Source of the DNA: Rhizobium sp. FKL33
GTDB lineage: Bacteria; Pseudomonadota; Alphaproteobacteria; Rhizobiales; Rhizobiaceae
Length of the DNA: 64,000 nucleotides
Assembly: GCF_005222915.1 (NCBI RefSeq)
Contig: NZ_STFX01000019.1
Coordinates: 62,001 to 126,000, forward strand
Direction of reading: 5' to 3'
The notes beneath the pieces are model-generated. The model was not told where the DNA came from and did not search any database. It saw only the letters and a program-made list of their open reading frames with translations. Shown here piece after piece: positions 1 through 64,000 of the stretch (the first letter of the stretch is position 1; every line of letters begins with the position of its first letter). Position numbers and translations under genes: made by a program.

Positions 1-210
1 CAGGCCGACATCGGCCGCATCCAGGCCCGCGGAGACCAAATCCGTTTCTCCAAGCGCGGCATCGGAAGCAGAGGAGGGTTCGGGAGGCGACGGATCGGCA
101 GCCGGCGGCGGCGCGTCGATGCGCGGCTTCACCTCTAACGACGCGTCAATGGTCGGAGGTTTTTGCTTTATCCAGAAGGGTATGACTGGCCCCAACAGAC
201 TTGCTTTCAT
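1..210 (-). CDS. Hypothetical protein, N-terminal part only
   Basis: An open frame runs from an ATG at 210 leftward off the window edge, giving at least 70 codons with no stop. A purine-rich AGGGAAA lies 8 bases upstream of the ATG as a possible ribosome site. The visible residues begin MKASLLGPVIPFW and then become rich in Pro, Ala, Asp and Glu, suggesting a low-complexity, probably disordered N-terminal region. I do not recognise a family. It would be transcribed away from trmL's upstream side, in the same direction as trmL. Codon use (GC-rich third positions) looks like that of its neighbours, which supports real coding. Confidence 0.5.
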   Translation of the reverse strand, partial: MKASLLGPVIPFWIKQKPPTIDASLEVKPRIDAPPPAADPSPPEPSSASDAALGETDLVSAGLDAADVGL

Positions 211-285
211 GGATCGGTTTCCCTGTTTGGGAAAACAATAAGGACACTGCCTCGCCATTCCGTGAAAATAAGTAGTAAATAATAT

Positions 286-753
286 TCAAATGCCGCCGAA
301 ACCTGTCTGGCGCAACGCTTCGCCGGCGATCATCGCCGCCGACATCGCCACATTGATCGACCGGCGACCCTCCCGCATCGGAATGAGGATGCGGGCGTCG
401 GCTGTGTCGTGGACGTGATCTGGCACGCCGGCGCTTTCGCGGCCGAACAGCAGGATATCGCCGGCGGCAAAGGAGAAATCGGTATAGGGCAGGGCCGCCT
501 TGGTGGAGGCGAGAACCAGCCGTCGGCCCTGCTCGGCCCGCCAGGCTTCGAAATGCGCCCAGTCGATATGTCGGTTGAGGCTTGCCGCCTCAAGATAGTC
601 GAGGCCGGCGCGGCGCAGATTGCGGTCCGAGGAATCGAAGCCGGCAGGCTCGATGAGTTCCACCGTGAGACCGAGACAGGCGGCGAGCCGCAGGACCGTT
701 CCTGTGTTGCCGGCGATATCGGGCTGATAGAGCGCGATCGACAAACCCGCCAT
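286..753 (-). CDS. trmL: tRNA (cytidine/uridine-2'-O-)-methyltransferase TrmL
   Basis: This 155-residue SPOUT-class methyltransferase is expected to methylate the 2'-O of the wobble base 34 in tRNA-Leu, using S-adenosylmethionine in the cytoplasm. The start at 753 gives MAGLSIALYQPDIAGNTG, the usual TrmL N-terminus with the NTG motif, while the longer frame upstream looks non-coding. Further family motifs are LFGRESAGVP around residue 105 and the C-terminal IPMREGRRSINVAMSAA knot that binds the cofactor. Length matches the family. In many Rhizobiales trmL lies next to petA; here the ABC transporter block separates them. Confidence 0.93.
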   Translation of the reverse strand: MAGLSIALYQPDIAGNTGTVLRLAACLGLTVELIEPAGFDSSDRNLRRAGLDYLEAASLNRHIDWAHFEAWRAEQGRRLVLASTKAALPYTDFSFAAGDILLFGRESAGVPDHVHDTADARILIPMREGRRSINVAMSAAMIAGEALRQTGFGGI

Positions 754-928
754 GGCGCTTTCATCCTCTGTTTTGCTGCGATGGCGGACGGGTAGCGTCT
801 CTGTGCCCAAATGGCAACATTCGGCTGATGGAAGATGTTTCTCGCGCGAAACGGCAATGCCGGGGCTGGCGAAATCTCCGATTTGAGGTTAGTTAAGATC
901 CTGTTTTAACGCGGTTAGGGAGGACGCT

Positions 929-985
929 ATGGATAACATCGCTGTGGTCGGCGTTCTCATTGCTTGGCGCGCGCTTCGCCGCTGA
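929..985 (+). CDS. Possible 18-residue small protein or leader peptide
   Basis: A short ORF MDNIAVVGVLIAWRALRR is preceded by a strong GGGAGGA ribosome site 5 bases upstream of its ATG. It has a hydrophobic core followed by a basic end, like a tiny membrane peptide. It lies in the 342-base gap between trmL and the first ABC exporter, 110 bases before the exporter start. An inverted repeat GTTAA-N9-TTAAC (892-910) sits just upstream of its ribosome site. The remainder of this gap shows no other gene. Translation is inferred only from the ribosome site and composition. Confidence 0.35.
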   Translation: MDNIAVVGVLIAWRALRR

Positions 986-1095
986 ATCTTCCCCGCGCTT
1001 TCTCTTTTTATAAAAAATCTGCCTTGCCGCCGGCGCAGTTGCGTCTTGAGCTTCATCCGTAGTGAAGCGCGGCAGCCTCCAATGGAGACATCGTC

Positions 1096-2949
<1,854 letters not shown>

Positions 2950-2965
2950 GCCCGCAGCCAATCGC

Positions 2966-3295
2966 TCACTCCGCCGCCTCGGATCCCGTCAGGTCCGGGG
3001 CGGTTTTTTGTTCCGCAGCGGCGACGGTGAGGCGGTAGCCGAGCGCGGCCAAGACCGCCAGCAACGATTTCAAGCTGGGGTTGCCCTCTTCGGAGAAACT
3101 GCGATAGAGGGCCTCCCGCGCAAGTCCGGTTTCCGACGCTAGGCGGCTCATGCCGGCGGCGCGAGCGACGATTCCGATAGCGTGCGCGATATAACGGGGA
3201 TCCCCCGTCTCGAACGCGTCATCCAGAAAATAGGTTTTCGCCTCGTCGCTGTCGAGATATTCGGCCGGGTCGAATACCGTCAGTTCTTCCGCCAT
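2966..3295 (-). CDS. higA: HigA-type antitoxin (addiction module antidote)
   Basis: This 109-residue protein matches the 'putative addiction module antidote' class: an N-terminal segment (FDPAEYLDSDEAKTYFLDDA) that wraps the toxin, then a Cro/CI-type helix-turn-helix (ARAAGMSRLASETGLAREALYR, about residues 45-66). The start at 3295 follows the toxin stop by one base, so the pair is translationally coupled, toxin first, the HigBA order. It should neutralise the toxin and repress its own promoter through the palindrome at 3593-3612. The gene sits between two ABC exporters read in the opposite direction, which suggests insertion of the module. Confidence 0.85.
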   Translation of the reverse strand: MAEELTVFDPAEYLDSDEAKTYFLDDAFETGDPRYIAHAIGIVARAAGMSRLASETGLAREALYRSFSEEGNPSLKSLLAVLAALGYRLTVAAAEQKTAPDLTGSEAAE

Positions 3296-3296
3296 G

Positions 3297-3593
3297 TCAG
3301 AACTCCAAATTGTTGAGCATTGATTTCGCTCGTTCAATGTCCCGCTTCTGGCTTCCCTTGTCTCCGCCGCACAGGAGGATCACAATCTTTCCACTGCGTC
3401 GAGTAAAGTAGATCCGTAAGCCCGGTCCTTGGTGAATGCGCATTTCCCAGAGACCTTCGCTCAAGTGCTTCACATCGCCAGCGTGCCCTGCGCCGAGCCG
3501 GGCGACCCGTGCGGTGATCGCCGCTGTCATGGAGGGTTCCCGTATGTCGCACAACCATTTGCGAAAGGTTTTAGTCTGGACGATCTCAAGCAT
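3297..3593 (-). CDS. higB: HigB/RelE-type toxin (Gp49-like)
   Basis: This 98-residue RelE/ParE-superfamily toxin starts MLEIVQTKTFRKWL and contains the diagnostic GLWEMRIHQGPGLRIYFTR and ILLCGGDKGSQKRDI segments of Gp49-like addiction killers. Such proteins cleave mRNA on the ribosome. The start codon at 3593 lies inside a perfect inverted repeat, placing the operator over the translation start. Basic residues expected for RNA cleavage are retained and there is no truncation, so it should be active. It is encoded first in the operon, ahead of the antitoxin. Confidence 0.87.
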   Translation of the reverse strand: MLEIVQTKTFRKWLCDIREPSMTAAITARVARLGAGHAGDVKHLSEGLWEMRIHQGPGLRIYFTRRSGKIVILLCGGDKGSQKRDIERAKSMLNNLEF

Positions 3594-3612
3594 TGTAACC
3601 CATATGTTACAA
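3593..3612 (-). promoter_or_regulatory. Perfect 7-6-7 palindrome, likely HigA operator
   Basis: TTGTAAC (3593-3599) and GTTACAA (3606-3612) are exact inverted repeats separated by six bases. The left arm overlaps the toxin ATG. TA antitoxins of this class bind such palindromes for autoregulation; assignment to HigA is inference from position. Confidence 0.6.
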
Positions 3613-3758
3613 ATAATGAAGGGAACTTTGAAACAATATCGCGGAGCCAACTGCTCCAGACTATAATGGCCATGATCAGCCATTGGGCCAAGGCGTCAAT
3701 ATCGGCGTATCAGAGACTCCGTCCTTGTACCGCCATCAAAAGTCTTTATAGCCCCATC

Positions 3759-5615
3759 ATGATCTTTCGCTCCATTTCCCGGCTGTTCGAAGGCTGGATC
3801 GATCCGTTTCGTCCCCGCGCCGATTATCGTCCGCCCGAAAAGGCGCTGGCCTTCGTTTGGCATTTCGTCTCCCAGGCCAAAGGCGCCTTTTTCGCCATGC
3901 TCGCGCTCGGCGGCGTGGTGGCGATGCTGGAGGCCGGGCTGTTCTGGTTCACCGGCCGGCTCGTCGACATTCTCGACGCCGCCAAGCCTGCCGATGGCTG
4001 GGCGGGCCTCATCGGCAGTCATGGTCTCGACCTTATCGGCATGGCCTTCATCGTGCTGGTCGTGCGCTTTCTCGCCATCGCGCTCGGCGCTTTGGTGGAG
4101 GAGCAGACGGTGGTGCCGGGCTTTTTCAATCTCGTGCGTTGGCAGGCGCATGCGCAGGTGTCGCGCCAGTCGCTGACCTTCTTCAACAACGAATCCTCCG
4201 GTCGCGTGGTCAGCAAGGTCTGGTCCGCGGGCCAAGCCACCGGCGATCTCATGGTGTCGCTGTTGCAGGTCGTCTGGTTCATGCTCGTCTACACCATGAC
4301 GACGCTGACGCTGATCACCAGCCTCGATCTCAGGCTCGGCGGCATCGTCGCGGCCTGGATCGTCGTCTTCGGCCTGCTCGCCCGCTATTTCGTGCCGCGC
4401 GTGCGCAAGCATGCCCGGGAGACGGCGGAAATGTCGTCGATGATCAATGGCCGCCTGACCGACAGCTACGCCAATATCCAGACGCTGAAGCTGTTCAGCC
4501 GGGAAGAAGACAACGACCGCTTCATCAGCGACGGTTTCGAGCAGTTTCGGCAGACGCTGATCCGCTTCACCCGCCATCTGACCGGCATCCGCGCCTCGCT
4601 CGCATTCCTCTCGGGTCTGATGATCACCGCCATCGGCGCCATGGCGATAGATCTCTGGATGCGCGGCGAGATCACCACGGGATCCGTCGCGTTCACGCTC
4701 GGCCTCGTGCTGCGCATGAACATGCTGCTCGGCCGCATGATGGGCCAGTTCAACGCGGTGATGCGGAATATCGGCACGATCCAGAATTCCGCCGAGATGT
4801 TGTCGGCGCCCATCACCCTCACCGACAAGCCTGGCGCGCCTGAACTCATCATGCGCGAACCCTCGATCCGCTTCGAGGATATCCGCTTTCACTATGGCCG
4901 CGAGGCGGGCGTGATCGAGGGGCTGTCGCTGGAAATCAGGGCAGGGGAGCGGGTCGGCATCGTCGGGCGCTCTGGGGCGGGCAAGTCGACCCTCGTCAAT
5001 CTGCTGCTGCGCTTCTACGACGTGCAGGGCGGCCGCATTCTCGTCTCCGGGCAGGATGTGCGGGAGGTCAAGCAGGAAAGCCTGCGCAAGCATATCGGCA
5101 TGGTCACACAGGACACGGCGCTGCTCAACCGTTCGATCCGCGACAATATCCTGTTCGGCCAATCCGATGCGACGGATGCGGCGATGGTCCGAGCCGCAGC
5201 GGAGGCCGAAGCCGATGGCTTCATCGCCGAACTGGTGGATTACAAGGGACGCAAGGGTTATGACGCCCATGTCGGCGAGCGCGGGGTCAAATTGTCCGGC
5301 GGCCAGCGCCAGCGCGTGGCGATTGCCCGCATGCTGCTCAAGGACGCGCCGATCCTCGTCTTCGACGAGCCGACTTCGGCGCTCGATTCCGAAGTCGAGG
5401 CGGCGATCCAGGACAATCTGGAGCGCCAGATGCAGGGCAAGACGGTGCTGGTCATCGCCCACCGCCTGTCCACCATTTCCCACCTCGATCGGCTCGTGGT
5501 CATCGATGGCGGAAAGATCGTCGAAGAAGGCGCCCATGAGACGTTGATCGCCCAAGGCGGCATCTATGCGGATCTCTGGGCGCGGCAATCCGGTGGGTTC
5601 ATCGCGCCCGACTGA
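3759..5615 (+). CDS. ABC exporter, fused permease and ATPase (paralogue)
   Basis: This 618-residue exporter half is closely similar in layout to the protein encoded at 1096-2949. It has six predicted helices, then Walker A GRSGAGKST near residue 404, LSGGQRQR near 512 and Walker B ILVFDEPTSALD near 530. I chose the ATG at 3759 (MIFRSISRLFEGW) because it aligns with the paralogue's start. The same frame stays open back to 3429, but that stretch is antisense to the toxin gene. No clear ribosome site precedes it. The two genes are probably an ancient tandem duplication later split by the TA module. Confidence 0.88.
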   Translation: MIFRSISRLFEGWIDPFRPRADYRPPEKALAFVWHFVSQAKGAFFAMLALGGVVAMLEAGLFWFTGRLVDILDAAKPADGWAGLIGSHGLDLIGMAFIVLVVRFLAIALGALVEEQTVVPGFFNLVRWQAHAQVSRQSLTFFNNESSGRVVSKVWSAGQATGDLMVSLLQVVWFMLVYTMTTLTLITSLDLRLGGIVAAWIVVFGLLARYFVPRVRKHARETAEMSSMINGRLTDSYANIQTLKLFSREEDNDRFISDGFEQFRQTLIRFTRHLTGIRASLAFLSGLMITAIGAMAIDLWMRGEITTGSVAFTLGLVLRMNMLLGRMMGQFNAVMRNIGTIQNSAEMLSAPITLTDKPGAPELIMREPSIRFEDIRFHYGREAGVIEGLSLEIRAGERVGIVGRSGAGKSTLVNLLLRFYDVQGGRILVSGQDVREVKQESLRKHIGMVTQDTALLNRSIRDNILFGQSDATDAAMVRAAAEAEADGFIAELVDYKGRKGYDAHVGERGVKLSGGQRQRVAIARMLLKDAPILVFDEPTSALDSEVEAAIQDNLERQMQGKTVLVIAHRLSTISHLDRLVVIDGGKIVEEGAHETLIAQGGIYADLWARQSGGFIAPD

Positions 5616-5621
5616 CGGCCC

Positions 5622-6554
5622 TCATTCGTCCCAGACGATCTCGCTGATCAGGCCGTAATGGTTCGAGCCGATCGGATCGGGGATGCGCTCGAGCGAAGCG
5701 ATCTTCACGCCGCCGCGGGTGAAGACATGGTCGATCGCCATGCCGATCAGCGGCAACGCGACCGGCCAGGTGTTCGGCTCGGTCTCTGCCGTCCGGAGGC
5801 CGGTCCTGCGCAGGAAGGCGCGGATGTCGGAGAGCAGGATCGAGGCGTTGAAATCGCCCGCGAGCACCATGGGGCCCGAATAGGCCTCGAGGCGGCGGGC
5901 GACCTGCGCCAGTTCGATCTCATGGAAATTGTCGAAATACGGCTTGGTCAGGTGGACATTGGCGAAATTCACCACGCGGCCGTCGAAATCGATGCTGGCG
6001 AGCATCAGCCGGTCGCGATAGATCGGGCTGGCGGTAAACACCTCGCCGCGCAGGAAGGGCCGTTTCGACCAGAGAGACTGATCGCAGGTGATTGTCTTGG
6101 CGCCGCAGCCGAGCCGATAGGGATAGACTGCCTTGATGCGATCGATCTCGGGCCCGATCGGCGCCGATTCCTGGATGAAGACGACATCGGCTCCGGAGCC
6201 GATGATGTAATCGGCGATGCGCGGACCGCCCGGACCGTTATTCCCCATGATATTGAAGGATAGGAAACGCAAAAGCGGCTTGGCGTTTTGCGCTCTCACA
6301 GGCTCCTGACGGAACTCTCCGAGCATGAAAACGCCATGAGCGCCGATCGCCACGGCGAGCGCCATCATCAGCGCCGCGATCACGTTGCGATGCAGCAGGA
6401 ATGCGAAACCGGCGATCAGAAAAGCCAAGATCGCCGCCTGCACTTGAAAACTAGAAATTGTAAAAAATATCCATGAATTCGAGATATATCTGCCAGTTAA
6501 CGCGATCAGCAGCAGCGCCGAAAGCGTGCCGAAAATGGTCGAAATCGTCTTCAT
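5622..6554 (-). CDS. Endonuclease/exonuclease/phosphatase-family membrane protein
   Basis: This 310-residue protein has three hydrophobic helices at the N-terminus (about residues 5-90), then an EEP-fold domain facing the periplasm. Catalytic-site motifs are recognisable: LSFNI, FIQES with the metal-binding Glu, NVHLTKP, AGDFNAS and AIDHVF. The last SDH motif reads SNHYGL, an Asp-to-Asn change at a position that usually orients the catalytic His. Members include phosphodiesterases and DNase-like enzymes, so the substrate is unknown. It converges with the ABC exporter, only six bases apart. Confidence 0.75.
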   Translation of the reverse strand: MKTISTIFGTLSALLLIALTGRYISNSWIFFTISSFQVQAAILAFLIAGFAFLLHRNVIAALMMALAVAIGAHGVFMLGEFRQEPVRAQNAKPLLRFLSFNIMGNNGPGGPRIADYIIGSGADVVFIQESAPIGPEIDRIKAVYPYRLGCGAKTITCDQSLWSKRPFLRGEVFTASPIYRDRLMLASIDFDGRVVNFANVHLTKPYFDNFHEIELAQVARRLEAYSGPMVLAGDFNASILLSDIRAFLRRTGLRTAETEPNTWPVALPLIGMAIDHVFTRGGVKIASLERIPDPIGSNHYGLISEIVWDE

Positions 6555-6857
6555 GATCCGGGCTCAAAATTATTGCGCTGCAGCGCGCTACCATCTGGGA
6601 ATGTCGGGCGCAATTGCGATTTGTCAAACGCTGATGCGCCGAGGATCTTATTTTGCGCAGATTGCGGCGAAGAAGTGGGAAACTGGTCCCGACCGCCGCG
6701 ACAATCTGCCCCCATCCCATTGCCAACCCTAGACTTAATCTGCAATCAAGCATAGAACGCAATTTGAAAGTTGGGGAATCTAAGGCCGTATCGCGGCTGT
6801 CGGAGAACTTTCATCTAATCTGGTTTAAATCGACTCTGCGCAAAGGATGGGAAAACC
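6555..6857 (+). promoter_or_regulatory. Intergenic leader of petABC
   Basis: This 303-base gap separates divergent genes and must hold the promoters of petABC and of the EEP-fold protein. I see no convincing ORF, RNA gene or terminator in it. An AAGGATGGGA ribosome site lies just before the petA GTG start. Confidence 0.4.
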
Positions 6858-7436
6858 GTGAGCGGACACGAGACGACAAGCGGGGATGCAGGCGGGCCGA
6901 CCCGTCGCGATTTTCTTTACCTCACGACAGGCATGGCGGGCGCGGTCGGCGCCGCAGCTGTCGCCTGGCCTTTCATCGATCAGATGCGCCCTGATGCGTC
7001 TACTTTGGCTCTCGCCTCCATCGAAGTGGATGTCGGCGCGCTCGAGCCCGGCATGTCGCTGACGGCGAAGTGGCGCGGCAAGCCGATCTTCATCCGCAAC
7101 CGCACGCCGGAAGAAGTCGAAGCCGCCAACAAGGTCGCTCTGGCGGATCTCAAGGATCCGGTCGCGCGCAACGGCAATCTGCCGCCCGACGCGCAGGCGA
7201 CGGACGTCGATCGTTCGGCCGGCAAAGGCAAGGAAAACTGGATTGTGATGATTGGCTCCTGTACCCATCTAGGCTGCGTCCCGCTCGGACAATCCGGCGA
7301 TTTCGGCGGATGGTTCTGTCCCTGCCATGGCTCGCATTACGATACTGCGGGCCGCATCAGAAAAGGCCCGGCGCCGCAGAACCTTGCGATCCCGACCTAT
7401 TCCTTCGTTTCCGACACTGTGATCAAGATCGGCTAA
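6858..7436 (+). CDS. petA: Ubiquinol-cytochrome c reductase Rieske iron-sulfur subunit
   Basis: This 192-residue protein carries the high-potential [2Fe-2S] cluster of complex III, passing electrons from ubiquinol to cytochrome c1 at the periplasmic face. A twin-arginine-type anchor (PTRRDFLYLTTG, residues 14-25) precedes a single helix. Cluster ligands lie in CTHLGC (about 134-139) and CPCHGSHYD (about 154-162). A GTG start at 6858 with an upstream AAGGA is used. It is first in petABC, 15 bases before petB. Confidence 0.96.
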   Translation: MSGHETTSGDAGGPTRRDFLYLTTGMAGAVGAAAVAWPFIDQMRPDASTLALASIEVDVGALEPGMSLTAKWRGKPIFIRNRTPEEVEAANKVALADLKDPVARNGNLPPDAQATDVDRSAGKGKENWIVMIGSCTHLGCVPLGQSGDFGGWFCPCHGSHYDTAGRIRKGPAPQNLAIPTYSFVSDTVIKIG

Positions 7437-7451
7437 GGGGGGCTGCGGATC

Positions 7452-8711
7452 ATGAGCGCTGAACATCACTCGACCTACGAGCCGCGCACGGCTCTTACCA
7501 AATTCATCGATTCGCGGCTGCCATTGCCGCGCCTGATGTATGATTCCTTCATTGCCTATCCGGTGCCACGCAATCTGAACTTCGCTTATACGTTCGGGGC
7601 GATGCTCGCGGTCATGCTGATCGTCCAGATCCTGACGGGCGTCGTGCTCGCCATGCATTACGCAGCTGAAACGACGGTGGCTTTCTCCTCCGTCGAAAAA
7701 ATCATGCGCGACGTCAATCACGGCTGGTTGCTGCGCTATATGCACGCAAACGGCGCGTCGTTCTTCTTCATCGCGGTCTATCTGCATATCGCCCGCGGCC
7801 TTTATTACGGCTCCTACAAGGCGCCGCGCGAAATCCTCTGGATCCTCGGCGTTGTCATCTATCTGCTGATGATGGCGACCGGCTTTATGGGTTACGTGCT
7901 GCCCTGGGGTCAGATGTCCTTCTGGGGCGCGACCGTCATCACCGGCTTCTTCTCGGCCTTCCCCTTGGTGGGCGAGTGGATCCAGCAGTTCCTGCTCGGC
8001 GGTTTCGCGGTCGACAACCCGACGCTCAACCGCTTCTTTGCGCTGCATTACCTGCTGCCCTTCATGATTGCCGGCGTCGTGATCCTGCATGTCTGGGCCC
8101 TGCATGTGACCGGCCAAACCAACCCGACCGGCGTCGAGGTGAAGTCCAAGACCGACACCGTGCCGTTCACGCCCTATGCAACCATGAAGGACGCCTTCTA
8201 TACGGTGCTCTTCCTTCTCATCTACGCCTATTTCGTCTTCTACATGCCGAACTTCCTCGGCCATCCGGACAACTATATCGAGGCCAACCCGCTGAAGACG
8301 CCTGCGCATATCGTGCCTGAATGGTATTACCTGCCGTTCTACGCCATGCTGCGCGCCATCACCTTCAATGTCGGCCCGATCGACTCCAAGCTCGGCGGCG
8401 TGCTGGTGATGTTCGGCGCGATCATCGTGCTGTTCTTCCTGCCCTGGCTCGACACGTCCAAGGTTCGCTCGGCGGTCTATCGCCCCTGGTACAAGACCTT
8501 CTTCTGGATCTTCGTGGCCAATGCGATCGTCCTCGGCTGGCTGGGCTCGCGTCCTGCGGAAGGCGTGTACGTGATCCTGTCGCAGATCGGCACCGCCTAC
8601 TACTTCGGTTTCTTCCTCGTGATCATGCCGCTTCTCGGCCTGTTCGAGACGCCGCGTCGCATACCGAATTCGATCACGGAAGCCGTGCTCGAAAAGACCG
8701 CCAAGGCCTGA
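7452..8711 (+). CDS. petB: Cytochrome b of the bc1 complex
   Basis: This 419-residue integral membrane protein has eight helices and binds hemes bL and bH together with the quinol-oxidising and quinone-reducing sites of complex III. The two paired His ligands (for example the [12 protein letters not shown] region and the H...[10 protein letters not shown] region) and the [13 protein letters not shown] Qo-site PEWY motif (around residue 295) are present. Length is typical of the fused, non-split alphaproteobacterial form. It lies between petA and petC with short gaps, so it is co-transcribed. Confidence 0.96.
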
Positions 8712-8728
8712 GGGAGAGGATGAGAACC

Positions 8729-9613
8729 ATGAAGACTGTGTTTAAGTCCCTTCTTGCCGCCGCCGTCATCGCGGGCGCCGCCTTCGGCGTCGCCTCGGCG
8801 GCTGAAGAGCACGACCTCAAGGCGCAGGTGGAACACGCCATCGCCGGCGGTCACTTTCCGGTGCTGAAGCCCGAGCAGGAAAACTGGACCTTCGCCGGCA
8901 TTTTCGGCAAGTATGACAAGGCCCAGCTGCAGCGCGGCCTCAAGGTCTACAAGGAAGTCTGTTCGGCTTGCCATTCGATGCATCGGGTGGCCTTCCGCAA
9001 TCTGGAAGATCTCGGCTACACCGAGGCGCAGGTGAAGGCTTTCGCCGCCGAATATGAAGTGCAGGACGGCCCGAATGCGGATGGCGAAATGTACACCCGC
9101 AAGGCTGTGCCGTCGGATTATTTCCCGTCGCCCTTCCCGAACACGGAAGCTGCTGCGGCCGCCAATGGCGGCGCGGCGCCGCCTGATTTCTCGCTGATCG
9201 CCAAGGCGCGCGGCGTGGAGCGCGGCTTCCCGCAGTTCATTCTGGACATGATCCCCCTCGTGGGCGGCTATCAGGAAGGCGGCGCGGACTACATTCACGC
9301 ATTGCTGACCGGCTATCAGGAAGCGCCCGCCGGCGTGGAAGTCGCGGAAGGAACGCATTTCAATCCGCACTTCGTGTCCGGCATCGCGCTCAAGATGGCG
9401 CAGCCTATCTCCGACGATCAGGTGACCTATGACGACGGCTCGCCGCAGACGCTGGACCAGTATGCCCGCGACGTCTCCGCTTTCCTGATGTGGGCCGCCG
9501 AGCCCAAGCTGGAAGAGCGCAAGCGCACCGGCTTCATGGTGATGGTGTTCCTCGCCGCGCTGTTGGGCCTGGTCTATCTGACCAAGAAGTCGGTCTACGC
9601 CAACAAGCATTGA
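8729..9613 (+). CDS. petC: Cytochrome c1 of the bc1 complex
   Basis: This 294-residue protein has a cleaved signal peptide (MKTVFKSLLAAAVIAGAAFG), a CSACH heme-c motif near residue 75, the axial Met in IALKMAQPIS, and a C-terminal anchor helix (GFMVMVFLAALLGLVYL). It accepts electrons from the Rieske centre and gives them to soluble cytochrome c. An in-frame ATG at 8720 abuts the GGGAGAGG ribosome site with no spacer, so the ATG at 8729, nine bases on, is preferred. A strong terminator follows. Confidence 0.95.
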   Translation: MKTVFKSLLAAAVIAGAAFGVASAAEEHDLKAQVEHAIAGGHFPVLKPEQENWTFAGIFGKYDKAQLQRGLKVYKEVCSACHSMHRVAFRNLEDLGYTEAQVKAFAAEYEVQDGPNADGEMYTRKAVPSDYFPSPFPNTEAAAAANGGAAPPDFSLIAKARGVERGFPQFILDMIPLVGGYQEGGADYIHALLTGYQEAPAGVEVAEGTHFNPHFVSGIALKMAQPISDDQVTYDDGSPQTLDQYARDVSAFLMWAAEPKLEERKRTGFMVMVFLAALLGLVYLTKKSVYANKH

Positions 9614-9637
9614 TCGACGGGATACGAAAACATGAGG

Positions 9638-9663
9638 AAGGCGGCTCCCGGGCCGCCTTTTTT
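9638..9663 (+). terminator. Rho-independent terminator after petC
   Basis: An eight-pair stem AAGGCGGC/GCCGCCTT with a six-base loop is followed by a T run through 9663. It lies 25 bases after the petC stop and closes the petABC operon before apt. Confidence 0.9.
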
Positions 9664-9736
9664 GCTGGCGTCGGTGGCTGTCGTTGATATGGTCCCTCCG
9701 CTTCAGCTCTTTGCTCGCAACGGATAGACCTTCACT

Positions 9737-10279
9737 ATGACAAGCCTCCAGGACGATCTCGTTTCCGCCATCCGCAACATTCCGGACTATCCCAAGCCCG
9801 GCATCATGTTCCGCGACATCACCACGCTGCTCGGCAATCCGCGGGCTTTTCGGCGGGCCATCGATGAGCTCGTGCATCCCTATGCCGGGACGAAGATCGA
9901 CAAGATCGCGGGCATCGAGGCGCGCGGCTTCATTCTCGGCGGCGCGATCGCCCATCAGCTGTCCGCCGGCTTCATCCCGATCCGCAAGAAGGGCAAGCTG
10001 CCGCATGACACAGTGCGCATCGCCTACAGCCTGGAATATGGCGTGGACGAGATGGAGATGCATCGCGACGCCCTGCAGCCGGGCGAAAAGGTGATCCTGA
10101 TCGACGATCTCATCGCCACCGGCGGAACCGCCGAGGGCGCCGTCAAGTTGTTGCGGCAGATGGGCGCGGAAATCGTCGCGGCCTGCTTCGTGATCGACCT
10201 GCCGGAACTCGGCGGCCGCAAGAAGCTCGAAGATCTCGGCGTGACCGTGCGCACGCTAATCAGCTTCGACGGCCACTGA
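9737..10279 (+). CDS. apt: Adenine phosphoribosyltransferase
   Basis: This 180-residue type I phosphoribosyltransferase salvages adenine with PRPP to AMP. The PRPP loop [14 protein letters not shown] is at about residues 117-130, and [18 protein letters not shown] at the N-terminus is diagnostic of Apt. [13 protein letters not shown] provides the adenine-side loop. Length fits the family. It follows the petABC terminator by about 70 bases, so it probably has its own promoter; petC-apt adjacency is common in Rhizobiales. Confidence 0.96.
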
Positions 10280-10315
10280 ACGCCAGCAGGACGCCGCTTT
10301 GGGAGGAGCGCATCA

Positions 10316-10960
10316 ATGAGCAAGACGGCACTGATCTTCTGGGGCGGCTGGGACGGACATACGCCGCGCGAAAGCGCCGAGCGCGTCGCCACGCTGCTTC
10401 GCGCTCATCGTGTCGACGTCACCATAGGCGAGGGCACGAAGACGCTTCTCGAACATGATCTCACGGGCTTCGACCTGATCGTGCCGATGGTGACCATGTC
10501 GACGATCGAGAAGGAGGAAGTCGCGGTGCTTCTGCGCGCCGTCAAGGGCGGCGTCGGACTCGCGGGCTTCCACGGCACGATGGGTGACAGTTTCCGCAAC
10601 GAGGTCGAGTATCAGTTCATGGTCGGCGGCCAATGGGTCGCCCATCCCGGCAATATCATCGACTACCGCGTCACCGTGACCAAGCCGGATGATCCGATTA
10701 TGGCCGGGATCTCGGATTTCCCCTATCGATCCGAGCAGTATTACATGCATGTCGACCCCTCCAACGAGGTGCTGGCGACGACGCGGTTTTCGGGCGAGTA
10801 TCTCGATTTCATCGACGGCGTTGAGATGCCGGTGGTGTGGAAGAAGCGCTTCGGCCAGGGACGCGTCTTCTATTCCTCGCTCGGCCATCAGGCGAGCGAA
10901 TTCGACGTGCCGGAGATGCGGACCATCTTCGAGCGCGGCGCGCTCTGGGCGATGCGGTGA
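10316..10960 (+). CDS. ThuA-like domain protein
   Basis: This 214-residue protein is a class-I-amidotransferase-like ThuA domain: a flavodoxin-like start (KTALIFWGGWDGH), a GVGLAGFHGTMGDSF turn around residue 80, and GRVFYSSLGHQASEF near the end. ThuA proteins are linked to trehalose/sucrose and other sugar use in rhizobia, and the reaction is not settled. No sugar transporter lies near it. It is 36 bases after apt with a GGGAGGAG ribosome site, so it is possibly co-transcribed with apt. Confidence 0.8.
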   Translation: MSKTALIFWGGWDGHTPRESAERVATLLRAHRVDVTIGEGTKTLLEHDLTGFDLIVPMVTMSTIEKEEVAVLLRAVKGGVGLAGFHGTMGDSFRNEVEYQFMVGGQWVAHPGNIIDYRVTVTKPDDPIMAGISDFPYRSEQYYMHVDPSNEVLATTRFSGEYLDFIDGVEMPVVWKKRFGQGRVFYSSLGHQASEFDVPEMRTIFERGALWAMR

Positions 10961-10979
10961 AGGGGTAGCGGTCGCTTTA

Positions 10980-11282
10980 CTATGGATGCGGCGTAATCGC
11001 GATCACAGTAATTTGCGATTTGCTGGGGCCGTAGAACCAGAAGATCCGATAGGCCCCCGGCGTATTGTTTTCGGCATAAGCCTCGAACACATCCTCGCCG
11101 TTGGGCCCTGACAGCGAAGTGAATTTGTGTGTGTTCAGGCCGGGATGTCTGGGGTTTGATTGCAGATAGGCCAGCGCTTTGCCAACCGCCTTCCAACGCT
11201 TGTTGAGTGCAGGATCGGTTTTCAGCGCTTCAATCGCCCGGAGGGCTTCATCGGTGAGAAAGAGGGTAAAGCCATTACTCAT
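10980..11282 (-). CDS. Small RelE/ParE-like toxin candidate
   Basis: This 100-residue protein starts MSNGFTLFLTDEALRAIEAL and ends in a beta-rich YRIFWFYGPSKSQITVIAITPHP that resembles the C-terminal sheet of RelE/ParE-type toxins. It overlaps the upstream small gene by eight bases, the usual arrangement of a toxin downstream of its antitoxin. The family is not one I recognise with certainty. The toxin role rests on size, gene pairing and fold-like pattern. Confidence 0.55.
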   Translation of the reverse strand: MSNGFTLFLTDEALRAIEALKTDPALNKRWKAVGKALAYLQSNPRHPGLNTHKFTSLSGPNGEDVFEAYAENNTPGAYRIFWFYGPSKSQITVIAITPHP

Positions 11283-11547
11283 CGACCTCTTCCAGGAATG
11301 AGGAGAAGTCGGGGGCCTTTGTCAATCTTCCTGCCTTTGCGTCCGCGAGCCCTCGTTCGACCTGAGCAATGGCGGTCGGATTTTTCCGCAACCATGCCTC
11401 ATCCGAGGGTATGTCAGAATCCGGCTGCAGGAGCAGGCTTCCGTCCGCGCGCTTGCTGACCGTATAGCTGCTCACGCCTGCGGCAAGGGCGCCAAGGTTG
11501 ATGCGCCCATCTGCGTCCGGCTTTACGGTGATCGCTTTCCTTGCCAT
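11275..11547 (-). CDS. Antitoxin candidate paired with the downstream gene
   Basis: This 90-residue acidic-tailed protein has a short beta-rich N-terminus (AITVKPDADGRINLGALAAGVSSYTV) reminiscent of swapped-hairpin DNA-binding antitoxins. Its C-terminal half (LADAKAGRLTKAPDFSSFLEEVDE) could wrap a toxin. Its stop overlaps the next gene's start by eight bases. No clear operator palindrome is visible in the 57 bases upstream. Function is inferred from the arrangement only. Confidence 0.5.
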   Translation of the reverse strand: MARKAITVKPDADGRINLGALAAGVSSYTVSKRADGSLLLQPDSDIPSDEAWLRKNPTAIAQVERGLADAKAGRLTKAPDFSSFLEEVDE

Positions 11548-11604
11548 GACCTGACTTCTCCGCTCGTTTGAAATGTCGCACCGAGCGCCGAGGAATTCAA
11601 GGCA

Positions 11605-12069
11605 TTACACAAACTCCACCACCCGGCTGTCGAAGCGCATCACCGCCTCGCCGTTCTGGTTGACGCCTTCGAAGCGGATCTCGCAGATTTCGTAGTCCGG
11701 CCGATAACCCGGCCCGTCGCCGAGGAAGGTCAGCGAGAAGGAAATGGTGTCGCCGGCGAAGACCGGCTTCAGCCATTTGAGATCGCGGATGCCGGGGGAG
11801 GGACCGAGCTTCGGCGGCTCCAGTCCCTCAGCCCGCAGGCGGACCGCTTCCTTCTGATGATGAGCGACGTTCAGCTTCATCGCTACGGCGGCGACGTGCC
11901 AGCCGGAGGCGCAGAGGCCGCCGAACAGCGAGGCTTTCGCCTTTTCCGCATCGAGATGAAAGAAATGCGGATCGTATTTCGAGGCGAAAGCGATGATGCT
12001 CTCGGCGTCGAAATGATAGGAGCCGATCGCGACAGGCTCGTTGAGGGGCATCAGATCGTGGACTCTCAT
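11605..12069 (-). CDS. MaoC-family hydratase (downstream of pair)
   Basis: This 154-residue hotdog-fold protein resembles (R)-specific enoyl-CoA hydratases. The hydratase motif YDPHFFHLDAEKA around residues 32-44, with catalytic Asp and His, and the LFGGLCASGWH segment are present. Its ATG overlaps the stop of the neighbouring MaoC gene by four bases (ATGA), so the two are coupled and may form a heterodimer. Its substrate is unknown; no acyl-CoA gene is adjacent. Confidence 0.85.
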   Translation of the reverse strand: MRVHDLMPLNEPVAIGSYHFDAESIIAFASKYDPHFFHLDAEKAKASLFGGLCASGWHVAAVAMKLNVAHHQKEAVRLRAEGLEPPKLGPSPGIRDLKWLKPVFAGDTISFSLTFLGDGPGYRPDYEICEIRFEGVNQNGEAVMRFDSRVVEFV

Positions 12070-12530
12070 GCGGCGGCTCCCGCGCGCATCCGGAACAGGC
12101 CGGGGTTCTCCATCGCCATCACCAGTTCGCCGCGCTGGTTTCTGACCTCATGGCGCAGCTTGACCAGACCAATGCCGGGGCGGGATTTCAGCGGCCGCGT
12201 TTCGAGCACCTCGGCGACGCCCGTCAGCGTGTCGCCCGCCAAAACAGGCTTGCGCCATTCGACGAAGTCGATGCCGGGCGAGCCTTCGCTCGAGGAAAAA
12301 TGCAGGAGATTGTCGTAGTAGAGGCGCATGAACATGGCGCAGCTATGCCAGCCGGAGGCCGAGAGACCGCCGAGAATGCTGGCCTCGCCGGCTTCCACGG
12401 AGAGGTGAAACGGTTGCGGATCAAACTCCTGCGCGAACTCGACGATCTCGTCGGCGGTCATCGTTTTCGAACCGAGATCGAAGCGCCGACCCGGCGTCAT
12501 GTCCTCCCACCAGTAAGCGATTTCGCTCAT
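12066..12530 (-). CDS. MaoC-family hydratase (upstream of pair)
   Basis: This 154-residue hotdog hydratase has the same length as its partner. It carries FDPQPFHLSVEAGEAS with the catalytic Asp and His and the ILGGLSASGWHSC segment. The start at 12530 (MSEIAYWWEDMTPG) is chosen because the frame upstream is antisense to the divergent membrane-protein gene. The two MaoC genes look like a tandem duplication. Expected reaction: hydration of a 2-enoyl-CoA or a related thioester. Confidence 0.86.
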   Translation of the reverse strand: MSEIAYWWEDMTPGRRFDLGSKTMTADEIVEFAQEFDPQPFHLSVEAGEASILGGLSASGWHSCAMFMRLYYDNLLHFSSSEGSPGIDFVEWRKPVLAGDTLTGVAEVLETRPLKSRPGIGLVKLRHEVRNQRGELVMAMENPGLFRMRAGAAA

Positions 12531-12582
12531 GATCCTTGCTTTTGCCTCCTGAAACGTTTCTTTGGAATAGTGCCGCGCGGAG

Positions 12583-13755
12583 ATGATGCAAGTGAAATAT
12601 GACTTATCGGATTGGGAAAAACGTCGCCGGGGACTGACGCCCCTCTTGGAAGAAGCTGCCGCCGCCGGTCTCGTCGCGCCCGGCAAAACGGCGCCGTTGA
12701 TCGAGTTTCTCGTATCGCGCGGGGCAGCGCTCGGTCAGCCGCCGCAGCCGCTTCTGGCGGAAGGCGAGGCGGGCAGCCTGAACACGCCGATCGCCGCGGA
12801 GCCGAGCGTCGGGTTGGAAGAGTCCGAAGCGCCGCGCTTCATTCGCGGCTTTCACGATGTGCTGATCACCATCGGTCTGGTGATCGGGTTGATTGGATTG
12901 GGCGGCTTGTGGTCGGTGCTGGCTGTGATCCCAGCGGTGATCGCGCTGTCGGAAATTCTCGTGTTGCGCCAGCGGCTGGCGCTGCCGGCGGTGGCGCTCA
13001 CTTTGGCCTTTGCGGGCGCCTCCAGCTTTGCGGTCGCCAGCCTGCTCGAAGGCAAATTGGGTGATTGGGAATGGGTTGCGATGTCGTTCGCCCCCTTCGT
13101 GATGTTGTCGATTTATTACTGGCGCTATCGCGCGCCGATCGCGCTGGCGCTTGCCGCCATTTCGGGCTTTGCAGCGAACGTGTTCTTTATCGGCGCGGCT
13201 CTCATGCAGTGGACGGACAATGATCTGCTGTTTGTCAACCAGCCCTGGTTGATCTCGGCGCTGATCGGCCTCTTCGCGCTCGCCTCCTTCGCGACAGCGC
13301 TGCATTTTGATCTTTCGGACCGCGCCCGCGTCACCCGGCGCTCAGACGTGGCTTTCTGGCTGCATCTCGCAGCGGCGCCGGCGCTGCTCTACACAGTCAT
13401 CAGCCTTGTCTACCTGCGCGATCCCAACGCGTCCTGGTTCGCCGACGGCACGACCGTCGGGCAGGCCGCGGCGATCGTGGCGGCAGTGGCCGCGTTGATG
13501 CTGACCGGCATCCTGCTCGACCGCCGCGCCTTCGTGACCTCGGGATTGCTGTCCTTCGGCTACGCCTTCAAAATCCTTCTCGACGAGGGCGGCGTCAGCG
13601 GGTTGTTCTCCTCTTCCGATACGCTGCTGTTCGTCATTCTCTCGGCGGTCGGCGCGGTGGTGCTGAGCCTGGGGATCGGCTGGAAGGCGCTGAGGAAGCG
13701 CTTGCTGGGGATACTGCCTCAGGCTCTCCGCGATCGGCTGCCGCTCAGTCCCTGA
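12583..13755 (+). CDS. Polytopic membrane protein of unknown function
   Basis: This protein of about 390 residues has a soluble N-terminal 90 residues (YDLSDWEKRRRGLTPLLEEA) and then roughly ten hydrophobic helices. The layout resembles DUF2157-type membrane proteins, but I cannot confirm the family. The exact start is uncertain: two adjacent ATGs at 12583 and 12586 sit right on a GGAG. It is divergent from the MaoC pair and convergent with ychF, with a shared hairpin between. Confidence 0.7.
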   Translation: MMQVKYDLSDWEKRRRGLTPLLEEAAAAGLVAPGKTAPLIEFLVSRGAALGQPPQPLLAEGEAGSLNTPIAAEPSVGLEESEAPRFIRGFHDVLITIGLVIGLIGLGGLWSVLAVIPAVIALSEILVLRQRLALPAVALTLAFAGASSFAVASLLEGKLGDWEWVAMSFAPFVMLSIYYWRYRAPIALALAAISGFAANVFFIGAALMQWTDNDLLFVNQPWLISALIGLFALASFATALHFDLSDRARVTRRSDVAFWLHLAAAPALLYTVISLVYLRDPNASWFADGTTVGQAAAIVAAVAALMLTGILLDRRAFVTSGLLSFGYAFKILLDEGGVSGLFSSSDTLLFVILSAVGAVVLSLGIGWKALRKRLLGILPQALRDRLPLSP

Positions 13756-13757
13756 AA

Positions 13758-13787
13758 CGAAAACGGCTCCGCGCCAGGCGGAGCCGT
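13758..13787 (-). terminator. Terminator of ychF, possibly bidirectional
   Basis: A perfect ten-pair stem ACGGCTCCGC/GCGGAGCCGT (13763-13787) with a five-base loop is followed on the minus strand by TTTTCGTTT. It lies 28 bases after the ychF stop and also just after the convergent membrane-protein gene. Confidence 0.85.
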
Positions 13788-13814
13788 CCAGTCTGGGTTT
13801 AACCTGGCGCCGTC

Positions 13815-14918
13815 TCAGGTGTTGAAGCGGAAATGGATGACGTCGCCGTCGGCGACTACATATTCCTTGCCTTCGTCGCGCGCCTTGCCGGCTTCCTTGG
13901 CAGGCACTTCGCCGCCGAGGGTCACGAAATCCTCGTAAGCGATGGTGTTGGCGCGGATGAAGCCGCGTTCGAAATCGGTGTGGATGACGCCGGCGGCCTG
14001 CGGGGCCTTGGTGCCGCGCACGATCGTCCAGGCGCGGGTTTCCTTGGGGCCGACGGTGAAATAGGTGATGAGATCGAGCAGGTGATAACCGGCGCGGATC
14101 AGCCGGTCGAGGCCGGCTTCCTCGAGCCCGAGCGCCGAGAGGAATTCCTTGGCTTCGTCATCGGGAAGCTGGGCGACTTCGGATTCGATCGCGGCGGAGA
14201 TCACCACGCATTCCGCGCCCTGCTCCTTGGCCATGGCGGCCACGGCTTCGGTGTATTTGTTGCCGGTCGCCGCATCGGCTTCGGCGACGTTGCAGACATA
14301 GAGCACCGGATGCGAGGTGAGGAGGTTCAGGCCCTTCAGCACCAGGATCTCGTCGGCGGCGAGCGTCTTGAGCAGCAGGCGCGCCGGCTTTCCGTCATGC
14401 AGGAGCTTGATGACCGCTTCCATCACAGGAAGCTGCGCCATGGACTCCTTGTCCTTGCCGGTGGCGCGCTTGCGGGTCTGCTCGACGCGGCGCTCCAGGC
14501 TTTCGAGATCGGCGAGCATCAGCTCTGTCTCGATCGTGTCGGCGTCGCCAACCGGATCGATGCGGCCTTCGACATGGGTGATGTCGGTGTCTTCGAAGCA
14601 GCGCAGCACATGCACGATGGCGTCGACTTCGCGGATATTGGCGAGGAACTTGTTGCCCAGGCCTTCACCCTTGGACGCGCCGCGCACGAGGCCGGCGATG
14701 TCCACGAAGGAGATGCGGGTCGGGATGATTTCCTTGGAGCCGGCGATCGAGGCCAGTTTCTGCATGCGCGGATCGGGAACGGCCACTTCGCCGGTGTTCG
14801 GCTCGATGGTGCAGAACGGGTAGTTGGCGGCCTGCGCCGCAGCCGTCTTGGTCAGCGCGTTGAAGAGAGTGGATTTGCCGACATTCGGCAATCCGACGAT
14901 ACCGCATTTGAAGCCCAT
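13815..14918 (-). CDS. ychF: Ribosome-binding ATPase YchF (OLA1 family)
   Basis: This 367-residue Obg-family P-loop protein prefers ATP to GTP and binds the ribosome. The G1 motif [15 protein letters not shown] is at residues 8-22. The G4 position reads NVAEAD rather than NKxD, the hallmark of YchF. The C-terminal TGS-like domain ([15 protein letters not shown] onward) is complete, ending HFRFNT. The gene belongs to the conserved ychF-pth-rplY block, which is here split by inserted genes. Confidence 0.96.
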
Positions 14919-15058
14919 GAAACTCGTCCGTCTGGTGATCTCTGTTGCCCCTGCCTATGCGGAAAGGGGAGGGCAAGGTCAAGACGATCAGGACTTTCGC
15001 GTCCATTTTATTGCCAAAGCGCCGATGGGTGGATACATCTCGGCTGGAGAGGCCGGTG

Positions 15059-15475
15059 ATGAACACACGTTTTTCCGTCGCAACCCATATTCTGGTGATC
15101 CTGCATTGTCAGGATGGGAAGCCCGTGTCCTCCGATGTCATCGCCCAAAGCGTCAACACCCATCCTGCGCTCATCCGGCGCATCCTGACCCAGTTGTCGC
15201 GGGCGGGATTGACTCAATCCCAGCTGGGCGCGGGCGGCGGCGCGCTTCTGGCGCGGCCGGGGTCAACCATCACCCTGCGCGACGTCTATGACGCAGTCGA
15301 TGAAGACGGCGATCTTCTCGGCGTCCATCCCGGCCCCAACCCTGATTGTCCCGTCGGCCGCAACATTCAGCAGACGCTGCGCGGGGAAATCAGCGAGGCC
15401 GTCAATGCGTTGCGGATCCAGCTGTCGCAGAAGACGATCGCGGCGCTTGCAGGCGATATCCTCGCTCTGTCCTGA
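15059..15475 (+). CDS. Rrf2-family transcriptional regulator
   Basis: This 138-residue winged-helix protein starts MNTRFSVATHILVIL and has the Rrf2 recognition helix region VNTHPALIRRILTQLSRAGL and the wing LGAGGGALLARP. It has only two cysteines, one in PDCPVG (about residue 97), so it lacks the three-Cys [2Fe-2S] set of IscR and is more likely a thiol-based sensor. It lies 95 bases upstream of the SnoaL-like gene in the same direction. Its most likely target is that gene, whose promoter has AT-rich TGTAAC repeats. Confidence 0.88.
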   Translation: MNTRFSVATHILVILHCQDGKPVSSDVIAQSVNTHPALIRRILTQLSRAGLTQSQLGAGGGALLARPGSTITLRDVYDAVDEDGDLLGVHPGPNPDCPVGRNIQQTLRGEISEAVNALRIQLSQKTIAALAGDILALS

Positions 15476-15570
15476 CGATAACGACATCGTGAAGACGTCT
15501 GAGGCGCGATGTGGTTTACAAATAAATGTAACAAAAATAGTAACAATAAGACATTTCAGAAGGAGTGACC

Positions 15571-16440
15571 ATGTCCCTGTTCGCCACCCGTCGCGCTGCC
15601 CTCGGCGCATTCTTCGGTTTCGCCGCCAGCGTCGCAGGCTTCATCGCCGCGCCGTCATTCGCCAGCGAGCCTGTTCGCACCGAGCCTGAAAAGGCCGTGG
15701 TCGAACTCCTCAAGGTCTTCGAGACCGGGGACCTCAGCCGTCTGAACGTGATCAACCCGGACAAATATATCCAGCACAATCTCGACGCCGCCGACGGCCT
15801 GGCCGGTCTCAAGGCGTTCATCGCCGCCATGCCCAAGGGCGCGGTTAAGGGTGAGACGGTCCGCGTGTTTCAGGACGGCGACTATGTCTTCAGCCATGGC
15901 GTGGCGGAGATGGGCGGCGCCAAGCTGGTTGTCTTCGACGTCTTCCGCTTCGAAGACGGCAAGATCGTCGAGCATTGGGACAATCTGCAGCCGATGGCCG
16001 CGCCCAATCCTAGCGGTCACACCATGATCGACGGGCCGACCGAGGCTCGCGATCTCGACAAGACCGAAGCCAACAAGGCGCTGGTCAAGGCTTTCGTCAG
16101 TGACGTTCTGGTCGGCGGCAAGCTCGACGCCTTCGCCGCCTATGTCGATGGCGAGAAATACACCCAGCACAATCCGATGTTCGGCGATGGCGTCAAGGCT
16201 GTGGTCGCGGGCTTCAAGGGCGCTGCCGAGGCTGGCGTGGTGATCCGGTACGACGCCATTCGCAAGGTGCTCGGCAAGGGCGATTTCGTGCTGGTGATGA
16301 GCGAAGGCTCGATCAGCGGCAAGCCGATCGCCTTTTATGACATGTTCCGCGTCGAGGGCGGCAAGGTGGCCGAGCACTGGGATGTGGTGGCGCCGATCCC
16401 GCCGAAAGACCAGTGGAAGAATGCAAACGGCAAATTCTGA
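15571..16440 (+). CDS. Exported protein with two SnoaL-like domains
   Basis: This 289-residue protein has a signal peptide ending near AAPSFASE and then two similar SnoaL/NTF2-like domains (about 40-150 and 165-280). Each has the sequence pattern YIQHN / YTQHNPMFGDG and a closing K(I/V)xEHWD. SnoaL folds act as isomerases, hydrolases or ligand binders, and the substrate is unknown. An AAGGAG ribosome site fits the ATG at 15571; a GTG six bases earlier overlaps it. It is controlled, by inference, by the upstream Rrf2 gene. Confidence 0.82.
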   Translation: MSLFATRRAALGAFFGFAASVAGFIAAPSFASEPVRTEPEKAVVELLKVFETGDLSRLNVINPDKYIQHNLDAADGLAGLKAFIAAMPKGAVKGETVRVFQDGDYVFSHGVAEMGGAKLVVFDVFRFEDGKIVEHWDNLQPMAAPNPSGHTMIDGPTEARDLDKTEANKALVKAFVSDVLVGGKLDAFAAYVDGEKYTQHNPMFGDGVKAVVAGFKGAAEAGVVIRYDAIRKVLGKGDFVLVMSEGSISGKPIAFYDMFRVEGGKVAEHWDVVAPIPPKDQWKNANGKF

Positions 16441-16464
16441 ACCTGATCAGAGCTTTAGTCCTTG

Positions 16465-16499
16465 AAAAAAACGCCTGGGGGCCCCATGTTCCCAGGCGT
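16465..16499 (-). terminator. Hairpin with minus-strand U-tract
   Basis: A nine-pair stem ACGCCTGGG/CCCAGGCGT is followed by seven T on the minus strand only. No minus-strand gene lies between it and prmB, whose stop is 400 bases upstream in that direction, so it may end a prmB transcript running antisense across clpS. On the plus strand it could act weakly after the SnoaL gene. Confidence 0.7.
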
Positions 16500-16581
16500 C
16501 GCCGCATTCTGGGCCTGAAGACGCGTCCGGGCGGATACACAATTCGTACAGATCCCGAGGACCAGTCATCGGAGGCCGCCG

Positions 16582-16893
16582 GTGAGCGACAACAACACGA
16601 TCGTCACCCCCAAGACCGTGGTCAAGCCGAAGGTGGAAAAACCCCGGCTCTACAAGGTGATGCTGTTCAACGACGATTATACGCCGCGCGAATTTGTCAT
16701 CGCGGTCTTGAAGGCCGTGTTCAAGACCGGCGAAAGCGCCGGTTACCGCATCATGATGACCGCCCACAAGCTCGGCAAATCGGTGGTCGCGGTCTATACC
16801 CGCGACGTCGCCGAAACCAAGGTCAAGGAAGCGATGGACTGGTCCCAACAGGCCGGCTTTCCGCTGATGTTCACGGCGGAGCCGGAGGAATAG
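16582..16893 (+). CDS. clpS: ATP-dependent Clp protease adaptor ClpS
   Basis: This 103-residue adaptor delivers N-degron substrates to ClpAP. The N-terminal tail is followed by the core YKVMLFNDDYTPREFVIAVLK (with the key NDDYT around residues 32-36) and a second helix containing the MMTAHKLGKSVVAVYTRDVAETK segment that forms the pocket. A GTG start with GGAGG six bases upstream is used. clpA is not in this window. It is convergent with prmB, seven bases apart. Confidence 0.93.
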   Translation: MSDNNTIVTPKTVVKPKVEKPRLYKVMLFNDDYTPREFVIAVLKAVFKTGESAGYRIMMTAHKLGKSVVAVYTRDVAETKVKEAMDWSQQAGFPLMFTAEPEE

Positions 16894-16899
16894 TCCGGC

Positions 16900-17850
16900 C
16901 TACTTCTTTTTCTTCTTCGGATTTTCCACGCCCAGCGCCTCGGCGGTGATCCAGAAGACCTCGCCTTCGGACTCGGCCGTATCCAGCCAGAAGAAGTCGA
17001 GATCCGGGAATTCCTCTTCGAGAAGCTCGCGACCGGTGCCGATTTCGCAGATCATGCCGCCGCCGGGATTGAGGTGCTTCGGCGCATCTGTGAGAATGCG
17101 GCGGACGAGATCGAGCCCGTCGGGTCCGCCGTCGAGCGCCATGGCCGGCTCGGTGCGATATTCTTCCGGCAGCACCGACATTTCCTCGTGATCGACATAG
17201 GGCGGATTGGTGATGATCAGGTCGAAGCGCTTGTTCTTGAACGGCGCAAAGAGGTCGCCCTGATGCAGCGTCAGCCGGCTTTCGAGCTCATGCTCGGCGA
17301 CATTGAGCCTGGCGACTTCGAGCGCATCCTTGGAGAGATCGACCGCGTCGATCTCGGCGTTGGGGAACAGCTTGCCGGCGAGGATGGCGAGGCAGCCGGA
17401 GCCGGTGCAGATGTCGACCACGCTCTCGACGCCATAGGGATCGGGCAGATAGAGCGAATCTTCCTCGCCCGAATATTCGGTGAACAGGATTTCACCAATG
17501 AAGGAGCGCGGCACGATCACCCGCTCATCGACGAAGAAGCGGATGCCCTGGATATAGGAGCGGCCGGTTAGATAGGCCGAGGGTTTGCGGGTCGAGACGC
17601 GCGCCTCGATGCGCTCGGCGAGCAGGCGACGCTCCGCGGAGGTCAGACGTGCGTCGAGGAATGGATCGAGCGCGTCGATCGGCAGGTCGAGACTGTCGAG
17701 CACCAGGAAGGCGGCGTCGTCGACAGCGGTCGAGGTGCCGTGGCCGAATGTGAGGTTTTCGGCGCGGAAACGACTGATGGCGTAACGCCAGAAATCGCGG
17801 ACTGTCGCCAGTTCGCCTGCAAGCTTGTCGAGATCCACCTTCACCGTCAT
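16900..17850 (-). CDS. prmB: Ribosomal protein L3 glutamine N5-methyltransferase
   Basis: This 316-residue HemK-family enzyme methylates a glutamine of ribosomal protein L3. The catalytic NPPYVDHEEM motif is near residue 205, the SAM site VVDICTGSGCLAIL near 132, and the extended N-terminal domain distinguishes PrmB from PrmC. A lysine-rich tail (NPKKKKK) ends the protein. No strong terminator lies directly downstream, so transcript may continue antisense into clpS. Confidence 0.92.
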   Translation of the reverse strand: MTVKVDLDKLAGELATVRDFWRYAISRFRAENLTFGHGTSTAVDDAAFLVLDSLDLPIDALDPFLDARLTSAERRLLAERIEARVSTRKPSAYLTGRSYIQGIRFFVDERVIVPRSFIGEILFTEYSGEEDSLYLPDPYGVESVVDICTGSGCLAILAGKLFPNAEIDAVDLSKDALEVARLNVAEHELESRLTLHQGDLFAPFKNKRFDLIITNPPYVDHEEMSVLPEEYRTEPAMALDGGPDGLDLVRRILTDAPKHLNPGGGMICEIGTGRELLEEEFPDLDFFWLDTAESEGEVFWITAEALGVENPKKKKK

Positions 17851-18009
17851 CTAGCCCTCCATGCGCTGCGTTGCTTCGGGATACACGCAAGCTCGCGCCT
17901 CCGCCATATCAAAAGCCCGCCGTTCACCCGGAAATCGATCGTTAACTTTTTCCTTTAGGAGACGGTTGAAGCGCAGCTGTTATTCTTCGACAACGGTTAC
18001 GGAGGCGAC

Positions 18010-18390
18010 ATGTTACAGGCCGGCGTCTATCATTATGTGATTGCTGGTCTCGGCTTCTGCCTGATCGGCGCTGTGGCCCATGCCGCGCGCGCGATCTTCA
18101 ATGTTTTTCCCGACCGTCTGAGCGACAATGAGCGCATGGATATGATCCTCAGCGACGGCTATTCGCTCGGCGACAAGATCTTCGGCACGGAATATGACGA
18201 CGCCGGCTACTACAGGCTCGATAGTCTGCGCAATCTCAAGAATTCGGTCGCGGTCACGCTGATCGGCGGCTGGGCGGCGATGCTGATCACGCCGGGCATG
18301 GCGCCGGCGATCGCTCAGTGCATCGAATGGGCGGAAGGCTGGATCTGGGATCTTTTCCTCCACAGGCTGGAGACGCTGACGCTCTGGTAA
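18010..18390 (+). CDS. Small two-helix membrane protein, unknown
   Basis: This 126-residue protein has a hydrophobic helix near the N-terminus (YVIAGLGFCLIGAVAHAA) and a second near residues 80-100 (VAVTLIGGWAAMLITPGM). The middle is soluble and acidic. A GGAGG ribosome site lies six bases before the ATG. I do not recognise the family. It is convergent with the acetyltransferase, seven bases apart. Confidence 0.6.
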   Translation: MLQAGVYHYVIAGLGFCLIGAVAHAARAIFNVFPDRLSDNERMDMILSDGYSLGDKIFGTEYDDAGYYRLDSLRNLKNSVAVTLIGGWAAMLITPGMAPAIAQCIEWAEGWIWDLFLHRLETLTLW

Positions 18391-18397
18391 GCGGCGC

Positions 18398-18835
18398 CTA
18401 AAACCTTACCTGGAAGCCCTGTTTGGAAGCCGTCATTCCGCAAGCCTGATAGAAGGCGTAGACGGCGGGATCGGGTCGCCCGGTCATCAGCATCACCTTG
18501 TAGCAATCGGCTCTTCGCCCGGCCTCGATCGCCGCCGCCACCACGGCCTTGCCAAAGCCTTTGCCGCGATGGGACGACAGGCTGACGACATTCTCGATCA
18601 ATCCATAGGGACGACCGCCGCGGGTGAGATTGGGCAGGATAAACAGCGTCGCCGTCGAGACGAGGAGACCAGCGAGATCGCCGACGAACACGCCGCCGGG
18701 CATCGCCAGCAAAGCGTTCAGCCGCGCCTCGGCGATCTCCGCCGACAGCTCGGGATCGTCCGGATTGAGCGCGCGGTAGAGCGCCAGAAGGCCCTCGAGG
18801 TCCTGGATGCCGGCGCGGCGGGTGCTGAAGTCCAT
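18398..18835 (-). CDS. GNAT-family N-acetyltransferase
   Basis: This 145-residue protein has the GNAT fold with the acetyl-CoA loop SSHRGKGFGKAVVAAAIEAG near residues 87-106 and a C-terminal DPAVYAFYQACGM helix. Its acceptor is unknown; small standalone GNATs act on amino acids, antibiotics or protein N-termini. It lies downstream of prfH in the same direction but is separated by a hairpin, so membership in the RNA-repair operon is doubtful. Confidence 0.83.
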   Translation of the reverse strand: MDFSTRRAGIQDLEGLLALYRALNPDDPELSAEIAEARLNALLAMPGGVFVGDLAGLLVSTATLFILPNLTRGGRPYGLIENVVSLSSHRGKGFGKAVVAAAIEAGRRADCYKVMLMTGRPDPAVYAFYQACGMTASKQGFQVRF

Positions 18836-18888
18836 GGCACACTCCCTTTCGCTCCTCCTGCCACAGATCGATGACGGAATGAAGAAGC

Positions 18889-18913
18889 CCGCCCGGAGAT
18901 GCGCGCCGGGCGG
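18889..18913 (-). terminator. Hairpin after prfH
   Basis: An eight-pair GC stem CCGCCCGG/CCGGGCGG with a nine-base loop lies 17 bases after the prfH stop. The following minus-strand tail is only GCTTCTTC, so termination may be partial. Confidence 0.6.
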
Positions 18914-18929
18914 TCTCCTCCACGTTCAG

Positions 18930-19547
18930 CTATGTCTTGAACGTCTTGACGGCATTGCCTCTTTCAAGGGTCTTGTTGGCCCGAAACAACTCTTCCTTTG
19001 AACGTTCGATCCGCCTTTCCGCCAGCATGTCCAGAATGCCCTGCAGGCGGCGGATGGCCAGCGCCTTGTTGCGATGTTGCGATCGCTCCTCCCGGCAGAC
19101 GACGGTGACGCCCGACGGAATATGGGTCGCGCGAACGGCGCTGTCCGTTGTGTTCTGGTGTTGGCCGCCTGGACCACCGGCTTTCAGGGTTTCGAACCGA
19201 AGGTCGGCGATATCGATCGTCGCCTGATCAGCTTCGATTGCGGCCATATCGAGCGGCTGCACCCCGACGAACCAGTTTTGTCGGCCATGACCGGGCCTGA
19301 CAGGACTCTTGAATACGAACTTTATCGTGCCCTGATATTCGCTGGCCATCTTTTCAGCGCCTGTGCCGCTCAAGGTCACGACAGCGGATCTGGGGCCATG
19401 GGCGTCCAACGCGCCGGGTGATGTGGCCTCAAAGACCAGACCGCGCGCCGCAGCGTCCCGCGCAAGGATTTGGAGGAGGCGCGCAAGCGCGATCCGGCAC
19501 TCGACCGGGCCATTGCCGGAGGTTGCGAACAGATGAGTCTCAGTCAT
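18930..19547 (-). CDS. prfH: Release-factor homologue PrfH
   Basis: This 205-residue class-I release-factor-like protein keeps the peptidyl hydrolysis domain, with the GGQ loop at residues 127-129 inside [19 protein letters not shown]. It lacks the stop-codon-recognition domain and anticodon-like motif of RF1/RF2. PrfH proteins are known to pair with an RtcB ligase and act on ribosomes damaged in the decoding centre, freeing the peptide so that the 16S rRNA can be resealed. Its start overlaps the rtcB stop by eight bases, so the pair is coupled. Full length here, unlike the truncated version of some E. coli strains. Confidence 0.93.
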
Positions 19548-20748
19548 GACCCGTCCTCCTCAGCCGCGGCCGATCGATACGGTGGCCCCGTTGTTCTCGA
19601 TCCGCGTCATGGTCCACCCTCTTATAAGTTATCAGGGGCTTCATGGCGGCCAAGGGTTCGATCAGTCCGAAGGACTGAAGATCTTTGACGACTTTGCCGG
19701 CGTCCTTGTAAGCGGTTGCGGCCTCCTCGATCAGAAGATTGCGATCATCGCAGATGGTTTGTCCGCGCCAGGGATTGGTTTTGAGGGCATCCCGCTCCGA
19801 GCGGTTCGCGCCTTCGCGGCCATGCATGGCGCGTCGGTCGTATTTTCGTCCAGCTCCGTGCGAAATTCCCCAGTTAACCCGCCCGGCAGCCGGCGTCGCC
19901 CTGACAATGTAGCTGAGGCTGGCGCGAGAGCCAGCGACCGGCGCAATGATGTTGGCAGACACTGCCGCTGCGCCCTTGTAGTGCACGACATCCCCACCCA
20001 GTCTCCGAACCAGATTGTGCGGGATGTCGGCAATCAATCGCGCTTCTGTCTTGAGCGCGGCTGCGGCCCGCTCAGCGATCATTCGTCGGTTGAGGCTGGC
20101 CCAGGCGACCGCTGCGTCATGCTCGATCAGCCACTCGCGACCCGCAGCATCGTCGGGATCCAGGCCATCGACCTGCAGGCCATGCTTCGTGAGATGGCGC
20201 TGAAAGATCGACGCGCCGAGCGCGCGCGACCCGGAATGAACGAGCAGATAGAGCGACTGGCTGTCGATCAACGCAGTTCCAGGGTCGATGATCTCATCGA
20301 CGGCCTGCAGTTCACAAAAGTGATTGCCGCCGCCGATCGTGCCGAGATCATGATGGAAAAGATCGGATGGAAGACCCGCATCCACCAGTCTTTCCTGTGG
20401 GTCGCCGCACTCCATCTCTTCGAGCCGGCGAAACTGCAGCGCGGCTTTATCGATGCGTAGTTTACGAGTGGGCAAGTCCAAGGCGAAGAACGACATGCCA
20501 CATCCAATATCCGCTCCTATCAGTTGCGGATGAAGACGATCTCCCCTGGCCGTCATGCCGACCGGGCCATATTTGCCGGGATGGAGATCCGGATAGCCAA
20601 ACACGTCCTGAATGCCGCCGAGACGGGAAACGGTTTCGAGTTGATCAAGAGCCGCGCCTTCCATCCAGGCGGCTGCGGTGAAAATATGGTTGACCATCGC
20701 AGCACGCGATGTGTCTGGGGACGAAGCGTCCCCCGGAAGTTTGCCCAT
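19540..20748 (-). CDS. rtcB: RtcB-family RNA ligase (RtcB2 type, prfH partner)
   Basis: This 402-residue RNA ligase joins 3'-phosphate (or 2',3'-cyclic phosphate) and 5'-OH RNA ends using GTP and Mn2+. Metal and nucleotide motifs are intact: DIGCGM with Cys83, GGGNHF at 139-144, HSGSR at 171-175, the DIPHNLV His244, and SHGAGR with the His297 nucleophile that is guanylylated. The C-terminus ends in a basic tail. It precedes prfH with an eight-base overlap; no rtcA or rtcR is nearby, so this is the RtcB2-PrfH repair type. The ribosome site before 20748 is weak and the leader is unusual. Confidence 0.93.
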
Positions 20749-20769
20749 GTGAAATTTCCAGAAAATGGG

Positions 20770-20796
20770 TCATTGAGCCGGCGCAAAGCCGGTCAT
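20770..20796 (-). other. Eight-codon mini-ORF in frame with rtcB
   Basis: ATG at 20796 reads MTGFAPAQ then UGA, with a TAGGA ribosome-like site seven bases upstream. It is in the same frame as rtcB, 48 bases before it, and the stop is followed by C (UGAC, a weak termination context). A five-pair GC hairpin (20778-20792) spans the mini-ORF. Translation is unproven. Confidence 0.35.
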
Positions 20797-20823
20797 GATC
20801 GTCCTATCGCCGTTGACGGCTGA

Positions 20824-20868
20824 TTAGACGGCGCGCCCGCTGGGGCGAATAGACATATGTTCAGCCAT
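20824..20868 (-). other. Fourteen-residue leader ORF upstream of rtcB
   Basis: ATG at 20868 reads MAEHMSIRPSGRAV then stop. GGGAG lies seven bases upstream, a better ribosome site than that of rtcB itself. It lies 27 bases before the second mini-ORF and may be a leader peptide. Translation is inferred only. Confidence 0.35.
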
Positions 20869-20896
20869 GGGTCCGCTCCCTTTTCTGGTGTTGTCG

Positions 20897-20915
20897 ATGG
20901 TTGCACATCAACCAT
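20897..20915 (-). promoter_or_regulatory. Perfect 7-5-7 palindrome upstream of the rtcB-prfH operon
   Basis: ATGGTTG (20897-20903) and CAACCAT (20909-20915) are exact inverted repeats around five bases. They lie 29-47 bases before the first leader ORF and about 150 before rtcB. This looks like a dimeric repressor or activator site; the binding protein is unknown and no regulator gene is adjacent. Confidence 0.5.
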
Positions 20916-21000
20916 TGGCGCGTTCAATGCAAGAGCAGAATATCGGGTGAGCCGTTGCTCTCCGAGGCCTGTGGTGAATTCGCCACACTCAGAACGCGCA

Positions 21001-21027
21001 ACGGCCCCGGTTTTGCGCCGGGGCCGT
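21001..21027 (-). terminator. Hairpin after the chemoreceptor gene
   Basis: A perfect ten-pair stem ACGGCCCCGG/CCGGGGCCGT with a seven-base loop lies 23 bases after the chemoreceptor stop. No long U-tract follows on either strand. Confidence 0.6.
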
Positions 21028-21050
21028 CGATTGTCGTTTCGGCTCGCTGA

Positions 21051-23381
21051 TCAGAATTCCGACCAGGTCTGCTGGAGCATGTTCAGCGCAGCGTTGCCGC
21101 GCGAGACGGGCGCCGGGGCGGATGCGGCGCGCGAGGCGGGGGCGACGGCGCGCGGACGGGTCTGAGCCTGCGACGCGCCAGCCTGGCCGCCGAACTTGAA
21201 GGTGCTCATCAGGTCGCCGAGGCGGGCGCTTTCCTGGGCGAGGCCGGCGCCGGCGGCGTTCATTTCCTCGACCATGGCGGCGTTCTGCTGCGTGGCCTGG
21301 TCCATATGGTTGACGGCGGTGTTGATTTCGCCGAGGCCGGAGGCCTGTTCCTGGGCGGCGACGGCGATCGCGTCCATATGGGCGTTGATCGCCTGCACCA
21401 CTTCGGCGATGGCCGACAGACCTTCGCCGGTGTCCCTGACGAGGCGCACGCCTTCGGCGACGGCGGTTTCGGAATTGCCGATCAGCGCCTTGATCTCCTT
21501 GGCGGCGTTGGCCGAACGTTGCGCCAGTTCACGCACTTCCTGGGCGACGACGGCGAAACCCTTGCCGGCTTCGCCGGCGCGGGCGGCTTCGACGCCGGCG
21601 TTCAGCGCCAGAAGATTTGTCTGGAAGGCGATCTCGTCGATCACGCCGATGATCTGGCTGATCTGCTTGGACGAATGTTCGATCTTGCCCATGGCGGTGA
21701 CGGCGTTGGACACCACGGCGCTCGAGGTTTCGGCGCGGCTGCGGGCGCCGCGCACGAGGTCACGGGCTTCGGAAGCGCGCTTGGAGGTCGATTGCACATT
21801 GGCGGTGACTTCTTCCAGGGCGGCGGCGGTCTCTTCGAGCGAAGCGGCCTGCTGTTCGGTGCGCTTGGAGAGATTGTCAGACGCCTGCGAGATTTCCGAA
21901 CTGCCGTCGCGGACCATGCGGGCGGCCTGGCCGACGCCGGTTAGCGCGTCGCGCAGCTGCTGCACAGAGGCGTTGAAGTCGCGGCGCAGCGGTTCGAACT
22001 GCTGGGCGAAGGGCTCGTTGATCTGGCAGAGCAGATCGCCGGCGGCCAGGCTGCGCAGACCGGAGGCGAGCGCGCCGGTCGCCTGGTTGAGACGCTCGTC
22101 GGCTTCCTGTTCGGCGCGGCGCTGGAGTTCTTCGCGTTCCTGTTCCGAACGTTTGCGGTTTTCTTCCGCCTGGCGTTCGAGATTATCATTGCGGATGGCG
22201 GCTTCGCGGAACACTTCCACGGCGCGTGCCATTTCGCCGACTTCATCGCGGCGACGGACGCCCGGCACGGTGATCGACTTGTCGCCACCGGCGAGCGCCG
22301 TCATGCAGCGGGTGAGGGCGGCGATCGGGCCGGTGACGCGGAACAGGATGACCGAAATGGTGACTGCACAGATGGCGAGGATGACGATGAAGGCCAAGGC
22401 GCAGAGGATCGTGGTCGTCAGCGCGGCGGCGCGGAGTTCCGCCGACGATGTCGTCAGCGTCGCAACGGCTTCCGAGGCGACATTGGCGATGTTCTTCAGC
22501 TTTCCCGTCACCAGCGGGCGCCAGTCGTCGAGCTTGAGCGGCGTCGGGGTTCCATCCTTAAGCGCCTGAATGGTCTGATCGCGAACGGCTCCGAATTCGG
22601 CGCCGAAGTAGCCGTTGTTCGCCTCTGCGGCGGCGGCCTTGATTGCGTCGGGCGTGGCGTCGTGATTAACGAGCGTCTCTGTGGCTTTCCAGGCGAAAGC
22701 CATGGTGGCGAGGTCGGCGTCGATCTGTCGGCTCTGTTCCGGCGTCAACTTTCCGTCGCCAGCCATGGCGGTGTTGACGGTCAGGAATGCGGCCCCGCCG
22801 ATGGCGCGGGCGGACCAGGCCAAAGCGCGGATCTGGATAAGCGCGGTCTGGTTGGGGTCGTGGGCGCGGATATCGACCTCGACGGCATCCGAGGCGTCTT
22901 CCAGCGCTCTCAGGAATTGCTGGCCGACATCCATGACAGATTGCTGGAGCGCCGCGTCGCGGTTCGCCAGCGGTTTGGCGATTGCGGCGTCGACTTCGGC
23001 GCGAACGGCGAGGAAGCGGTCCAAGACCGAGAAGAGCTGCGACAATTTCCCGTTGATGTCTCCGTCGTCGACCATATCCGCCGACGCCTTCACCTTTGCC
23101 ACGGCCTCATCGACCGCGCTGCGGTTTTTGGCGAGAGAGGCGACAGTGGCTGCGTTTTCGTTCTGATCCAGTTTCAGCGCCGCGACGCTGTCGCCGCGTT
23201 CATTGCGGAAATTGAGAAGCGTGCGGAACAAGCCCTCGTCGAGCGTCGCCAGTTCATTGACATGAGACTGAGTGACGTAATCGGAATGAGCGGTCAGCAT
23301 GGATTTGCCCATCAGCCCGCTGGCGATGAGCCCAATCAGGACGAAGGTCCCCATCAGGATATTGCGAATTGAAATTGTCAT
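21051..23381 (-). CDS. Methyl-accepting chemotaxis protein
   Basis: This 776-residue chemoreceptor has an N-terminal helix ([20 protein letters not shown]), a large alpha-helical periplasmic sensor (about 30-330), a second helix ([26 protein letters not shown]), a HAMP region and a cytoplasmic signalling domain. The conserved hairpin tip reads [31 protein letters not shown] (given in pieces: [13 protein letters not shown] then [13 protein letters not shown]). The start at 23381 follows a GGGGGAA ribosome site. The ligand is unknown. It ends TWSEF, an aromatic tail that could tether CheR. Confidence 0.92.
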
Positions 23382-23734
23382 CGTCTTCCCCCTCGCCGCG
23401 CAGGCGGCAGATAAACCCGAAGCAATACTGCGCCCGACTTGTCGACCGAACCGCAATTTGTTCGGTTGGCGTCGGCTGAGCGCAAAATTGCTGTTGTTCG
23501 GCAAAGTCGCTTCTGGAGGTTTCTGCTGTATTAATGAAAACAGTGAGATTTAATAAAAGTGACCGCTGACATTGCCGGCGCCATTATCTTCGCCAATTTC
23601 CGATTGCGATCCTTTGTTGATATGCAATTAAGGCAATTTATTTAGGGAGTTCTATTTTAGCGAGGTGCGTATTTTAGATTAAGCGCAGATTGCGCTTGTC
23701 AAGATATACATGCAGCCTGCTTCGGGCGATGATT
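23382..23734 (-). promoter_or_regulatory. AT-rich gap before the chemoreceptor, with two inverted repeats
   Basis: This 353-base gap lies between pth and the chemoreceptor. It holds a perfect AAGCGCA-GAT-TGCGCTT palindrome (23681-23697), which may end pth or bind a regulator. It also has an ACCGAAC-N8-GTTCGGT repeat near 23445-23466, in the chemoreceptor promoter area. No ORF or RNA gene is evident. Confidence 0.4.
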
Positions 23735-24433
23735 TTAGTCAGATTTATCGCCTAATAACTTCTTCAGCATTTCGGCCATCGGCCCGGTGGCCACAGCCTT
23801 CGGGCCCTGGGGGCGGGCCTGGCGAATATGCGACTGGCCGGCGGGTTTCGGCTTTGTGGGTTCAACCTTGGCGTCGCCGCCCGACAGCTTGTTCATGAAC
23901 TGGCTTCCATCGCCCTTGAGCAGGAGACCGGCATGAAGCGCGATGTCGTCGAGCAGCGGATCGAGCCAGGTCTGGTCGATCTTGGCGAAATCGCCGAGGA
24001 CATGGTTGTGCACGAGTTCCTTGGCGCCGGGATGGCCGATGCCGAGGCGCACGCGGCGATACTCCCTGCCGCAATGGGCGTCCATGGATTTGAGCCCGTT
24101 ATGGCCGCCGTGACCGCCGCCTGTTTTCACGCGCACTTTCGCTGCGGGCAAATCGAGCTCGTCATGGAAGACGGTGATGTCGGCGGGGGTGAGTTTGTAG
24201 AAGCGCATGGCTTCGCCGACACTCTCGCCGGAAAGGTTCATGAAGGTCTGCGGTTTCATCAGCAGGATCTTCTCGCCGTCGATCTCGCCTTCGGAGATTT
24301 CAGCCTTGAACTTCTTCGACCAGGGGCCGAAAGGCAGCTTGCGGTGAATGGCGTCGATGGCCATGAAGCCGATATTGTGGCGGTTGCCTTGATATTTCGG
24401 GCCCGGATTGCCCAGTCCTGCAAAGATCTTCAT
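23735..24433 (-). CDS. pth: Peptidyl-tRNA hydrolase
   Basis: This 232-residue enzyme frees tRNA from peptidyl-tRNA dropped by stalled ribosomes. The catalytic His is in NRHNIGF (about residues 18-24), with the Asn of FMNLSGESV and the Asp of VFHDELDLP also present. The start at 24433 ([15 protein letters not shown]) is the family start. The C-terminal tail beyond residue 190 (Pro/Lys-rich) is longer than in enterobacteria but usual in Rhizobiales. It follows rplY after a terminator. Confidence 0.95.
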
Positions 24434-24515
24434 CGGTTCATGCCTCGGCTTGCCGTTTGCGCCTTCCAAGCCGCAACCGGCTGGCAATGTCAACCATTCC
24501 AGACGGCGCGGCATG

Positions 24516-24547
24516 AAAAACCCCGCGCGGCTTGCGCCGGCGGGGTT
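24516..24547 (-). terminator. Rho-independent terminator after rplY
   Basis: AACCCCGC pairs with GCGGGGTT around a GC-rich inner region and is followed by five T on the minus strand. A second perfect ten-pair hairpin, GCCGTCCGGC/GCCGGACGGC with an ATAC loop (24555-24578), lies between it and the rplY stop. Read-through to pth may still occur. Confidence 0.85.
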
Positions 24548-24591
24548 CGAAGTCGCCGTCCGGCATACGCCGGACGGCCATAGTCTTGTTG

Positions 24592-25185
24592 TTATTCCGC
24601 TTCGCCGGTCGTGCCGCCAGCCGGGGCAACGATCGTGGCGATCGTGAAGTCGCGGTCGGCGATCACGGGGGTCACGCCAGCCGGCAGCTTGACGTGCGAG
24701 ATGTGGATGCCGTCGCCGATCTTCAGGCCGGAGAGGTCGGCCGTGATGAATTCCGGGATGGCGTCAGCCGGGCAATGGACTTCGACTTCGTGACGAACGA
24801 CGTTCAGCACGCCGCCGATCTTGATGCCCGGGGACTTTTCTTCATTGATGAAGTGAACCGGGATCTCGACGGTGACCTGGCTGCTGCCGGACACGCGGAG
24901 GAAGTCGACATGCATGGTGAAGTCGCGGACCGGATCCAGCTGATAATCCTTCGGCAGGACCGAGATCTTCTGGCCGTCGACGTCGATGGTGGCGACGGTG
25001 GTCATGAAACCGCCGGCGTGAATCTTCAGCGTCACTTCCTTCACGGGGAGGGAAATGGACAGGGGGGCCTGCTTGTCGCCATAGATGACGGCAGGGATGC
25101 GGCCGTTGCGGCGAAGTTCGCGGGAGGACCCCTTACCAACCCGTTCGCGCAGCTCGGCCTTGAGCTCGTAAGTTGCGTGGCTCAT
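24592..25185 (-). CDS. rplY: Ribosomal protein bL25 (Ctc-type, long form)
   Basis: This 197-residue protein has the 5S-rRNA-binding L25 domain (about 5-95, with [22 protein letters not shown]) and the C-terminal TL5/Ctc beta domain typical of non-enterobacterial L25. It stabilises 5S rRNA in the large subunit. The start at 25185 gives [17 protein letters not shown]. Its place between prs and pth is the standard Rhizobiales order, here with about 6 kb of other genes inserted before prs. Confidence 0.95.
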
Positions 25186-25433
25186 GGCTATTCCTTTCAA
25201 GTTTGCGGAGTGTCCCGAGCGGCGCGGACGCCGACCCAAAACGACATATCTTTGTGGATACGCCTCCGCCGTGCCTCCAAGGGTGTCCCGGCGGATGCGC
25301 GCCTATACCCCAATGTCCCCGGCAATGCAAGTCGCGCGCATGTCCCGAAAGATGCGCCCGCCGCGATTGACCCGGGGGGAACGCCGGGGCAATCTCCCCG
25401 CATTGTCGAATCCGACCGCATACGGAGCCTGCC

Positions 25434-26894
25434 ATGATGCGTAAAGCGCTATACGCCGCGACGGCCATCGCCCTCGCTTTTTCTCCCGCCGCCTCGCGCG
25501 CGGCCGAGATCAACCAGGCCGGAGCCCAGAAACTGCTCGACAGCCTCACCTATTATCTTCCGAAAAGCGTCAATGACAGCGGTTTCTTGACCGTCACGCC
25601 CGGCTCGCAGCGTTACGAGTTGCGGATGGACTTCGCCACGCTTCTCAAGGATGTCGATCCCAAGGTCTTCACGATCGAGGGTCTGAAGCCGATCTCCTAT
25701 TACCTGACGCCTCAGGATGACGGGTTGTGGAAGGCCGAGCTCAACGATCGGCTGGATGTATCGGGCAGCTTCAATACCGAAGGCAAGTCGTCCACCTTCG
25801 TTTACAAGATCGAGAAGATGACCGGCGACGCCCTGTTCGACCCGGCCGTCTCCTTCTTCCGCACCAGCAACACCGTCTATGAGAACATCGCCATCACCAC
25901 CCAGACCGGTCCGGAAATGGTGGATATTGCGATCGCAAAGGCCGCGCAGGACACGCGGCTCGAAAACGTCGTCAACGGACGCGGCGATCTCGTCGGCAAT
26001 TTCAGCGTCAGCGGATTGAGTGAGACGATCAATGGCCCCGGACAGGGCGGACAAGTGCGCATCGACGCAGCCTCGATGGACGGGCGCGTGCAGATGGACA
26101 AAGCCGGGCTCGCTCCGATGCGCGATCTCGTCGTCTTCGTCCTCGATCTCGTGAAAACCGGCAAGAAGACCCTGTCGGTGGAAGAGAGCGCCAAGCTCAA
26201 GGCGCTGATCCGCGCCAATGTGCCGCTCGTCGACAATCTGGTCGAGGACATTCATTTCCGCGATGTGAAAGTCAATGCATCCAACATGACGTTCTCGGCC
26301 GCCGACATCGGCTACAAGATCGCCTTCAACGGCTTGAAGCCGGACAGCCGCTTCGAGTTCGAGGTGAACGCCACCGATCCGTCCGCCCCTGCCGGTCTGT
26401 TGCCGCCCGGCACGGAAGCCGCCATGCCGAAATCGCTGAGCTTCGGCATGGCGATGCGTGATCTCAATCTCGAAGGGGTGGTGACCTATCTCGCCGACCA
26501 CGCCGACTTCACCAAGAGCGAGCCGCTGACGCCGCAACAATCCGATGAACTCGGCAAGATCGCGCTGCCGAACGGCAAGATGAATTTCGAGTTCACCAAT
26601 GTCGCCGCCAAGTCCGACGTTTATGACATCGCGCTCAGTGGATCGATGCAAGTCGAGATGACCCAAAGCGACAAACCGAACATCAATGTCGATATCGTCG
26701 CCCGCGATTTCGACAAGACGGTCAAGTTCCTGCAGGACAACGCCGCGACCGTGCCCGAATTCGGCCAGGGCGCATTCATGGCCTTGATGATGAAGGGCTT
26801 CGGCCGCGAGCAACCCGACGGCTCCATCCTCTGGAACGTCAAGATGGGGGCTGACGGCCAGGTCATCATCAACGGGCAGCCGATGAAGATGTAA
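25434..26894 (+). CDS. Exported protein of unknown function
   Basis: This 486-residue protein has a signal peptide (MRKALYAATAIALAFSPAASRAAE) and then a long beta-rich periplasmic region without further helices. It ends with NVKMGADGQVIINGQPMKM. The pattern recalls DUF2125/DUF945-like envelope proteins, but I cannot confirm it. Two adjacent ATGs (25434, 25437) leave the start uncertain by one codon. It stands alone, ending at a strong hairpin. Confidence 0.72.
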   Translation: MMRKALYAATAIALAFSPAASRAAEINQAGAQKLLDSLTYYLPKSVNDSGFLTVTPGSQRYELRMDFATLLKDVDPKVFTIEGLKPISYYLTPQDDGLWKAELNDRLDVSGSFNTEGKSSTFVYKIEKMTGDALFDPAVSFFRTSNTVYENIAITTQTGPEMVDIAIAKAAQDTRLENVVNGRGDLVGNFSVSGLSETINGPGQGGQVRIDAASMDGRVQMDKAGLAPMRDLVVFVLDLVKTGKKTLSVEESAKLKALIRANVPLVDNLVEDIHFRDVKVNASNMTFSAADIGYKIAFNGLKPDSRFEFEVNATDPSAPAGLLPPGTEAAMPKSLSFGMAMRDLNLEGVVTYLADHADFTKSEPLTPQQSDELGKIALPNGKMNFEFTNVAAKSDVYDIALSGSMQVEMTQSDKPNINVDIVARDFDKTVKFLQDNAATVPEFGQGAFMALMMKGFGREQPDGSILWNVKMGADGQVIINGQPMKM

Positions 26895-26937
26895 GGCCTC
26901 GCCAAGCGGTACGGACGAAGCGTCGCAGATTTGCGAC

Positions 26938-26993
26938 AGGCCGGCGGAGCGGGGAAAGATGCGTCATATTTTCCTTATGTTCGCCGGCCTTTT
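26938..26993 (+). terminator. Long-loop terminator
   Basis: AGGCCGGCG (26938-26946) pairs perfectly with CGCCGGCCT (26982-26990), with an inner GGAAA/TTTCC pairing, and runs into TTTT. Directly before it is a GTCGCA-GATT-TGCGAC hairpin (26922-26937). Confidence 0.75.
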
Positions 26994-27084
26994 CATGATA
27001 ATCCTGTGAGGGAAATGCCGGGAGAGTGACGACAGCGCGAAAAGCGCCGGATGTAGACACGGGCAGACGCTTTGGGAGGAGCTC

Positions 27085-28050
27085 ATGCTTGGATCGAACC
27101 AGCACGCGGATAAAGTCTACCAACTGACCCAGGAGAAATCGGCCGGAGCGAGTTCGCCGATTGCAGCGTCCTGGCGGCGATGTCTGACACGATACGGGCT
27201 GACGCCCGAAGACAAGCGCGACCCGCACCGGCTGACGGAAGCGGAATTTCAGGAAGTGCTCGGCCAGTCCGGCCATGTCGTCGAAGAAGCGGCGGGCGAG
27301 CTCGACTGGCTGTTCGGCATGGTCGGCCGCGCCGGCTGCTGCATCGTCATCACCGACAGCAACGGCGTCGTGCTCGACCGTCGCGGCGTCAACGGCGAAG
27401 ACAAGGAATTTCGCGATCTCGGCCTATGGACCGGCGCTCTGTGGAGCGAGGCGAGCGTCGGCACCAACGGCATCGGCACTGCGCTCGCCGATGGGCGCAT
27501 GGTGACGGTTTTCCGCGACCAGCACTTTCTCTCATCCAATATCGGACTGTCTTGCGCGTCTGCGCCGGTGCGCGACCATGTAGGCCGGATCGTCGCGGCG
27601 ATCGACATTTCCACGGCCCGGCGCGACGCCTCCGAAATGATCATGCCTGTGCTGGCGCAAGCCGCGCGGGACACGGCCGGCCGTATCGAGGTCAATCTCT
27701 TCCGCCGCGCCTATAGCCGCGCCCGCATCGTGCTGCTCGACAACCAGTCGCATTCCGGCTCGGCGCTGTTGGCGGTGGATCGCGACGACATGGTGTTGGG
27801 CGCGACCCGCGCCGCGCGGCTGGCGCTCAAGATCGACGACGCGATGATCCAGAGCGGCATACCGGCCTCCGACATTCTGAGCGAAACGCGCGACGACAGG
27901 AGCGCCGACCTGCTGGAAGCGGAACGCGCCGCATTGAGGCGGGCGCTGGCGCGCAACAACGGCAATGTGTCGCTGACGGCGCAGATGCTCGGCATCAGCA
28001 GGGCGACTCTGCACAGGAAGATCAACAAGCTCAACCTGCACGGTGAGTGA
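27085..28050 (+). CDS. GAF-domain Fis-type regulator without AAA+ domain
   Basis: This 321-residue protein has an AcoR-like N-terminal GAF domain (SWRRCLTRYGL, then ITDSNGVVLDRRG and the SVGTNGIGTAL signature near residue 130). It ends in a Fis-type helix-turn-helix (NNGNVSLTAQMLGISRATLHRKI). The central sigma-54-activating ATPase found in AcoR is absent, so it cannot remodel sigma-54 polymerase and probably acts as a plain DNA-binding sensor. A GGGAGGAG ribosome site fits the start. Ligand and targets are unknown. Confidence 0.85.
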   Translation: MLGSNQHADKVYQLTQEKSAGASSPIAASWRRCLTRYGLTPEDKRDPHRLTEAEFQEVLGQSGHVVEEAAGELDWLFGMVGRAGCCIVITDSNGVVLDRRGVNGEDKEFRDLGLWTGALWSEASVGTNGIGTALADGRMVTVFRDQHFLSSNIGLSCASAPVRDHVGRIVAAIDISTARRDASEMIMPVLAQAARDTAGRIEVNLFRRAYSRARIVLLDNQSHSGSALLAVDRDDMVLGATRAARLALKIDDAMIQSGIPASDILSETRDDRSADLLEAERAALRRALARNNGNVSLTAQMLGISRATLHRKINKLNLHGE

Positions 28051-28237
28051 CGATCGATATGAACGGGTAGGTGGAGGCGGATCAGTTCACCGGCGCCGCC
28101 AGTGTGATCTCGAATAGGGAGCGTCTGGGAACAGCCTCTGCATTTAAGGTCGCGCTTACTCGACTTCTGATTACAGGGAAATTGCGGTTGTTTGCGCGCT
28201 TCTTGCTCTTTTCCAGCGCGTTCAGGACGCTTCTACC

Positions 28238-28256
28238 TTGACATCCGTTACGGATG
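28238..28256 (+). promoter_or_regulatory. TTGACA element overlapped by a 15-base palindrome
   Basis: TTGACA (28238-28243) is overlapped by CATCCGT-T-ACGGATG (28242-28256), a perfect palindrome. It lies 64 bases before the GGDEF-EAL start. A convincing -10 is not obvious. It looks like a repressor site on that promoter. Confidence 0.5.
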
Positions 28257-28319
28257 AGGCCCCGATTAAGCCTGCATTAAACCACTCGTGGTAGGTGCTA
28301 GAGACTGGCGGGGGAGCGA

Positions 28320-30278
28320 ATGTTGCGGATCTTAGTACAGTTTTTTGCCATTCCGACGGACAGGCCCGAACTCGCGCTTGCCCAATTCTCGGCATTCCAG
28401 CGTCAAGTTCCGTTGATGTATCTGATGCTGTTGGCCAACACGGTCGCGCTTTCCATCACCCATGCAGGCCTGGCGCCCTGGCAGTTGACGATCGGCGCGC
28501 CGAGCATCCTCTATCTTCTCTGCGGCTACAGGCTGGTCGGCTGGGTCGCGAGGCGCAAGCAGGCGATCACCGCGGAGGCGGCTATCGCACGGCTGCGCGG
28601 CACCCTCCGCTTCACCGTCGTGCTCGGCGTCGGCTTCACCGCCTGGGCATTTTCGCTCTATGGCTATGGTGGCGACCTCGAGAGGGGGCATGTCGCTTTC
28701 TACATGGCGATCACGATCATCGGCTGCATCTTCTGCCTGATGCATTTGCGGGCTTCGGCAGTGATGCTGGTGTTCATCGTGCTCGGTCCTTACGTGCTGT
28801 TCTTCGCCTCGACCGGGGTCGAAGTGTTCCAAATGATCGCGGTCAATGTTCTGCTCGTCTCGGCGGCGCTGTTGTTCATCCTGCAGATCTACTACACCGA
28901 CTTCGCCAATCTCATCGCGTCTCGCAAAGAGATCCAAGCGCAACAGCAGGAGGCCCTGCGTCTTTCCGAGGAAAATCTCCGTCTCGCCAACCTCGACAGC
29001 CTGACCGGTCTTTATAATCGCCGCTGGTTCGTGACCGCGCTCGAACAGCGCCTGGCTGCGGCGGAGGCCGCCAGCGAAAGGCTCGCCATCGGCATGGTCG
29101 ATCTCGACGGGTTCAAGCCGGTCAACGACGCCTATGGCCATGGCGTCGGCGACAAAGTCTTGATCGAGGTCGGTCGGCGGCTGTCGCTCGCGGCAGAGCG
29201 CGAGGGGCTGGAGATCGCCAGGCTCGGCGGCGACGAATTCGGCTTCATCCTCAGAAATCCGGTCTCCGACGAGGCGGCGGTCGCCGCCGCCGCGCGGCTC
29301 ATCGCCGAGTTGAAGCCGCCGCTCGACTTGCCGGAAGTTTCGGTGCGTGTCGGCGGCTCGAGCGGGGTGACCATTTTTCCGCAGCATTGTTTCACGGCCG
29401 AAGAGGCGTTCGAACATGCCGATTACGCTCTCTACCACGCCAAACAAACGCGCCGGGGAGAGGTTATCCTGTTCACGCAGGCACTCGCCACCGAAATCGC
29501 CTATCGCAGCCTGGTGGAGCAGGAGATCAAGCGCGCGGATCTCGATCAGGAATTCCAGCTCGCCTTCCAGCCGCTCTGGTGCGAAAGCCGAAGTCGGACC
29601 TATGGTTTCGAAGTGCTCGCGCGCTGGGATTCACCCGTGCTGGGCCCTGTCCGACCCGACGTCTTCATTCCCGTCGCCGAGCGCTGCGGGATGATCGGGG
29701 CGCTGACGCTGTCGATTTTCGCCCGGGCGCTGAAAGCGGCGAGCGCATGGCCCGACGATGTGATCCTGTCCTTCAACCTGTCGATCAAGGATATCGAAAC
29801 GCCGCAGGTGCTGGACGGGCTGCTCGACAGTCTGGGCCGCAGCGGCTTCGATCCGCATCGGCTGGTGTTCGAGTTGACGGAAACGGCTGTCATGCAGAAG
29901 TTGCAGGTGGCCACCGGCAATCTCCGTCGTCTGCGCGATCTCGGAATCGGCGTGGCGCTTGACGATTTCGGCGTCGGCCAATCCAATCTCGGCCAGATCC
30001 ATCGCTTGCCGGTCAGCGCGCTGAAGATCGACAGAAGCTTCATCACCGACATCAGCGAGAGCGCCGTCAGCCGCAATATCATCCGGACGCTGAACGATCT
30101 CGCTCGCAATCTCGACTGCGCCTGCGTCATCGAAGGCGTGGAAACGCAGGAGCAGGCGATGGCGCTGAAAGCGCTCGGCCTCAATCTGTACCAGGGTTAT
30201 TTTTTCGGACGACCGATGAGCGAGGCGGCGGCGATCGAACGAATTCAATCAGAGATGGCTGCTTCTCACGCCGCATGA
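28320..30278 (+). CDS. Membrane GGDEF-EAL cyclic-di-GMP enzyme
   Basis: This 652-residue protein has about six N-terminal membrane helices (30-195) as sensor, a short coiled linker, a GGDEF domain (ARLGGDEFGF near residue 303) and an EAL domain starting at FEVLARW. Catalytic EAL residues are kept: LSFNLS Asn, ELTET, LDDFGVG, LKIDRSF and EGVET. Both making and breaking of c-di-GMP are therefore possible. A GGGGGAG ribosome site precedes the ATG. A palindrome overlaps its likely promoter. Confidence 0.92.
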   Translation: MLRILVQFFAIPTDRPELALAQFSAFQRQVPLMYLMLLANTVALSITHAGLAPWQLTIGAPSILYLLCGYRLVGWVARRKQAITAEAAIARLRGTLRFTVVLGVGFTAWAFSLYGYGGDLERGHVAFYMAITIIGCIFCLMHLRASAVMLVFIVLGPYVLFFASTGVEVFQMIAVNVLLVSAALLFILQIYYTDFANLIASRKEIQAQQQEALRLSEENLRLANLDSLTGLYNRRWFVTALEQRLAAAEAASERLAIGMVDLDGFKPVNDAYGHGVGDKVLIEVGRRLSLAAEREGLEIARLGGDEFGFILRNPVSDEAAVAAAARLIAELKPPLDLPEVSVRVGGSSGVTIFPQHCFTAEEAFEHADYALYHAKQTRRGEVILFTQALATEIAYRSLVEQEIKRADLDQEFQLAFQPLWCESRSRTYGFEVLARWDSPVLGPVRPDVFIPVAERCGMIGALTLSIFARALKAASAWPDDVILSFNLSIKDIETPQVLDGLLDSLGRSGFDPHRLVFELTETAVMQKLQVATGNLRRLRDLGIGVALDDFGVGQSNLGQIHRLPVSALKIDRSFITDISESAVSRNIIRTLNDLARNLDCACVIEGVETQEQAMALKALGLNLYQGYFFGRPMSEAAAIERIQSEMAASHAA

Positions 30279-30324
30279 CGCAAAAAATCCGTAAAATAAA
30301 CGGTTCGACAGTGTGCCGGAAAGA

Positions 30325-30387
30325 GGCCGCCGGAGTTTCAGGAGATGGGGTGATCTCTTGTCCGGGCAAGTGGATCTCCCGGCGGCC
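30325..30387 (+). other. Possible three-way-junction RNA structure
   Basis: GGCCGCCGG (30325-30333) pairs perfectly with CCGGCGGCC (30379-30387). Inside lie two small hairpins, AGAT/ATCT (30343-30356) and CTTG/CAAG (30357-30370). It lies 47 bases after the GGDEF-EAL stop, between convergent genes, with no U-tract. It could be a 3' structure or terminator. Confidence 0.4.
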
Positions 30388-30480
30388 CCGACTTTGAAGT
30401 CGTAAACGCGTTGGTTGCAACGGTCAATATTAGTGAGCTTATCATTTTTGGGTGTATTTGGCGACCATTGCGGGTCGATG

Positions 30481-31329
30481 TCAGAGGCCGGTTTCGCAGG
30501 CCTCGTCGATCACCGCCAGCTTTACCGCCTGGCCGAGAAGATAGTCGTCGAGGAACTTTTGCCCCACCCAGAGCGGTGATTTTCCCGGCAGCCCGGTCCA
30601 GCCCATCGCATCATGCTCCTGCGCTTCCCGCAGCTTTCTCGACAGATGCGGCCGTGAAATGGCGAGGCGCGCGGCCAGTTCCGACGTGGCGATGAACGAA
30701 CATATCAGCCGGTCTGGCCGATCGGGGTCCGGACGCCAGTTCTGGGCAAGGATGTCCATCAGATGCGCCCCAGCGTCGAGCCAGTTGAGCAGGGCGAAGT
30801 CACGTCCGATTGCATCGAAGCCTCTTCGCCGCGCCAAGCCGCGGGCCAGCGTCGGCTGGATGCGCGCCAGAGCGGAGGGATCGGCCATGAAGCGCTGCGC
30901 GCGGTTCGCCGGCGCGATCTTGTCCAGCGTGTCGAGATGGACCAGCAGCCAGAATTGGTAGATCTGGAACACCGCGGGCAGAGGCTTCAAGGGTTTTCTG
31001 CGGCGGTCCTGCTTGCTGTCGGCGGTGACGAGATAGCCGTAATTGATCAGTTCCTTGCAATAGGCGTCGGCGGTGTTGCGGCTGGCGATGCCGAGTTCCG
31101 CCATGGTTTCGGTAAAGGTGGTGATGTTGAGCCCCGGCGCGGAGGGGTCGCGCATCTGCTCGAAATAGAGAGCAAAGCCGATATGGCTCATCAGCCAACG
31201 CTGCTGGTTGGTGAAGGCGCTCGACAGCCGGGCTTCGGCGTCCGATGCTTCGATCAGACGACGTGACTGGATCCTGACCAGATCTTTAAATCCGGGATAA
31301 CCGAGCAAGTAGTCATGAGTGAGCGCCAC
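30481..31329 (-). CDS. Putative winged-helix regulator
   Basis: This 282-residue protein starts at GTG 31329 with GGGAGG four bases upstream, reading MALTHDYLLGYPGFKDL. Two possible helix-turn-helix segments are visible: AELGIASRNTADAYCKEL (about 85-105) and ARLAISRPHLSRKLREAQ (about 222-240). This suggests a duplicated MarR/GntR-like winged-helix protein. I do not recognise a named family. It follows prs by 64 bases in the same direction. Confidence 0.65.
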   Translation of the reverse strand: MALTHDYLLGYPGFKDLVRIQSRRLIEASDAEARLSSAFTNQQRWLMSHIGFALYFEQMRDPSAPGLNITTFTETMAELGIASRNTADAYCKELINYGYLVTADSKQDRRRKPLKPLPAVFQIYQFWLLVHLDTLDKIAPANRAQRFMADPSALARIQPTLARGLARRRGFDAIGRDFALLNWLDAGAHLMDILAQNWRPDPDRPDRLICSFIATSELAARLAISRPHLSRKLREAQEHDAMGWTGLPGKSPLWVGQKFLDDYLLGQAVKLAVIDEACETGL

Positions 31330-31393
31330 TTGACCTCCCGCTCCCTGCGGCAGCTCTGGCGACGGTGACACGAAACAGTCGTCGCCTTGTTTC

Positions 31394-32329
31394 CTAGTCG
31401 AACAAGCTCGACACCGACTCCTCGAGCGCAGTGCGATTGATTGCTTCGCCGATGAGAGGCGCCGTGGAAAGAACACGAATATTGGCGGCCTGCAGCACGG
31501 CGGTGGTCGGCTGTATGGAATCGGTGATTACCAGTTCCTTCAGCTTGGACGCCACAACACGGTTGACCGCGCCGCCAGAGAGAACGCCATGAGTGATATA
31601 GGCGGTGACGCTGGTTGCGCCTTCGTTCAGGAGCGCCTCGGCGGCGTTGCAGAGCGTGCCGCCGGAATCGACGATGTCGTCGATCAACAGACAGTCCTTG
31701 CCGGTGACGTCGCCGACCACGTTCATCACTTCGGATTCGCCGGCGCGCTCGCGGCGCTTGTCGACGATGGCGAGGTTGCGGTCGGACAGTCGCTTGGCGA
31801 GCGAACGGGCGCGCACCACGCCGCCGACGTCCGGAGACACCACGACGACGTTGTCGAGGTCGTAATGCGACTTCACATCACGGGCGAGAACCGGCACCGC
31901 GAAGAGATTGTCGGTGGGAATGTCGAAGAAGCCCTGGATCTGGCCTGCATGCAGGTCGAGCGTCAGCACGCGGTCGGCGCCGGCTTCGGTGATCAGATTG
32001 GCGACCAGCTTGGCGGAGATCGGCGTGCGGGGGCCGGATTTGCGATCCTGTCGGGCATAGCCGAAATAGGGCAGCACGGCTGTGATCCGGCGCGCTGACG
32101 ACCGACGAAAAGCGTCGATCATGATCAGCAGTTCCATCAGATTGTCATTGACGGGATAGGACGTAGACTGGACGACGAAGATATCTTCGCCGCGGACATT
32201 TTCCTGAATTTCGACGAAGATTTCCTGGTCGGCAAATCTCCGGACGCTTGCCTTGCCGAGTGGAACGTTCAGATAGGAACAGATCGCCTCGGCCAGTTGC
32301 CGGTTGGAATTGCCCGAAAAAACCTTCAT
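31394..32329 (-). CDS. prs: Ribose-phosphate pyrophosphokinase
   Basis: This 311-residue class I PRPP synthase makes PRPP from ribose-5-phosphate and ATP. Motifs: [10 protein letters not shown], the ATP/metal loop [18 protein letters not shown] near residue 127, [13 protein letters not shown], and the PRPP loop [13 protein letters not shown] near 217. Length is standard. PRPP feeds apt (9737-10279) and nucleotide, His and Trp synthesis. It sits in the conserved Rhizobiales prs-rplY-pth neighbourhood. Confidence 0.97.
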
Positions 32330-32495
32330 GACCTGCCGCCTGTTTTCATGCCGGATGCCGGCTTAATAACCGGCTTTGCCGTGAATGCAAGGGGATTCCG
32401 ACGAATCCCCCCGCTGTTTTGCAACGCGGTAAATCAGCGCTCACGGTTTGCGCGCCGTAGGGTGATCGGCGTCGCGGCCGCGTCGTTGTCGCGGG

Positions 32496-34235
32496 TCAGT
32501 CGGCGGAGGCCTGGGACGCCGCGTCGGGCGAGCAGGCGGTGAGGCGCGTATCGCAGAGCGCGCCGAGGCCGCGGCAATGCTTGAGCGCGGTGCGGATCGC
32601 CACACGTTTGTTTTCGTGCACGAAATAGGCGAAGTTGTCGCCGGACGGCGCTTCTCCCTGGAACCGCGCCACGCTGAAGCAGGCGTTGGCGAAGGTCAGC
32701 AGAGGCTCGCAACGGAATCGCGACTGGCTCGAGCATTTGCTTGCCGCCGCCTGACGGGCGTCGCGTTCGCCTTGCTGGTTCTGCACGGAATAGATGACGC
32801 CCGCCTGGTCGATCGACGCTGCGCCCCAGACGCCCGGCGGCGGCGCAGCCGGCGTCTGCACGGCGGCGGCCAATTCGTCGCCCGGCTGCGGCGTCTTCAA
32901 TGAGGCGATCCGGGTTTCCAGTTTTTCCTTGTCGGCCCTCAGCGCCGTCATGCTGTCGTTCAGCTTGTTGAGCTGGGTCTGGAAGAGATCGCGTTCTTCC
33001 TTGAGATCGGCGACTTCGGCTTCGAGCTGCTTTTCACGCGCCGAAGGTCCGGCGGTCCCGACGACGCCCGCATCGTCTTCGGCAGGCGCGGCGTTCTTCG
33101 CAGCGTTGAGATCGGCGGTCAGCTGCGTGACCCTGTCGGCGAGCTGCTGGCGTTCGAGCTTGGCGGAGGCCGCATCGGCGGCGACCTTCTGCAGGGCTTC
33201 GAGCTGCACCGTCAGCACGGATACCTTGGCTTGGGCCTCGCGCAACTGATTGCTGCGTTCGAGAAGCGCGGCGTTCGCCTTTTCGATATCCTCATTGGGG
33301 GAAGTGGCGTCGCCTGCCGAAGACGCCTGGCTCGCCTTCAACTCGTCCAACTCCTTCCGGGCGTCGGCAAGCTCTTCGCGCGCCTTGTCGCGTTCTTTGG
33401 CGGCCTGGTCGGCGCGGCTTTGAATTTCGTCGATCTTCCCCTGGGCGATCACGGCGCTGTTGGCGCCGGGGCTGCTGGCTTCCGCGCCGCCATCGCCTCC
33501 GAACAGCGCATAGCCGAGGCCCGTGCCGAGCAGCAGAAACACGCAGGCCGCGATCGCGGTGGGACGCCAGCGCGAGGGCTGGTGATCCTCCAGCCTGTCG
33601 CCGGCTAGGCGCAAGCGGGTTTCCGGCGCAGAGGCGCTCTCCGCCGCGGGTTCGGTTGGAGCTGGCGTCTTCTCGGTTTCACCGCCAGCGGTCTCGGTTG
33701 CGGTCGGCTCTTCCTTGGCGGGGACCAAAGCGTCGGCGGAAGACACCGGCGCTATATTGGGCGTCTCGGACGGCGCTGCATCGGCGGCGGCTTGGTCGCT
33801 ATTGGCTTGGTCGGAAATGATGTCCCCTTCGTCGTCGGCGGATGCAGCAAGGGGAACCAAGCCGATTGCGGCAAGGCTCTCATCGCGGGCCTCTTCCTCG
33901 TCATCTACGGTGTCCGCCACTGCCGGCGGCGCGTCCTTGCCGCCTGTCCAGATCACCGGGTGCACGAAGGCGGCGGCGGGCGCTTCGATTTCAAGCGCGG
34001 CGAAAGCGGGGATCTTCCGAGCCAGATCGGGCTCGAGCGTCAACAGCGCCTGCCCATCGACGATCTCGGCGTCTCCGGGCAGGAAGTTGGCGGTCTTGCT
34101 CCAGCCGCGTTTGGAGAGATACTTTCCCGATGCGACATCGCGCAGCCGGAATCGGGTTTCGCCATCCGGCGGGTCCATGATGGTGATGGTGGCGACGCCG
34201 GTCTGGGCGTCCTGTTTGATGTCGATCTCCGCCAC
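32496..34235 (-). CDS. Membrane coiled-coil protein with DUF4189-like C-terminus
   Basis: This 579-residue protein has a soluble N-terminus (1-105), an Ala/Pro/Glu-rich linker, one membrane helix (about 229-247, TAIAACVFLLLGTGLGYAL), and a long coiled coil (265-450, repeated KEL/REL/LER heptads). It ends with VWGAASIDQAGVIYSV and four spaced cysteines, resembling DUF4189. The arrangement implies a cytoplasmic N-terminus and a periplasmic coiled coil. Function is unknown. It follows no clear operon. Confidence 0.65.
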   Translation of the reverse strand: MAEIDIKQDAQTGVATITIMDPPDGETRFRLRDVASGKYLSKRGWSKTANFLPGDAEIVDGQALLTLEPDLARKIPAFAALEIEAPAAAFVHPVIWTGGKDAPPAVADTVDDEEEARDESLAAIGLVPLAASADDEGDIISDQANSDQAAADAAPSETPNIAPVSSADALVPAKEEPTATETAGGETEKTPAPTEPAAESASAPETRLRLAGDRLEDHQPSRWRPTAIAACVFLLLGTGLGYALFGGDGGAEASSPGANSAVIAQGKIDEIQSRADQAAKERDKAREELADARKELDELKASQASSAGDATSPNEDIEKANAALLERSNQLREAQAKVSVLTVQLEALQKVAADAASAKLERQQLADRVTQLTADLNAAKNAAPAEDDAGVVGTAGPSAREKQLEAEVADLKEERDLFQTQLNKLNDSMTALRADKEKLETRIASLKTPQPGDELAAAVQTPAAPPPGVWGAASIDQAGVIYSVQNQQGERDARQAAASKCSSQSRFRCEPLLTFANACFSVARFQGEAPSGDNFAYFVHENKRVAIRTALKHCRGLGALCDTRLTACSPDAASQASAD

Positions 34236-34376
34236 TGTATATCAGCTCCTGGGTGCAAGGGGGGCCTGTCTCACCCTGACTAGGGCCGCAGATGGGCAAG
34301 ATTTGGACGGAAACTCAAATAACCAAATTTTTCCAAACATCTTGAATATATCAAATCATGCTACATATAAAGTTAC

Positions 34377-34832
34377 ATGAAAAGAGATTCCCGATTGTCC
34401 GGCGTGCTGCACGCCATACTGCACATGGCCGAGGCTGCGGCGCCGCTGACGTCCGAGCAACTTGCCAAACATATGGATGCCAATCCCGTGGTCATCAGGC
34501 GGATCATGGCGGGGCTTCGCGAGGCGGGTTTTGTTTCTTCCTCCAAAGGCCATGGCGGCGGCTGGGTTCTGGCGCGGCCGTTGGAGGACATCAGCCTCCG
34601 GGATGTCTACGAGGCTATCGGAGCGCCTGCGCCCTTCGCCATCGGCAACCGCAATGAAAGCCCTGGCTGCCTTGTCGAGAAGGCGGTCAACGCGGCGCTG
34701 GATGACGCGTTTCGCGAGGCGGAGGCTATTTTGATCGCGCGGCTGGGCGCTGTCACGCTCGCTCGACTGTTCGAGGATTTTCATCGCCGTTTCCAGGCGT
34801 ACAAAGAGGAACGCTCTCATGTCCCATTATGA
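34377..34832 (+). CDS. Rrf2-family transcriptional regulator
   Basis: This 151-residue winged-helix protein has HMDANPVVIRRIMAGLREAGF as the recognition region and a SSKGHGGGWVLARP wing. A single cysteine in SPGCLVEKAV corresponds to the lone conserved Cys of non-IscR Rrf2 proteins, so thiol redox sensing is more likely than Fe-S sensing. It overlaps the downstream flavoenzyme by 14 bases, and by inference controls it. An imperfect CATGCTAC-N7-GTTACATG repeat (34358-34380) overlaps its start and may be its operator. Confidence 0.9.
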   Translation: MKRDSRLSGVLHAILHMAEAAAPLTSEQLAKHMDANPVVIRRIMAGLREAGFVSSSKGHGGGWVLARPLEDISLRDVYEAIGAPAPFAIGNRNESPGCLVEKAVNAALDDAFREAEAILIARLGAVTLARLFEDFHRRFQAYKEERSHVPL

Positions 34833-35706
34833 TGTCGTGGTCGTCGGCGGCAGCTATGCCGGCCTGGCCGCCAGCCTGCAGTTGGCCCGCGCGCGCCGGA
34901 AGGTGCTGATCATTGACGCCGGTTTGAGGCGCAATCGTTTCGCTGAAGCCTCACATGGCTTTCTGGGCCAGGATGGCCGTGCGCCGGGTCAGATCATGGA
35001 GGAGGCGCGGGCGCAGGTTCTTCAATACCCGACCGTCTCTCTCCATCAAGGACGGGCAGAGCGCGCGCATGGCGGAAAGAACGATTTTTCAATCTGGCTC
35101 GACGACGGAACTGCCATTCACGGCCGGCGCCTGGTGCTGGCCATGGGCGTGCAGGACATCCTGCCTGAGATTCCCGGTCTCGCCGAGCGCTGGGGACGGC
35201 GGGTGTTTCATTGCCCCTATTGCCATGGCTATGAGCTGAACCAGGGCAAGATCGCGGTGATTGGGGTGGGCGAGATCTCCATGCATCACGCGCTCATGCT
35301 GCCGGATTGGGGCGAGACCACCCTTTTCACCAATGGCAGCTTCACGCCGAACGCCGAACAGAGCGAGGCTCTCGCGGCGCGAGGAACCCTGGTGGAAACC
35401 ATTCCCCTCCAGGGCTTGGAGGGCGAAGCGGACATCGTCCTTGCCGATGACCGCCGACTGTCTTTCGACGGTGTGTTCACCGCGCCGACCACCATCCCGT
35501 CATCTCCGCTGGCCGATCAGCTGGGCTGCGCCTTCAAGGAAGGACCGCTCGGCCGCTATGTCGACGTCTCCCCGATGATGGAAAGCAGCATTAACGGCGT
35601 CTTCGCCTGCGGCGATCTTGCGCGCATGGCGGGGTCGGTGTCGATCGCAGTCGGCGACGGCGCCATGGCGGGCGTGTCGGCGCATCGGTCGCTGATGTTC
35701 GACTGA
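34819..35706 (+). CDS. Thioredoxin-reductase-like FAD/NAD(P) oxidoreductase
   Basis: This 295-residue flavoprotein has the FAD-binding VVVGGSYAGLAASLQLARA at the N-terminus, a CPYCHGYEL redox-active CxxC near residues 132-135, and a C-terminal ACGDLARM FAD motif. The NADPH loop (VIGVGEISMHHA) departs from the usual GGGxSA, so cofactor preference is uncertain. It resembles low-molecular-weight TrxR-like enzymes controlled by Rrf2 proteins. It is coupled to the upstream Rrf2 gene by a 14-base overlap. Its stop touches the convergent lipoprotein stop with no gap (TGATCA). Confidence 0.88.
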   Translation: MSHYDVVVVGGSYAGLAASLQLARARRKVLIIDAGLRRNRFAEASHGFLGQDGRAPGQIMEEARAQVLQYPTVSLHQGRAERAHGGKNDFSIWLDDGTAIHGRRLVLAMGVQDILPEIPGLAERWGRRVFHCPYCHGYELNQGKIAVIGVGEISMHHALMLPDWGETTLFTNGSFTPNAEQSEALAARGTLVETIPLQGLEGEADIVLADDRRLSFDGVFTAPTTIPSSPLADQLGCAFKEGPLGRYVDVSPMMESSINGVFACGDLARMAGSVSIAVGDGAMAGVSAHRSLMFD

Positions 35707-36489
35707 TCAGCCCTGGCTCTCCCGCCATTTCATATAGGCGGCTATGGTGGCCGAACCGATTGATTGCATGACCTCGGGCGGCACCGAGCTCCAGGCGTCG
35801 TTGCCCTTGGCGGGGACGACTTCCTGGCCCTGAATGCGGTGCAGGCGCGCGCCGGCATTGTCGAGCACATCCCAGACATAGATCACCGTCACCTTCTGCC
35901 CGTCGGCGAAGGCGGAAAGATAGCCCTTCAGCACATGTTCGGCGCTCTGGTCGTTGGATCCCTTGATCGTCAGTCCATTGCCGCGCGCCGATGTTCCGAG
36001 TTCGCGTGACAGCGGCGTCACCGCGGCGATCGGCGCGCCGATGATCGGCATGAAGCGGATCGCGCCCTTGACCGGCTGGTTGGAATAGATGCTGGGCGTC
36101 GCCGGTTTGGCGCCGTCGGTGCGGTAGAGATTGGCGCCGAGGCTGCCATTGTTGGCGCGAGGCGCTGCAGGCGTGGCGGCGGCGGGCTCGGTTGCGGCGG
36201 GATTGGCCTGACCGCTCTGCAGCGCCTGGGCCTGGGCTTCGAGCGTGTTCTGCGGCGGCATGGGATCGTCGCCGCCGTCGATGGGCGGCAAAGCGGCCCT
36301 GGGCTCAGCTGCAGCTTGCCGGCTGGCTGGCGCATCAGCGGAAGGATCGACCGGCACGACCTGCTCGCTCGCAGCGGTCGCGGGTGCATTGGGAATGTCG
36401 GCCTTCGGCGTCAGCGCATCGGTGGTGTTGCAGGCCGACAACGCCATCAGCGCCGAACCGATGATCGCCAGACATCCGTATCGCCGCAT
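35707..36489 (-). CDS. Putative lipoprotein of unknown function
   Basis: This 260-residue protein has a lipobox LSAC at residues 17-20 (MRRYGCLAIIGSALMALSAC). A Pro/Ala/Gln-rich linker follows, then a compact C-terminal domain (about 130-260: IRFMPIIGAPIAAVTPLSRELG ... VIYVWDVLDNAGARLHRIQGQE). It should be anchored to the envelope by Lgt, encoded 3 kb away. It lies 71 bases downstream of the M24-fold gene in the same direction. Family not recognised. Confidence 0.75.
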   Translation of the reverse strand: MRRYGCLAIIGSALMALSACNTTDALTPKADIPNAPATAASEQVVPVDPSADAPASRQAAAEPRAALPPIDGGDDPMPPQNTLEAQAQALQSGQANPAATEPAAATPAAPRANNGSLGANLYRTDGAKPATPSIYSNQPVKGAIRFMPIIGAPIAAVTPLSRELGTSARGNGLTIKGSNDQSAEHVLKGYLSAFADGQKVTVIYVWDVLDNAGARLHRIQGQEVVPAKGNDAWSSVPPEVMQSIGSATIAAYMKWRESQG

Positions 36490-36560
36490 TGTCGACTCCC
36501 GCTCGTCACCCGTTGCAAGTTTATGACGGCGAGCGCGGCACTCTGTCAATTCCGCAAACT

Positions 36561-37712
36561 TCACACGGACAACAGGTCAAGGCCCAGCCGGCTCAGACAC
36601 TTGGCGGGGCCGGAGGTGGTGAGATAGGTCTGGCCGAGCGTCATGGCGACGCCGGTCTCGCTGTCCATGATGATCATATGCACGAACAGCGTCATGCCCG
36701 GCAGGATCGGTTCGGGATTGCCGACATGGAACATCTGGTGCTCCATCCAGGACGGCGAGAAGCGCGCGCCGAGCGAATAGCCGCAGGCGTTGAGCCTGTG
36801 GCGGGCGAGCCCGCGCTCGTCCATGATGCGGGCATGGGTGTCGAAGACGTCGCCGAAGGTCGAGCCGGGCGCGAGCACCTGTTCGATGGCCTCGATCGTG
36901 TCGCGGGCGGCGGCGTAGAGTTCCTTCTGCCGATCGTTGGGCTTGCCGATGACGATCGTCCGCATCATTGCGGCGTGGTAATGCGCATAGGCGCCGGCCC
37001 ATTCCAGCGTCAGCTGGTCGACGGGGTCGAGAATGCGGCGGCCGGCCTTGTAGCGGCAAAGCAGCGCCTCGGGTCCCGAGCCGATGATGAACTCGTTGGC
37101 GGGGTAATCGCCGCCGCCTGAGAAAATGGCGCCCTGCATGGCGGCCAGGATGTCGGCCTCGTTTGCGCCGGGCTTGATGAGCGGCAGCGCGGCTTCCAGC
37201 GCATCGTCGGCGAGGACTGCGGCGCGGGTCGCATAATCGATCTCTGCCTGTGACTTCACCAGCCGGAGGCGGCTCACGACATAGGAGGCGTCTAGGATGG
37301 TGCCGAAGGAGGTGAGCTGGTTGTCGAGCAGCCGGGCGTTCTTGCCGGTCAGGCCATGCGTGTCATATTCGACGCCGATGCGGGCGCCGAGCAGATCCAG
37401 CTCCATCAGCAGATTCTTGAGATCAGCGGCCGGATCGGCATTGGCGCGGTCGATCCAGATGCGGATATCCTCGATGGTGGAGGTGAGTTTCGCCTGGCGC
37501 AGATCGGCCGAGCGCGTCATCAGCACCATCTGGCCGTCGGCCTTCACCACCAGAGTCTGGAAGAAGCAGTAGCCGAATGTGTCGTAGCCCGTCAGCCAAT
37601 ACATGCTTTCCTGGGCGAAGAGCAGCATGGCGTCGAGCCGCTCCTCCTTCATCCGCGCTTTCAGGAGTTCGAGGCGGGCGGCGAATTCGTCGCGTGAGAA
37701 ATGCAGCGCCAT
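36561..37712 (-). CDS. M24 pita-bread protein lacking metal ligands
   Basis: This 383-residue protein has the creatinase-like N-terminal domain and the pita-bread M24 fold. The usual first metal-binding Asp motif is here LEWAGAYAHYHAAMMRT, with both Asp ligands replaced, and the GHGIG His region reads ACGYSLGARF. It is thus closer to metal-free creatinase-type hydrolases or ectoine hydrolase than to Xaa-Pro peptidases. The start at 37712 gives MALHFSRDEFAARL. It is three bases from pgeF, so co-transcribed. Confidence 0.82.
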   Translation of the reverse strand: MALHFSRDEFAARLELLKARMKEERLDAMLLFAQESMYWLTGYDTFGYCFFQTLVVKADGQMVLMTRSADLRQAKLTSTIEDIRIWIDRANADPAADLKNLLMELDLLGARIGVEYDTHGLTGKNARLLDNQLTSFGTILDASYVVSRLRLVKSQAEIDYATRAAVLADDALEAALPLIKPGANEADILAAMQGAIFSGGGDYPANEFIIGSGPEALLCRYKAGRRILDPVDQLTLEWAGAYAHYHAAMMRTIVIGKPNDRQKELYAAARDTIEAIEQVLAPGSTFGDVFDTHARIMDERGLARHRLNACGYSLGARFSPSWMEHQMFHVGNPEPILPGMTLFVHMIIMDSETGVAMTLGQTYLTTSGPAKCLSRLGLDLLSV

Positions 37713-37714
37713 GA

Positions 37715-38515
37715 CTAGTTCTCCCTGATCATGATGGCCGAGATTTGCCGGCCGTAATCGTCTTCCTTGCGATGCGTCGTGCGGCGATAGGAGAAGAAAT
37801 TTTCCTCGTCGGCATAGGTGCATCGGTCGATGTTCTCAGCTTGAACGCCTGCGGCGCGCAACCGTTCGACGGTCAGGGCCGGCAGATCGAACATGCTGTG
37901 ATCAGGTATTTCGGACGGTATGAAAAAGCGAGACCATGCCGGGTTCAACTCAAGAAAGCGGGCGACGAATTCCGGACCCACTTCGTAACTGGCCTGGGAT
38001 ATCGATGGGCCGAGGCTGGCGACGATGCGCTCGCGGATCGCGCCGAGCGCGATCATCGCCTCGATCGTGGCTTCGAGCACGCCGCCGAGCGCGCCTTTCC
38101 AGCCGGCATGCGCCGCGCCGATGACGCGGGCGTGCGGATCTGCGAACAGAACCGGGCCGCAATCGGCCGTCAGCACGCCCAGTACGACGCCCGGCGTTGC
38201 GGTGACCTGGCCGTCGGCCTGCGGGCGCTCGCCTCTACTGGAGGCGTCCACCATGACAACGTCGGCGGAATGGATCTGATAAAGCGTGGCGAGGTCGTCC
38301 ACCGATCGGCCGAACCAGGCGGCCACACGGGCGCGATTTTCCTGGATCGCCGTCGGCGCATCCTTGGAGCCCAGTCCGACATTGAGGCCCGCATAGAACC
38401 CTTCCGAGACGCCGCCCTTGCGGGTGAAAAAGCCATGTTCGATGGCCGCGCCGGTTGCTTCCGACAACAGCGCGCTGCGGATCGGCTCGATGTCTTGCGG
38501 GGTGGAATGGGGCAT
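37715..38515 (-). CDS. pgeF: Peptidoglycan editing factor PgeF (multicopper-like fold)
   Basis: This 266-residue YfiH/DUF152 protein is linked to removing wrongly inserted amino acids in peptidoglycan stems and to purine-nucleoside activity. Zinc-site residues are present: QIHSADVV, LTADCGPVLF and GAAHAGWKGAL. The ATG at 38515 is preferred over an in-frame TTG at 38536, although neither has a strong ribosome site. It lies between the M24-fold gene and midA, a standard Rhizobiales order. Confidence 0.9.
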   Translation of the reverse strand: MPHSTPQDIEPIRSALLSEATGAAIEHGFFTRKGGVSEGFYAGLNVGLGSKDAPTAIQENRARVAAWFGRSVDDLATLYQIHSADVVMVDASSRGERPQADGQVTATPGVVLGVLTADCGPVLFADPHARVIGAAHAGWKGALGGVLEATIEAMIALGAIRERIVASLGPSISQASYEVGPEFVARFLELNPAWSRFFIPSEIPDHSMFDLPALTVERLRAAGVQAENIDRCTYADEENFFSYRRTTHRKEDDYGRQISAIMIREN

Positions 38516-38617
38516 GGGGAAGGGTAGCCTTGTCAAACACTGTCGGTCGGATGGGCGTCGGCGCGCGGCGCAGTCGCCGTGAGGCTGGCGGATGTTTGCA
38601 GCCTCACGGGAGTCGAG

Positions 38618-39715
38618 TCAACTCTGGAACGGCGGAAGATCCACCGCCGGGCTCGTCACCACCAGCGCCTTGAACAGATCGCCCATGTCGTTTTCGCCAT
38701 CGCCCGCCAGACGTTTGACCGCGGCCACGATCTCTTCCTGCCGCGCCGCATCCTTGCCGGCGCCGAGCGCGCCGGCCCGGTCGGCAAGACCGAGGCCGAG
38801 CAGGAAATCCCCCTGGCCGCCAAGGCCGGCGACATGAATGGCGCAATGGCGCGCGACATCGGCGAGCGCGGAGAAATCGACATGGCTGGTCAGATCCGCT
38901 TCGCCGGGATGGGCGAGCGGCGGATCATAGCGATGCCGGTAGATCGCCTGCAGCGTATCGCCGAAGCCCTGCTCGATATGGCCATAATCGATGATCAGGC
39001 CGACGCCGCCGGTGCGGAACAGCCGTTCGGAAATCGCCTGCATGATGGCGGCGCGCGCCGGCGCGAGTTCCGCCACGGCACCGATCGGCGCCTCGCGATG
39101 CCCCGGAGGCAGCAGGATGGGATCGACGCCCGCCACGCCGATCGCAAAGGTCAACCGGTCGTCGGCATCGAGCCCGACCAACCGCTCGCGAAAACCGTTC
39201 GGCGTCTTGACGAATTGGCGGATCGGCACGGCGTCGAAAAATTCATTGGCGACCAGCAGCAGGAACCCCTCCGGGATGGCGTCGAAGGTCTCGCTCCATT
39301 CGGTCTTGCCGGCATGGTTGGCCAGCGTCTTCGCCTGGACCTCGCGCAGCGTCGGGCTGGTCTCGATCATATGCACGGTGGCTGCGGCGTAGAGCTCCGG
39401 TTCCAGCCGCTCGACGGTGCGAAGGATGTCGGCCATCATCGTGCCGCGTCCGGGGCCGATTTCGGCGATGCGCAGGCGGTCGACCGGCTTCAGATGCCGC
39501 CGCCAGGCCTCGACGAAGAAGACGCCGATCATTTCGCCGAACAGCTGGCTGATTTCAGGAGCGGTGACGAAATCGCCGCCGCGGCCGAAAGGATCGCGGG
39601 TCTTGTAATAGCCGTGCTCGGGGTCGGCGAGGCAGAGCGCGAAATAGTCGGTGATCGAAATCGGGCCGTTGGCGCGGATGATGGCGCGGATTTTCTCTCG
39701 AAGCGGCGTCGTCAT
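38618..39715 (-). CDS. MidA/NDUFAF7-family SAM-dependent methyltransferase
   Basis: This 365-residue protein (DUF185) matches the family whose mitochondrial member NDUFAF7 methylates an arginine in complex I. Motifs include SITDYFALCLADPEHGYYKTRDPFG in the N-terminus (shown in pieces: FALCLADPEHGYY) and the SAM loop IAEIGPGRGTMMADIL near residue 85. ANEFFDAVPIRQF is conserved. Its start overlaps lgt's stop by four bases (ATGA). A role in complex I assembly in bacteria is plausible but unproven. Confidence 0.88.
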   Translation of the reverse strand: MTTPLREKIRAIIRANGPISITDYFALCLADPEHGYYKTRDPFGRGGDFVTAPEISQLFGEMIGVFFVEAWRRHLKPVDRLRIAEIGPGRGTMMADILRTVERLEPELYAAATVHMIETSPTLREVQAKTLANHAGKTEWSETFDAIPEGFLLLVANEFFDAVPIRQFVKTPNGFRERLVGLDADDRLTFAIGVAGVDPILLPPGHREAPIGAVAELAPARAAIMQAISERLFRTGGVGLIIDYGHIEQGFGDTLQAIYRHRYDPPLAHPGEADLTSHVDFSALADVARHCAIHVAGLGGQGDFLLGLGLADRAGALGAGKDAARQEEIVAAVKRLAGDGENDMGDLFKALVVTSPAVDLPPFQS

Positions 39716-40566
39716 GCGTCGGCCAACTCACGGCTGGCGGCGCGCTTGGCGCGGGCCATCGCCCAGATGCCGAGAAGAAGCATGGGCAAAGACAGCACCA
39801 TGCCCATGGTCAGCCAGCCGCCGGCGAGATAGCCGAGCTGCGCATCCGGCTCACGGACGAATTCGACCGAAATGCGCGACAATGCATAGAGGGAGACGAA
39901 GGCGCCGGCGGTGAAGCCGGGCGTCTTCAGGCTGCCGCGCAGGAAGACGAGCGCTGCGAGGATCAGGCCGGTGACGATGCCTTCGAGACCCGCTTCATAG
40001 AGCTGGCTCGGATGCCGCGCAAAGGGCTCCTGTCCGGGAAACACCACGGCCCAGGGAACATTGGTGATCTTGCCCCACAATTCGCCGTTGATGAAATTGG
40101 CGATGCGGCCCATGAACAGGCCGGTCACGCAGACGGTGGCGACGACGTCGAACAGCGACCAGACGCGGATGCCGCGCCGCCGGGCAAAGAGGATCATGGC
40201 GATGGTGGTGCCGGTGATGCCGCCATGGAAAGACATGCCGCCGTTCCAGATCTGGATCGCCCGCACCGGGTCGGCCAGCACGCTGTCGAGATCATAGAAC
40301 AGAATATAGCCGAGACGTCCGCCGACCACGATGCCGATCGCCGCCCAAAACACGAAATCATCGATATCGTTCAGCGTCATCGCCGGCTTGTCGTTGCGCC
40401 AGAGCCGCGGGGTGGTGACGATCTTGCGCGCATAGGCCCAGCCGAGCAGGATGCCGACGACATAGGAGATCCCGTACCATTTGACCGAGATCGGCCCGAG
40501 AGACAGGGCGACAGGATCGATGTCGGGAAAGGGCAGTATGGCGAGATTGTACAACGCCTCGGTCAA
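39712..40566 (-). CDS. lgt: Prolipoprotein diacylglyceryl transferase
   Basis: This 284-residue membrane enzyme adds diacylglycerol to the lipobox cysteine of prolipoproteins. The Lgt signature GRIANFINGELWGK lies near residues 152-165, with the conserved SFHGGITG His region before it. About seven helices are visible. A TTG start at 40566 is chosen: GGAG lies seven bases upstream and no ATG fits nearby. It heads the lgt-midA-pgeF operon and is divergent from ubiK. Confidence 0.93.
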   Translation of the reverse strand: MTEALYNLAILPFPDIDPVALSLGPISVKWYGISYVVGILLGWAYARKIVTTPRLWRNDKPAMTLNDIDDFVFWAAIGIVVGGRLGYILFYDLDSVLADPVRAIQIWNGGMSFHGGITGTTIAMILFARRRGIRVWSLFDVVATVCVTGLFMGRIANFINGELWGKITNVPWAVVFPGQEPFARHPSQLYEAGLEGIVTGLILAALVFLRGSLKTPGFTAGAFVSLYALSRISVEFVREPDAQLGYLAGGWLTMGMVLSLPMLLLGIWAMARAKRAASRELADA

Positions 40567-40747
40567 TGGCTCGCTCCATGCAAGTCTTGTTCGCGGGATC
40601 GGCGGCTTATAGCATGGTTGCCTGCGCAAGACAGAGGCGGGACGCGGTCAACGGGATTTTTTGCCGCGCCGGGGCGAAATTCCTTGCATCGAGAGGGGCC
40701 ATTGCCTACCTCCGGTTCATGCATTCATTCCGTTATCGGAGGCTCAG

Positions 40748-41008
40748 ATGACCACGGGACCCAATCGCATTCTCGACGATTTCGCCAAGCTGATGACCGA
40801 CGCGGCCGGCGCGGTCCAGGGCGTCGGCAAGGAAGTCGAAACCGCGTTCAAGGCGCAGGCGGAGCGGTGGCTCAACAGCATGGATCTCGTCAAGCGCGAG
40901 GAATTCGAGGCGGTGCGCGAGATGGCGGTGAAGGCCCGCGAGGAAAACGACGCGCTCGCCGCCCGCATCGCGGCGCTCGAGGCCAAGCTCGGCGCATCTG
41001 GGGAATAA
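40748..41008 (+). CDS. ubiK: Ubiquinone biosynthesis accessory factor UbiK
   Basis: This 86-residue BMFP-family protein helps the Ubi complex in aerobic ubiquinone synthesis. It begins MTTGPNRILDDFAKLMTDAAGA, an amphipathic helix, and has a C-terminal coiled coil (REEFEAVREMAVKAREEN ... ALEAKL). A GGAGGC ribosome site lies six bases before the ATG. It feeds, in concept, the bc1 complex encoded elsewhere in this window. Confidence 0.88.
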   Translation: MTTGPNRILDDFAKLMTDAAGAVQGVGKEVETAFKAQAERWLNSMDLVKREEFEAVREMAVKAREENDALAARIAALEAKLGASGE

Positions 41009-41042
41009 AACCAGACACTTATAGGGTTTATGACATGTTAAG

Positions 41043-41078
41043 ATGGCGGGCGTGGTTTATCCACAGCCCGCCATTTTT
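41043..41078 (+). terminator. Rho-independent terminator after ubiK
   Basis: ATGGCGGGC pairs with GCCCGCCAT, with an inner GTGG/CCAC stem and a TTTAT loop, followed by five T. Confidence 0.9.
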
Positions 41079-41404
41079 GTTTTCAGCAGTTTTTTCAAGC
41101 CTGTGGAAAGGAGCGAAAAATCCTTATCCGAGAGTCAGTTAAGTTTGGCTGTTGAATCTGAATATCAGTCTTTTCTAAGCGGGCTCGTCGCAATTTCGAA
41201 AGGGCGGGGCTGGAAACGCGAATCCGGCGCTATAGACTGATTTTACAAGATGATTCGAAGCGAAAGACGCAAGTTCCGGGCAGGGTAGTAAGCCCATAGT
41301 CAGCTCGTCGCTTCGCGGATCATTCCTAGAATTTAAACATTTGCCCCCGCGACGGCGTTGCCGCTTTCGCGGAGGGTCGAGAATTGTCACTCTTCAGGTG
41401 CAGC
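41079..41404 (+). promoter_or_regulatory. Upstream region of the ybjN-proC operon
   Basis: This 326-base gap has no credible ORF. A CCGCGA/TCGCGG stem with an inner CGGC/GCCG hairpin (41347-41372) lies 33 bases before the YbjN start and may structure its leader. The rest is moderately AT-rich and probably contains the promoter. Confidence 0.35.
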
Positions 41405-41905
41405 ATGAGCCTTTTTGATATCAAGGTCGAGCGACAGTCCCATCCGGTGGACATGATCGAATTCGTCGCCGACACCAACGACTGGTCCTTCGAGCGTTCC
41501 GCCGACGACGAGATCGCCATGACCGTCGCTGGGCGCTGGGCCGATTACTACGTGTCCTTTTCCTGGATGGAACAGTTCGAGGCGCTGCATTTCTCCTGCG
41601 CTTTCGATCTGCGCATTCCGGAAGCGCGTCTTACTGAGGTCAACAAGCTCGTGGCCATCATCAATGGCGACATGCTGCTCGGCCACTTCGATGTGTGGAA
41701 CAAGGCTGAATCGGTGATCTTCCGCCAGTCGCTGCTGCTGTCGGGCGGGCTCGAGCCCACGGGTCGGCAGGTCGAGGCGATGCTGGCGTCGTCGATCGAC
41801 ACTTGCGAGGCCTATTTCCAGGCGTTCCAGTTCGTCGTCTGGTCCGGCATGAGCGCGCAGGCCGCGATCGACGCCGTCCGGTTCGAAACGGTCGGCGAAG
41901 CATGA
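41405..41905 (+). CDS. YbjN-domain protein
   Basis: This 166-residue YbjN-family protein starts MSLFDIKVERQSHPVDMIE. YbjN proteins resemble type III secretion chaperones in fold and affect motility and stress in E. coli; the role in Rhizobiales is unknown. Key family features are the WADYYVSFSW and LLGHFDVW segments. Its stop overlaps proC's start by four bases (ATGA), a conserved coupling in this order. Confidence 0.88.
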   Translation: MSLFDIKVERQSHPVDMIEFVADTNDWSFERSADDEIAMTVAGRWADYYVSFSWMEQFEALHFSCAFDLRIPEARLTEVNKLVAIINGDMLLGHFDVWNKAESVIFRQSLLLSGGLEPTGRQVEAMLASSIDTCEAYFQAFQFVVWSGMSAQAAIDAVRFETVGEA

Positions 41906-42717
41906 GCGCGATCAAGGGGCCCATCATTCTCATCGGCGCCGGCAATATGGGCGGCGCCATGGCGCTCGGCTGGGTGCGCAGCGGAATTGCGCCGCAGAGC
42001 ATCATCGCCGCCGATCCCAATCCGCAAGGGCCGATGAAGACGCGGCTCGCGGAAGCCGGCATCGGCTTCGTGTCGGAGCCCCCCAAGGGCGTGAAGGCCG
42101 GCGTGCTGTTCATCGCGGTCAAGCCGCAGGTCATGGGCGAGGTGCTGCCCGCCTATCGGACATTGGTGGGGCCGGACACGATCATCGTTTCGGTCGCCGC
42201 AGGCAAGACGCTGGGCTTCATCGAAGCCAATCTTGGCGAGGCCGCCATGGTGCGCGCCATGCCGAACACGCCGGCGATGATCGGTCGCGGCGTCACCGGC
42301 GCTTTCGCCAACGAACATGTGACGCCTGCGCAGCGCGCCGCCGTGGACGCCCTGCTCAAGGTTTCGGGTCCGGTCGAATGGGTCGAGACCGAAGCGTTGA
42401 TCGACGCCGTGACCGCCGTCTCAGGCTCCGGTCCGGCTTATGTGTTTCACCTCGTCGAATGCATGGCGGAGGCAGGCCGTAAACTCGGTCTGCCGGCGGA
42501 CCTCTCCATGCGTCTGGCGAGGGCTACTGTGTCGGGCGCTGGTGAATTGCTTCACCAGTCGCCCGGCGAAGCAGCCGAACTGCGCAAGAATGTGACGTCT
42601 CCGGGCGGCACGACGGCCGCGGCGCTCGCGGTGCTGATGGCCGAGGACGGCTTGCAGCCCCTGTTCGACGCGGCGATCAAGGCCGCGCGCGACCGCGCCG
42701 AAGAACTGGCGGGCTGA
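41902..42717 (+). CDS. proC: Pyrroline-5-carboxylate reductase
   Basis: This 271-residue NAD(P)H enzyme makes the last step of proline synthesis. The Rossmann start ILIGAGNMGGAMALGW, the conserved VRAMPNTPAMIGRG, and the C-terminal VTAVSGSGPAYVFHL / SPGGTTAAAL segments identify it. It is coupled to ybjN by ATGA and followed four bases later by csaA. Confidence 0.96.
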   Translation: MSAIKGPIILIGAGNMGGAMALGWVRSGIAPQSIIAADPNPQGPMKTRLAEAGIGFVSEPPKGVKAGVLFIAVKPQVMGEVLPAYRTLVGPDTIIVSVAAGKTLGFIEANLGEAAMVRAMPNTPAMIGRGVTGAFANEHVTPAQRAAVDALLKVSGPVEWVETEALIDAVTAVSGSGPAYVFHLVECMAEAGRKLGLPADLSMRLARATVSGAGELLHQSPGEAAELRKNVTSPGGTTAAALAVLMAEDGLQPLFDAAIKAARDRAEELAG

Positions 42718-42721
42718 CCCC

Positions 42722-43063
42722 ATGGCCGAGCAGATTTCCTATGCCGATTTCGAGCGCGTCGATATTCGCGTCGGCACGGTCGTGGACGCGCAGCCTTTTC
42801 CAGAGGCGCGCAAGCCGGCCATCAAGCTGGTCATTGATTTCGGGCCCGAGATCGGCCTCAAGAAATCCTCGGCGCAGATCACCGTGCATTACCGGCCGGA
42901 AACGCTGGTCGGGCGGCAGGTGCTCGGCGTCGTCAATTTCCCGCCGCGCCAGATCGGCCCGTTCATGTCGGAATGCCTGACGCTCGGCTTCGCCGACGCC
43001 GAGGGCGCAATCGTGCTGGCGCGCCCGGACGCCGCCGTGCCGAACGGCCAGAGACTGATCTGA
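42722..43063 (+). CDS. csaA: CsaA-type tRNA-binding protein
   Basis: This 113-residue single-domain OB-fold protein matches the tRNA-binding domain of MetRS/Arc1p. It carries FERVDIRVGTVVDAQPFPEARKPA in pieces (DIRVGTVVDAQPFPEA) and VVNFPPRQIGPFMSECLTLG (in part). CsaA has been described as a chaperone-like, tRNA-binding dimer. It lies four bases after proC in one operon. Confidence 0.92.
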   Translation: MAEQISYADFERVDIRVGTVVDAQPFPEARKPAIKLVIDFGPEIGLKKSSAQITVHYRPETLVGRQVLGVVNFPPRQIGPFMSECLTLGFADAEGAIVLARPDAAVPNGQRLI

Positions 43064-43123
43064 CGCAATTTACACCAATTCGTGCGTTATGTCGCGCCGC
43101 GACAGAACGACGGGAGCTCCGAC

Positions 43124-43696
43124 ATGCCGCTCAGCGCCATCCACGAGAAATTCAAGGTGTCCTGCCTGCCGCGCGCCACCGAAGTCGCGCGGGAATGGGG
43201 TGCTACGCATGTGATTTCGCTGCTCGATCCCGGCATCGCGGATGAGCATGTGCCGCGTGTCTCCGGCGCCGAACATGTCGTGGCGCGGCTGCGGGACCAG
43301 GAAAACATGCTGGAAACCGGGCATTTTCCCGATCTGGTCGTCAGCCTGTTCGAAACGGTTCGGCCGGCCGCCGATCGCCACGACGCCCGCATTCTGGTTC
43401 ACTGCCATGCCGGCATCTCGCGCTCGACGGCGTTCGCCTATTCGCTGATCGCCCATCGCGCAGGTCCCGGCAAGGAAGTGGAGGCCTTTGACGCTTTCCT
43501 GTCGATTGTTCACAAGCCCTGGCCGAACCGCCGCATCGTCGAAATCCTCGACCGGCATTTCGGTCGCGACGGCGCCATGCTCGCGCCGCTGGATGCCCTG
43601 CGGGAAAAGCACCCGCGCCGGATCGATGCGCTGCATCGTCACAATATCCGCCGCGGTTTCTTCGAACTGGTGCCCTGCGAAATCTACAATCGCTGA
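43124..43696 (+). CDS. Dual-specificity/tyrosine phosphatase-like protein
   Basis: This 190-residue protein has the CX5R phosphatase loop HCHAGISRST near residues 92-101 with catalytic Cys and Arg. An upstream Asp in SLFETVRPAADRHDAR could be the general acid, but I am unsure. The start at 43124 (MPLSAIHEKFKVSCL) is preferred over a longer frame. Substrate unknown. It converges with the histidine kinase gene, three bases apart. Confidence 0.82.
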   Translation: MPLSAIHEKFKVSCLPRATEVAREWGATHVISLLDPGIADEHVPRVSGAEHVVARLRDQENMLETGHFPDLVVSLFETVRPAADRHDARILVHCHAGISRSTAFAYSLIAHRAGPGKEVEAFDAFLSIVHKPWPNRRIVEILDRHFGRDGAMLAPLDALREKHPRRIDALHRHNIRRGFFELVPCEIYNR

Positions 43697-43699
43697 TAA

Positions 43700-45079
43700 T
43701 CACACAGGGATGCGGATCGTCGCTCTCAGGCCGCCCAGCGGGCTGTCCGACAGCGTGACGTTGCCGCCGTGACCCCTGGCGATATCGCGCACGATGGCGA
43801 GGCCCAGACCGGTGCCGGACGCATCGAGATTGCGCGCCTCGTCGAGCCGGAAGAACGGCTTGAACACTTCTTCGCGCATGGCTTCGGGAATGCCCGGACC
43901 GTCGTCGTCCACCGTCACCGTGAGGAAACGGTCTGAATTGCGCGCCTCGACCCTGACGGTCTGGCCATGCCGCCAGGCATTGGCGGCGAGATTGGTGACG
44001 AGCCGCGTGAAGGCCATCGGCCTGACATGGACGACGGTAGACCCCGAAATCGAATAGGTCAGGTCCTTGCCGTGCAGGAGCGCGTTTTCCTCGAGCTGCG
44101 AGAAAAGCTTGTTGAGATCGAGTTCGCCATGCGCCTCCTCGATCTGGCCGCGTGCGAAGGCGAGATAGCCTTCGAGCATGCTGTCCATGTCGTCTATGTC
44201 GCGGTTGAGATTTTCGAGATCGGCGGGTGTTTCGGCCACCGCCAGCTCCAGCCTGAAGCGGGTGAGGATGGTGCGCAAGTCATGGCTGACGCCGCTCAGC
44301 ATGGCCGTGCGCTGCTCGATCTGGCGTTCTATGCGCTCGCGCATCTGCAGGAAGGCGTAGCCGGCGCGGCGCACTTCGTCGGCGCCACGGGGGATAAAGG
44401 GCACGGTCGGCTTCTGGCCCTTGCCGAAGCTCTCGGCGGCGCGCGTCAGCGCCACGATTGGGCGGATCTGGCCGCGCAGGAACAGGATGGAGATGATGAT
44501 CAGCACCAGCGAAGCGCCGACCATCCAGATGATGAAGATATGCGTGTTGGAGGCGTAAGCGCGATCGCGGCGCGTCACCACGCTCAGGATGCGCTTGGGG
44601 CCGAGCTTGATCCGCACTTCCACCGTGCGCTCGTCATTGCTGGTGTTGAGCCAGAAGGGACGGCGGATCTGGTCGCTGATCTGCTGGGACAGGATCTGGT
44701 CGAGCAGGAAGAAGGTGGAGGTCGACGTCGGCGCGGGGAGATCTTCGTCGGAGAGGATGCGCACCTGGAGGCCGAGACGGCTGCCGGCGATACGGACGAC
44801 ATCGCTTTCGATCTGTGGCGAGGGGAGGGTTTCCATGACGTCGATGATCGCGGCGATGTCGCGCGTCACGGCGGCGGACAGGCGTTCCGTCACCATCTGC
44901 CAATGCCGCTCCATGAAGACGGCGGCGACGACGCCCTGCAAAAGCACCATCGGAATGACGACGATCAGCAGCGAGCGGGCGAAGAGGCCGCGCGGCAGAT
45001 TGCGGCGCATGAAGCGGCTGAAGGCGCCTTCGCAATACACGGGGCGCAGCGCGTCGTCCGAGGCCTCCGGCGCGCTCAT
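43700..45079 (-). CDS. EnvZ-like sensor histidine kinase
   Basis: This 459-residue membrane kinase has two helices (about 30-55 and 180-203) flanking a periplasmic sensor. A HAMP domain follows, then a HisKA with phospho-His in SGVSHDLRTILTRF, and an ATPase with the N box NLAANAWRHG and G1 VDDDGPGIPEA. It is four bases overlapped with petR (ATGA), so it is likely PetR's partner. The stimulus is unknown; its periplasmic loop has no known motif I can identify. Confidence 0.9.
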   Translation of the reverse strand: MSAPEASDDALRPVYCEGAFSRFMRRNLPRGLFARSLLIVVIPMVLLQGVVAAVFMERHWQMVTERLSAAVTRDIAAIIDVMETLPSPQIESDVVRIAGSRLGLQVRILSDEDLPAPTSTSTFFLLDQILSQQISDQIRRPFWLNTSNDERTVEVRIKLGPKRILSVVTRRDRAYASNTHIFIIWMVGASLVLIIISILFLRGQIRPIVALTRAAESFGKGQKPTVPFIPRGADEVRRAGYAFLQMRERIERQIEQRTAMLSGVSHDLRTILTRFRLELAVAETPADLENLNRDIDDMDSMLEGYLAFARGQIEEAHGELDLNKLFSQLEENALLHGKDLTYSISGSTVVHVRPMAFTRLVTNLAANAWRHGQTVRVEARNSDRFLTVTVDDDGPGIPEAMREEVFKPFFRLDEARNLDASGTGLGLAIVRDIARGHGGNVTLSDSPLGGLRATIRIPV

Positions 45080-45786
45080 CCGTTCTGATCCAGAGACAGC
45101 TTGTAGCCGATGCCGCGCACCGTCTGCAGCCAGACCGGATTGGCGGGATCGTCTTCGATCTTGCGTCTGAGGCGATTGATCTGCACGTCGATGGTGCGCT
45201 CGCCGACATCGCCGCCGCCGCCCGACAATTCATGACGCGGAATGGTCTGTCCGGCATTGGCGGCGAAGATCATCATGATCTCCTGCTCGCGGCCCGTGAG
45301 CCCGATGATCGCCGCGCCGCGGCGCAGTTCCTTCTTGACCAGATTGAAGTTGAACGGACCGAAAATCAGCTGGTCGATCTTGGGTTTGGTCGGGTTGGTG
45401 GATCGTTTGAGAATATTGTTGATGCGCAGCACAAGTTCGCGCGGCTCGAAGGGCTTGGCGAGATAATCGTCCGCTCCCGCCTCGAGACCCGCAATGCGCC
45501 AGTCGGCCTCGGAGCGGGCCGTCAACAGGATCACCGGGATATTGCGGATCTCGCGCAGGGAACCCGTCAGCGCGATGCCGTTTTCGCCCGGCATCATCAC
45601 ATCCACCACCATCAGGTCGAAATCGAGGCCTTCAAGCTTGCGGCGAGCCTCGGCCGAGTCGGCGGCGACGGTGACGCGGAAACCCTTGCCGGACAGGAAT
45701 TTCTGCAGCAATTCGCGGATGCGGCGGTCGTCGTCGACGATCAGCAGATGCGGCGCATCGTCGTCCAGCGGTCGCGTCTCGGTCAT
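45076..45786 (-). CDS. petR: OmpR-family response regulator, PetR-like
   Basis: This 236-residue regulator has a receiver domain with the phospho-Asp in LMVVDVMMPGENG, Thr and Lys of the switch (LTARSEAD, AKPFEPREL), and a C-terminal winged helix (RTIDVQINRLRRKIEDDP). It starts MTETRPLDDDAPHLLIVDDD. It lies between a MarR-type gene and a kinase gene, the petP-petR arrangement known from Rhodobacter, where PetR is linked to bc1 expression and growth. The bc1 operon petABC is 36 kb away in this window. Confidence 0.88.
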   Translation of the reverse strand: MTETRPLDDDAPHLLIVDDDRRIRELLQKFLSGKGFRVTVAADSAEARRKLEGLDFDLMVVDVMMPGENGIALTGSLREIRNIPVILLTARSEADWRIAGLEAGADDYLAKPFEPRELVLRINNILKRSTNPTKPKIDQLIFGPFNFNLVKKELRRGAAIIGLTGREQEIMMIFAANAGQTIPRHELSGGGGDVGERTIDVQINRLRRKIEDDPANPVWLQTVRGIGYKLSLDQNG

Positions 45787-45788
45787 GG

Positions 45789-46268
45789 CTAGTCCTCCTT
45801 GTCGCACATGCCCTTGAGAAAGGCGAGAACGGCGCCGCGCGTCTTGTCGTCCGCGCCGTCGAGAGCGCCCGCGATGCGCCGAGATTGCGGCCGCGCGAGG
45901 GCAAGCGCGAGATCGCGGCCCGTCTTCGTCGGATAGAGCCTTCGCTGCCGGCGGTCGTCCGGCCCCTCGCGCTGGGCGATATAGCCTGAATCGATCAACT
46001 GCTTCAGCACGCGGGCCAGGGACTGTTTGGTGATGTTCAGCGTATCGAGCAGGTCGGCGACAGTCATGCCCGGGCTTCGGTTGACGAAGTGCACCACGCG
46101 GTGATGCGCGCGGCCGAAACCGCTCTTTTCCAGAATGGCGTCGGGATCGGAAATAAAGTCGCGATAGGCGAAGAACAACAGTTCGATAATCTCGAAGTCG
46201 ATGTCACCGCCGCCGTCCATGCGATCGGTTACGAGATCGGCCGCTGCATCCATCCTGTCTGCCTTCAT
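45789..46268 (-). CDS. petP: MarR-family regulator, PetP-like
   Basis: This 159-residue winged-helix protein has the MarR core GMTVADLLDTLNITKQSLARVLKQL with wing REGPDDRRQRRLYPT. Its stop lies two bases before the petR ATG, and petR's ribosome site GGAGGA lies inside the end of its coding region, so the two are tightly coupled. It is named for the petP-petR synteny. A perfect inverted repeat 50 bases upstream is its likely operator. Confidence 0.87.
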   Translation of the reverse strand: MKADRMDAAADLVTDRMDGGGDIDFEIIELLFFAYRDFISDPDAILEKSGFGRAHHRVVHFVNRSPGMTVADLLDTLNITKQSLARVLKQLIDSGYIAQREGPDDRRQRRLYPTKTGRDLALALARPQSRRIAGALDGADDKTRGAVLAFLKGMCDKED

Positions 46269-46318
46269 TCTTCGTCACCGGCTCCCGATTTCTCACGCCT
46301 GGGGCTTTGGGGATGTTA

Positions 46319-46335
46319 TGTCAGCATGACTGACA
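46319..46335 (-). promoter_or_regulatory. Inverted repeat in petP promoter
   Basis: TGTCAG-CATGA-CTGACA is a perfect 6-5-6 palindrome ending 50 bases before the petP start. It is a good candidate for PetP autoregulation. The rest of the 325-base gap to 46593 shows no gene or strong structure. Confidence 0.5.
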
Positions 46336-46593
46336 CAATTTCCAGCCCTTATCGTCCGAAATCGGCACTCCCGGTGCAAAACGCTTCCCGGCGGGCTCAG
46401 CCGAATAGAATGCGCCTGTTCGCCGTTTTCCATGAGAAGGTTACATCAAGGGCGCATTCATGGCCAGCGATAGACCTGTCGGCGTTTCCCCTGTTCCCCC
46501 GGTAACGCCACACTTCGGATTTTTTTGCGACTGTCGGGGAGCCAAATTCGTCGCCGCGCGTTGCGGGAAAAGCAAGGACAGGGACTTAAAGCC

Positions 46594-46758
46594 ATGAATC
46601 AGAACAGCAATCCCGACACGACCGTCGCCAGTCAGCTTCGCCCTCTCGTCGCAATTGTGGCGGTTTTCAGCATGAGCGTCTTCGCGCTGCTGATCACGAC
46701 CGCGAGCTTGGGCGCCTCGCCGATCAACACGATGGAAATTGCCGACGCCGATTTTTGA
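46594..46758 (+). CDS. Small single-helix membrane protein
   Basis: This 54-residue protein MNQNSNPDTTVASQLRPLVA... has one hydrophobic helix (IVAVFSMSVFALLITTASL). An AGGGAC lies nine bases before the ATG. No family recognised. It lies 112 bases upstream of the metallo-beta-lactamase-fold gene. Coding is supported by reading-frame length and composition only. Confidence 0.5.
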   Translation: MNQNSNPDTTVASQLRPLVAIVAVFSMSVFALLITTASLGASPINTMEIADADF

Positions 46759-46869
46759 GGCGGCGCCTGCGCGCTGGGGTTTTTGTGACGTCCTCGAGCG
46801 GGACGGGCGACAAATCTCCTCCGGCATGCTTTATCATCGCGCCCCAGAGCATGAATCAGGAGTAGGCGC

Positions 46870-47514
46870 ATGGCGAAGCTGCAAGCGGGGATCATTCCCG
46901 TCACCCCATTCGAACAGAACTGCACGGTGCTGTTCGATCAGGACACGATGAAGGGCGTGATCATCGATCCCGGCGGCGATGTCGAGGTGATCCTCCAGAC
47001 CATCCGCGAGAACGGCATCGAACTCGAAGCGATCTGGATCACGCATGGACATCTCGATCACGCCGGCGGCGCGATGGAATTGCAAGAAGCGCTGGGCGTC
47101 GACATCATCGGGCCGCACAAGGCCGACCAGCCGATCATGGACCAGATCGAGGCGCGCATGTCCGCCTTCGGCGCGAGTGGCATGCGCAACTGCACGCCGG
47201 ACCGCTATCTCGAAGACGGCGATAAAGTCTCTTTCGGCGAGCATGAGTTCGAGGTCTATCACGCCCCCGGCCATTCGCCCGGCCATGTGATCTATTTCAA
47301 CCGCGCCCAGAATTTCGCCCATCTCGGCGACGTGCTGTTCAACGGTTCGATCGGCCGCACCGATCTGCCGGGTGGCAACCACCAGCAATTGCTGGACTCG
47401 ATCCGCGACAAGGTCTTGCCGCTGGGCGACGATGTCGGCTTCATCTGCGGGCATGGTCCCGGCAGCCGGATCGGCGACGAGCGTCGCAGCAATCCGTTCC
47501 TGAAAGGGCTGTGA
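46870..47514 (+). CDS. Metallo-beta-lactamase-fold hydrolase (YcbL/glyoxalase II type)
   Basis: This 214-residue hydrolase has the zinc motif THGHLDHAGG near residues 58-67, further ligand motifs HAPGHSPGHV and LGDVLF, and the C-terminal FICGHGPGS His. It is shorter than classic GloB because it lacks the C-terminal substrate helices, and matches the YcbL group. Its likely substrate is a thioester such as S-lactoylglutathione, but this is unproven. A terminator follows. Confidence 0.9.
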   Translation: MAKLQAGIIPVTPFEQNCTVLFDQDTMKGVIIDPGGDVEVILQTIRENGIELEAIWITHGHLDHAGGAMELQEALGVDIIGPHKADQPIMDQIEARMSAFGASGMRNCTPDRYLEDGDKVSFGEHEFEVYHAPGHSPGHVIYFNRAQNFAHLGDVLFNGSIGRTDLPGGNHQQLLDSIRDKVLPLGDDVGFICGHGPGSRIGDERRSNPFLKGL

Positions 47515-47536
47515 GACAGCCGGGAGCGGATGCAGT

Positions 47537-47559
47537 AAAGGCCCCGGATCGGGGCCTTT
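47537..47559 (+). terminator. Bidirectional terminator
   Basis: AAAGGCCCC-GGATC-GGGGCCTTT is a perfect nine-pair stem between two convergent genes, with short A/T tracts at both ends within the stem. Confidence 0.85.
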
Positions 47560-47577
47560 GGCTTGCGATGCAACGGC

Positions 47578-48093
47578 TCAGGCGCCGGTGCAGAAATGGT
47601 CCTGGCCGTCGTAGCCCTTATACGTGCCGGTGCGAGCGTTGAAAGACTGGTAGCGGTCAGCGCAATAGGCGCGCCAACGGGCCGTCCAGGGTTCCAGAGC
47701 GCCGCCGGTCGAGACATCTATGCGGCTGCGGGCCGGACGATTGGGGTAATAGTCGGGGTCGCGCTGCGGCTCGACATAATCCTCCTCCACCACATCCGGT
47801 TCGACATAGACTCGGCGCGGGGCCGGCTCCACATAGACAGGCTCGGGTTCCACATAGACCCGCCGCGGGCGATAGATCACTTCGGGTTCGGGATCGGAAG
47901 CAAGCGCGCCGCCGATGATCGCGCCAGCAGCCAGGCCGATCACCCCGGCTGCAACGGCGTCGCCGTGGTGGTGATGGCGCGGCCCGTAGCGCCAGTTGTA
48001 GTAGCGATCGCCTGCTGCAGCGAACTGGAACGAGCCGGCGGTCGCGGCAAGAGCCGCAATGCCGAGAATAGCGGTTTTGACAACACGGTTCAT
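47578..48093 (-). CDS. BA14K-family exported protein
   Basis: This 171-residue protein has a signal peptide (MNRVVKTAILGIAALAATAG), a hydrophobic glycine helix (AVAAGVIGLAAGAIIGGALAS), and repeated VYVEPEP/VYVEPAP/VYVEPDV units. It ends with WRAYCADRYQSFNARTGTYKGYDG..HFC, the BA14K signature. BA14K proteins occur in Brucella and other Rhizobiales; a lectin-like activity has been reported. The ATG at 48093 has GAGGGAAG at proper spacing, better than the ATG at 48099. Confidence 0.88.
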   Translation of the reverse strand: MNRVVKTAILGIAALAATAGSFQFAAAGDRYYNWRYGPRHHHHGDAVAAGVIGLAAGAIIGGALASDPEPEVIYRPRRVYVEPEPVYVEPAPRRVYVEPDVVEEDYVEPQRDPDYYPNRPARSRIDVSTGGALEPWTARWRAYCADRYQSFNARTGTYKGYDGQDHFCTGA

Positions 48094-48206
48094 CGTCATC
48101 TTCCCTCATGGGCAATGGTCGAAATTCGATGACCCGACACTAGGATCGGGTCCATGAACCGTGGCTGAACGAATTGCGGAGAAAAAGTGGCGTCCGGAAA
48201 ACCAAC

Positions 48207-48244
48207 AAAAAAGCGCCGCCCGCCCGGTTGCCGGCGGCGACGCT
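48207..48244 (-). terminator. Terminator of the cold-shock gene
   Basis: A long GC stem (GCGTCGCCGCC.../...GGCGGCGC, imperfect) is followed by six T on the minus strand, 30 bases after the cold-shock stop. Confidence 0.8.
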
Positions 48245-48273
48245 GACGCGCGAATACGGTCGAGGTTCGGCGA

Positions 48274-48489
48274 TCAGCCGGTGACCTGAAGGTTGACGGC
48301 CTTCGGGCCCTTGCCGCGACGATCGGGCTCGGTGTCGAAGGAAACCTTCTGGTTCTCTGTCAGGCCGGTGAGGCCAGACGCCTGGACTGCCGTGATGTGG
48401 ACGAAAATGTCCGAGCCGCCCTTGTCCGGCTTGATGAACCCAAAACCCTTGTCGGTATTGAAGAATTTAACGGTGCCAGTTTCGGCCAT
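48274..48489 (-). CDS. cspA: CspA-family cold-shock protein
   Basis: This 71-residue single OB-fold protein melts RNA structure. It carries RNP1 KGFGFIKPD and RNP2 DIFVHITAV, and starts MAETGTVKFFNTDKG. Length is standard. AAGGGA lies eight bases before the ATG. The 350-base region upstream suggests a long, structured 5' leader, as usual for csp mRNAs. Confidence 0.93.
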   Translation of the reverse strand: MAETGTVKFFNTDKGFGFIKPDKGGSDIFVHITAVQASGLTGLTENQKVSFDTEPDRRGKGPKAVNLQVTG

Positions 48490-48848
48490 GAAGCAGTTCC
48501 CTTTTCCTCTCTGTCCTTATTTGCGCGTTCGGACAGCATGTCATAAAACCCGTGAGGGCTGGCAGGCATATTTCGACTAGAGGAAAGGTCCTACTATCGT
48601 GAATGGGCATCGGCGACCCGTCTCCCATACACCCGGAGCTTATTGCGCCTCCGGCGCGTTATTCTCAAGGTCTTCCCATTGTTCGCAAATTGCCCGAACG
48701 GGGTGAGAGTGAGGGCAATCCCCAATTTTGGCAAGCAAAACTTTCACGTTTGATGCAAAATTGGCACGAAACGTGATATCCGAGGTCCCGCAACGGAACG
48801 CCATGCTCTTCGTGCAAGCAAAACTCTAAAGTTTATTTCACGCCGATA
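48490..48848 (-). promoter_or_regulatory. Csp leader and repeat-rich upstream region
   Basis: Within this 359-base gap are a CCGGAG/CTCCGG hairpin (48633-48654), a CCAATTTTG/CAAAATTGG inverted repeat (48722-48764), an interleaved CACGTTT/AAACGTG repeat (48745-48775), and two direct copies of GCAAGCAAAACT (48731-48742 and 48814-48825). It must hold the csp promoter and leader and the DMT gene's 3' end. No ORF is credible. Confidence 0.5.
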
Positions 48849-49733
48849 CTACGCGCGTTGCTTTTTTGTAAATTCCGGTACGAGCTCCACCAGCAACATG
48901 GCGATGAAAATCAGCGCGCATCCGATGTATCCCACCCATCCCATGCGTTCCCCCAGCAGAATGGCCCCGAACAGAGCGCCGAACAGGGATTCACTCGACA
49001 GGAAGATCGCCGCCTGCGGGGCCGTCGTCCAGCGCTGGCCGATCACCTGCAGAATGAAGGCGACGCCGGAAGAGAAGAGGCCGGCATAGAGCAGCTCCGG
49101 CGCGGCGTCGACGATATCGGAAAAGGCGATCGGTTCGAGAAAGGCTGCGAGCGTCAGCCCGCCGAGGGCGCAGACGAGGAACTGGATGGCGGAGAGCGCC
49201 ATGGGCCGCTCGCTGCCCGGCGCGAAGATGCCAACCAGCAGAACCTGGGTCGCCCAGAAAAGCGCGCAGACGATGGTGAGGAGATCGCCGATGGTAAGCT
49301 GAGCGAGGTCGCCGCCGCTGAGATAGTAGATGCCGGTCGTGGCCAGAAGCGCCGCGGGCCAGACGATCCAATGCGGCAGCTTGCGCAGCACGATGACGCT
49401 CATGATCGGAACGATGATGACGTAAAGCCCGGTTAGGAAGCTGGAATTGGTCACCGAGGTCGTCAGCAGACCCAGCTGCTGGGTGCTGGCGCCGCCGAAC
49501 AAGGCCATGCCGATCAGCGCGAATGTGATGAGTTCCTTGCGGGCGAGGGGAGCCGCCACCTGTCGGTGTTCCCGGATCGCCAGCGGCAACGCCACGAAGA
49601 AGGCGAGCAGGAAGCGCAAGCCCACGAACCAGAGCGCGCCGAGATGGGCCATGGCGCTGTCCTGCGCGACGAAGCCCGCGCCCCAGATGGCGGCGGTCAG
49701 GACGAGGATCAGATTGGCTTGCAGACGGGACAT
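48849..49733 (-). CDS. EamA/DMT-family transporter
   Basis: This 294-residue protein has ten helices as two EamA repeats (about 5-140 and 150-285), for example LILVLTAAIWGAGFVAQDSAM and the second-half IFLSSESLFGALFGAILLGE (typical SLxPVxxxLxG-like turn). It is an inner-membrane exporter of metabolites or amino acids; the substrate is unknown. Standalone, minus strand. Confidence 0.88.
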   Translation of the reverse strand: MSRLQANLILVLTAAIWGAGFVAQDSAMAHLGALWFVGLRFLLAFFVALPLAIREHRQVAAPLARKELITFALIGMALFGGASTQQLGLLTTSVTNSSFLTGLYVIIVPIMSVIVLRKLPHWIVWPAALLATTGIYYLSGGDLAQLTIGDLLTIVCALFWATQVLLVGIFAPGSERPMALSAIQFLVCALGGLTLAAFLEPIAFSDIVDAAPELLYAGLFSSGVAFILQVIGQRWTTAPQAAIFLSSESLFGALFGAILLGERMGWVGYIGCALIFIAMLLVELVPEFTKKQRA

Positions 49734-49857
49734 GGCGCTCTCGACGGGATGAGTGTGTCCGCTGATACGCGTTCACGCCCTGAAGAGCAATTTTACATTT
49801 GTGCAATTTGAGGCGCGAAACCATCAGTTCCCGTGATGGAACGCCCGGGATGCTTCG

Positions 49858-50802
49858 TCAGCGCGTGCGCTTGCCGAAGGTCGTCGCACGGCGGAGACCG
49901 CCCAGTTGCGCCGGGGCCGAGTAGATCGACTTCGGCATATGCAGCGCGGGATCGTAGCGCTCCAGCTCCTGGGCAGGGCGCGTATCGAAGCGCGCGGCGT
50001 TCAGCGTCTCCGGGAATTCCTCGTTGAAGCTGGTCGGCGCGATTTCCGGGCGCGCCAGCGCGTAGCCCTGCAGAAGCGGGACTTCGAGATTCTGGCAGAG
50101 ATCCGCCTGTCTCAGATCTTCGAGCCCTTCGAAGATCGGCACGGCTCCCTGTTCCTTGATCTGGCGAACCATGACGCCCAACAGCGCATAGCCGGCGGAG
50201 TTTTCGAGGAATTCCTTGACCCAGGAGGCTTCGAATTTCACGAAATCCGGCTTCAGCAGCTTCATGCGCGCCGCATCGCGCTCGTCGGCGCCGTATTCGT
50301 CTATGGCGATCTGGAAGCCGCGCGTGCGCAATTCCTCCACGAAGAGGGCGAGCATGTCGGCGCTGTCGTTTTCCTTCTGGGTGATTTCGCAGACGACGCG
50401 GGCAGGGGTGAGGCCGGCCTCATTGGCCGCCAGCCGCATCAGTTCCACTTCGCGACGGATGTCGGCGGCGGTCACGAAAAGACCCGGATGGAAATTCACG
50501 AACAGTTTGGCGCGTTGGCGTCCGAGGGCGCCGGTGTTGAAAATGTGCAGTGTGCGGCACAAGCTGTCGATCATGCCCTTGTCTTCGCGGGCGACGACCG
50601 GAAAGAATTCCGCCGGGCGGACGGGATCGCCGCCTTTATTGGGGCGGATCAGCCCTTCGAAGGCCTGCACCTCGAAATGTCCGTCCGCATCCTGGCTGAA
50701 AATCGGCTGCAAGGCCGATTGCAGAACGAAGGGGCCGTAAGCGGCAGTCCAGGACCCATCGCTCTGGCGGCTGAGTTTGGAGAAGATGCTGCTTGCTGTC
50801 AT
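49858..50802 (-). CDS. Degenerate EAL-domain protein
   Basis: This 314-residue cytoplasmic protein keeps the EAL fold: FEGLIRP at the EAL position (about residue 48), FVNFHP, VCEITQKE, then DEYGADE where active enzymes have DDFG, and VKFEASW where they have the K-x-D motif. Loss of the second Asp and of the KxD Asp argues against phosphodiesterase activity. It may bind c-di-GMP or a protein partner instead. The C-terminal 60 residues are not EAL-like. It has no GGDEF or membrane part. Confidence 0.82.
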   Translation of the reverse strand: MTASSIFSKLSRQSDGSWTAAYGPFVLQSALQPIFSQDADGHFEVQAFEGLIRPNKGGDPVRPAEFFPVVAREDKGMIDSLCRTLHIFNTGALGRQRAKLFVNFHPGLFVTAADIRREVELMRLAANEAGLTPARVVCEITQKENDSADMLALFVEELRTRGFQIAIDEYGADERDAARMKLLKPDFVKFEASWVKEFLENSAGYALLGVMVRQIKEQGAVPIFEGLEDLRQADLCQNLEVPLLQGYALARPEIAPTSFNEEFPETLNAARFDTRPAQELERYDPALHMPKSIYSAPAQLGGLRRATTFGKRTR

Positions 50803-50944
50803 GGTGTCCCGGCAGAATTGATGACATTCCGGAAAGTCATAGCAGCCGACCGTTACTTTAGCCTTAAGTGGCGTCCTCGACCCCGGAATAACGCGGTTTC
50901 GACCCCTTTGCGCGGCTTGATCCCGGTGTGAGCCGGGCCTATAA

Positions 50945-52186
<1,242 letters not shown>

Positions 52187-52206
52187 AGCCCGGCGACATT
52201 CAGGAG

Positions 52207-52236
52207 GGGCGCGTCGATGTCGGCGCGCCCTTTTTT
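52207..52236 (+). terminator. Rho-independent terminator after the aminotransferase
   Basis: GGGCGCG pairs with CGCGCCC around a ten-base loop, followed by six T. The remaining gap to 52537 has a small GGGC/GCCC hairpin with TTTTT near 52289-52306, and no credible gene. Confidence 0.9.
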
Positions 52237-52537
52237 ATGCATTTGCAAAACCCGCGCATTGCGTGTGGCGGGTGGGATTTGCGATTTTCGGGCTTTGGCC
52301 CATTTTTCCCAAAGTCTCCATTTTTCAGGGCTTTGACTGCTTTCGGCAAATCACGTTAGCCCGTTTCTGTTCCTTTTGTAGTCAGTTCCGGAACATCGAT
52401 CACGAGCGCGGGCGGCTGCTATGCGACCGGCGAGAGGAGTGGACCGACAGGCGGCAGGCGGCGGCCCGGTTTTCCTTCGCTCGCCGCGACGCGCCGCCGA
52501 CGCCTCAGGCGCAACGGGCGACCCGAAGGAGGGTTTC

Positions 52538-53407
52538 ATGACCAGCATTTCCTCTGCGAGCAGCAGCTATAGTTATTATCAGACCTCGATGAAATCGAAT
52601 TTCAGCAAGCTGGACAGCGACGGCGACGGCAAGGTGTCGTCGGATGAATTCACGACGGGCAAGCCGTCCGACGTCACGTCGAAACAGTCGAGCCAGTTGT
52701 TTTCGTCGCTCGATTCAGACGGCGACGGCTCCGTGTCCGAGACGGAAATGACGAGCAGCGTGACCTCCTCCGATCCCTTCGCCCAGATGTCGGGCGACGC
52801 TGTCGCAGTGATGATGCAGATGCAGTCCGGTTCGTCCTTCGGCTTCTCCGCGTCCGACGCCTATTCGTCCATGGACGCCGATTCCGACGGCAGCGTCACC
52901 CAGGCTGAATTTGTCTCCGCCCGGCCGGATGGCGTAAGCGAAGAGGATGCGCTTTCGCTCTACAACTCGATCGACACGGAAGGAACCGGCTCGATCACCG
53001 AGGAGCAGTTCAGCGCGAGTATGGAGAATGCCGGCGCCGGTGCGCCGCCCGTCGGCGGAGCCTCCGGCGAGGACGACTCGAGCGCCGTCTTCGATTCCCT
53101 CGATACCGATCAGGACGGCGTCGTGAGCGCCGAGGAACTCGCGGCTGCGAAGCCGGACGACGTCAGCGCCGAGGATTCCGCATCGCTGTTCGACGCCCTG
53201 GACGAGGACTCGAGCGGCGGCGTGACGCTGGACGAATTCGAAAGCGCGCGACAGAGCTTCATCGCCAATACCCGCATCTCGATCGGCGGCGACGAGGACG
53301 AGGACGACACGTCGTCTTCTTCCACATCGACGGTGTCGGATGTTCAGTCGCTTCTCGATACGCTCAGCACCACGACTACCTCCGAAAGCGACAGCACGGG
53401 CGCTTGA
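52538..53407 (+). CDS. Six-EF-hand calcium-binding protein
   Basis: This 289-residue protein starts MTSISSASSSYSYYQTS and has six EF-hand loops: DSDGDGKVSSDEF, DSDGDGSVSETEM, DADSDGSVTQAEF, DTEGTGSITEEQF, DTDQDGVVSAEEL and DEDSSGGVTLDEF. The fourth and sixth are less canonical. No Sec signal is visible, though the Ser/Tyr-rich N-terminus could serve non-classical or specialised secretion. It resembles EF-hand proteins that databases name XopAW-like T3SS effectors, but no secretion genes lie near. It is very acidic and Ser-rich. Confidence 0.85.
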   Translation: MTSISSASSSYSYYQTSMKSNFSKLDSDGDGKVSSDEFTTGKPSDVTSKQSSQLFSSLDSDGDGSVSETEMTSSVTSSDPFAQMSGDAVAVMMQMQSGSSFGFSASDAYSSMDADSDGSVTQAEFVSARPDGVSEEDALSLYNSIDTEGTGSITEEQFSASMENAGAGAPPVGGASGEDDSSAVFDSLDTDQDGVVSAEELAAAKPDDVSAEDSASLFDALDEDSSGGVTLDEFESARQSFIANTRISIGGDEDEDDTSSSSTSTVSDVQSLLDTLSTTTTSESDSTGA

Positions 53408-53431
53408 GCGGTGCTCCGAGCGTCTTGAGCG

Positions 53432-53459
53432 GCGGCTCCCATCCCGGGGGCCGCTTTTT
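53432..53459 (+). terminator. Terminator after the EF-hand gene
   Basis: GCGGC pairs with GCCGC, extended by CCC/GGG across a bulge, and followed by five T, 25 bases after the stop. Confidence 0.8.
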
Positions 53460-53480
53460 CTTGTCGGCTGAACGCTAGGC

Positions 53481-53600
53481 AAAAAAAGAGGGCCACGAGA
53501 AATCTCGGGCCCTTTATAGTTGTGAAGGTAAATTAAACCTCCAGAGGGGAACAGCTGATACGGCGGCACTGGGAGGAAAACCGCCATGTGCATCAGCTGT
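53481..53600 (-). ncRNA. abcR: AbcR-like (alpha-r15 type) small RNA
   Basis: Read on the minus strand, a roughly 120-nt unit has three structural parts: a 5' stem ACAGCTGAT/ATCAGCTGT enclosing GGCGG/CCGCC with a loop carrying TTTTCCTCCCAGT; a single-stranded CCCCTCTGGAGGTTTAA linker; and a terminal hairpin (AGGGCC-A-CGAG / CTCG-GGCCCT) ending in seven T. The CUCCCA anti-Shine-Dalgarno loop and adjacency to a trxB-LysR locus match the AbcR riboregulators that, with Hfq, repress ABC-transporter mRNAs in Rhizobiales. A -10-like CATATC lies at 53605-53610. Only one copy is seen here, while rhizobia often have two. Confidence 0.7.
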
Positions 53601-53655
53601 GTGCGATATGATGTTTTATTGTGCATTGCGCAAGGCGTCGCTGCGCATGACAGCC

Positions 53656-53670
53656 ATGCAAAAGTTGCAT
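53656..53670 (-). promoter_or_regulatory. LysR-type binding palindrome upstream of the sRNA
   Basis: ATGCAA-AAG-TTGCAT is a perfect T-N11-A palindrome, centred about 64 bases upstream of the inferred sRNA start, the standard activation position for LysR regulators. The adjacent lsrB/vtlR-like gene is the natural candidate binder. The rest of the gap to 53829 is AT-rich without a gene. Confidence 0.6.
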
Positions 53671-53829
53671 GATGGTTAGTGATCCGTTTCTAATTGGTTG
53701 AAACCGCTATATTTTATCCAAATGCGCAAATCTGCGCCGCCAGCATGAGAACACTTTTCATGCTGATAATTTCGTTGGGGCGCCATTTTTTAAGTCCAGC
53801 GCCGGCCAGCTCTATCGATTTTCGGCAGA

Positions 53830-54726
53830 TCAGAAATTCCAGTTGCGCGCCTTGGCGACGATGAAATCGCGGAAGACCTTGAGCTTGGCGGCGTTCTTCA
53901 TTTCGCTGGGATAGCAGAAATAGGTGTCGAAGGAGGGGATGTCCGCATCCGTCACCAATTGCACGAGGCCGGGGTCGCGGCCGACGATATAATCCGGCAG
54001 CATGGCGATGCCGATGCCGAGCAGCGCGGCGCGCTTGATCGAGGTTAGGCTGTTGATCTGCAGCACCGGCGAGCGCGGGCTACCTTCAGGGCGACCGGCG
54101 ATTTCGAGCCAGTTGACGTCGAGCAGGTAATTCGGCGCGGGCTCACCGAAGGTGATGATGCGGTGCTGGTCGAGCTCTTCCAGCGTCTGCGGCTGGCCAT
54201 AGCGGCTGATATAGGACGGCGCCGCATAGACATGCATATGCACGGTGAATAGCTTGCGCTGAATCAGGTCCGACTGTTGCGGCTCGCGCAGGCGGATGGC
54301 GCAATCGGCGTGGCGCATGTTCACATCCAGCTCCTCGTTGTCGAGGATGAGCTGGACCTGCATGTCGGGATAGAGGCTCAGGAATTCCTGCACCTTGTCG
54401 GTCAGCCAGCCCTGGCCGAGACCCACGGTGGTGGTGATGCGCAGCCGGCCCGTCGGCTTTTCCGTGGTCTCGGTCAGCTGGATCTTGACCATTTCGAGCT
54501 TCATCAACACGTCATGGGCGGTGCGATAGAGCAACTCGCCCTGTTCGGTGAGGATCAGGCCGCGGGCGTGACGGTGGAAGAGTTTGGTGTTGACCTCCGC
54601 TTCCAGCGCGCTGACCTGGCGGCTGATGGCGGACTGGGACAAATGCAGCTTGTCGGCGGCATGGGTGAAAGACCCGGCTTCCGCGGCGGCATGGAAAATT
54701 CTCAGCTTGTCCCAGTCGAGCGACAT
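53830..54726 (-). CDS. lsrB: LysR-family regulator, LsrB/VtlR-like
   Basis: This 298-residue LTTR begins MSLDWDKLRIFHAAAEAGSF and has the helix-turn-helix AADKLHLSQSAISRQVSALE (about 19-38) and a co-inducer domain. The short 34-base gap to trxB and the downstream AbcR-like RNA match the trxB-lsrB-AbcR synteny of Sinorhizobium, Agrobacterium and Brucella, where the protein controls the sRNA and redox or envelope genes. The assignment is by synteny and family; sequence identity was not computed. Confidence 0.85.
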   Translation of the reverse strand: MSLDWDKLRIFHAAAEAGSFTHAADKLHLSQSAISRQVSALEAEVNTKLFHRHARGLILTEQGELLYRTAHDVLMKLEMVKIQLTETTEKPTGRLRITTTVGLGQGWLTDKVQEFLSLYPDMQVQLILDNEELDVNMRHADCAIRLREPQQSDLIQRKLFTVHMHVYAAPSYISRYGQPQTLEELDQHRIITFGEPAPNYLLDVNWLEIAGRPEGSPRSPVLQINSLTSIKRAALLGIGIAMLPDYIVGRDPGLVQLVTDADIPSFDTYFCYPSEMKNAAKLKVFRDFIVAKARNWNF

Positions 54727-54760
54727 TCATTCCCCCAGATCGGCCTTGCGGCCATGTCTA

Positions 54761-55735
54761 TTATTCGGCTGCCTGCGCCACATGCAGATGACCGGCGAGA
54801 TAGCGCTCGGCCTCCAGCGCCGCCATGCAGCCCATCCCGGCGGCGGTGATCGCCTGGCGGAACGTGTCGTCGGTCACGTCGCCGGCGGCGAAAACGCCCT
54901 CGACGCTGGTCGCCGTCGAATCCGCCGCCGTCCACAGGTAACCGTTCGGCTTCATACGCAGTTGGCCGGTAAAGAGTTCGGTGGCCGGCGCATGACCGAT
55001 GGCGACGAACAGGCCGTCGATCGGCCGCTCGGTGATCTCGCCGGTCCTGGCGTTGCGAATCTTGACGCCGGTGACGGAGGCCGGCATCGGCGGATGCAGC
55101 TGTTCGCCGGTGATTTCGGCGATCTCGCTGTTCCACATCACCGAGACATTTTCGCGCTGGAACAGCCGCTCCTGCAGGATCTTTTCCGAACGGAAGCTGT
55201 CGCGGCGATGCACGACGGTGACCGACTTGGCGATATTGGAGAGATAGAGCGCTTCCTCGACGGCCGAATTGCCGCCGCCGACCACGATCACGTCCTTGTT
55301 GCGATAGAAGAAGCCGTCGCAGGTGGCGCAGGCGGACACGCCGAAGCCCTGATACTTCTTCTCGGAATCGATGCCGAGCCACTTGGCCTTGGCGCCGGTG
55401 CAGATGACGATCGTCTCGGCGATCCAGGCCTGGCCGGAATCGGTCGTGACATGGAAGGGGCGGCTGGAGAGATCGACCGAAGTGACGAGGTCGTTGATGA
55501 TCTCTGCGCCGACATGCTTGGCCTGACCGAGCATCTGCTCCATCAGCCAGGGGCCCTGGATCGGGTCGGCGAAGCCGGGATAGTTTTCGACATCGGTGGT
55601 GATCATCAGCTGGCCGCCTTGCTCCATGCCGGCGATCAGCACCGGTTCGAGCATTGCGCGCGCTGCATATATGGCGGCGGTGTAGCCGGCCGGGCCGGAG
55701 CCGATGATCAAGACCTTGGTGTGGCGAGCGGACAT
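54761..55735 (-). CDS. trxB: Thioredoxin reductase
   Basis: This 324-residue flavoenzyme reduces thioredoxin with NADPH. The FAD motif VLIIGSGPAGYTAAIYAARA is at the N-terminus, the redox-active CATCDGFF near residues 137-144, the NADPH motif VVGGGNSAVEEALYL follows, and the FAD motif FAAGDVTDD near the end. It is intact and probably co-transcribed with lsrB. Confidence 0.96.
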   Translation of the reverse strand: MSARHTKVLIIGSGPAGYTAAIYAARAMLEPVLIAGMEQGGQLMITTDVENYPGFADPIQGPWLMEQMLGQAKHVGAEIINDLVTSVDLSSRPFHVTTDSGQAWIAETIVICTGAKAKWLGIDSEKKYQGFGVSACATCDGFFYRNKDVIVVGGGNSAVEEALYLSNIAKSVTVVHRRDSFRSEKILQERLFQRENVSVMWNSEIAEITGEQLHPPMPASVTGVKIRNARTGEITERPIDGLFVAIGHAPATELFTGQLRMKPNGYLWTAADSTATSVEGVFAAGDVTDDTFRQAITAAGMGCMAALEAERYLAGHLHVAQAAE

Positions 55736-56028
55736 TCCAACAATTCCTTGAAGAGAGACGGACCGCTGACGCGGTCTTTTGCGCCTATCTATGAATGGAA
55801 CGCATGGATATTCAAGGGTGCGCCGCGATTTCCACCGTTTTGGCTGCGCTCATCAGGCGCTGGCGCGCGCCACTCCGCTGCATATTGGGGAAAATGTGCA
55901 AGATCCGTTGCATTAGCCTTTTGTCTTAATCCTTCCGTCTTTCCAGTCGCGCCGCCATCCGATATGCAAGTCTGTGGGGAAAAACAGCGTCCGGCGACGA
56001 CCGGGCGACGTAAAAATCGGGAGGACGC

Positions 56029-56631
56029 ATGCAAGCTCTGCTCTCTTTGAGCAACGGCATCGACGCCGTTTCCAAAAAATTCGGACAGATCGCCGATTAT
56101 CTCGTGCTCATCTGCAGCCTGATCTGCGCCGGCAACGCCATTGTCCGTTATCTCTTCTCGATGAGTTCCAACGGCTGGCTGGAAATCCAGTGGTACATGT
56201 TCGGCGCGATGGTGCTGCTCGGCGCCTCCTATACGCTGAAGATGAACGAGCATGTGCGCGTCGATCTCGTCTATGGGTCGGTGAGCGCCAGGGCGCGGCT
56301 CTGGATCGACATCATCGGCATCACGCTGTTCCTGCTGCCGGTCTCCATTCTCTTCGCGGTTTTGTGTTGGCCGTTCTTTTTCTCGTCGATTGCAAGCTGC
56401 TTCACCGAACGCACCGGCGCGGGGGCCTTAGACGCCGTCGCAGCCCTGTGGTCGACGGCCTGCGAGCAGTCGAGCAATGCCGGCGGCCTGATCCGCTGGC
56501 CGGTCAAGATCCTGCTGGTGCTGGGCTTTTTGCTTTTGGCGCTGCAGGGCCTGTCCGAGCTGATCAAGCGCATCGCGGCGCTGAAGGGCGCGGTGGAGGT
56601 CGACACCACCTATGAAAAACCGCTGCAGTGA
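56029..56631 (+). CDS. TRAP transporter small permease (DctQ type)
   Basis: This 200-residue protein has four helices, with the conserved LEIQWYMFGAMVLLGASYTLK segment (in part) and NEHVRVDL. A longer loop with FTERTGAGALDAVAAL between helices three and four is unusual. It pairs with the large permease 18 bases downstream. No periplasmic solute-binding protein gene is present in this window. Confidence 0.92.
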   Translation: MQALLSLSNGIDAVSKKFGQIADYLVLICSLICAGNAIVRYLFSMSSNGWLEIQWYMFGAMVLLGASYTLKMNEHVRVDLVYGSVSARARLWIDIIGITLFLLPVSILFAVLCWPFFFSSIASCFTERTGAGALDAVAALWSTACEQSSNAGGLIRWPVKILLVLGFLLLALQGLSELIKRIAALKGAVEVDTTYEKPLQ

Positions 56632-56649
56632 TCGGGAGGGACCAAGGCC

Positions 56650-58143
56650 ATGTTTGATTTCGGCATCATTCCGCCCGCCATGTTTCTCGGCATGGTTCTG
56701 TTCATGCTCTACGGTTTTCCGGTCGCGTTTTCGCTGGCGGCCGTGGGCCTGTTTTTCGGGGCCATCGGCATCCTGACCGGCCATTTCGAGCCGGTCTTCA
56801 TGGAAAGCCTGCCGTTCCGTTTCTACGGCATCATCAGCAATGAACTTCTGCTCGCCATTCCGTTCTTCACCTTCATGGGCGCCATCCTCGAGCGATGCGG
56901 GCTGGCGGAGGATCTGCTCGAAGGCACCGGCAAACTGTTCGGCGGCGTGCCGGGCGGGTTGGCTTTCGCCGTCATCATCGTCGGCGCGATCCTCGGCGCC
57001 ATCACCGGCACGGTGGCGGCCTCCGTCATCACCATGGGCATGATCTCGCTGCCGATCATGCAGCGCTACGGCTACAATATGAAGCTGGCGACCGGCGTCA
57101 TCGCCGCCTCGGGCACCATCACCCAGCTCATTCCGCCGTCCTTGGTGCTCGTCGTGCTGGCCGACCAGCTCGGCCGTTCGGTGGGCGACATGTACAAGGG
57201 CGCAATCGGGCCCTCGATGCTGCAGGTCGGCATCTTCATCCTCTATATCGCGCTGATCGCCATCTTCCGTCCCAAGATGATGCCGCCGATCCCCAAGGAG
57301 GCGCGCGGCCCCCTCGACGGCAAGCTGATCGCGACGATCCTGCTCGGCATGATCCCGTCGATCGTGCTGATCTTCCTGGTGCTCGGCACCATCTTCATGG
57401 GGCTGGCGACGCCCACGGAAGCCGGCGCGCTCGGCGTGGTCGGCGCGATCGTGCTGGCCGCGATCAACCGGCGGCTCACCTGGCCGCTGATCCGGCAGGG
57501 GATGTCGACCACGATGCGGATCACCTCGATGGTGGTGTTCATCCTGATCGGCTCCACCGTGTTCAGCCTGGTCTTCCAGGGCATGGACGGATCGCGCTGG
57601 ATCGAACACATGCTGTCGGGGCTGCCGGGCGGGGCGCTCGGATTCCTGATCTTCGTCAATATCTTCGTGTTCATCCTGGCCTTCTTCCTCGATTTCTTCG
57701 AGATCGCCTTCATCATCGTGCCGATGCTGGCGCCGGTGGCGGCCTCGCTCGGCATCGATCTCGTCTGGTTCGGGGTGCTGCTCTGCGTCAACATGCAGAC
57801 GAGCTTCATGCATCCGCCCTTCGGCTTTGCGCTTTTCTACCTGCGCGGCATCGCCCCGCCGTCGGTCAAGACTTCCGATATCTATATCGGCGCGCTGCCA
57901 TGGGTCGGCATGCAGTTGATCCTCGTGCTGGTGGTGATCTTCTGGCCGACCTCCGTCACCTATTGGCTCGACGACGGCCCCAAGATCGATCCGTCCAAGG
58001 TGGAGATCAAGATCGATCTGCCCACGCTCGGCGCCGATCCCAACGCCGCCCCCGGCGGCCTGCCGGGCCTGCCTGAGCCTGGCGGTTTGCCGGGATTGCC
58101 GGGAGGTCTCTCGCCGCTCGACGGGCCGCCGAAGGTGAATTGA
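56650..58143 (+). CDS. TRAP transporter large permease (DctM type)
   Basis: This 497-residue membrane protein has about twelve helices, with GVPGGLAFAVIIVGAILGAITGT (in part) and the family's IVAPPSxxx-type ASGTITQLIPPSLVLVV loop, and ends with a collagen-like tail GGLPGLPEPGGLPGLPGG. It drives solute uptake by Na+ or H+ exchange together with the small permease and a binding protein. The substrate is not evident. The Gly-Leu-Pro tail is not part of the core family. Confidence 0.93.
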   Translation: MFDFGIIPPAMFLGMVLFMLYGFPVAFSLAAVGLFFGAIGILTGHFEPVFMESLPFRFYGIISNELLLAIPFFTFMGAILERCGLAEDLLEGTGKLFGGVPGGLAFAVIIVGAILGAITGTVAASVITMGMISLPIMQRYGYNMKLATGVIAASGTITQLIPPSLVLVVLADQLGRSVGDMYKGAIGPSMLQVGIFILYIALIAIFRPKMMPPIPKEARGPLDGKLIATILLGMIPSIVLIFLVLGTIFMGLATPTEAGALGVVGAIVLAAINRRLTWPLIRQGMSTTMRITSMVVFILIGSTVFSLVFQGMDGSRWIEHMLSGLPGGALGFLIFVNIFVFILAFFLDFFEIAFIIVPMLAPVAASLGIDLVWFGVLLCVNMQTSFMHPPFGFALFYLRGIAPPSVKTSDIYIGALPWVGMQLILVLVVIFWPTSVTYWLDDGPKIDPSKVEIKIDLPTLGADPNAAPGGLPGLPEPGGLPGLPGGLSPLDGPPKVN

Positions 58144-58163
58144 GGCATTGAACGCGTACTTCG

Positions 58164-58192
58164 ACCCCGCTCTGGCAAGGAGCGGGGTTTTT
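58164..58192 (+). terminator. Terminator after the TRAP genes
   Basis: ACCCCGCTC pairs with GAGCGGGGT around a seven-base loop, followed by a T run, 20 bases after the large-permease stop. Confidence 0.9.
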
Positions 58193-58333
58193 GCATGGCC
58201 GAGACGCGCGACAGGGGATTTCCCGGTCGTTCGCCTTGTGCTAGGGGCCGTGGCTGCGCCGGACAATCACCACAATCGGCGCGCATGAGACGGCCCGGTC
58301 CATGGTTTTTCCTCCGGGCGCAAGGAACGCGAC

Positions 58334-59293
58334 ATGAAGATCTGCATCGGAACCATCACGCGCAATCGCCCTGATATGCTCCGGGCGCTTTTGGCGTCCT
58401 ATGGCCGGATGCGGATTCCCGATGGCGTCGAGATCTTTTACGCGATCGCGGAAAACAATCCGGAGGTGACCATCCACGCCGTGGTCGAGGAGATGCGGCC
58501 GGCGCTTGGCGGACATCGGCTGCTGGTCGAGGCGGAGCCGCGTCGCGGCATTCCTTTCGCGCGCAACCATGTGCTCGACATGGCGCTCGCGGAAGGCGCA
58601 GATTATTTGACTTTCGTTGACGACGACGAACAGGTGGATGCCGACTGGCTTGTCAACCTGCTCCGCATGGCCCGCGAGGGCGACTACGATCTCGTCGGCG
58701 CGCCCGTGCTGATCCGCGACATGCCGGCGGGCGCAAGCGGACTGGCGGCGATCCTCTGGCGGGGCATGGTTCGACGCAACGCGCATGTCGCGAAAAAGGC
58801 CCGGCGTCGATTTGCCAAAAAGGGGCCGAACTCCATCAATGTGTCGACGGCCAACTGGCTGGGCCGGCTTGAGTTCTTTCGCCGCACCGGCTTGCGCTTC
58901 GACGACGGCATCGGTCAGGGCAGCGGCAGCGACCGTCGCCTCTATAAGGATCTGGTGGCGAAGGGCGGCAAAGCTGGCTGGACGATCGACGCGCCGGTCT
59001 ACGACACCGTGCCCTTGTCGCGCCTGACGCTCTCTTATCAGTTCAAGCGCGGCCGCGAACACACGGCCTATCTGTTCGCCGATTCCGATCGCACCGGATC
59101 GATGCCGCGGATCATGCTGCTCGCCAAGGCGCTGGGGAGAATTCCCCGCATACTGGCCTCTGTCGTCGCCATCCCGTTCACGAGCGGCGAAAGCCTGTTG
59201 ATGGCGTCCCGGCTCGCCGGCGACATGGTCGGCTTCATCGATGCCTATCGCGGTGTTTTCGGCAGCCATTATGCCAATGTCACGGGGCAATGA
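58334..59293 (+). CDS. Family 2 glycosyltransferase
   Basis: This 319-residue GT-A enzyme starts MKICIGTITRNRPDML and has the DxD-type metal motif FVDDDEQVD (about residues 95-103) and a likely acceptor-side GIGQGSGSDRRLYKDL. A hydrophobic C-terminal region (IPRILASVVAIPF) may touch the membrane. Sugar and acceptor are unknown. It is four bases before the next gene, so the pair is co-transcribed, and belongs to a cluster of four surface-sugar-like genes. Confidence 0.87.
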   Translation: MKICIGTITRNRPDMLRALLASYGRMRIPDGVEIFYAIAENNPEVTIHAVVEEMRPALGGHRLLVEAEPRRGIPFARNHVLDMALAEGADYLTFVDDDEQVDADWLVNLLRMAREGDYDLVGAPVLIRDMPAGASGLAAILWRGMVRRNAHVAKKARRRFAKKGPNSINVSTANWLGRLEFFRRTGLRFDDGIGQGSGSDRRLYKDLVAKGGKAGWTIDAPVYDTVPLSRLTLSYQFKRGREHTAYLFADSDRTGSMPRIMLLAKALGRIPRILASVVAIPFTSGESLLMASRLAGDMVGFIDAYRGVFGSHYANVTGQ

Positions 59294-59297
59294 CGCG

Positions 59298-60215
59298 ATG
59301 ACGACGGGGCGAGGCAGCGACAGGCCTCTGCGGCGCAAACTCGTCAAACTCGCCTGCCAGGTCCTGCTCGGCCGCAAACGCGCGCATTACTTCTCATGGC
59401 TGCCCGGTCTTTCGATTGCCGGCCGTTCGGCGACATCGGCCGGAACGGCCGTGTTTAGCGATTTCAGGTTCGTCTTGACCAGGTCTGAGGTTCTCCGCCA
59501 TGGCGCCGAAGGCGGGTTGACGATTGTCGGATCGGGGCCATCGGCGCTCAATGCGCCAATCGCATCCTTGCCGCCGCGGACCGCCGTGCTGTTGAACGGC
59601 GCTATCAGCCTGATCGGCGCCGGAATCGCCGAGCCCTTTGCTGTCGCAATTGAGGACGAACGCTTCGTCTGGCGTCACTTCGCGATGATGGTCGAGCGGA
59701 TCGGCAAAGATACACCCTGCCTTTTCTCATGCGGCGTTCTTCGTTCGCTTTTCGAGATTGATCGGTATTGGCTGACGGGGCGAACCGTCATTCTGATCGA
59801 TGATATCCGCAAACCTTATGGGGCGCCGCGCCGGTCCGACGAGATGCTGTCCAGCCTGCCATTCGTGCGGTTGAACGAGGATAGGGACGCAGGCTTCTCG
59901 CGCGATCCGGACCGGGGCGTCTTTCAGGGCGGATCTGTGGCGATCAGCGCGCTACAGTTCGCCCTGTCCACCGGCGCGCCGACGGTCGGCTTCGTCGGCG
60001 TCGATATTTCCAACGCCGCGGCGCCGCGTTTTTACGAACGGCCCGGCGAAACCGCATATTCTGGGGTAGCCGAAGCGGAGGAGCGGATCCTAGCGCATGT
60101 CGAGCTGGCCCGCCGTATCGCCGAGGAACGGGGCCAGAGATTGATCAACCACTCGCCGGTCTCGGCCTTGGCGCGGATCGGACTTGCCTATCAGCCCGTC
60201 ACAGTTTCTCTCTGA
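59298..60215 (+). CDS. Rossmann-like protein, possible sugar transferase
   Basis: This 305-residue protein has a GSGPSALNAP motif near residue 74, as in DUF115/GT42-type nucleotide-sugar transferases (GNGPS), then AVAIEDERFVWRH and a late TVGFVGVDISNAAAPRFYE segment typical of DUF115-like proteins. No full assignment is possible. It starts four bases after the GT2 stop. It probably modifies the same surface glycan. Confidence 0.6.
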   Translation: MTTGRGSDRPLRRKLVKLACQVLLGRKRAHYFSWLPGLSIAGRSATSAGTAVFSDFRFVLTRSEVLRHGAEGGLTIVGSGPSALNAPIASLPPRTAVLLNGAISLIGAGIAEPFAVAIEDERFVWRHFAMMVERIGKDTPCLFSCGVLRSLFEIDRYWLTGRTVILIDDIRKPYGAPRRSDEMLSSLPFVRLNEDRDAGFSRDPDRGVFQGGSVAISALQFALSTGAPTVGFVGVDISNAAAPRFYERPGETAYSGVAEAEERILAHVELARRIAEERGQRLINHSPVSALARIGLAYQPVTVSL

Positions 60216-60340
60216 GCATCAGGGCAGGCGCCGCCAATGGCGCGCTTTCTCTTTCAGCCGGTCCAGAACGACAATTTTCCGAGACTTCGATTTGATGGCC
60301 GTCTTCTGCCGAGGGAGCCGACTGTGGTCACCGGAAGTCC

Positions 60341-60366
60341 TTCCCTTTGGGAAACCCGCGGGTTTC
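60341..60366 (+). terminator. Palindromic hairpin pair between convergent genes
   Basis: GAAACCCGCGGGTTTC (60351-60366) is a perfect palindrome, able to fold with a CGCG loop. It overlaps a smaller TTCCC-TTT-GGGAA hairpin (60341-60353). Both lie between convergent glycosyltransferase genes and may end both transcripts. No other gene is seen in 60216-60419. Confidence 0.55.
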
Positions 60367-60419
60367 TTGTGCGAAGGGGCGCGGTCTTCGCAGCCGTTTT
60401 TTGAGCGAGGATGCGGTGT

Positions 60420-61268
60420 CTATTCTTTGACGGGCGGAAAACCGTAGGCTTCAATCAGGTTGGCGATGGCGCGATCATTGCCGCCTGCCAGATTAGCCTC
60501 ACGGAGGCTGGTCGCCTGGCTTTCGGGCCAGTCGAGAAAGCGCCGTTTGCCGCCGACCTTGCACGCCAGATAGCCTTTTCTGCGCCACATCCAGTAAAGC
60601 CAGACATCGTCGGCGGAAGGCGACAGAGACATGAACTGAGCATCGTTGACGACTTCTGGATCGAAGACGCCGGGCGGATAGAGAACGCCGAGCGCGCCCG
60701 TGGGGAAGGTGAGCGGGGAGGGCGCTTCCGATTGCGTATTCTTTGGCCATTCGCCATAAGCGAGCGGCTGTCCCGATTGATCCAGAGCGACCTTATGCGC
60801 GCGCAAGGCTAGGATATGGGGATGTTCCGGATCATATGCCGCCGTCAGCGCCGCGATTGTGTCTCGTTGATAGTACACATCATCGTCCGCCGTCAGAATG
60901 AACGCGTCGGGATAGGCCTGAAGCGCGGGAATGATCTTCTTGTAGGAGCGCCAATCCGGGCAGGTTTGTATTTCGACGCCGTCATTCTCAAGACGCCGTA
61001 CGTCAGATGGTAATTGGGTTATGTCGTCGACATCCAGCCAGAGCAAAATGCGATCCGGGCGCTGGCTCTGGGCGAGCAGGCCTTTGAGGGTCAGGGCCAA
61101 CGTCGAGTAACGCTTGGGGTAGCTCGTCAAGGACACAATGAGTTGACCGGGCAGGTCATGGAGGGGCGCTGAACGCCAGGCGCTGTCGTCGAAGCGTCGG
61201 TTGATGTCTTTTTCGGCTGCGGCAAGCCGGCGGCTCTTTTTGAAGGCGCTGATCCATTGGCCGAACAT
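60420..61268 (-). CDS. Glycosyltransferase-like protein
   Basis: This 282-residue protein has a GT-A-like core: LIVSLTSYPKRYSTLALTL (in part), RILLWLD and the DxD motif FILTADDDVYYQ near residue 125. A later DDVWLYWMWRRKG segment is typical of bacterial glycosyltransferases acting on surface polysaccharides. The ATG at 61268 has AAAGGA at good spacing; a TTG at 61286 and an ATG at 61277 are alternatives. It is downstream of the GT4 gene in the same direction. Confidence 0.78.
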   Translation of the reverse strand: MFGQWISAFKKSRRLAAAEKDINRRFDDSAWRSAPLHDLPGQLIVSLTSYPKRYSTLALTLKGLLAQSQRPDRILLWLDVDDITQLPSDVRRLENDGVEIQTCPDWRSYKKIIPALQAYPDAFILTADDDVYYQRDTIAALTAAYDPEHPHILALRAHKVALDQSGQPLAYGEWPKNTQSEAPSPLTFPTGALGVLYPPGVFDPEVVNDAQFMSLSPSADDVWLYWMWRRKGYLACKVGGKRRFLDWPESQATSLREANLAGGNDRAIANLIEAYGFPPVKE

Positions 61269-61315
61269 TGCGGACATCCTTTCCAATCACGAAATCAGGC
61301 GTGCGATCGACCGTT

Positions 61316-62365
61316 CTATCCGCTACTGGTGAAAAGATCCGCGTAAACCCTGTTCAAGCCTTCGACCTCGTTGGCGATGGCGAAATTGTCGCGGACATGC
61401 CGGGCGGCGTATTCGCCGTGGCGGCGGGCGCGGTCGGGGTCTGCGAGATAGGGTTCGATGGCGTGTTTCAGGGCGTCGCCGTCGCCAGCCGGGGCAACGA
61501 GGCCCGTTCGGCCCGGCACGATCATTTCAGCATAGGCGCCGGCGTCGGAGGTCACGGCGGGCGCGCCCGAGGCCATGGCTTCGAGCGGCGTTAGACCGAA
61601 GCCTTCGTTGCGGGACGGAGCCACGAAGAGCTGGAAACGTCGATACCACGGCTTGATGTCGTCGACCTCGCCGATGAAGCGGATGCGGTCGGTCAGCCCT
61701 GCTTTCTCGATTCTGGCGCGGAGGTCGGCGGCGAAGGCTTCGTGTTCGGCGGTCACCCGACCGGCGATCACCGCCGTCCAGGCCGGATAATGCGGCAGAA
61801 GCGCGATCATTGCGTCGACGAAGAGATCGGTGCCTTTCTGGGCGCGGATGCGGCCGGCGCAGCCGATGATCAGCCGGCCCTCGAGTTCCGGCGCGGGATC
61901 GGCGTCATCCGGCCGGGCGGGACGGAAGACCTCCGTGTCGACGCCGTGCATGATGACGGTGTGCGGTCGATCGAGATAGGAGCCCGAACGGGCAGAGGTG
62001 GCGACCACCGCGTCCATCTTCGAGACCAGCCATTTGGTGTAGCGGGAATGACGGCGTTGGGCCGCCGACGTGAACAATAACGTCATCGGCATGCGCAGCA
62101 CGTCGCGCAGGAAAACGCCGGCCAGCATCTCGTTGTTGCGGCGGGCGTGCCATATGCGTTTTCTGCCGCTGACCGGTCGTTTCCAGCAGGCAAGAAGATC
62201 GAGAAAGCCGATGCGCGGCATCGTGTCCGGCAGACCCGGGCCGAGGGTCGCGAGCTTGACGCCCGCCTCTACCTGTCGCGGCGCGAGCTGCACCACGGTG
62301 CTGGTGACGCCGGACAGGCGCCGCTTGAAATGCGGCGCGATGACCTCGATCTCGGCGATGCGCAT
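61316..62365 (-). CDS. Family 4 glycosyltransferase
   Basis: This 349-residue GT-B enzyme has the C-terminal nucleotide-sugar domain with IIGCAGRIRAQKGTDLFVDA (about residues 166-185), the RNEGFGLTPLEAMASGAPAVTS motif (in part, EGFGLTPLEAMASG) and the conserved Glu pair. It moves a hexose to a glycan acceptor. It starts ten bases after greA's stop with a GAGG site, so it may be co-transcribed with greA. Confidence 0.9.
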   Translation of the reverse strand: MRIAEIEVIAPHFKRRLSGVTSTVVQLAPRQVEAGVKLATLGPGLPDTMPRIGFLDLLACWKRPVSGRKRIWHARRNNEMLAGVFLRDVLRMPMTLLFTSAAQRRHSRYTKWLVSKMDAVVATSARSGSYLDRPHTVIMHGVDTEVFRPARPDDADPAPELEGRLIIGCAGRIRAQKGTDLFVDAMIALLPHYPAWTAVIAGRVTAEHEAFAADLRARIEKAGLTDRIRFIGEVDDIKPWYRRFQLFVAPSRNEGFGLTPLEAMASGAPAVTSDAGAYAEMIVPGRTGLVAPAGDGDALKHAIEPYLADPDRARRHGEYAARHVRDNFAIANEVEGLNRVYADLFTSSG

Positions 62366-62374
62366 CGCGGGGCC

Positions 62375-62851
62375 TCAGCCCCAGGCGATGCCGATGATTT
62401 CGTAGCCCTTGGCGCCGCCCGGCGCGTTGACTTCGATCATGTCGCCGACTTCCTTGCCGATCAGCGCGCGGGCAATGGGCGAGGAGATGGAGATGCGGCC
62501 GGACTTCACGTCGGCTTCCTGGTCGCCGACGATCTGGTAGGTCTTTTCTTCCTCGGTGTCTTCGTCGATCAGCTTGACGGTGGCGCCGAACTTGATCTTG
62601 TCGCCGCTCATCTTGGTGAGGTCGATCACCTCGGCGCGGGCGATCAGATCTTCCAATTCGCCGACGCGGCCTTCATTGTGGCTCTGCGCCTCCTTGGCGG
62701 CGTGATATTCCGCGTTTTCCGACAGGTCGCCATGCGCGCGCGCTTCGGAAATCGCTTCGATGATCCGCGGGCGCTCTTCCTGCTGGCGCCAGCGCAGCTC
62801 CTCGGAGAGCTGTGCAAAACCGCGGGGCGTCATCGGTACCTTTTCTACCAT
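62375..62851 (-). CDS. greA: Transcript cleavage factor GreA
   Basis: This 158-residue factor rescues backtracked RNA polymerase. The coiled-coil tip has the acidic [13 protein letters not shown] (about residues 41-53), and the C-terminal domain ends with the [10 protein letters not shown] tail. The start at 62851 gives [15 protein letters not shown], with GAGG eight bases upstream; the frame beyond it is leader. Complete. Confidence 0.95.
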
Positions 62852-63159
62852 CTCATCGTCCTCAGCATTACCCTGCGCCGGTCGGTCCGGCACAAAAAGA
62901 AAACGGTCCCGGAAGCGCAAACTTCAGAACCGTCCAGAAAATCAACTGCCGCCTCTATAGCAGAACTGTCATCGAAAATGCGAGAAAATTATTTTTGCCC
63001 GCAGGCGGGAACCTCAGAAGCCACGTTGCGCAAGCGGGTATGGGCGGTGTCGCCGCCGGCGTCAAACCTGACTGGCAGATGAACGGCCCATTCAAAGCCG
63101 GTTCAATCGGAACATCGTAAATGGGTTCCATCAGATTTTCCCGGCCGTTGGAGAGCCCC
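62852..63159 (+). promoter_or_regulatory. Divergent promoter region of greA and the basic secreted protein
   Basis: This 308-base gap has small GC hairpins (for example GGCGG-TGTCG-CCGCC near 63045-63060) but no credible ORF or RNA gene. Promoters for both genes must lie here. Confidence 0.35.
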
Positions 63160-63540
63160 ATGAAAAAACTAGTCGTCACCGCATCCGCCGCGCTCATCGC
63201 CATCTTGTCGGTGACGGGCGTCGCATCCGCGAGCGATCGCCGGGGCAGCGAGGAAGTTTGGCGTCACCGCGCCGAGCGCGGCGATGGTCATCGCGGTCGG
63301 GATCCCGGCTTCCATGACGGAGGTCGTCGCCACGCCGACCGCCACGAGTGGCGCGGCGATCGTCGTTACTGGCGGCATGACGGCTGGCGCTATGGCGGTT
63401 ATCCCGGTTACTACTGGGGTGGTCCGCGCGTGGTCATCGGCGGTCCCGTATATGTGGCGCCGTATTGCTTCAAGAAGAAGGTTTACCGCACCGACGCCTG
63501 GGGCAATGTCTATGTGAAGCGCATCCGCGTCTGCCGGTAA
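63160..63540 (+). CDS. Secreted basic protein of unknown function
   Basis: This 126-residue protein has a signal peptide (MKKLVVTASAALIAILSVTGVASA) followed by an Arg/His/Gly/Asp-rich region and a Tyr/Gly-rich stretch (YGGYPGYYWGG), ending CFKKKVYRTDAWGNVYVKRIRVCR (paired cysteines). Such proteins occur widely in Rhizobiales envelopes, of unknown role. The start at 63160 fits the signal peptide. A GAGAGC upstream is a weak ribosome site. Confidence 0.7.
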   Translation: MKKLVVTASAALIAILSVTGVASASDRRGSEEVWRHRAERGDGHRGRDPGFHDGGRRHADRHEWRGDRRYWRHDGWRYGGYPGYYWGGPRVVIGGPVYVAPYCFKKKVYRTDAWGNVYVKRIRVCR

Positions 63541-63564
63541 CGGCTTGGCCGAGACAGCGACAAT

Positions 63565-63601
63565 GCGGAAGCTGCATCGCCTTGCGCAGATGTGCTTCCG
63601 C
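63565..63601 (+). terminator. Long-loop hairpin after the basic secreted protein
   Basis: GCGGAAGC (63565-63572) pairs perfectly with GCTTCCGC (63594-63601), 25 bases after the stop, but no U-tract follows (GATTTCTCG). It may be a terminator or an upstream structure for the next gene. Confidence 0.4.
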
Positions 63602-63619
63602 GATTTCTCGTTGTGGAGT

Positions 63620-63637
63620 TAGTCATGTCCCTGTCAT
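63620..63637 (+). promoter_or_regulatory. Pho box
   Basis: TAGTCAT-GTCC-CTGTCAT is a direct repeat of two seven-base units with four-base spacing, matching the 18-base PhoB consensus (CTGTCAT-N4-CTGTCAY) closely. It ends 55 bases before the alkaline phosphatase start and implies induction under phosphate limitation. Confidence 0.7.
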
Positions 63638-63641
63638 GAGC

Positions 63642-63675
63642 AAGCATTAACGGGAAGCGGTTTCCGTTAATGCTT
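63642..63675 (+). promoter_or_regulatory. Strong leader hairpin before the phosphatase
   Basis: AAGCATTAACGG (63642-63653) pairs perfectly with CCGTTAATGCTT (63664-63675), extended by three inner pairs to a GCGG loop. It lies between the Pho box and the GGAGAGGG ribosome site and may shape the 5' end of the mRNA or form a regulator site. Confidence 0.55.
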
Positions 63676-63692
63676 TCAAGGAGAGGGACACT

Positions 63693-64000
63693 ATGCGCAA
63701 GCTTATTACAACGCTCGCAGCTGCGACATTTCTCGGTGGCGCCGCTCAGGCGGCCGAGATCTATCCGCTTGACCGCGCGACGATTCTCGTCAATTCGCCT
63801 TTCGATTTCAAGGTCGAGTTCGACGCTGTCGTGAAGCCCGAAGACGTCAAGGTGACGGTCAACGGCCAGGACTACAAGGCCGCGCTCGGCGCCGACGCCG
63901 CGTTCACCGCTGATGAAAAAGGCAAGGAAGACAAGAGCCTCGGCTCGGCGCTCATCCTCCGCAACGCCAAGATCGCTTCTGCCGGCGCCTATTCGGTCGA
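63693..64000 (+). CDS. Alkaline-phosphatase-like exported protein, N-terminal part
   Basis: The frame starts at ATG 63693 with a GGAGAGGG ribosome site and runs off the window after about 102 codons. A signal peptide (MRKLITTLAAATFLGGAAQA) is followed by AEIYPLDRATILVNSPFDFKVEF (in part), as seen at the start of Rhizobiales alkaline phosphatases that carry an N-terminal beta domain. The Pho box upstream supports this. The catalytic domain is outside the window, so the call is provisional. Confidence 0.65.
   Translation, partial: MRKLITTLAAATFLGGAAQAAEIYPLDRATILVNSPFDFKVEFDAVVKPEDVKVTVNGQDYKAALGADAAFTADEKGKEDKSLGSALILRNAKIASAGAYSV

Follow-up and report, generated by a model that had tools for sequence, protein, structure and literature searches.

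A probable LsrB-activated AbcR small RNA gene downstream of trxB and lsrB in Rhizobium sp. FKL33

Introduction

Does the 422-base gap between lsrB and a gene for an EF-hand protein in Rhizobium sp. FKL33 hold a small RNA (sRNA) gene, and if so, to which family does it belong, which regulator is likely to control it and does it have sister copies in the genome? The gap lies in a stretch of 64 kb that was analyzed as a whole (hereafter, the window). From its letters, an initial annotation had read an AbcR-like sRNA of about 120 nt on the minus strand, with a LysR site at about -64, and had pointed to the known link between LsrB/VtlR and AbcR RNAs in Rhizobiales. Papers are cited here by PMC number. 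The link is indeed published for two species: in S. meliloti, the dependence of AbcR1 on LsrB/VtlR was established by Northern blot, reporter fusion and EMSA (PMC8844928), and in A. tumefaciens, that of AbcR1 on VtlR by Northern blot and EMSA (PMC7486931). AbcR1 is driven by LsrB and AbcR2 by RpoH1 in S. meliloti; Hfq interacts with both RNAs, and many mRNAs for transport and metabolism are repressed through their anti-Shine-Dalgarno (aSD) motifs (PMC8844928).

Results

We searched the window with cmscan and all 4227 Rfam families, and the only match above its gathering score was to ar15 (RF02345, AbcR), at 53598-53484 on the minus strand; one weaker overlapping match of the same clan was dropped by the program. 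The match covers the model from 1 to 112, its full length, with 112.8 bits (gathering cut-off, 40 bits) and an E-value of 5.4e-23, which bears out the AbcR-like sRNA that had been proposed. The unit is 118 nt long, starting at about 53598 and ending with the T-run at 53481, and the 422-base gap that houses it lies between the stop of the EF-hand gene (53407, plus strand) and the stop of lsrB (53830, minus strand). The genes and the parts of the RNA are as follows.

52538-53407, plus strand: protein with several EF-hands (Pfam), converging on the sRNA gene
53481..53598, minus strand: AbcR (ar15) sRNA gene, about 118 nt (Rfam match 53598-53484, fold z -5.93, covariation)
53481..53513, minus strand: rho-independent terminator hairpin and U-tract (fold; helix 4 with two-sided changes at 8/10 pairs)
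53538..53549, minus strand: CCCCUCUGGAGG, second CU-rich motif (aSD2), in the linker into hairpin 2 (columns with little or no variation across 30 copies)
53568..53579, minus strand: hairpin 1 loop UUUCCUCCCAGU (12 nt), carrying the anti-Shine-Dalgarno motif aSD1 (free of pairing in the MFE structure, conserved in 30 copies)
53830..54726, minus strand: lsrB/vtlR, LysR-type regulator of 298 aa (Pfam HTH_1 and LysR_substrate; gene order)
54761..55735, minus strand: trxB, thioredoxin reductase, upstream of lsrB (Pfam Pyr_redox_2; CATC motif in the translation)

The next gene had been called lsrB/vtlR, with trxB beyond it, and the first call agrees with the LysR-type Pfam domains, and both with the published order trxB-lsrB-abcR. 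The name lsrB is an assignment from gene order and from similarity to 80 named loci; among the best 25 of 55 NCBIfam matches, no model named LsrB was present. Two further features touch the gap: a terminator-like site at 53431-53455, which is the EF-hand gene's own, and a program-made antisense open reading frame of 303 aa (52715-53626, minus strand), which overlaps part of the gap and is putative at most.

The predicted fold consists, in order, of a 5' hairpin with a 12-nt loop, a CU-rich linker with a second hairpin, and the terminator. Its minimum free energy is -47.9 kcal/mol, compared with -26.9 +/- 3.5 in 200 shuffles, none of which was as low (z -5.93). The ar15 family is described with three hairpins, a UCCUCCC loop and a rho-independent terminator (PMC3712013), and all of these are present here, with UCCUCCC in the first loop. 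The CUCCCA anti-SD loop, the linker and the strong terminator of the earlier reading were likewise recovered: the loop of hairpin 1 contains CCUCCCA, the linker reads UUCCCCUCUGGAGG, and the terminator is GC-rich and has seven U. A role of the aSD1 loop is published (PMC7486931, PMC8844928, PMC3712013), as is that of the second aSD motif (PMC8844928).

To compare this locus with its relatives, we built a covariance model from the window and 29 relatives and found 131 AbcR copies in the window and the 80 named lsrB loci, which are the best 80 of 484 confirmed LsrB-similarity loci (86-99% identity). Across 112 distinct rows, standard pairs occupy 99.0% of pair cells and two-sided changes occur at 18 of the 30 pairs, figures that lean towards structure because the alignment was fitted to the model; neither covariation value was reached in any of 500 shuffles, and slid versions pair 29-61% of cells. 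In 79 of the 80 named loci, AbcR lies downstream of lsrB on the same strand, in at least one copy each, and the first copy begins 82-335 nt beyond the end of the lsrB match; this conservation is partly shared descent because the loci are close relatives. The exception is L102 (Rhizobium sp. FKY42), where an unfiltered search of about 3 kb on either side of lsrB gave no AbcR, at most 6.6 bits being reached; the near relatives L031 and L032 retain a copy. The spacing from lsrB to abcR is 231 nt here (53599-53829), compared with about 95-126 nt in Shinella, Ciceribacter and R. tropici-like loci. The extra spacer is poorly conserved and contains an inverted repeat (53741-53765) that may mark the end of the lsrB transcript.

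Upstream of the sRNA gene, with the Rfam start at 53598 taken as +1, three elements can be placed.

53605..53633, minus strand: putative core promoter with TTG (-35 to -33) and CATATC (-12 to -7); TTG and CATA columns 100% in 80 first copies
53647..53659, minus strand: LsrB/VtlR box GCATGGCTGTCAT, an exact match to GCAT-N3-TG-N3-T, at -61 to -49
53656..53670, no strand: perfect palindrome ATGCAAAAGTTGCAT, T-N11-A, centered at -65, with T at -71 and A at -59

The LysR site that had been placed at about -64 stands in part. The palindrome is exact, occupies a conserved place and is centered at -65; it grows by one pair to 53655-53671 (arms of 7 nt), and its word, with at most one mismatch, is expected 0.16 times in the window. 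The published LsrB/VtlR consensus, GCAT-N3-TG-N3-T (PMC7486931), is, however, the overlapping element at -61 to -49 and not the palindrome alone, the two having only GCAT in common, and -61 to -49 is also where the LsrB box of S. meliloti abcR1 lies (PMC8844928). The box by itself is uninformative because it occurs 4 times in the window against 8.7 expected, below chance, and its weight comes from position and conservation. It is found exactly 85 times across the 131 promoters, always at -61 and nowhere else between -110 and +12, in 64 of the 80 first copies, a set that includes the window, and in 21 of the 51 later ones. In the 16 other first copies, the sole deviation is A for G at -61 (8 copies) or A for T at -54 (8 copies); CAT (-60 to -58), C (-55), G (-53) and TGC (-49 to -47) are conserved in 100% of first copies. 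This wide comparative test of the LsrB box yields a column pattern, (G/A)CAT-N2-C-(T/A)-G-N3-TGC from -61 to -47, that is present in 80/80 first copies and is slightly longer than the published consensus. The T and A of T-N11-A at -71 and -59 are kept in 65 of the 80 first copies. In a scan for dyads, -54 and -65 were the two top centers: the dyad at -65 has a mean of 3.88 (6/6 of the arm positions counted in the window) and a second one, GCATG-N5-CATGC centered at -54, a mean of 4.70 (5/6 in the window), the next center reaching 3.16. The two-dyad arrangement is not new, since T-N11-A in tandem is already noted in PMC8844928.

A sigma-70 consensus scan of the gap found no promoter, so the core elements were read from conservation. 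The AbcR1-type layout, with GCAT-N3-TG-N3-T upstream of a sigma-70-like promoter beside lsrB, is present at this locus. The AbcR2 type has a CTTGAA-N16-CCTATAT promoter without an LsrB box (PMC8844928); we rejected this RpoH1-driven type for the window, which has TTGCGC/CATATC and the LsrB box. Among the later copies without the box, Shinella loci included, 24 of 30 carry an RpoH-like TTGAA...CCATAT promoter that resembles the published AbcR2 promoter; the search expression is not specific, matching 0 of the 21 later copies with the box but 16 of the 80 first copies.

A permissive search of the genome (5.31 Mb, 60 contigs, 98.2% complete) gave one ar15 match, with the LsrB-type promoter. A passage of PMC3712013 (2013) states that ar15 is always present in several copies per genome in Rhizobiaceae and Brucellaceae, which does not hold here; because near-complete relatives also have one match, we take several copies to be a statement on distribution rather than a defining trait. 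Under stricter filters, nine genomes of the same genus gave one match in six (G000, G002, G004, G005, G007 and G008, of which G002, G005 and G008 are 83-86% complete) and two or three in the other three; the near-complete relatives with a single match include G004 (4 contigs) and G069 (5 contigs). Three copies are reported for S. meliloti Rm1021 (PMC7143759). Relative to the several-copies statement as it stands in that passage of PMC3712013, the single LsrB-type copy appears mildly new. Three tandem AbcR copies lie behind lsrB in L033 (R. setariae, 4137-4804) and L034 (Rhizobium sp. RYN_488, 4117-4713), with the exact box in copies two and three and an A-for-T variant in copy one. In four R. 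tropici-like loci (L074, L077, L078 and L084), the first copy has the box plus a TTGAAG -35 element, and the second has the LsrB box without an RpoH-like promoter, so arranged that control of the AbcR pair in this group seems, from its promoters, to be unlike that in S. meliloti.

The genome (5.31 Mb) has two instances of the full layout, GCATNNCWGNNNTGC-N32-36-YATAY, and none of the reversed control: one precedes abcR and the other an ar14 RNA on contig C38 (Rfam, 97 bits). The genome has five ar14 matches, four of them above the cut-off. A second ar14 copy, L160, has the box at -95 from the Rfam start, compared with -96 in the first, and was missed by the strict layout search because its -10 region does not fit YATAY. 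The two boxed ar14/NfeR1 copies on C38 (L159 and L160) are about 3.9 kb apart, and each has a fourth predicted hairpin 5' of the Rfam match with CCUCCUCCC in its loop; ar14 is published with three hairpins (PMC7143759). No exact LsrB box was found at the corresponding place in the other three ar14 matches (L157, L158 and L161), and L161 has a box-like stretch with two mismatches further upstream.

A looser box search of the genome (at most two mismatches) gave 25 matches, compared with 3 reversed. All 16 that were inspected are crossed by an open frame of at least 80 codons, and such frames say little because abcR's own box has one too; the remaining 15 inspected matches, except one before an ar14 RNA, are unproven. 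When L111-L130, 20 of these 25 places, were scanned with Rfam at gathering scores, abcR and ar14 were the only matches. Two of the places may be mentioned in their own right: L119, on contig C17, is a box-like match with different spacing and no clear product, and L112 is a one-mismatch box beside a gene that, from reading the sequence, is ferredoxin-like.

The genome encodes Hfq (109 bits). The complement of the hairpin 1 loop ahead of a start codon, TGGGAGGAA-N2-9-ATG, has 17 genome matches (reversed, 0), of which three were set aside: one is the antisense of the sRNA and two have frames of just 13 and 32 aa. The other 14 start frames of at least 161 aa. Five of these are Pfam-confirmed ABC substrate-binding proteins (L134, L135, L138, L140 and L146), one is an ABC permease (L136) and one, L137, is a probable binding protein with no Pfam match at 1e-5 and an NCBIfam score of 24 bits against a cut-off of 700; the other seven are enzymes, iron-sulphur or redox proteins and the MFS-like L147 (MFS_1 below cut-off). 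The control AGGAGGAA-N2-9-ATG, which is one mismatch from the loop complement and so is not independent, has 30 matches (4 reversed). Of these, 15 were scanned, chosen after their frames had been seen, the unscanned ones including the long frames L172, L176, L178 and L190 and others that are short or internal-looking. The scanned set contained six transporter parts (one ABC binding protein, two DctP, one NMT1-like protein, one ABC permease and one ABC ATPase), so that 6/15 in the control stands against 6/14 in the test (7/14 with L137). Test and control are thus not told apart by protein class, and the targets are no more than predictions. A narrower control, AAGGAGGAA, has 4 matches, 3 of them with long frames, and the pattern for the second motif has 3 (reversed, 0), including one ABC ATPase. 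A search of PMC3927594 found no passage on an AbcR RNA under the names tried.

Discussion

Our data point with high confidence to a single AbcR1-type (ar15) sRNA gene that would be activated by LsrB and would pair with, and lower, uptake and catabolic mRNAs. As far as sequence can tell, its family, structure, promoter site and gene order are those of AbcR1. By analogy with relatives, we expect that the gene is also transcribed, that LsrB binds its promoter and that the RNA works with Hfq and represses targets. LsrB, encoded just upstream on the same strand, would most likely act as an activator that binds from -72 to -47 and brings sigma-70 RNA polymerase to the TTG/CATATC promoter. The resulting RNA of 118 nt would then, probably with the aid of Hfq, use its CCUCCCA loop and the linker CCCCUCUGGAGG to pair with ribosome-binding sites of uptake and catabolic mRNAs, and this pairing would lower their translation.

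That the gap merely combines a chance palindrome with GC-rich hairpins is refuted by the Rfam E-value of 5.4e-23, and the fold (z -5.93) and the position-specific conservation also speak against it; common as short palindromes and GC-rich hairpins are, the probability of this is negligible. A decayed or silent ar15 copy might be suspected from the single copy in the genome and from the related locus L102 with no detectable copy, but the match is full length, its helices, conserved motifs and promoter are intact, and L031 and L032 keep their copies, which makes decay very improbable. A little more weight, still small, goes to a real AbcR gene whose site serves another LysR-type regulator or is no longer active, the RNA arising from the core promoter alone or by read-through from lsrB. 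In favor of this explanation, T-N11-A is common to LysR sites in general and the GCAT box is below chance in the window (4 against 8.7); yet the site matches the consensus published for LsrB in particular, at the position published for it, and box and -10 spacing recur in the genome only at ar14, a family of which one member is activated by LsrB in S. meliloti. We retain the LsrB-activated AbcR1-type gene as the preferred reading.

The locus is of a known type: the family, the regulator, the LsrB site, the order trxB-lsrB-abcR and the anti-Shine-Dalgarno action are all already published, and the present analysis supplies the correct annotation for a gene overlooked by protein-based gene finders. 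S. meliloti AbcR1 (SmelC412, ar15) shares the family, the length of about 120 nt, the three hairpins, the two aSD motifs, the lsrB neighbor and the box at -61 to -49. It differs in standing in tandem with an RpoH1-driven AbcR2, whereas one copy is found here, and in its far neighbor, the ArsR gene SMc01226 in place of the EF-hand gene, both S. meliloti AbcR sRNAs lying between SMc01226 and lsrB (PMC3712013). Similarly, A. tumefaciens C58 has the order trxB-vtlR-abcR and the box GCAT-N3-TG-N3-T, and the activation by VtlR is a result from that species; in contrast to the single copy here, trxB and vtlR are followed there by abcR1 and abcR2 in tandem (PMC7486931). NfeR1 (ar14) of S. meliloti resembles AbcR1 as an LsrB-activated sRNA (PMC10746234) that has aSD loops and a target range predicted to overlap (PMC10746234, PMC7143759); unlike AbcR1, it belongs to a separate family, which sits elsewhere in the FKL33 genome and has six NfeR1 loci in S. 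meliloti (PMC7143759). A genome with one natural AbcR gene would be a simpler host for separating the functions of AbcR1 and AbcR2.

Taken together with the ar14 loci, a rewired network of aSD sRNAs is conceivable for this Rhizobium lineage, in which LsrB is the main entry, the RpoH1-driven AbcR2 is gone, AbcR is of the LsrB type and single, or in tandem in sister species, and LsrB drives two ar14 copies with a fourth anti-SD hairpin; we put this forward tentatively and consider it somewhat doubtful.

The regulator itself offers one further observation. Cys142 and Cys271 of LsrB are present in 81/81 sequences, and position 234 is Ala here and Cys in 64 of the 81. Positions 142, 234 and 271, with an offset of 4, are presumably Cys146, Cys238 and Cys275 of S. 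meliloti LsrB, which have redox roles. A literature search for LsrB with C238 returned no paper. Since a cysteine found in most relatives is missing from LsrB here, the signal to which it responds could be another one, and redox sensing by LsrB may differ in this lineage.
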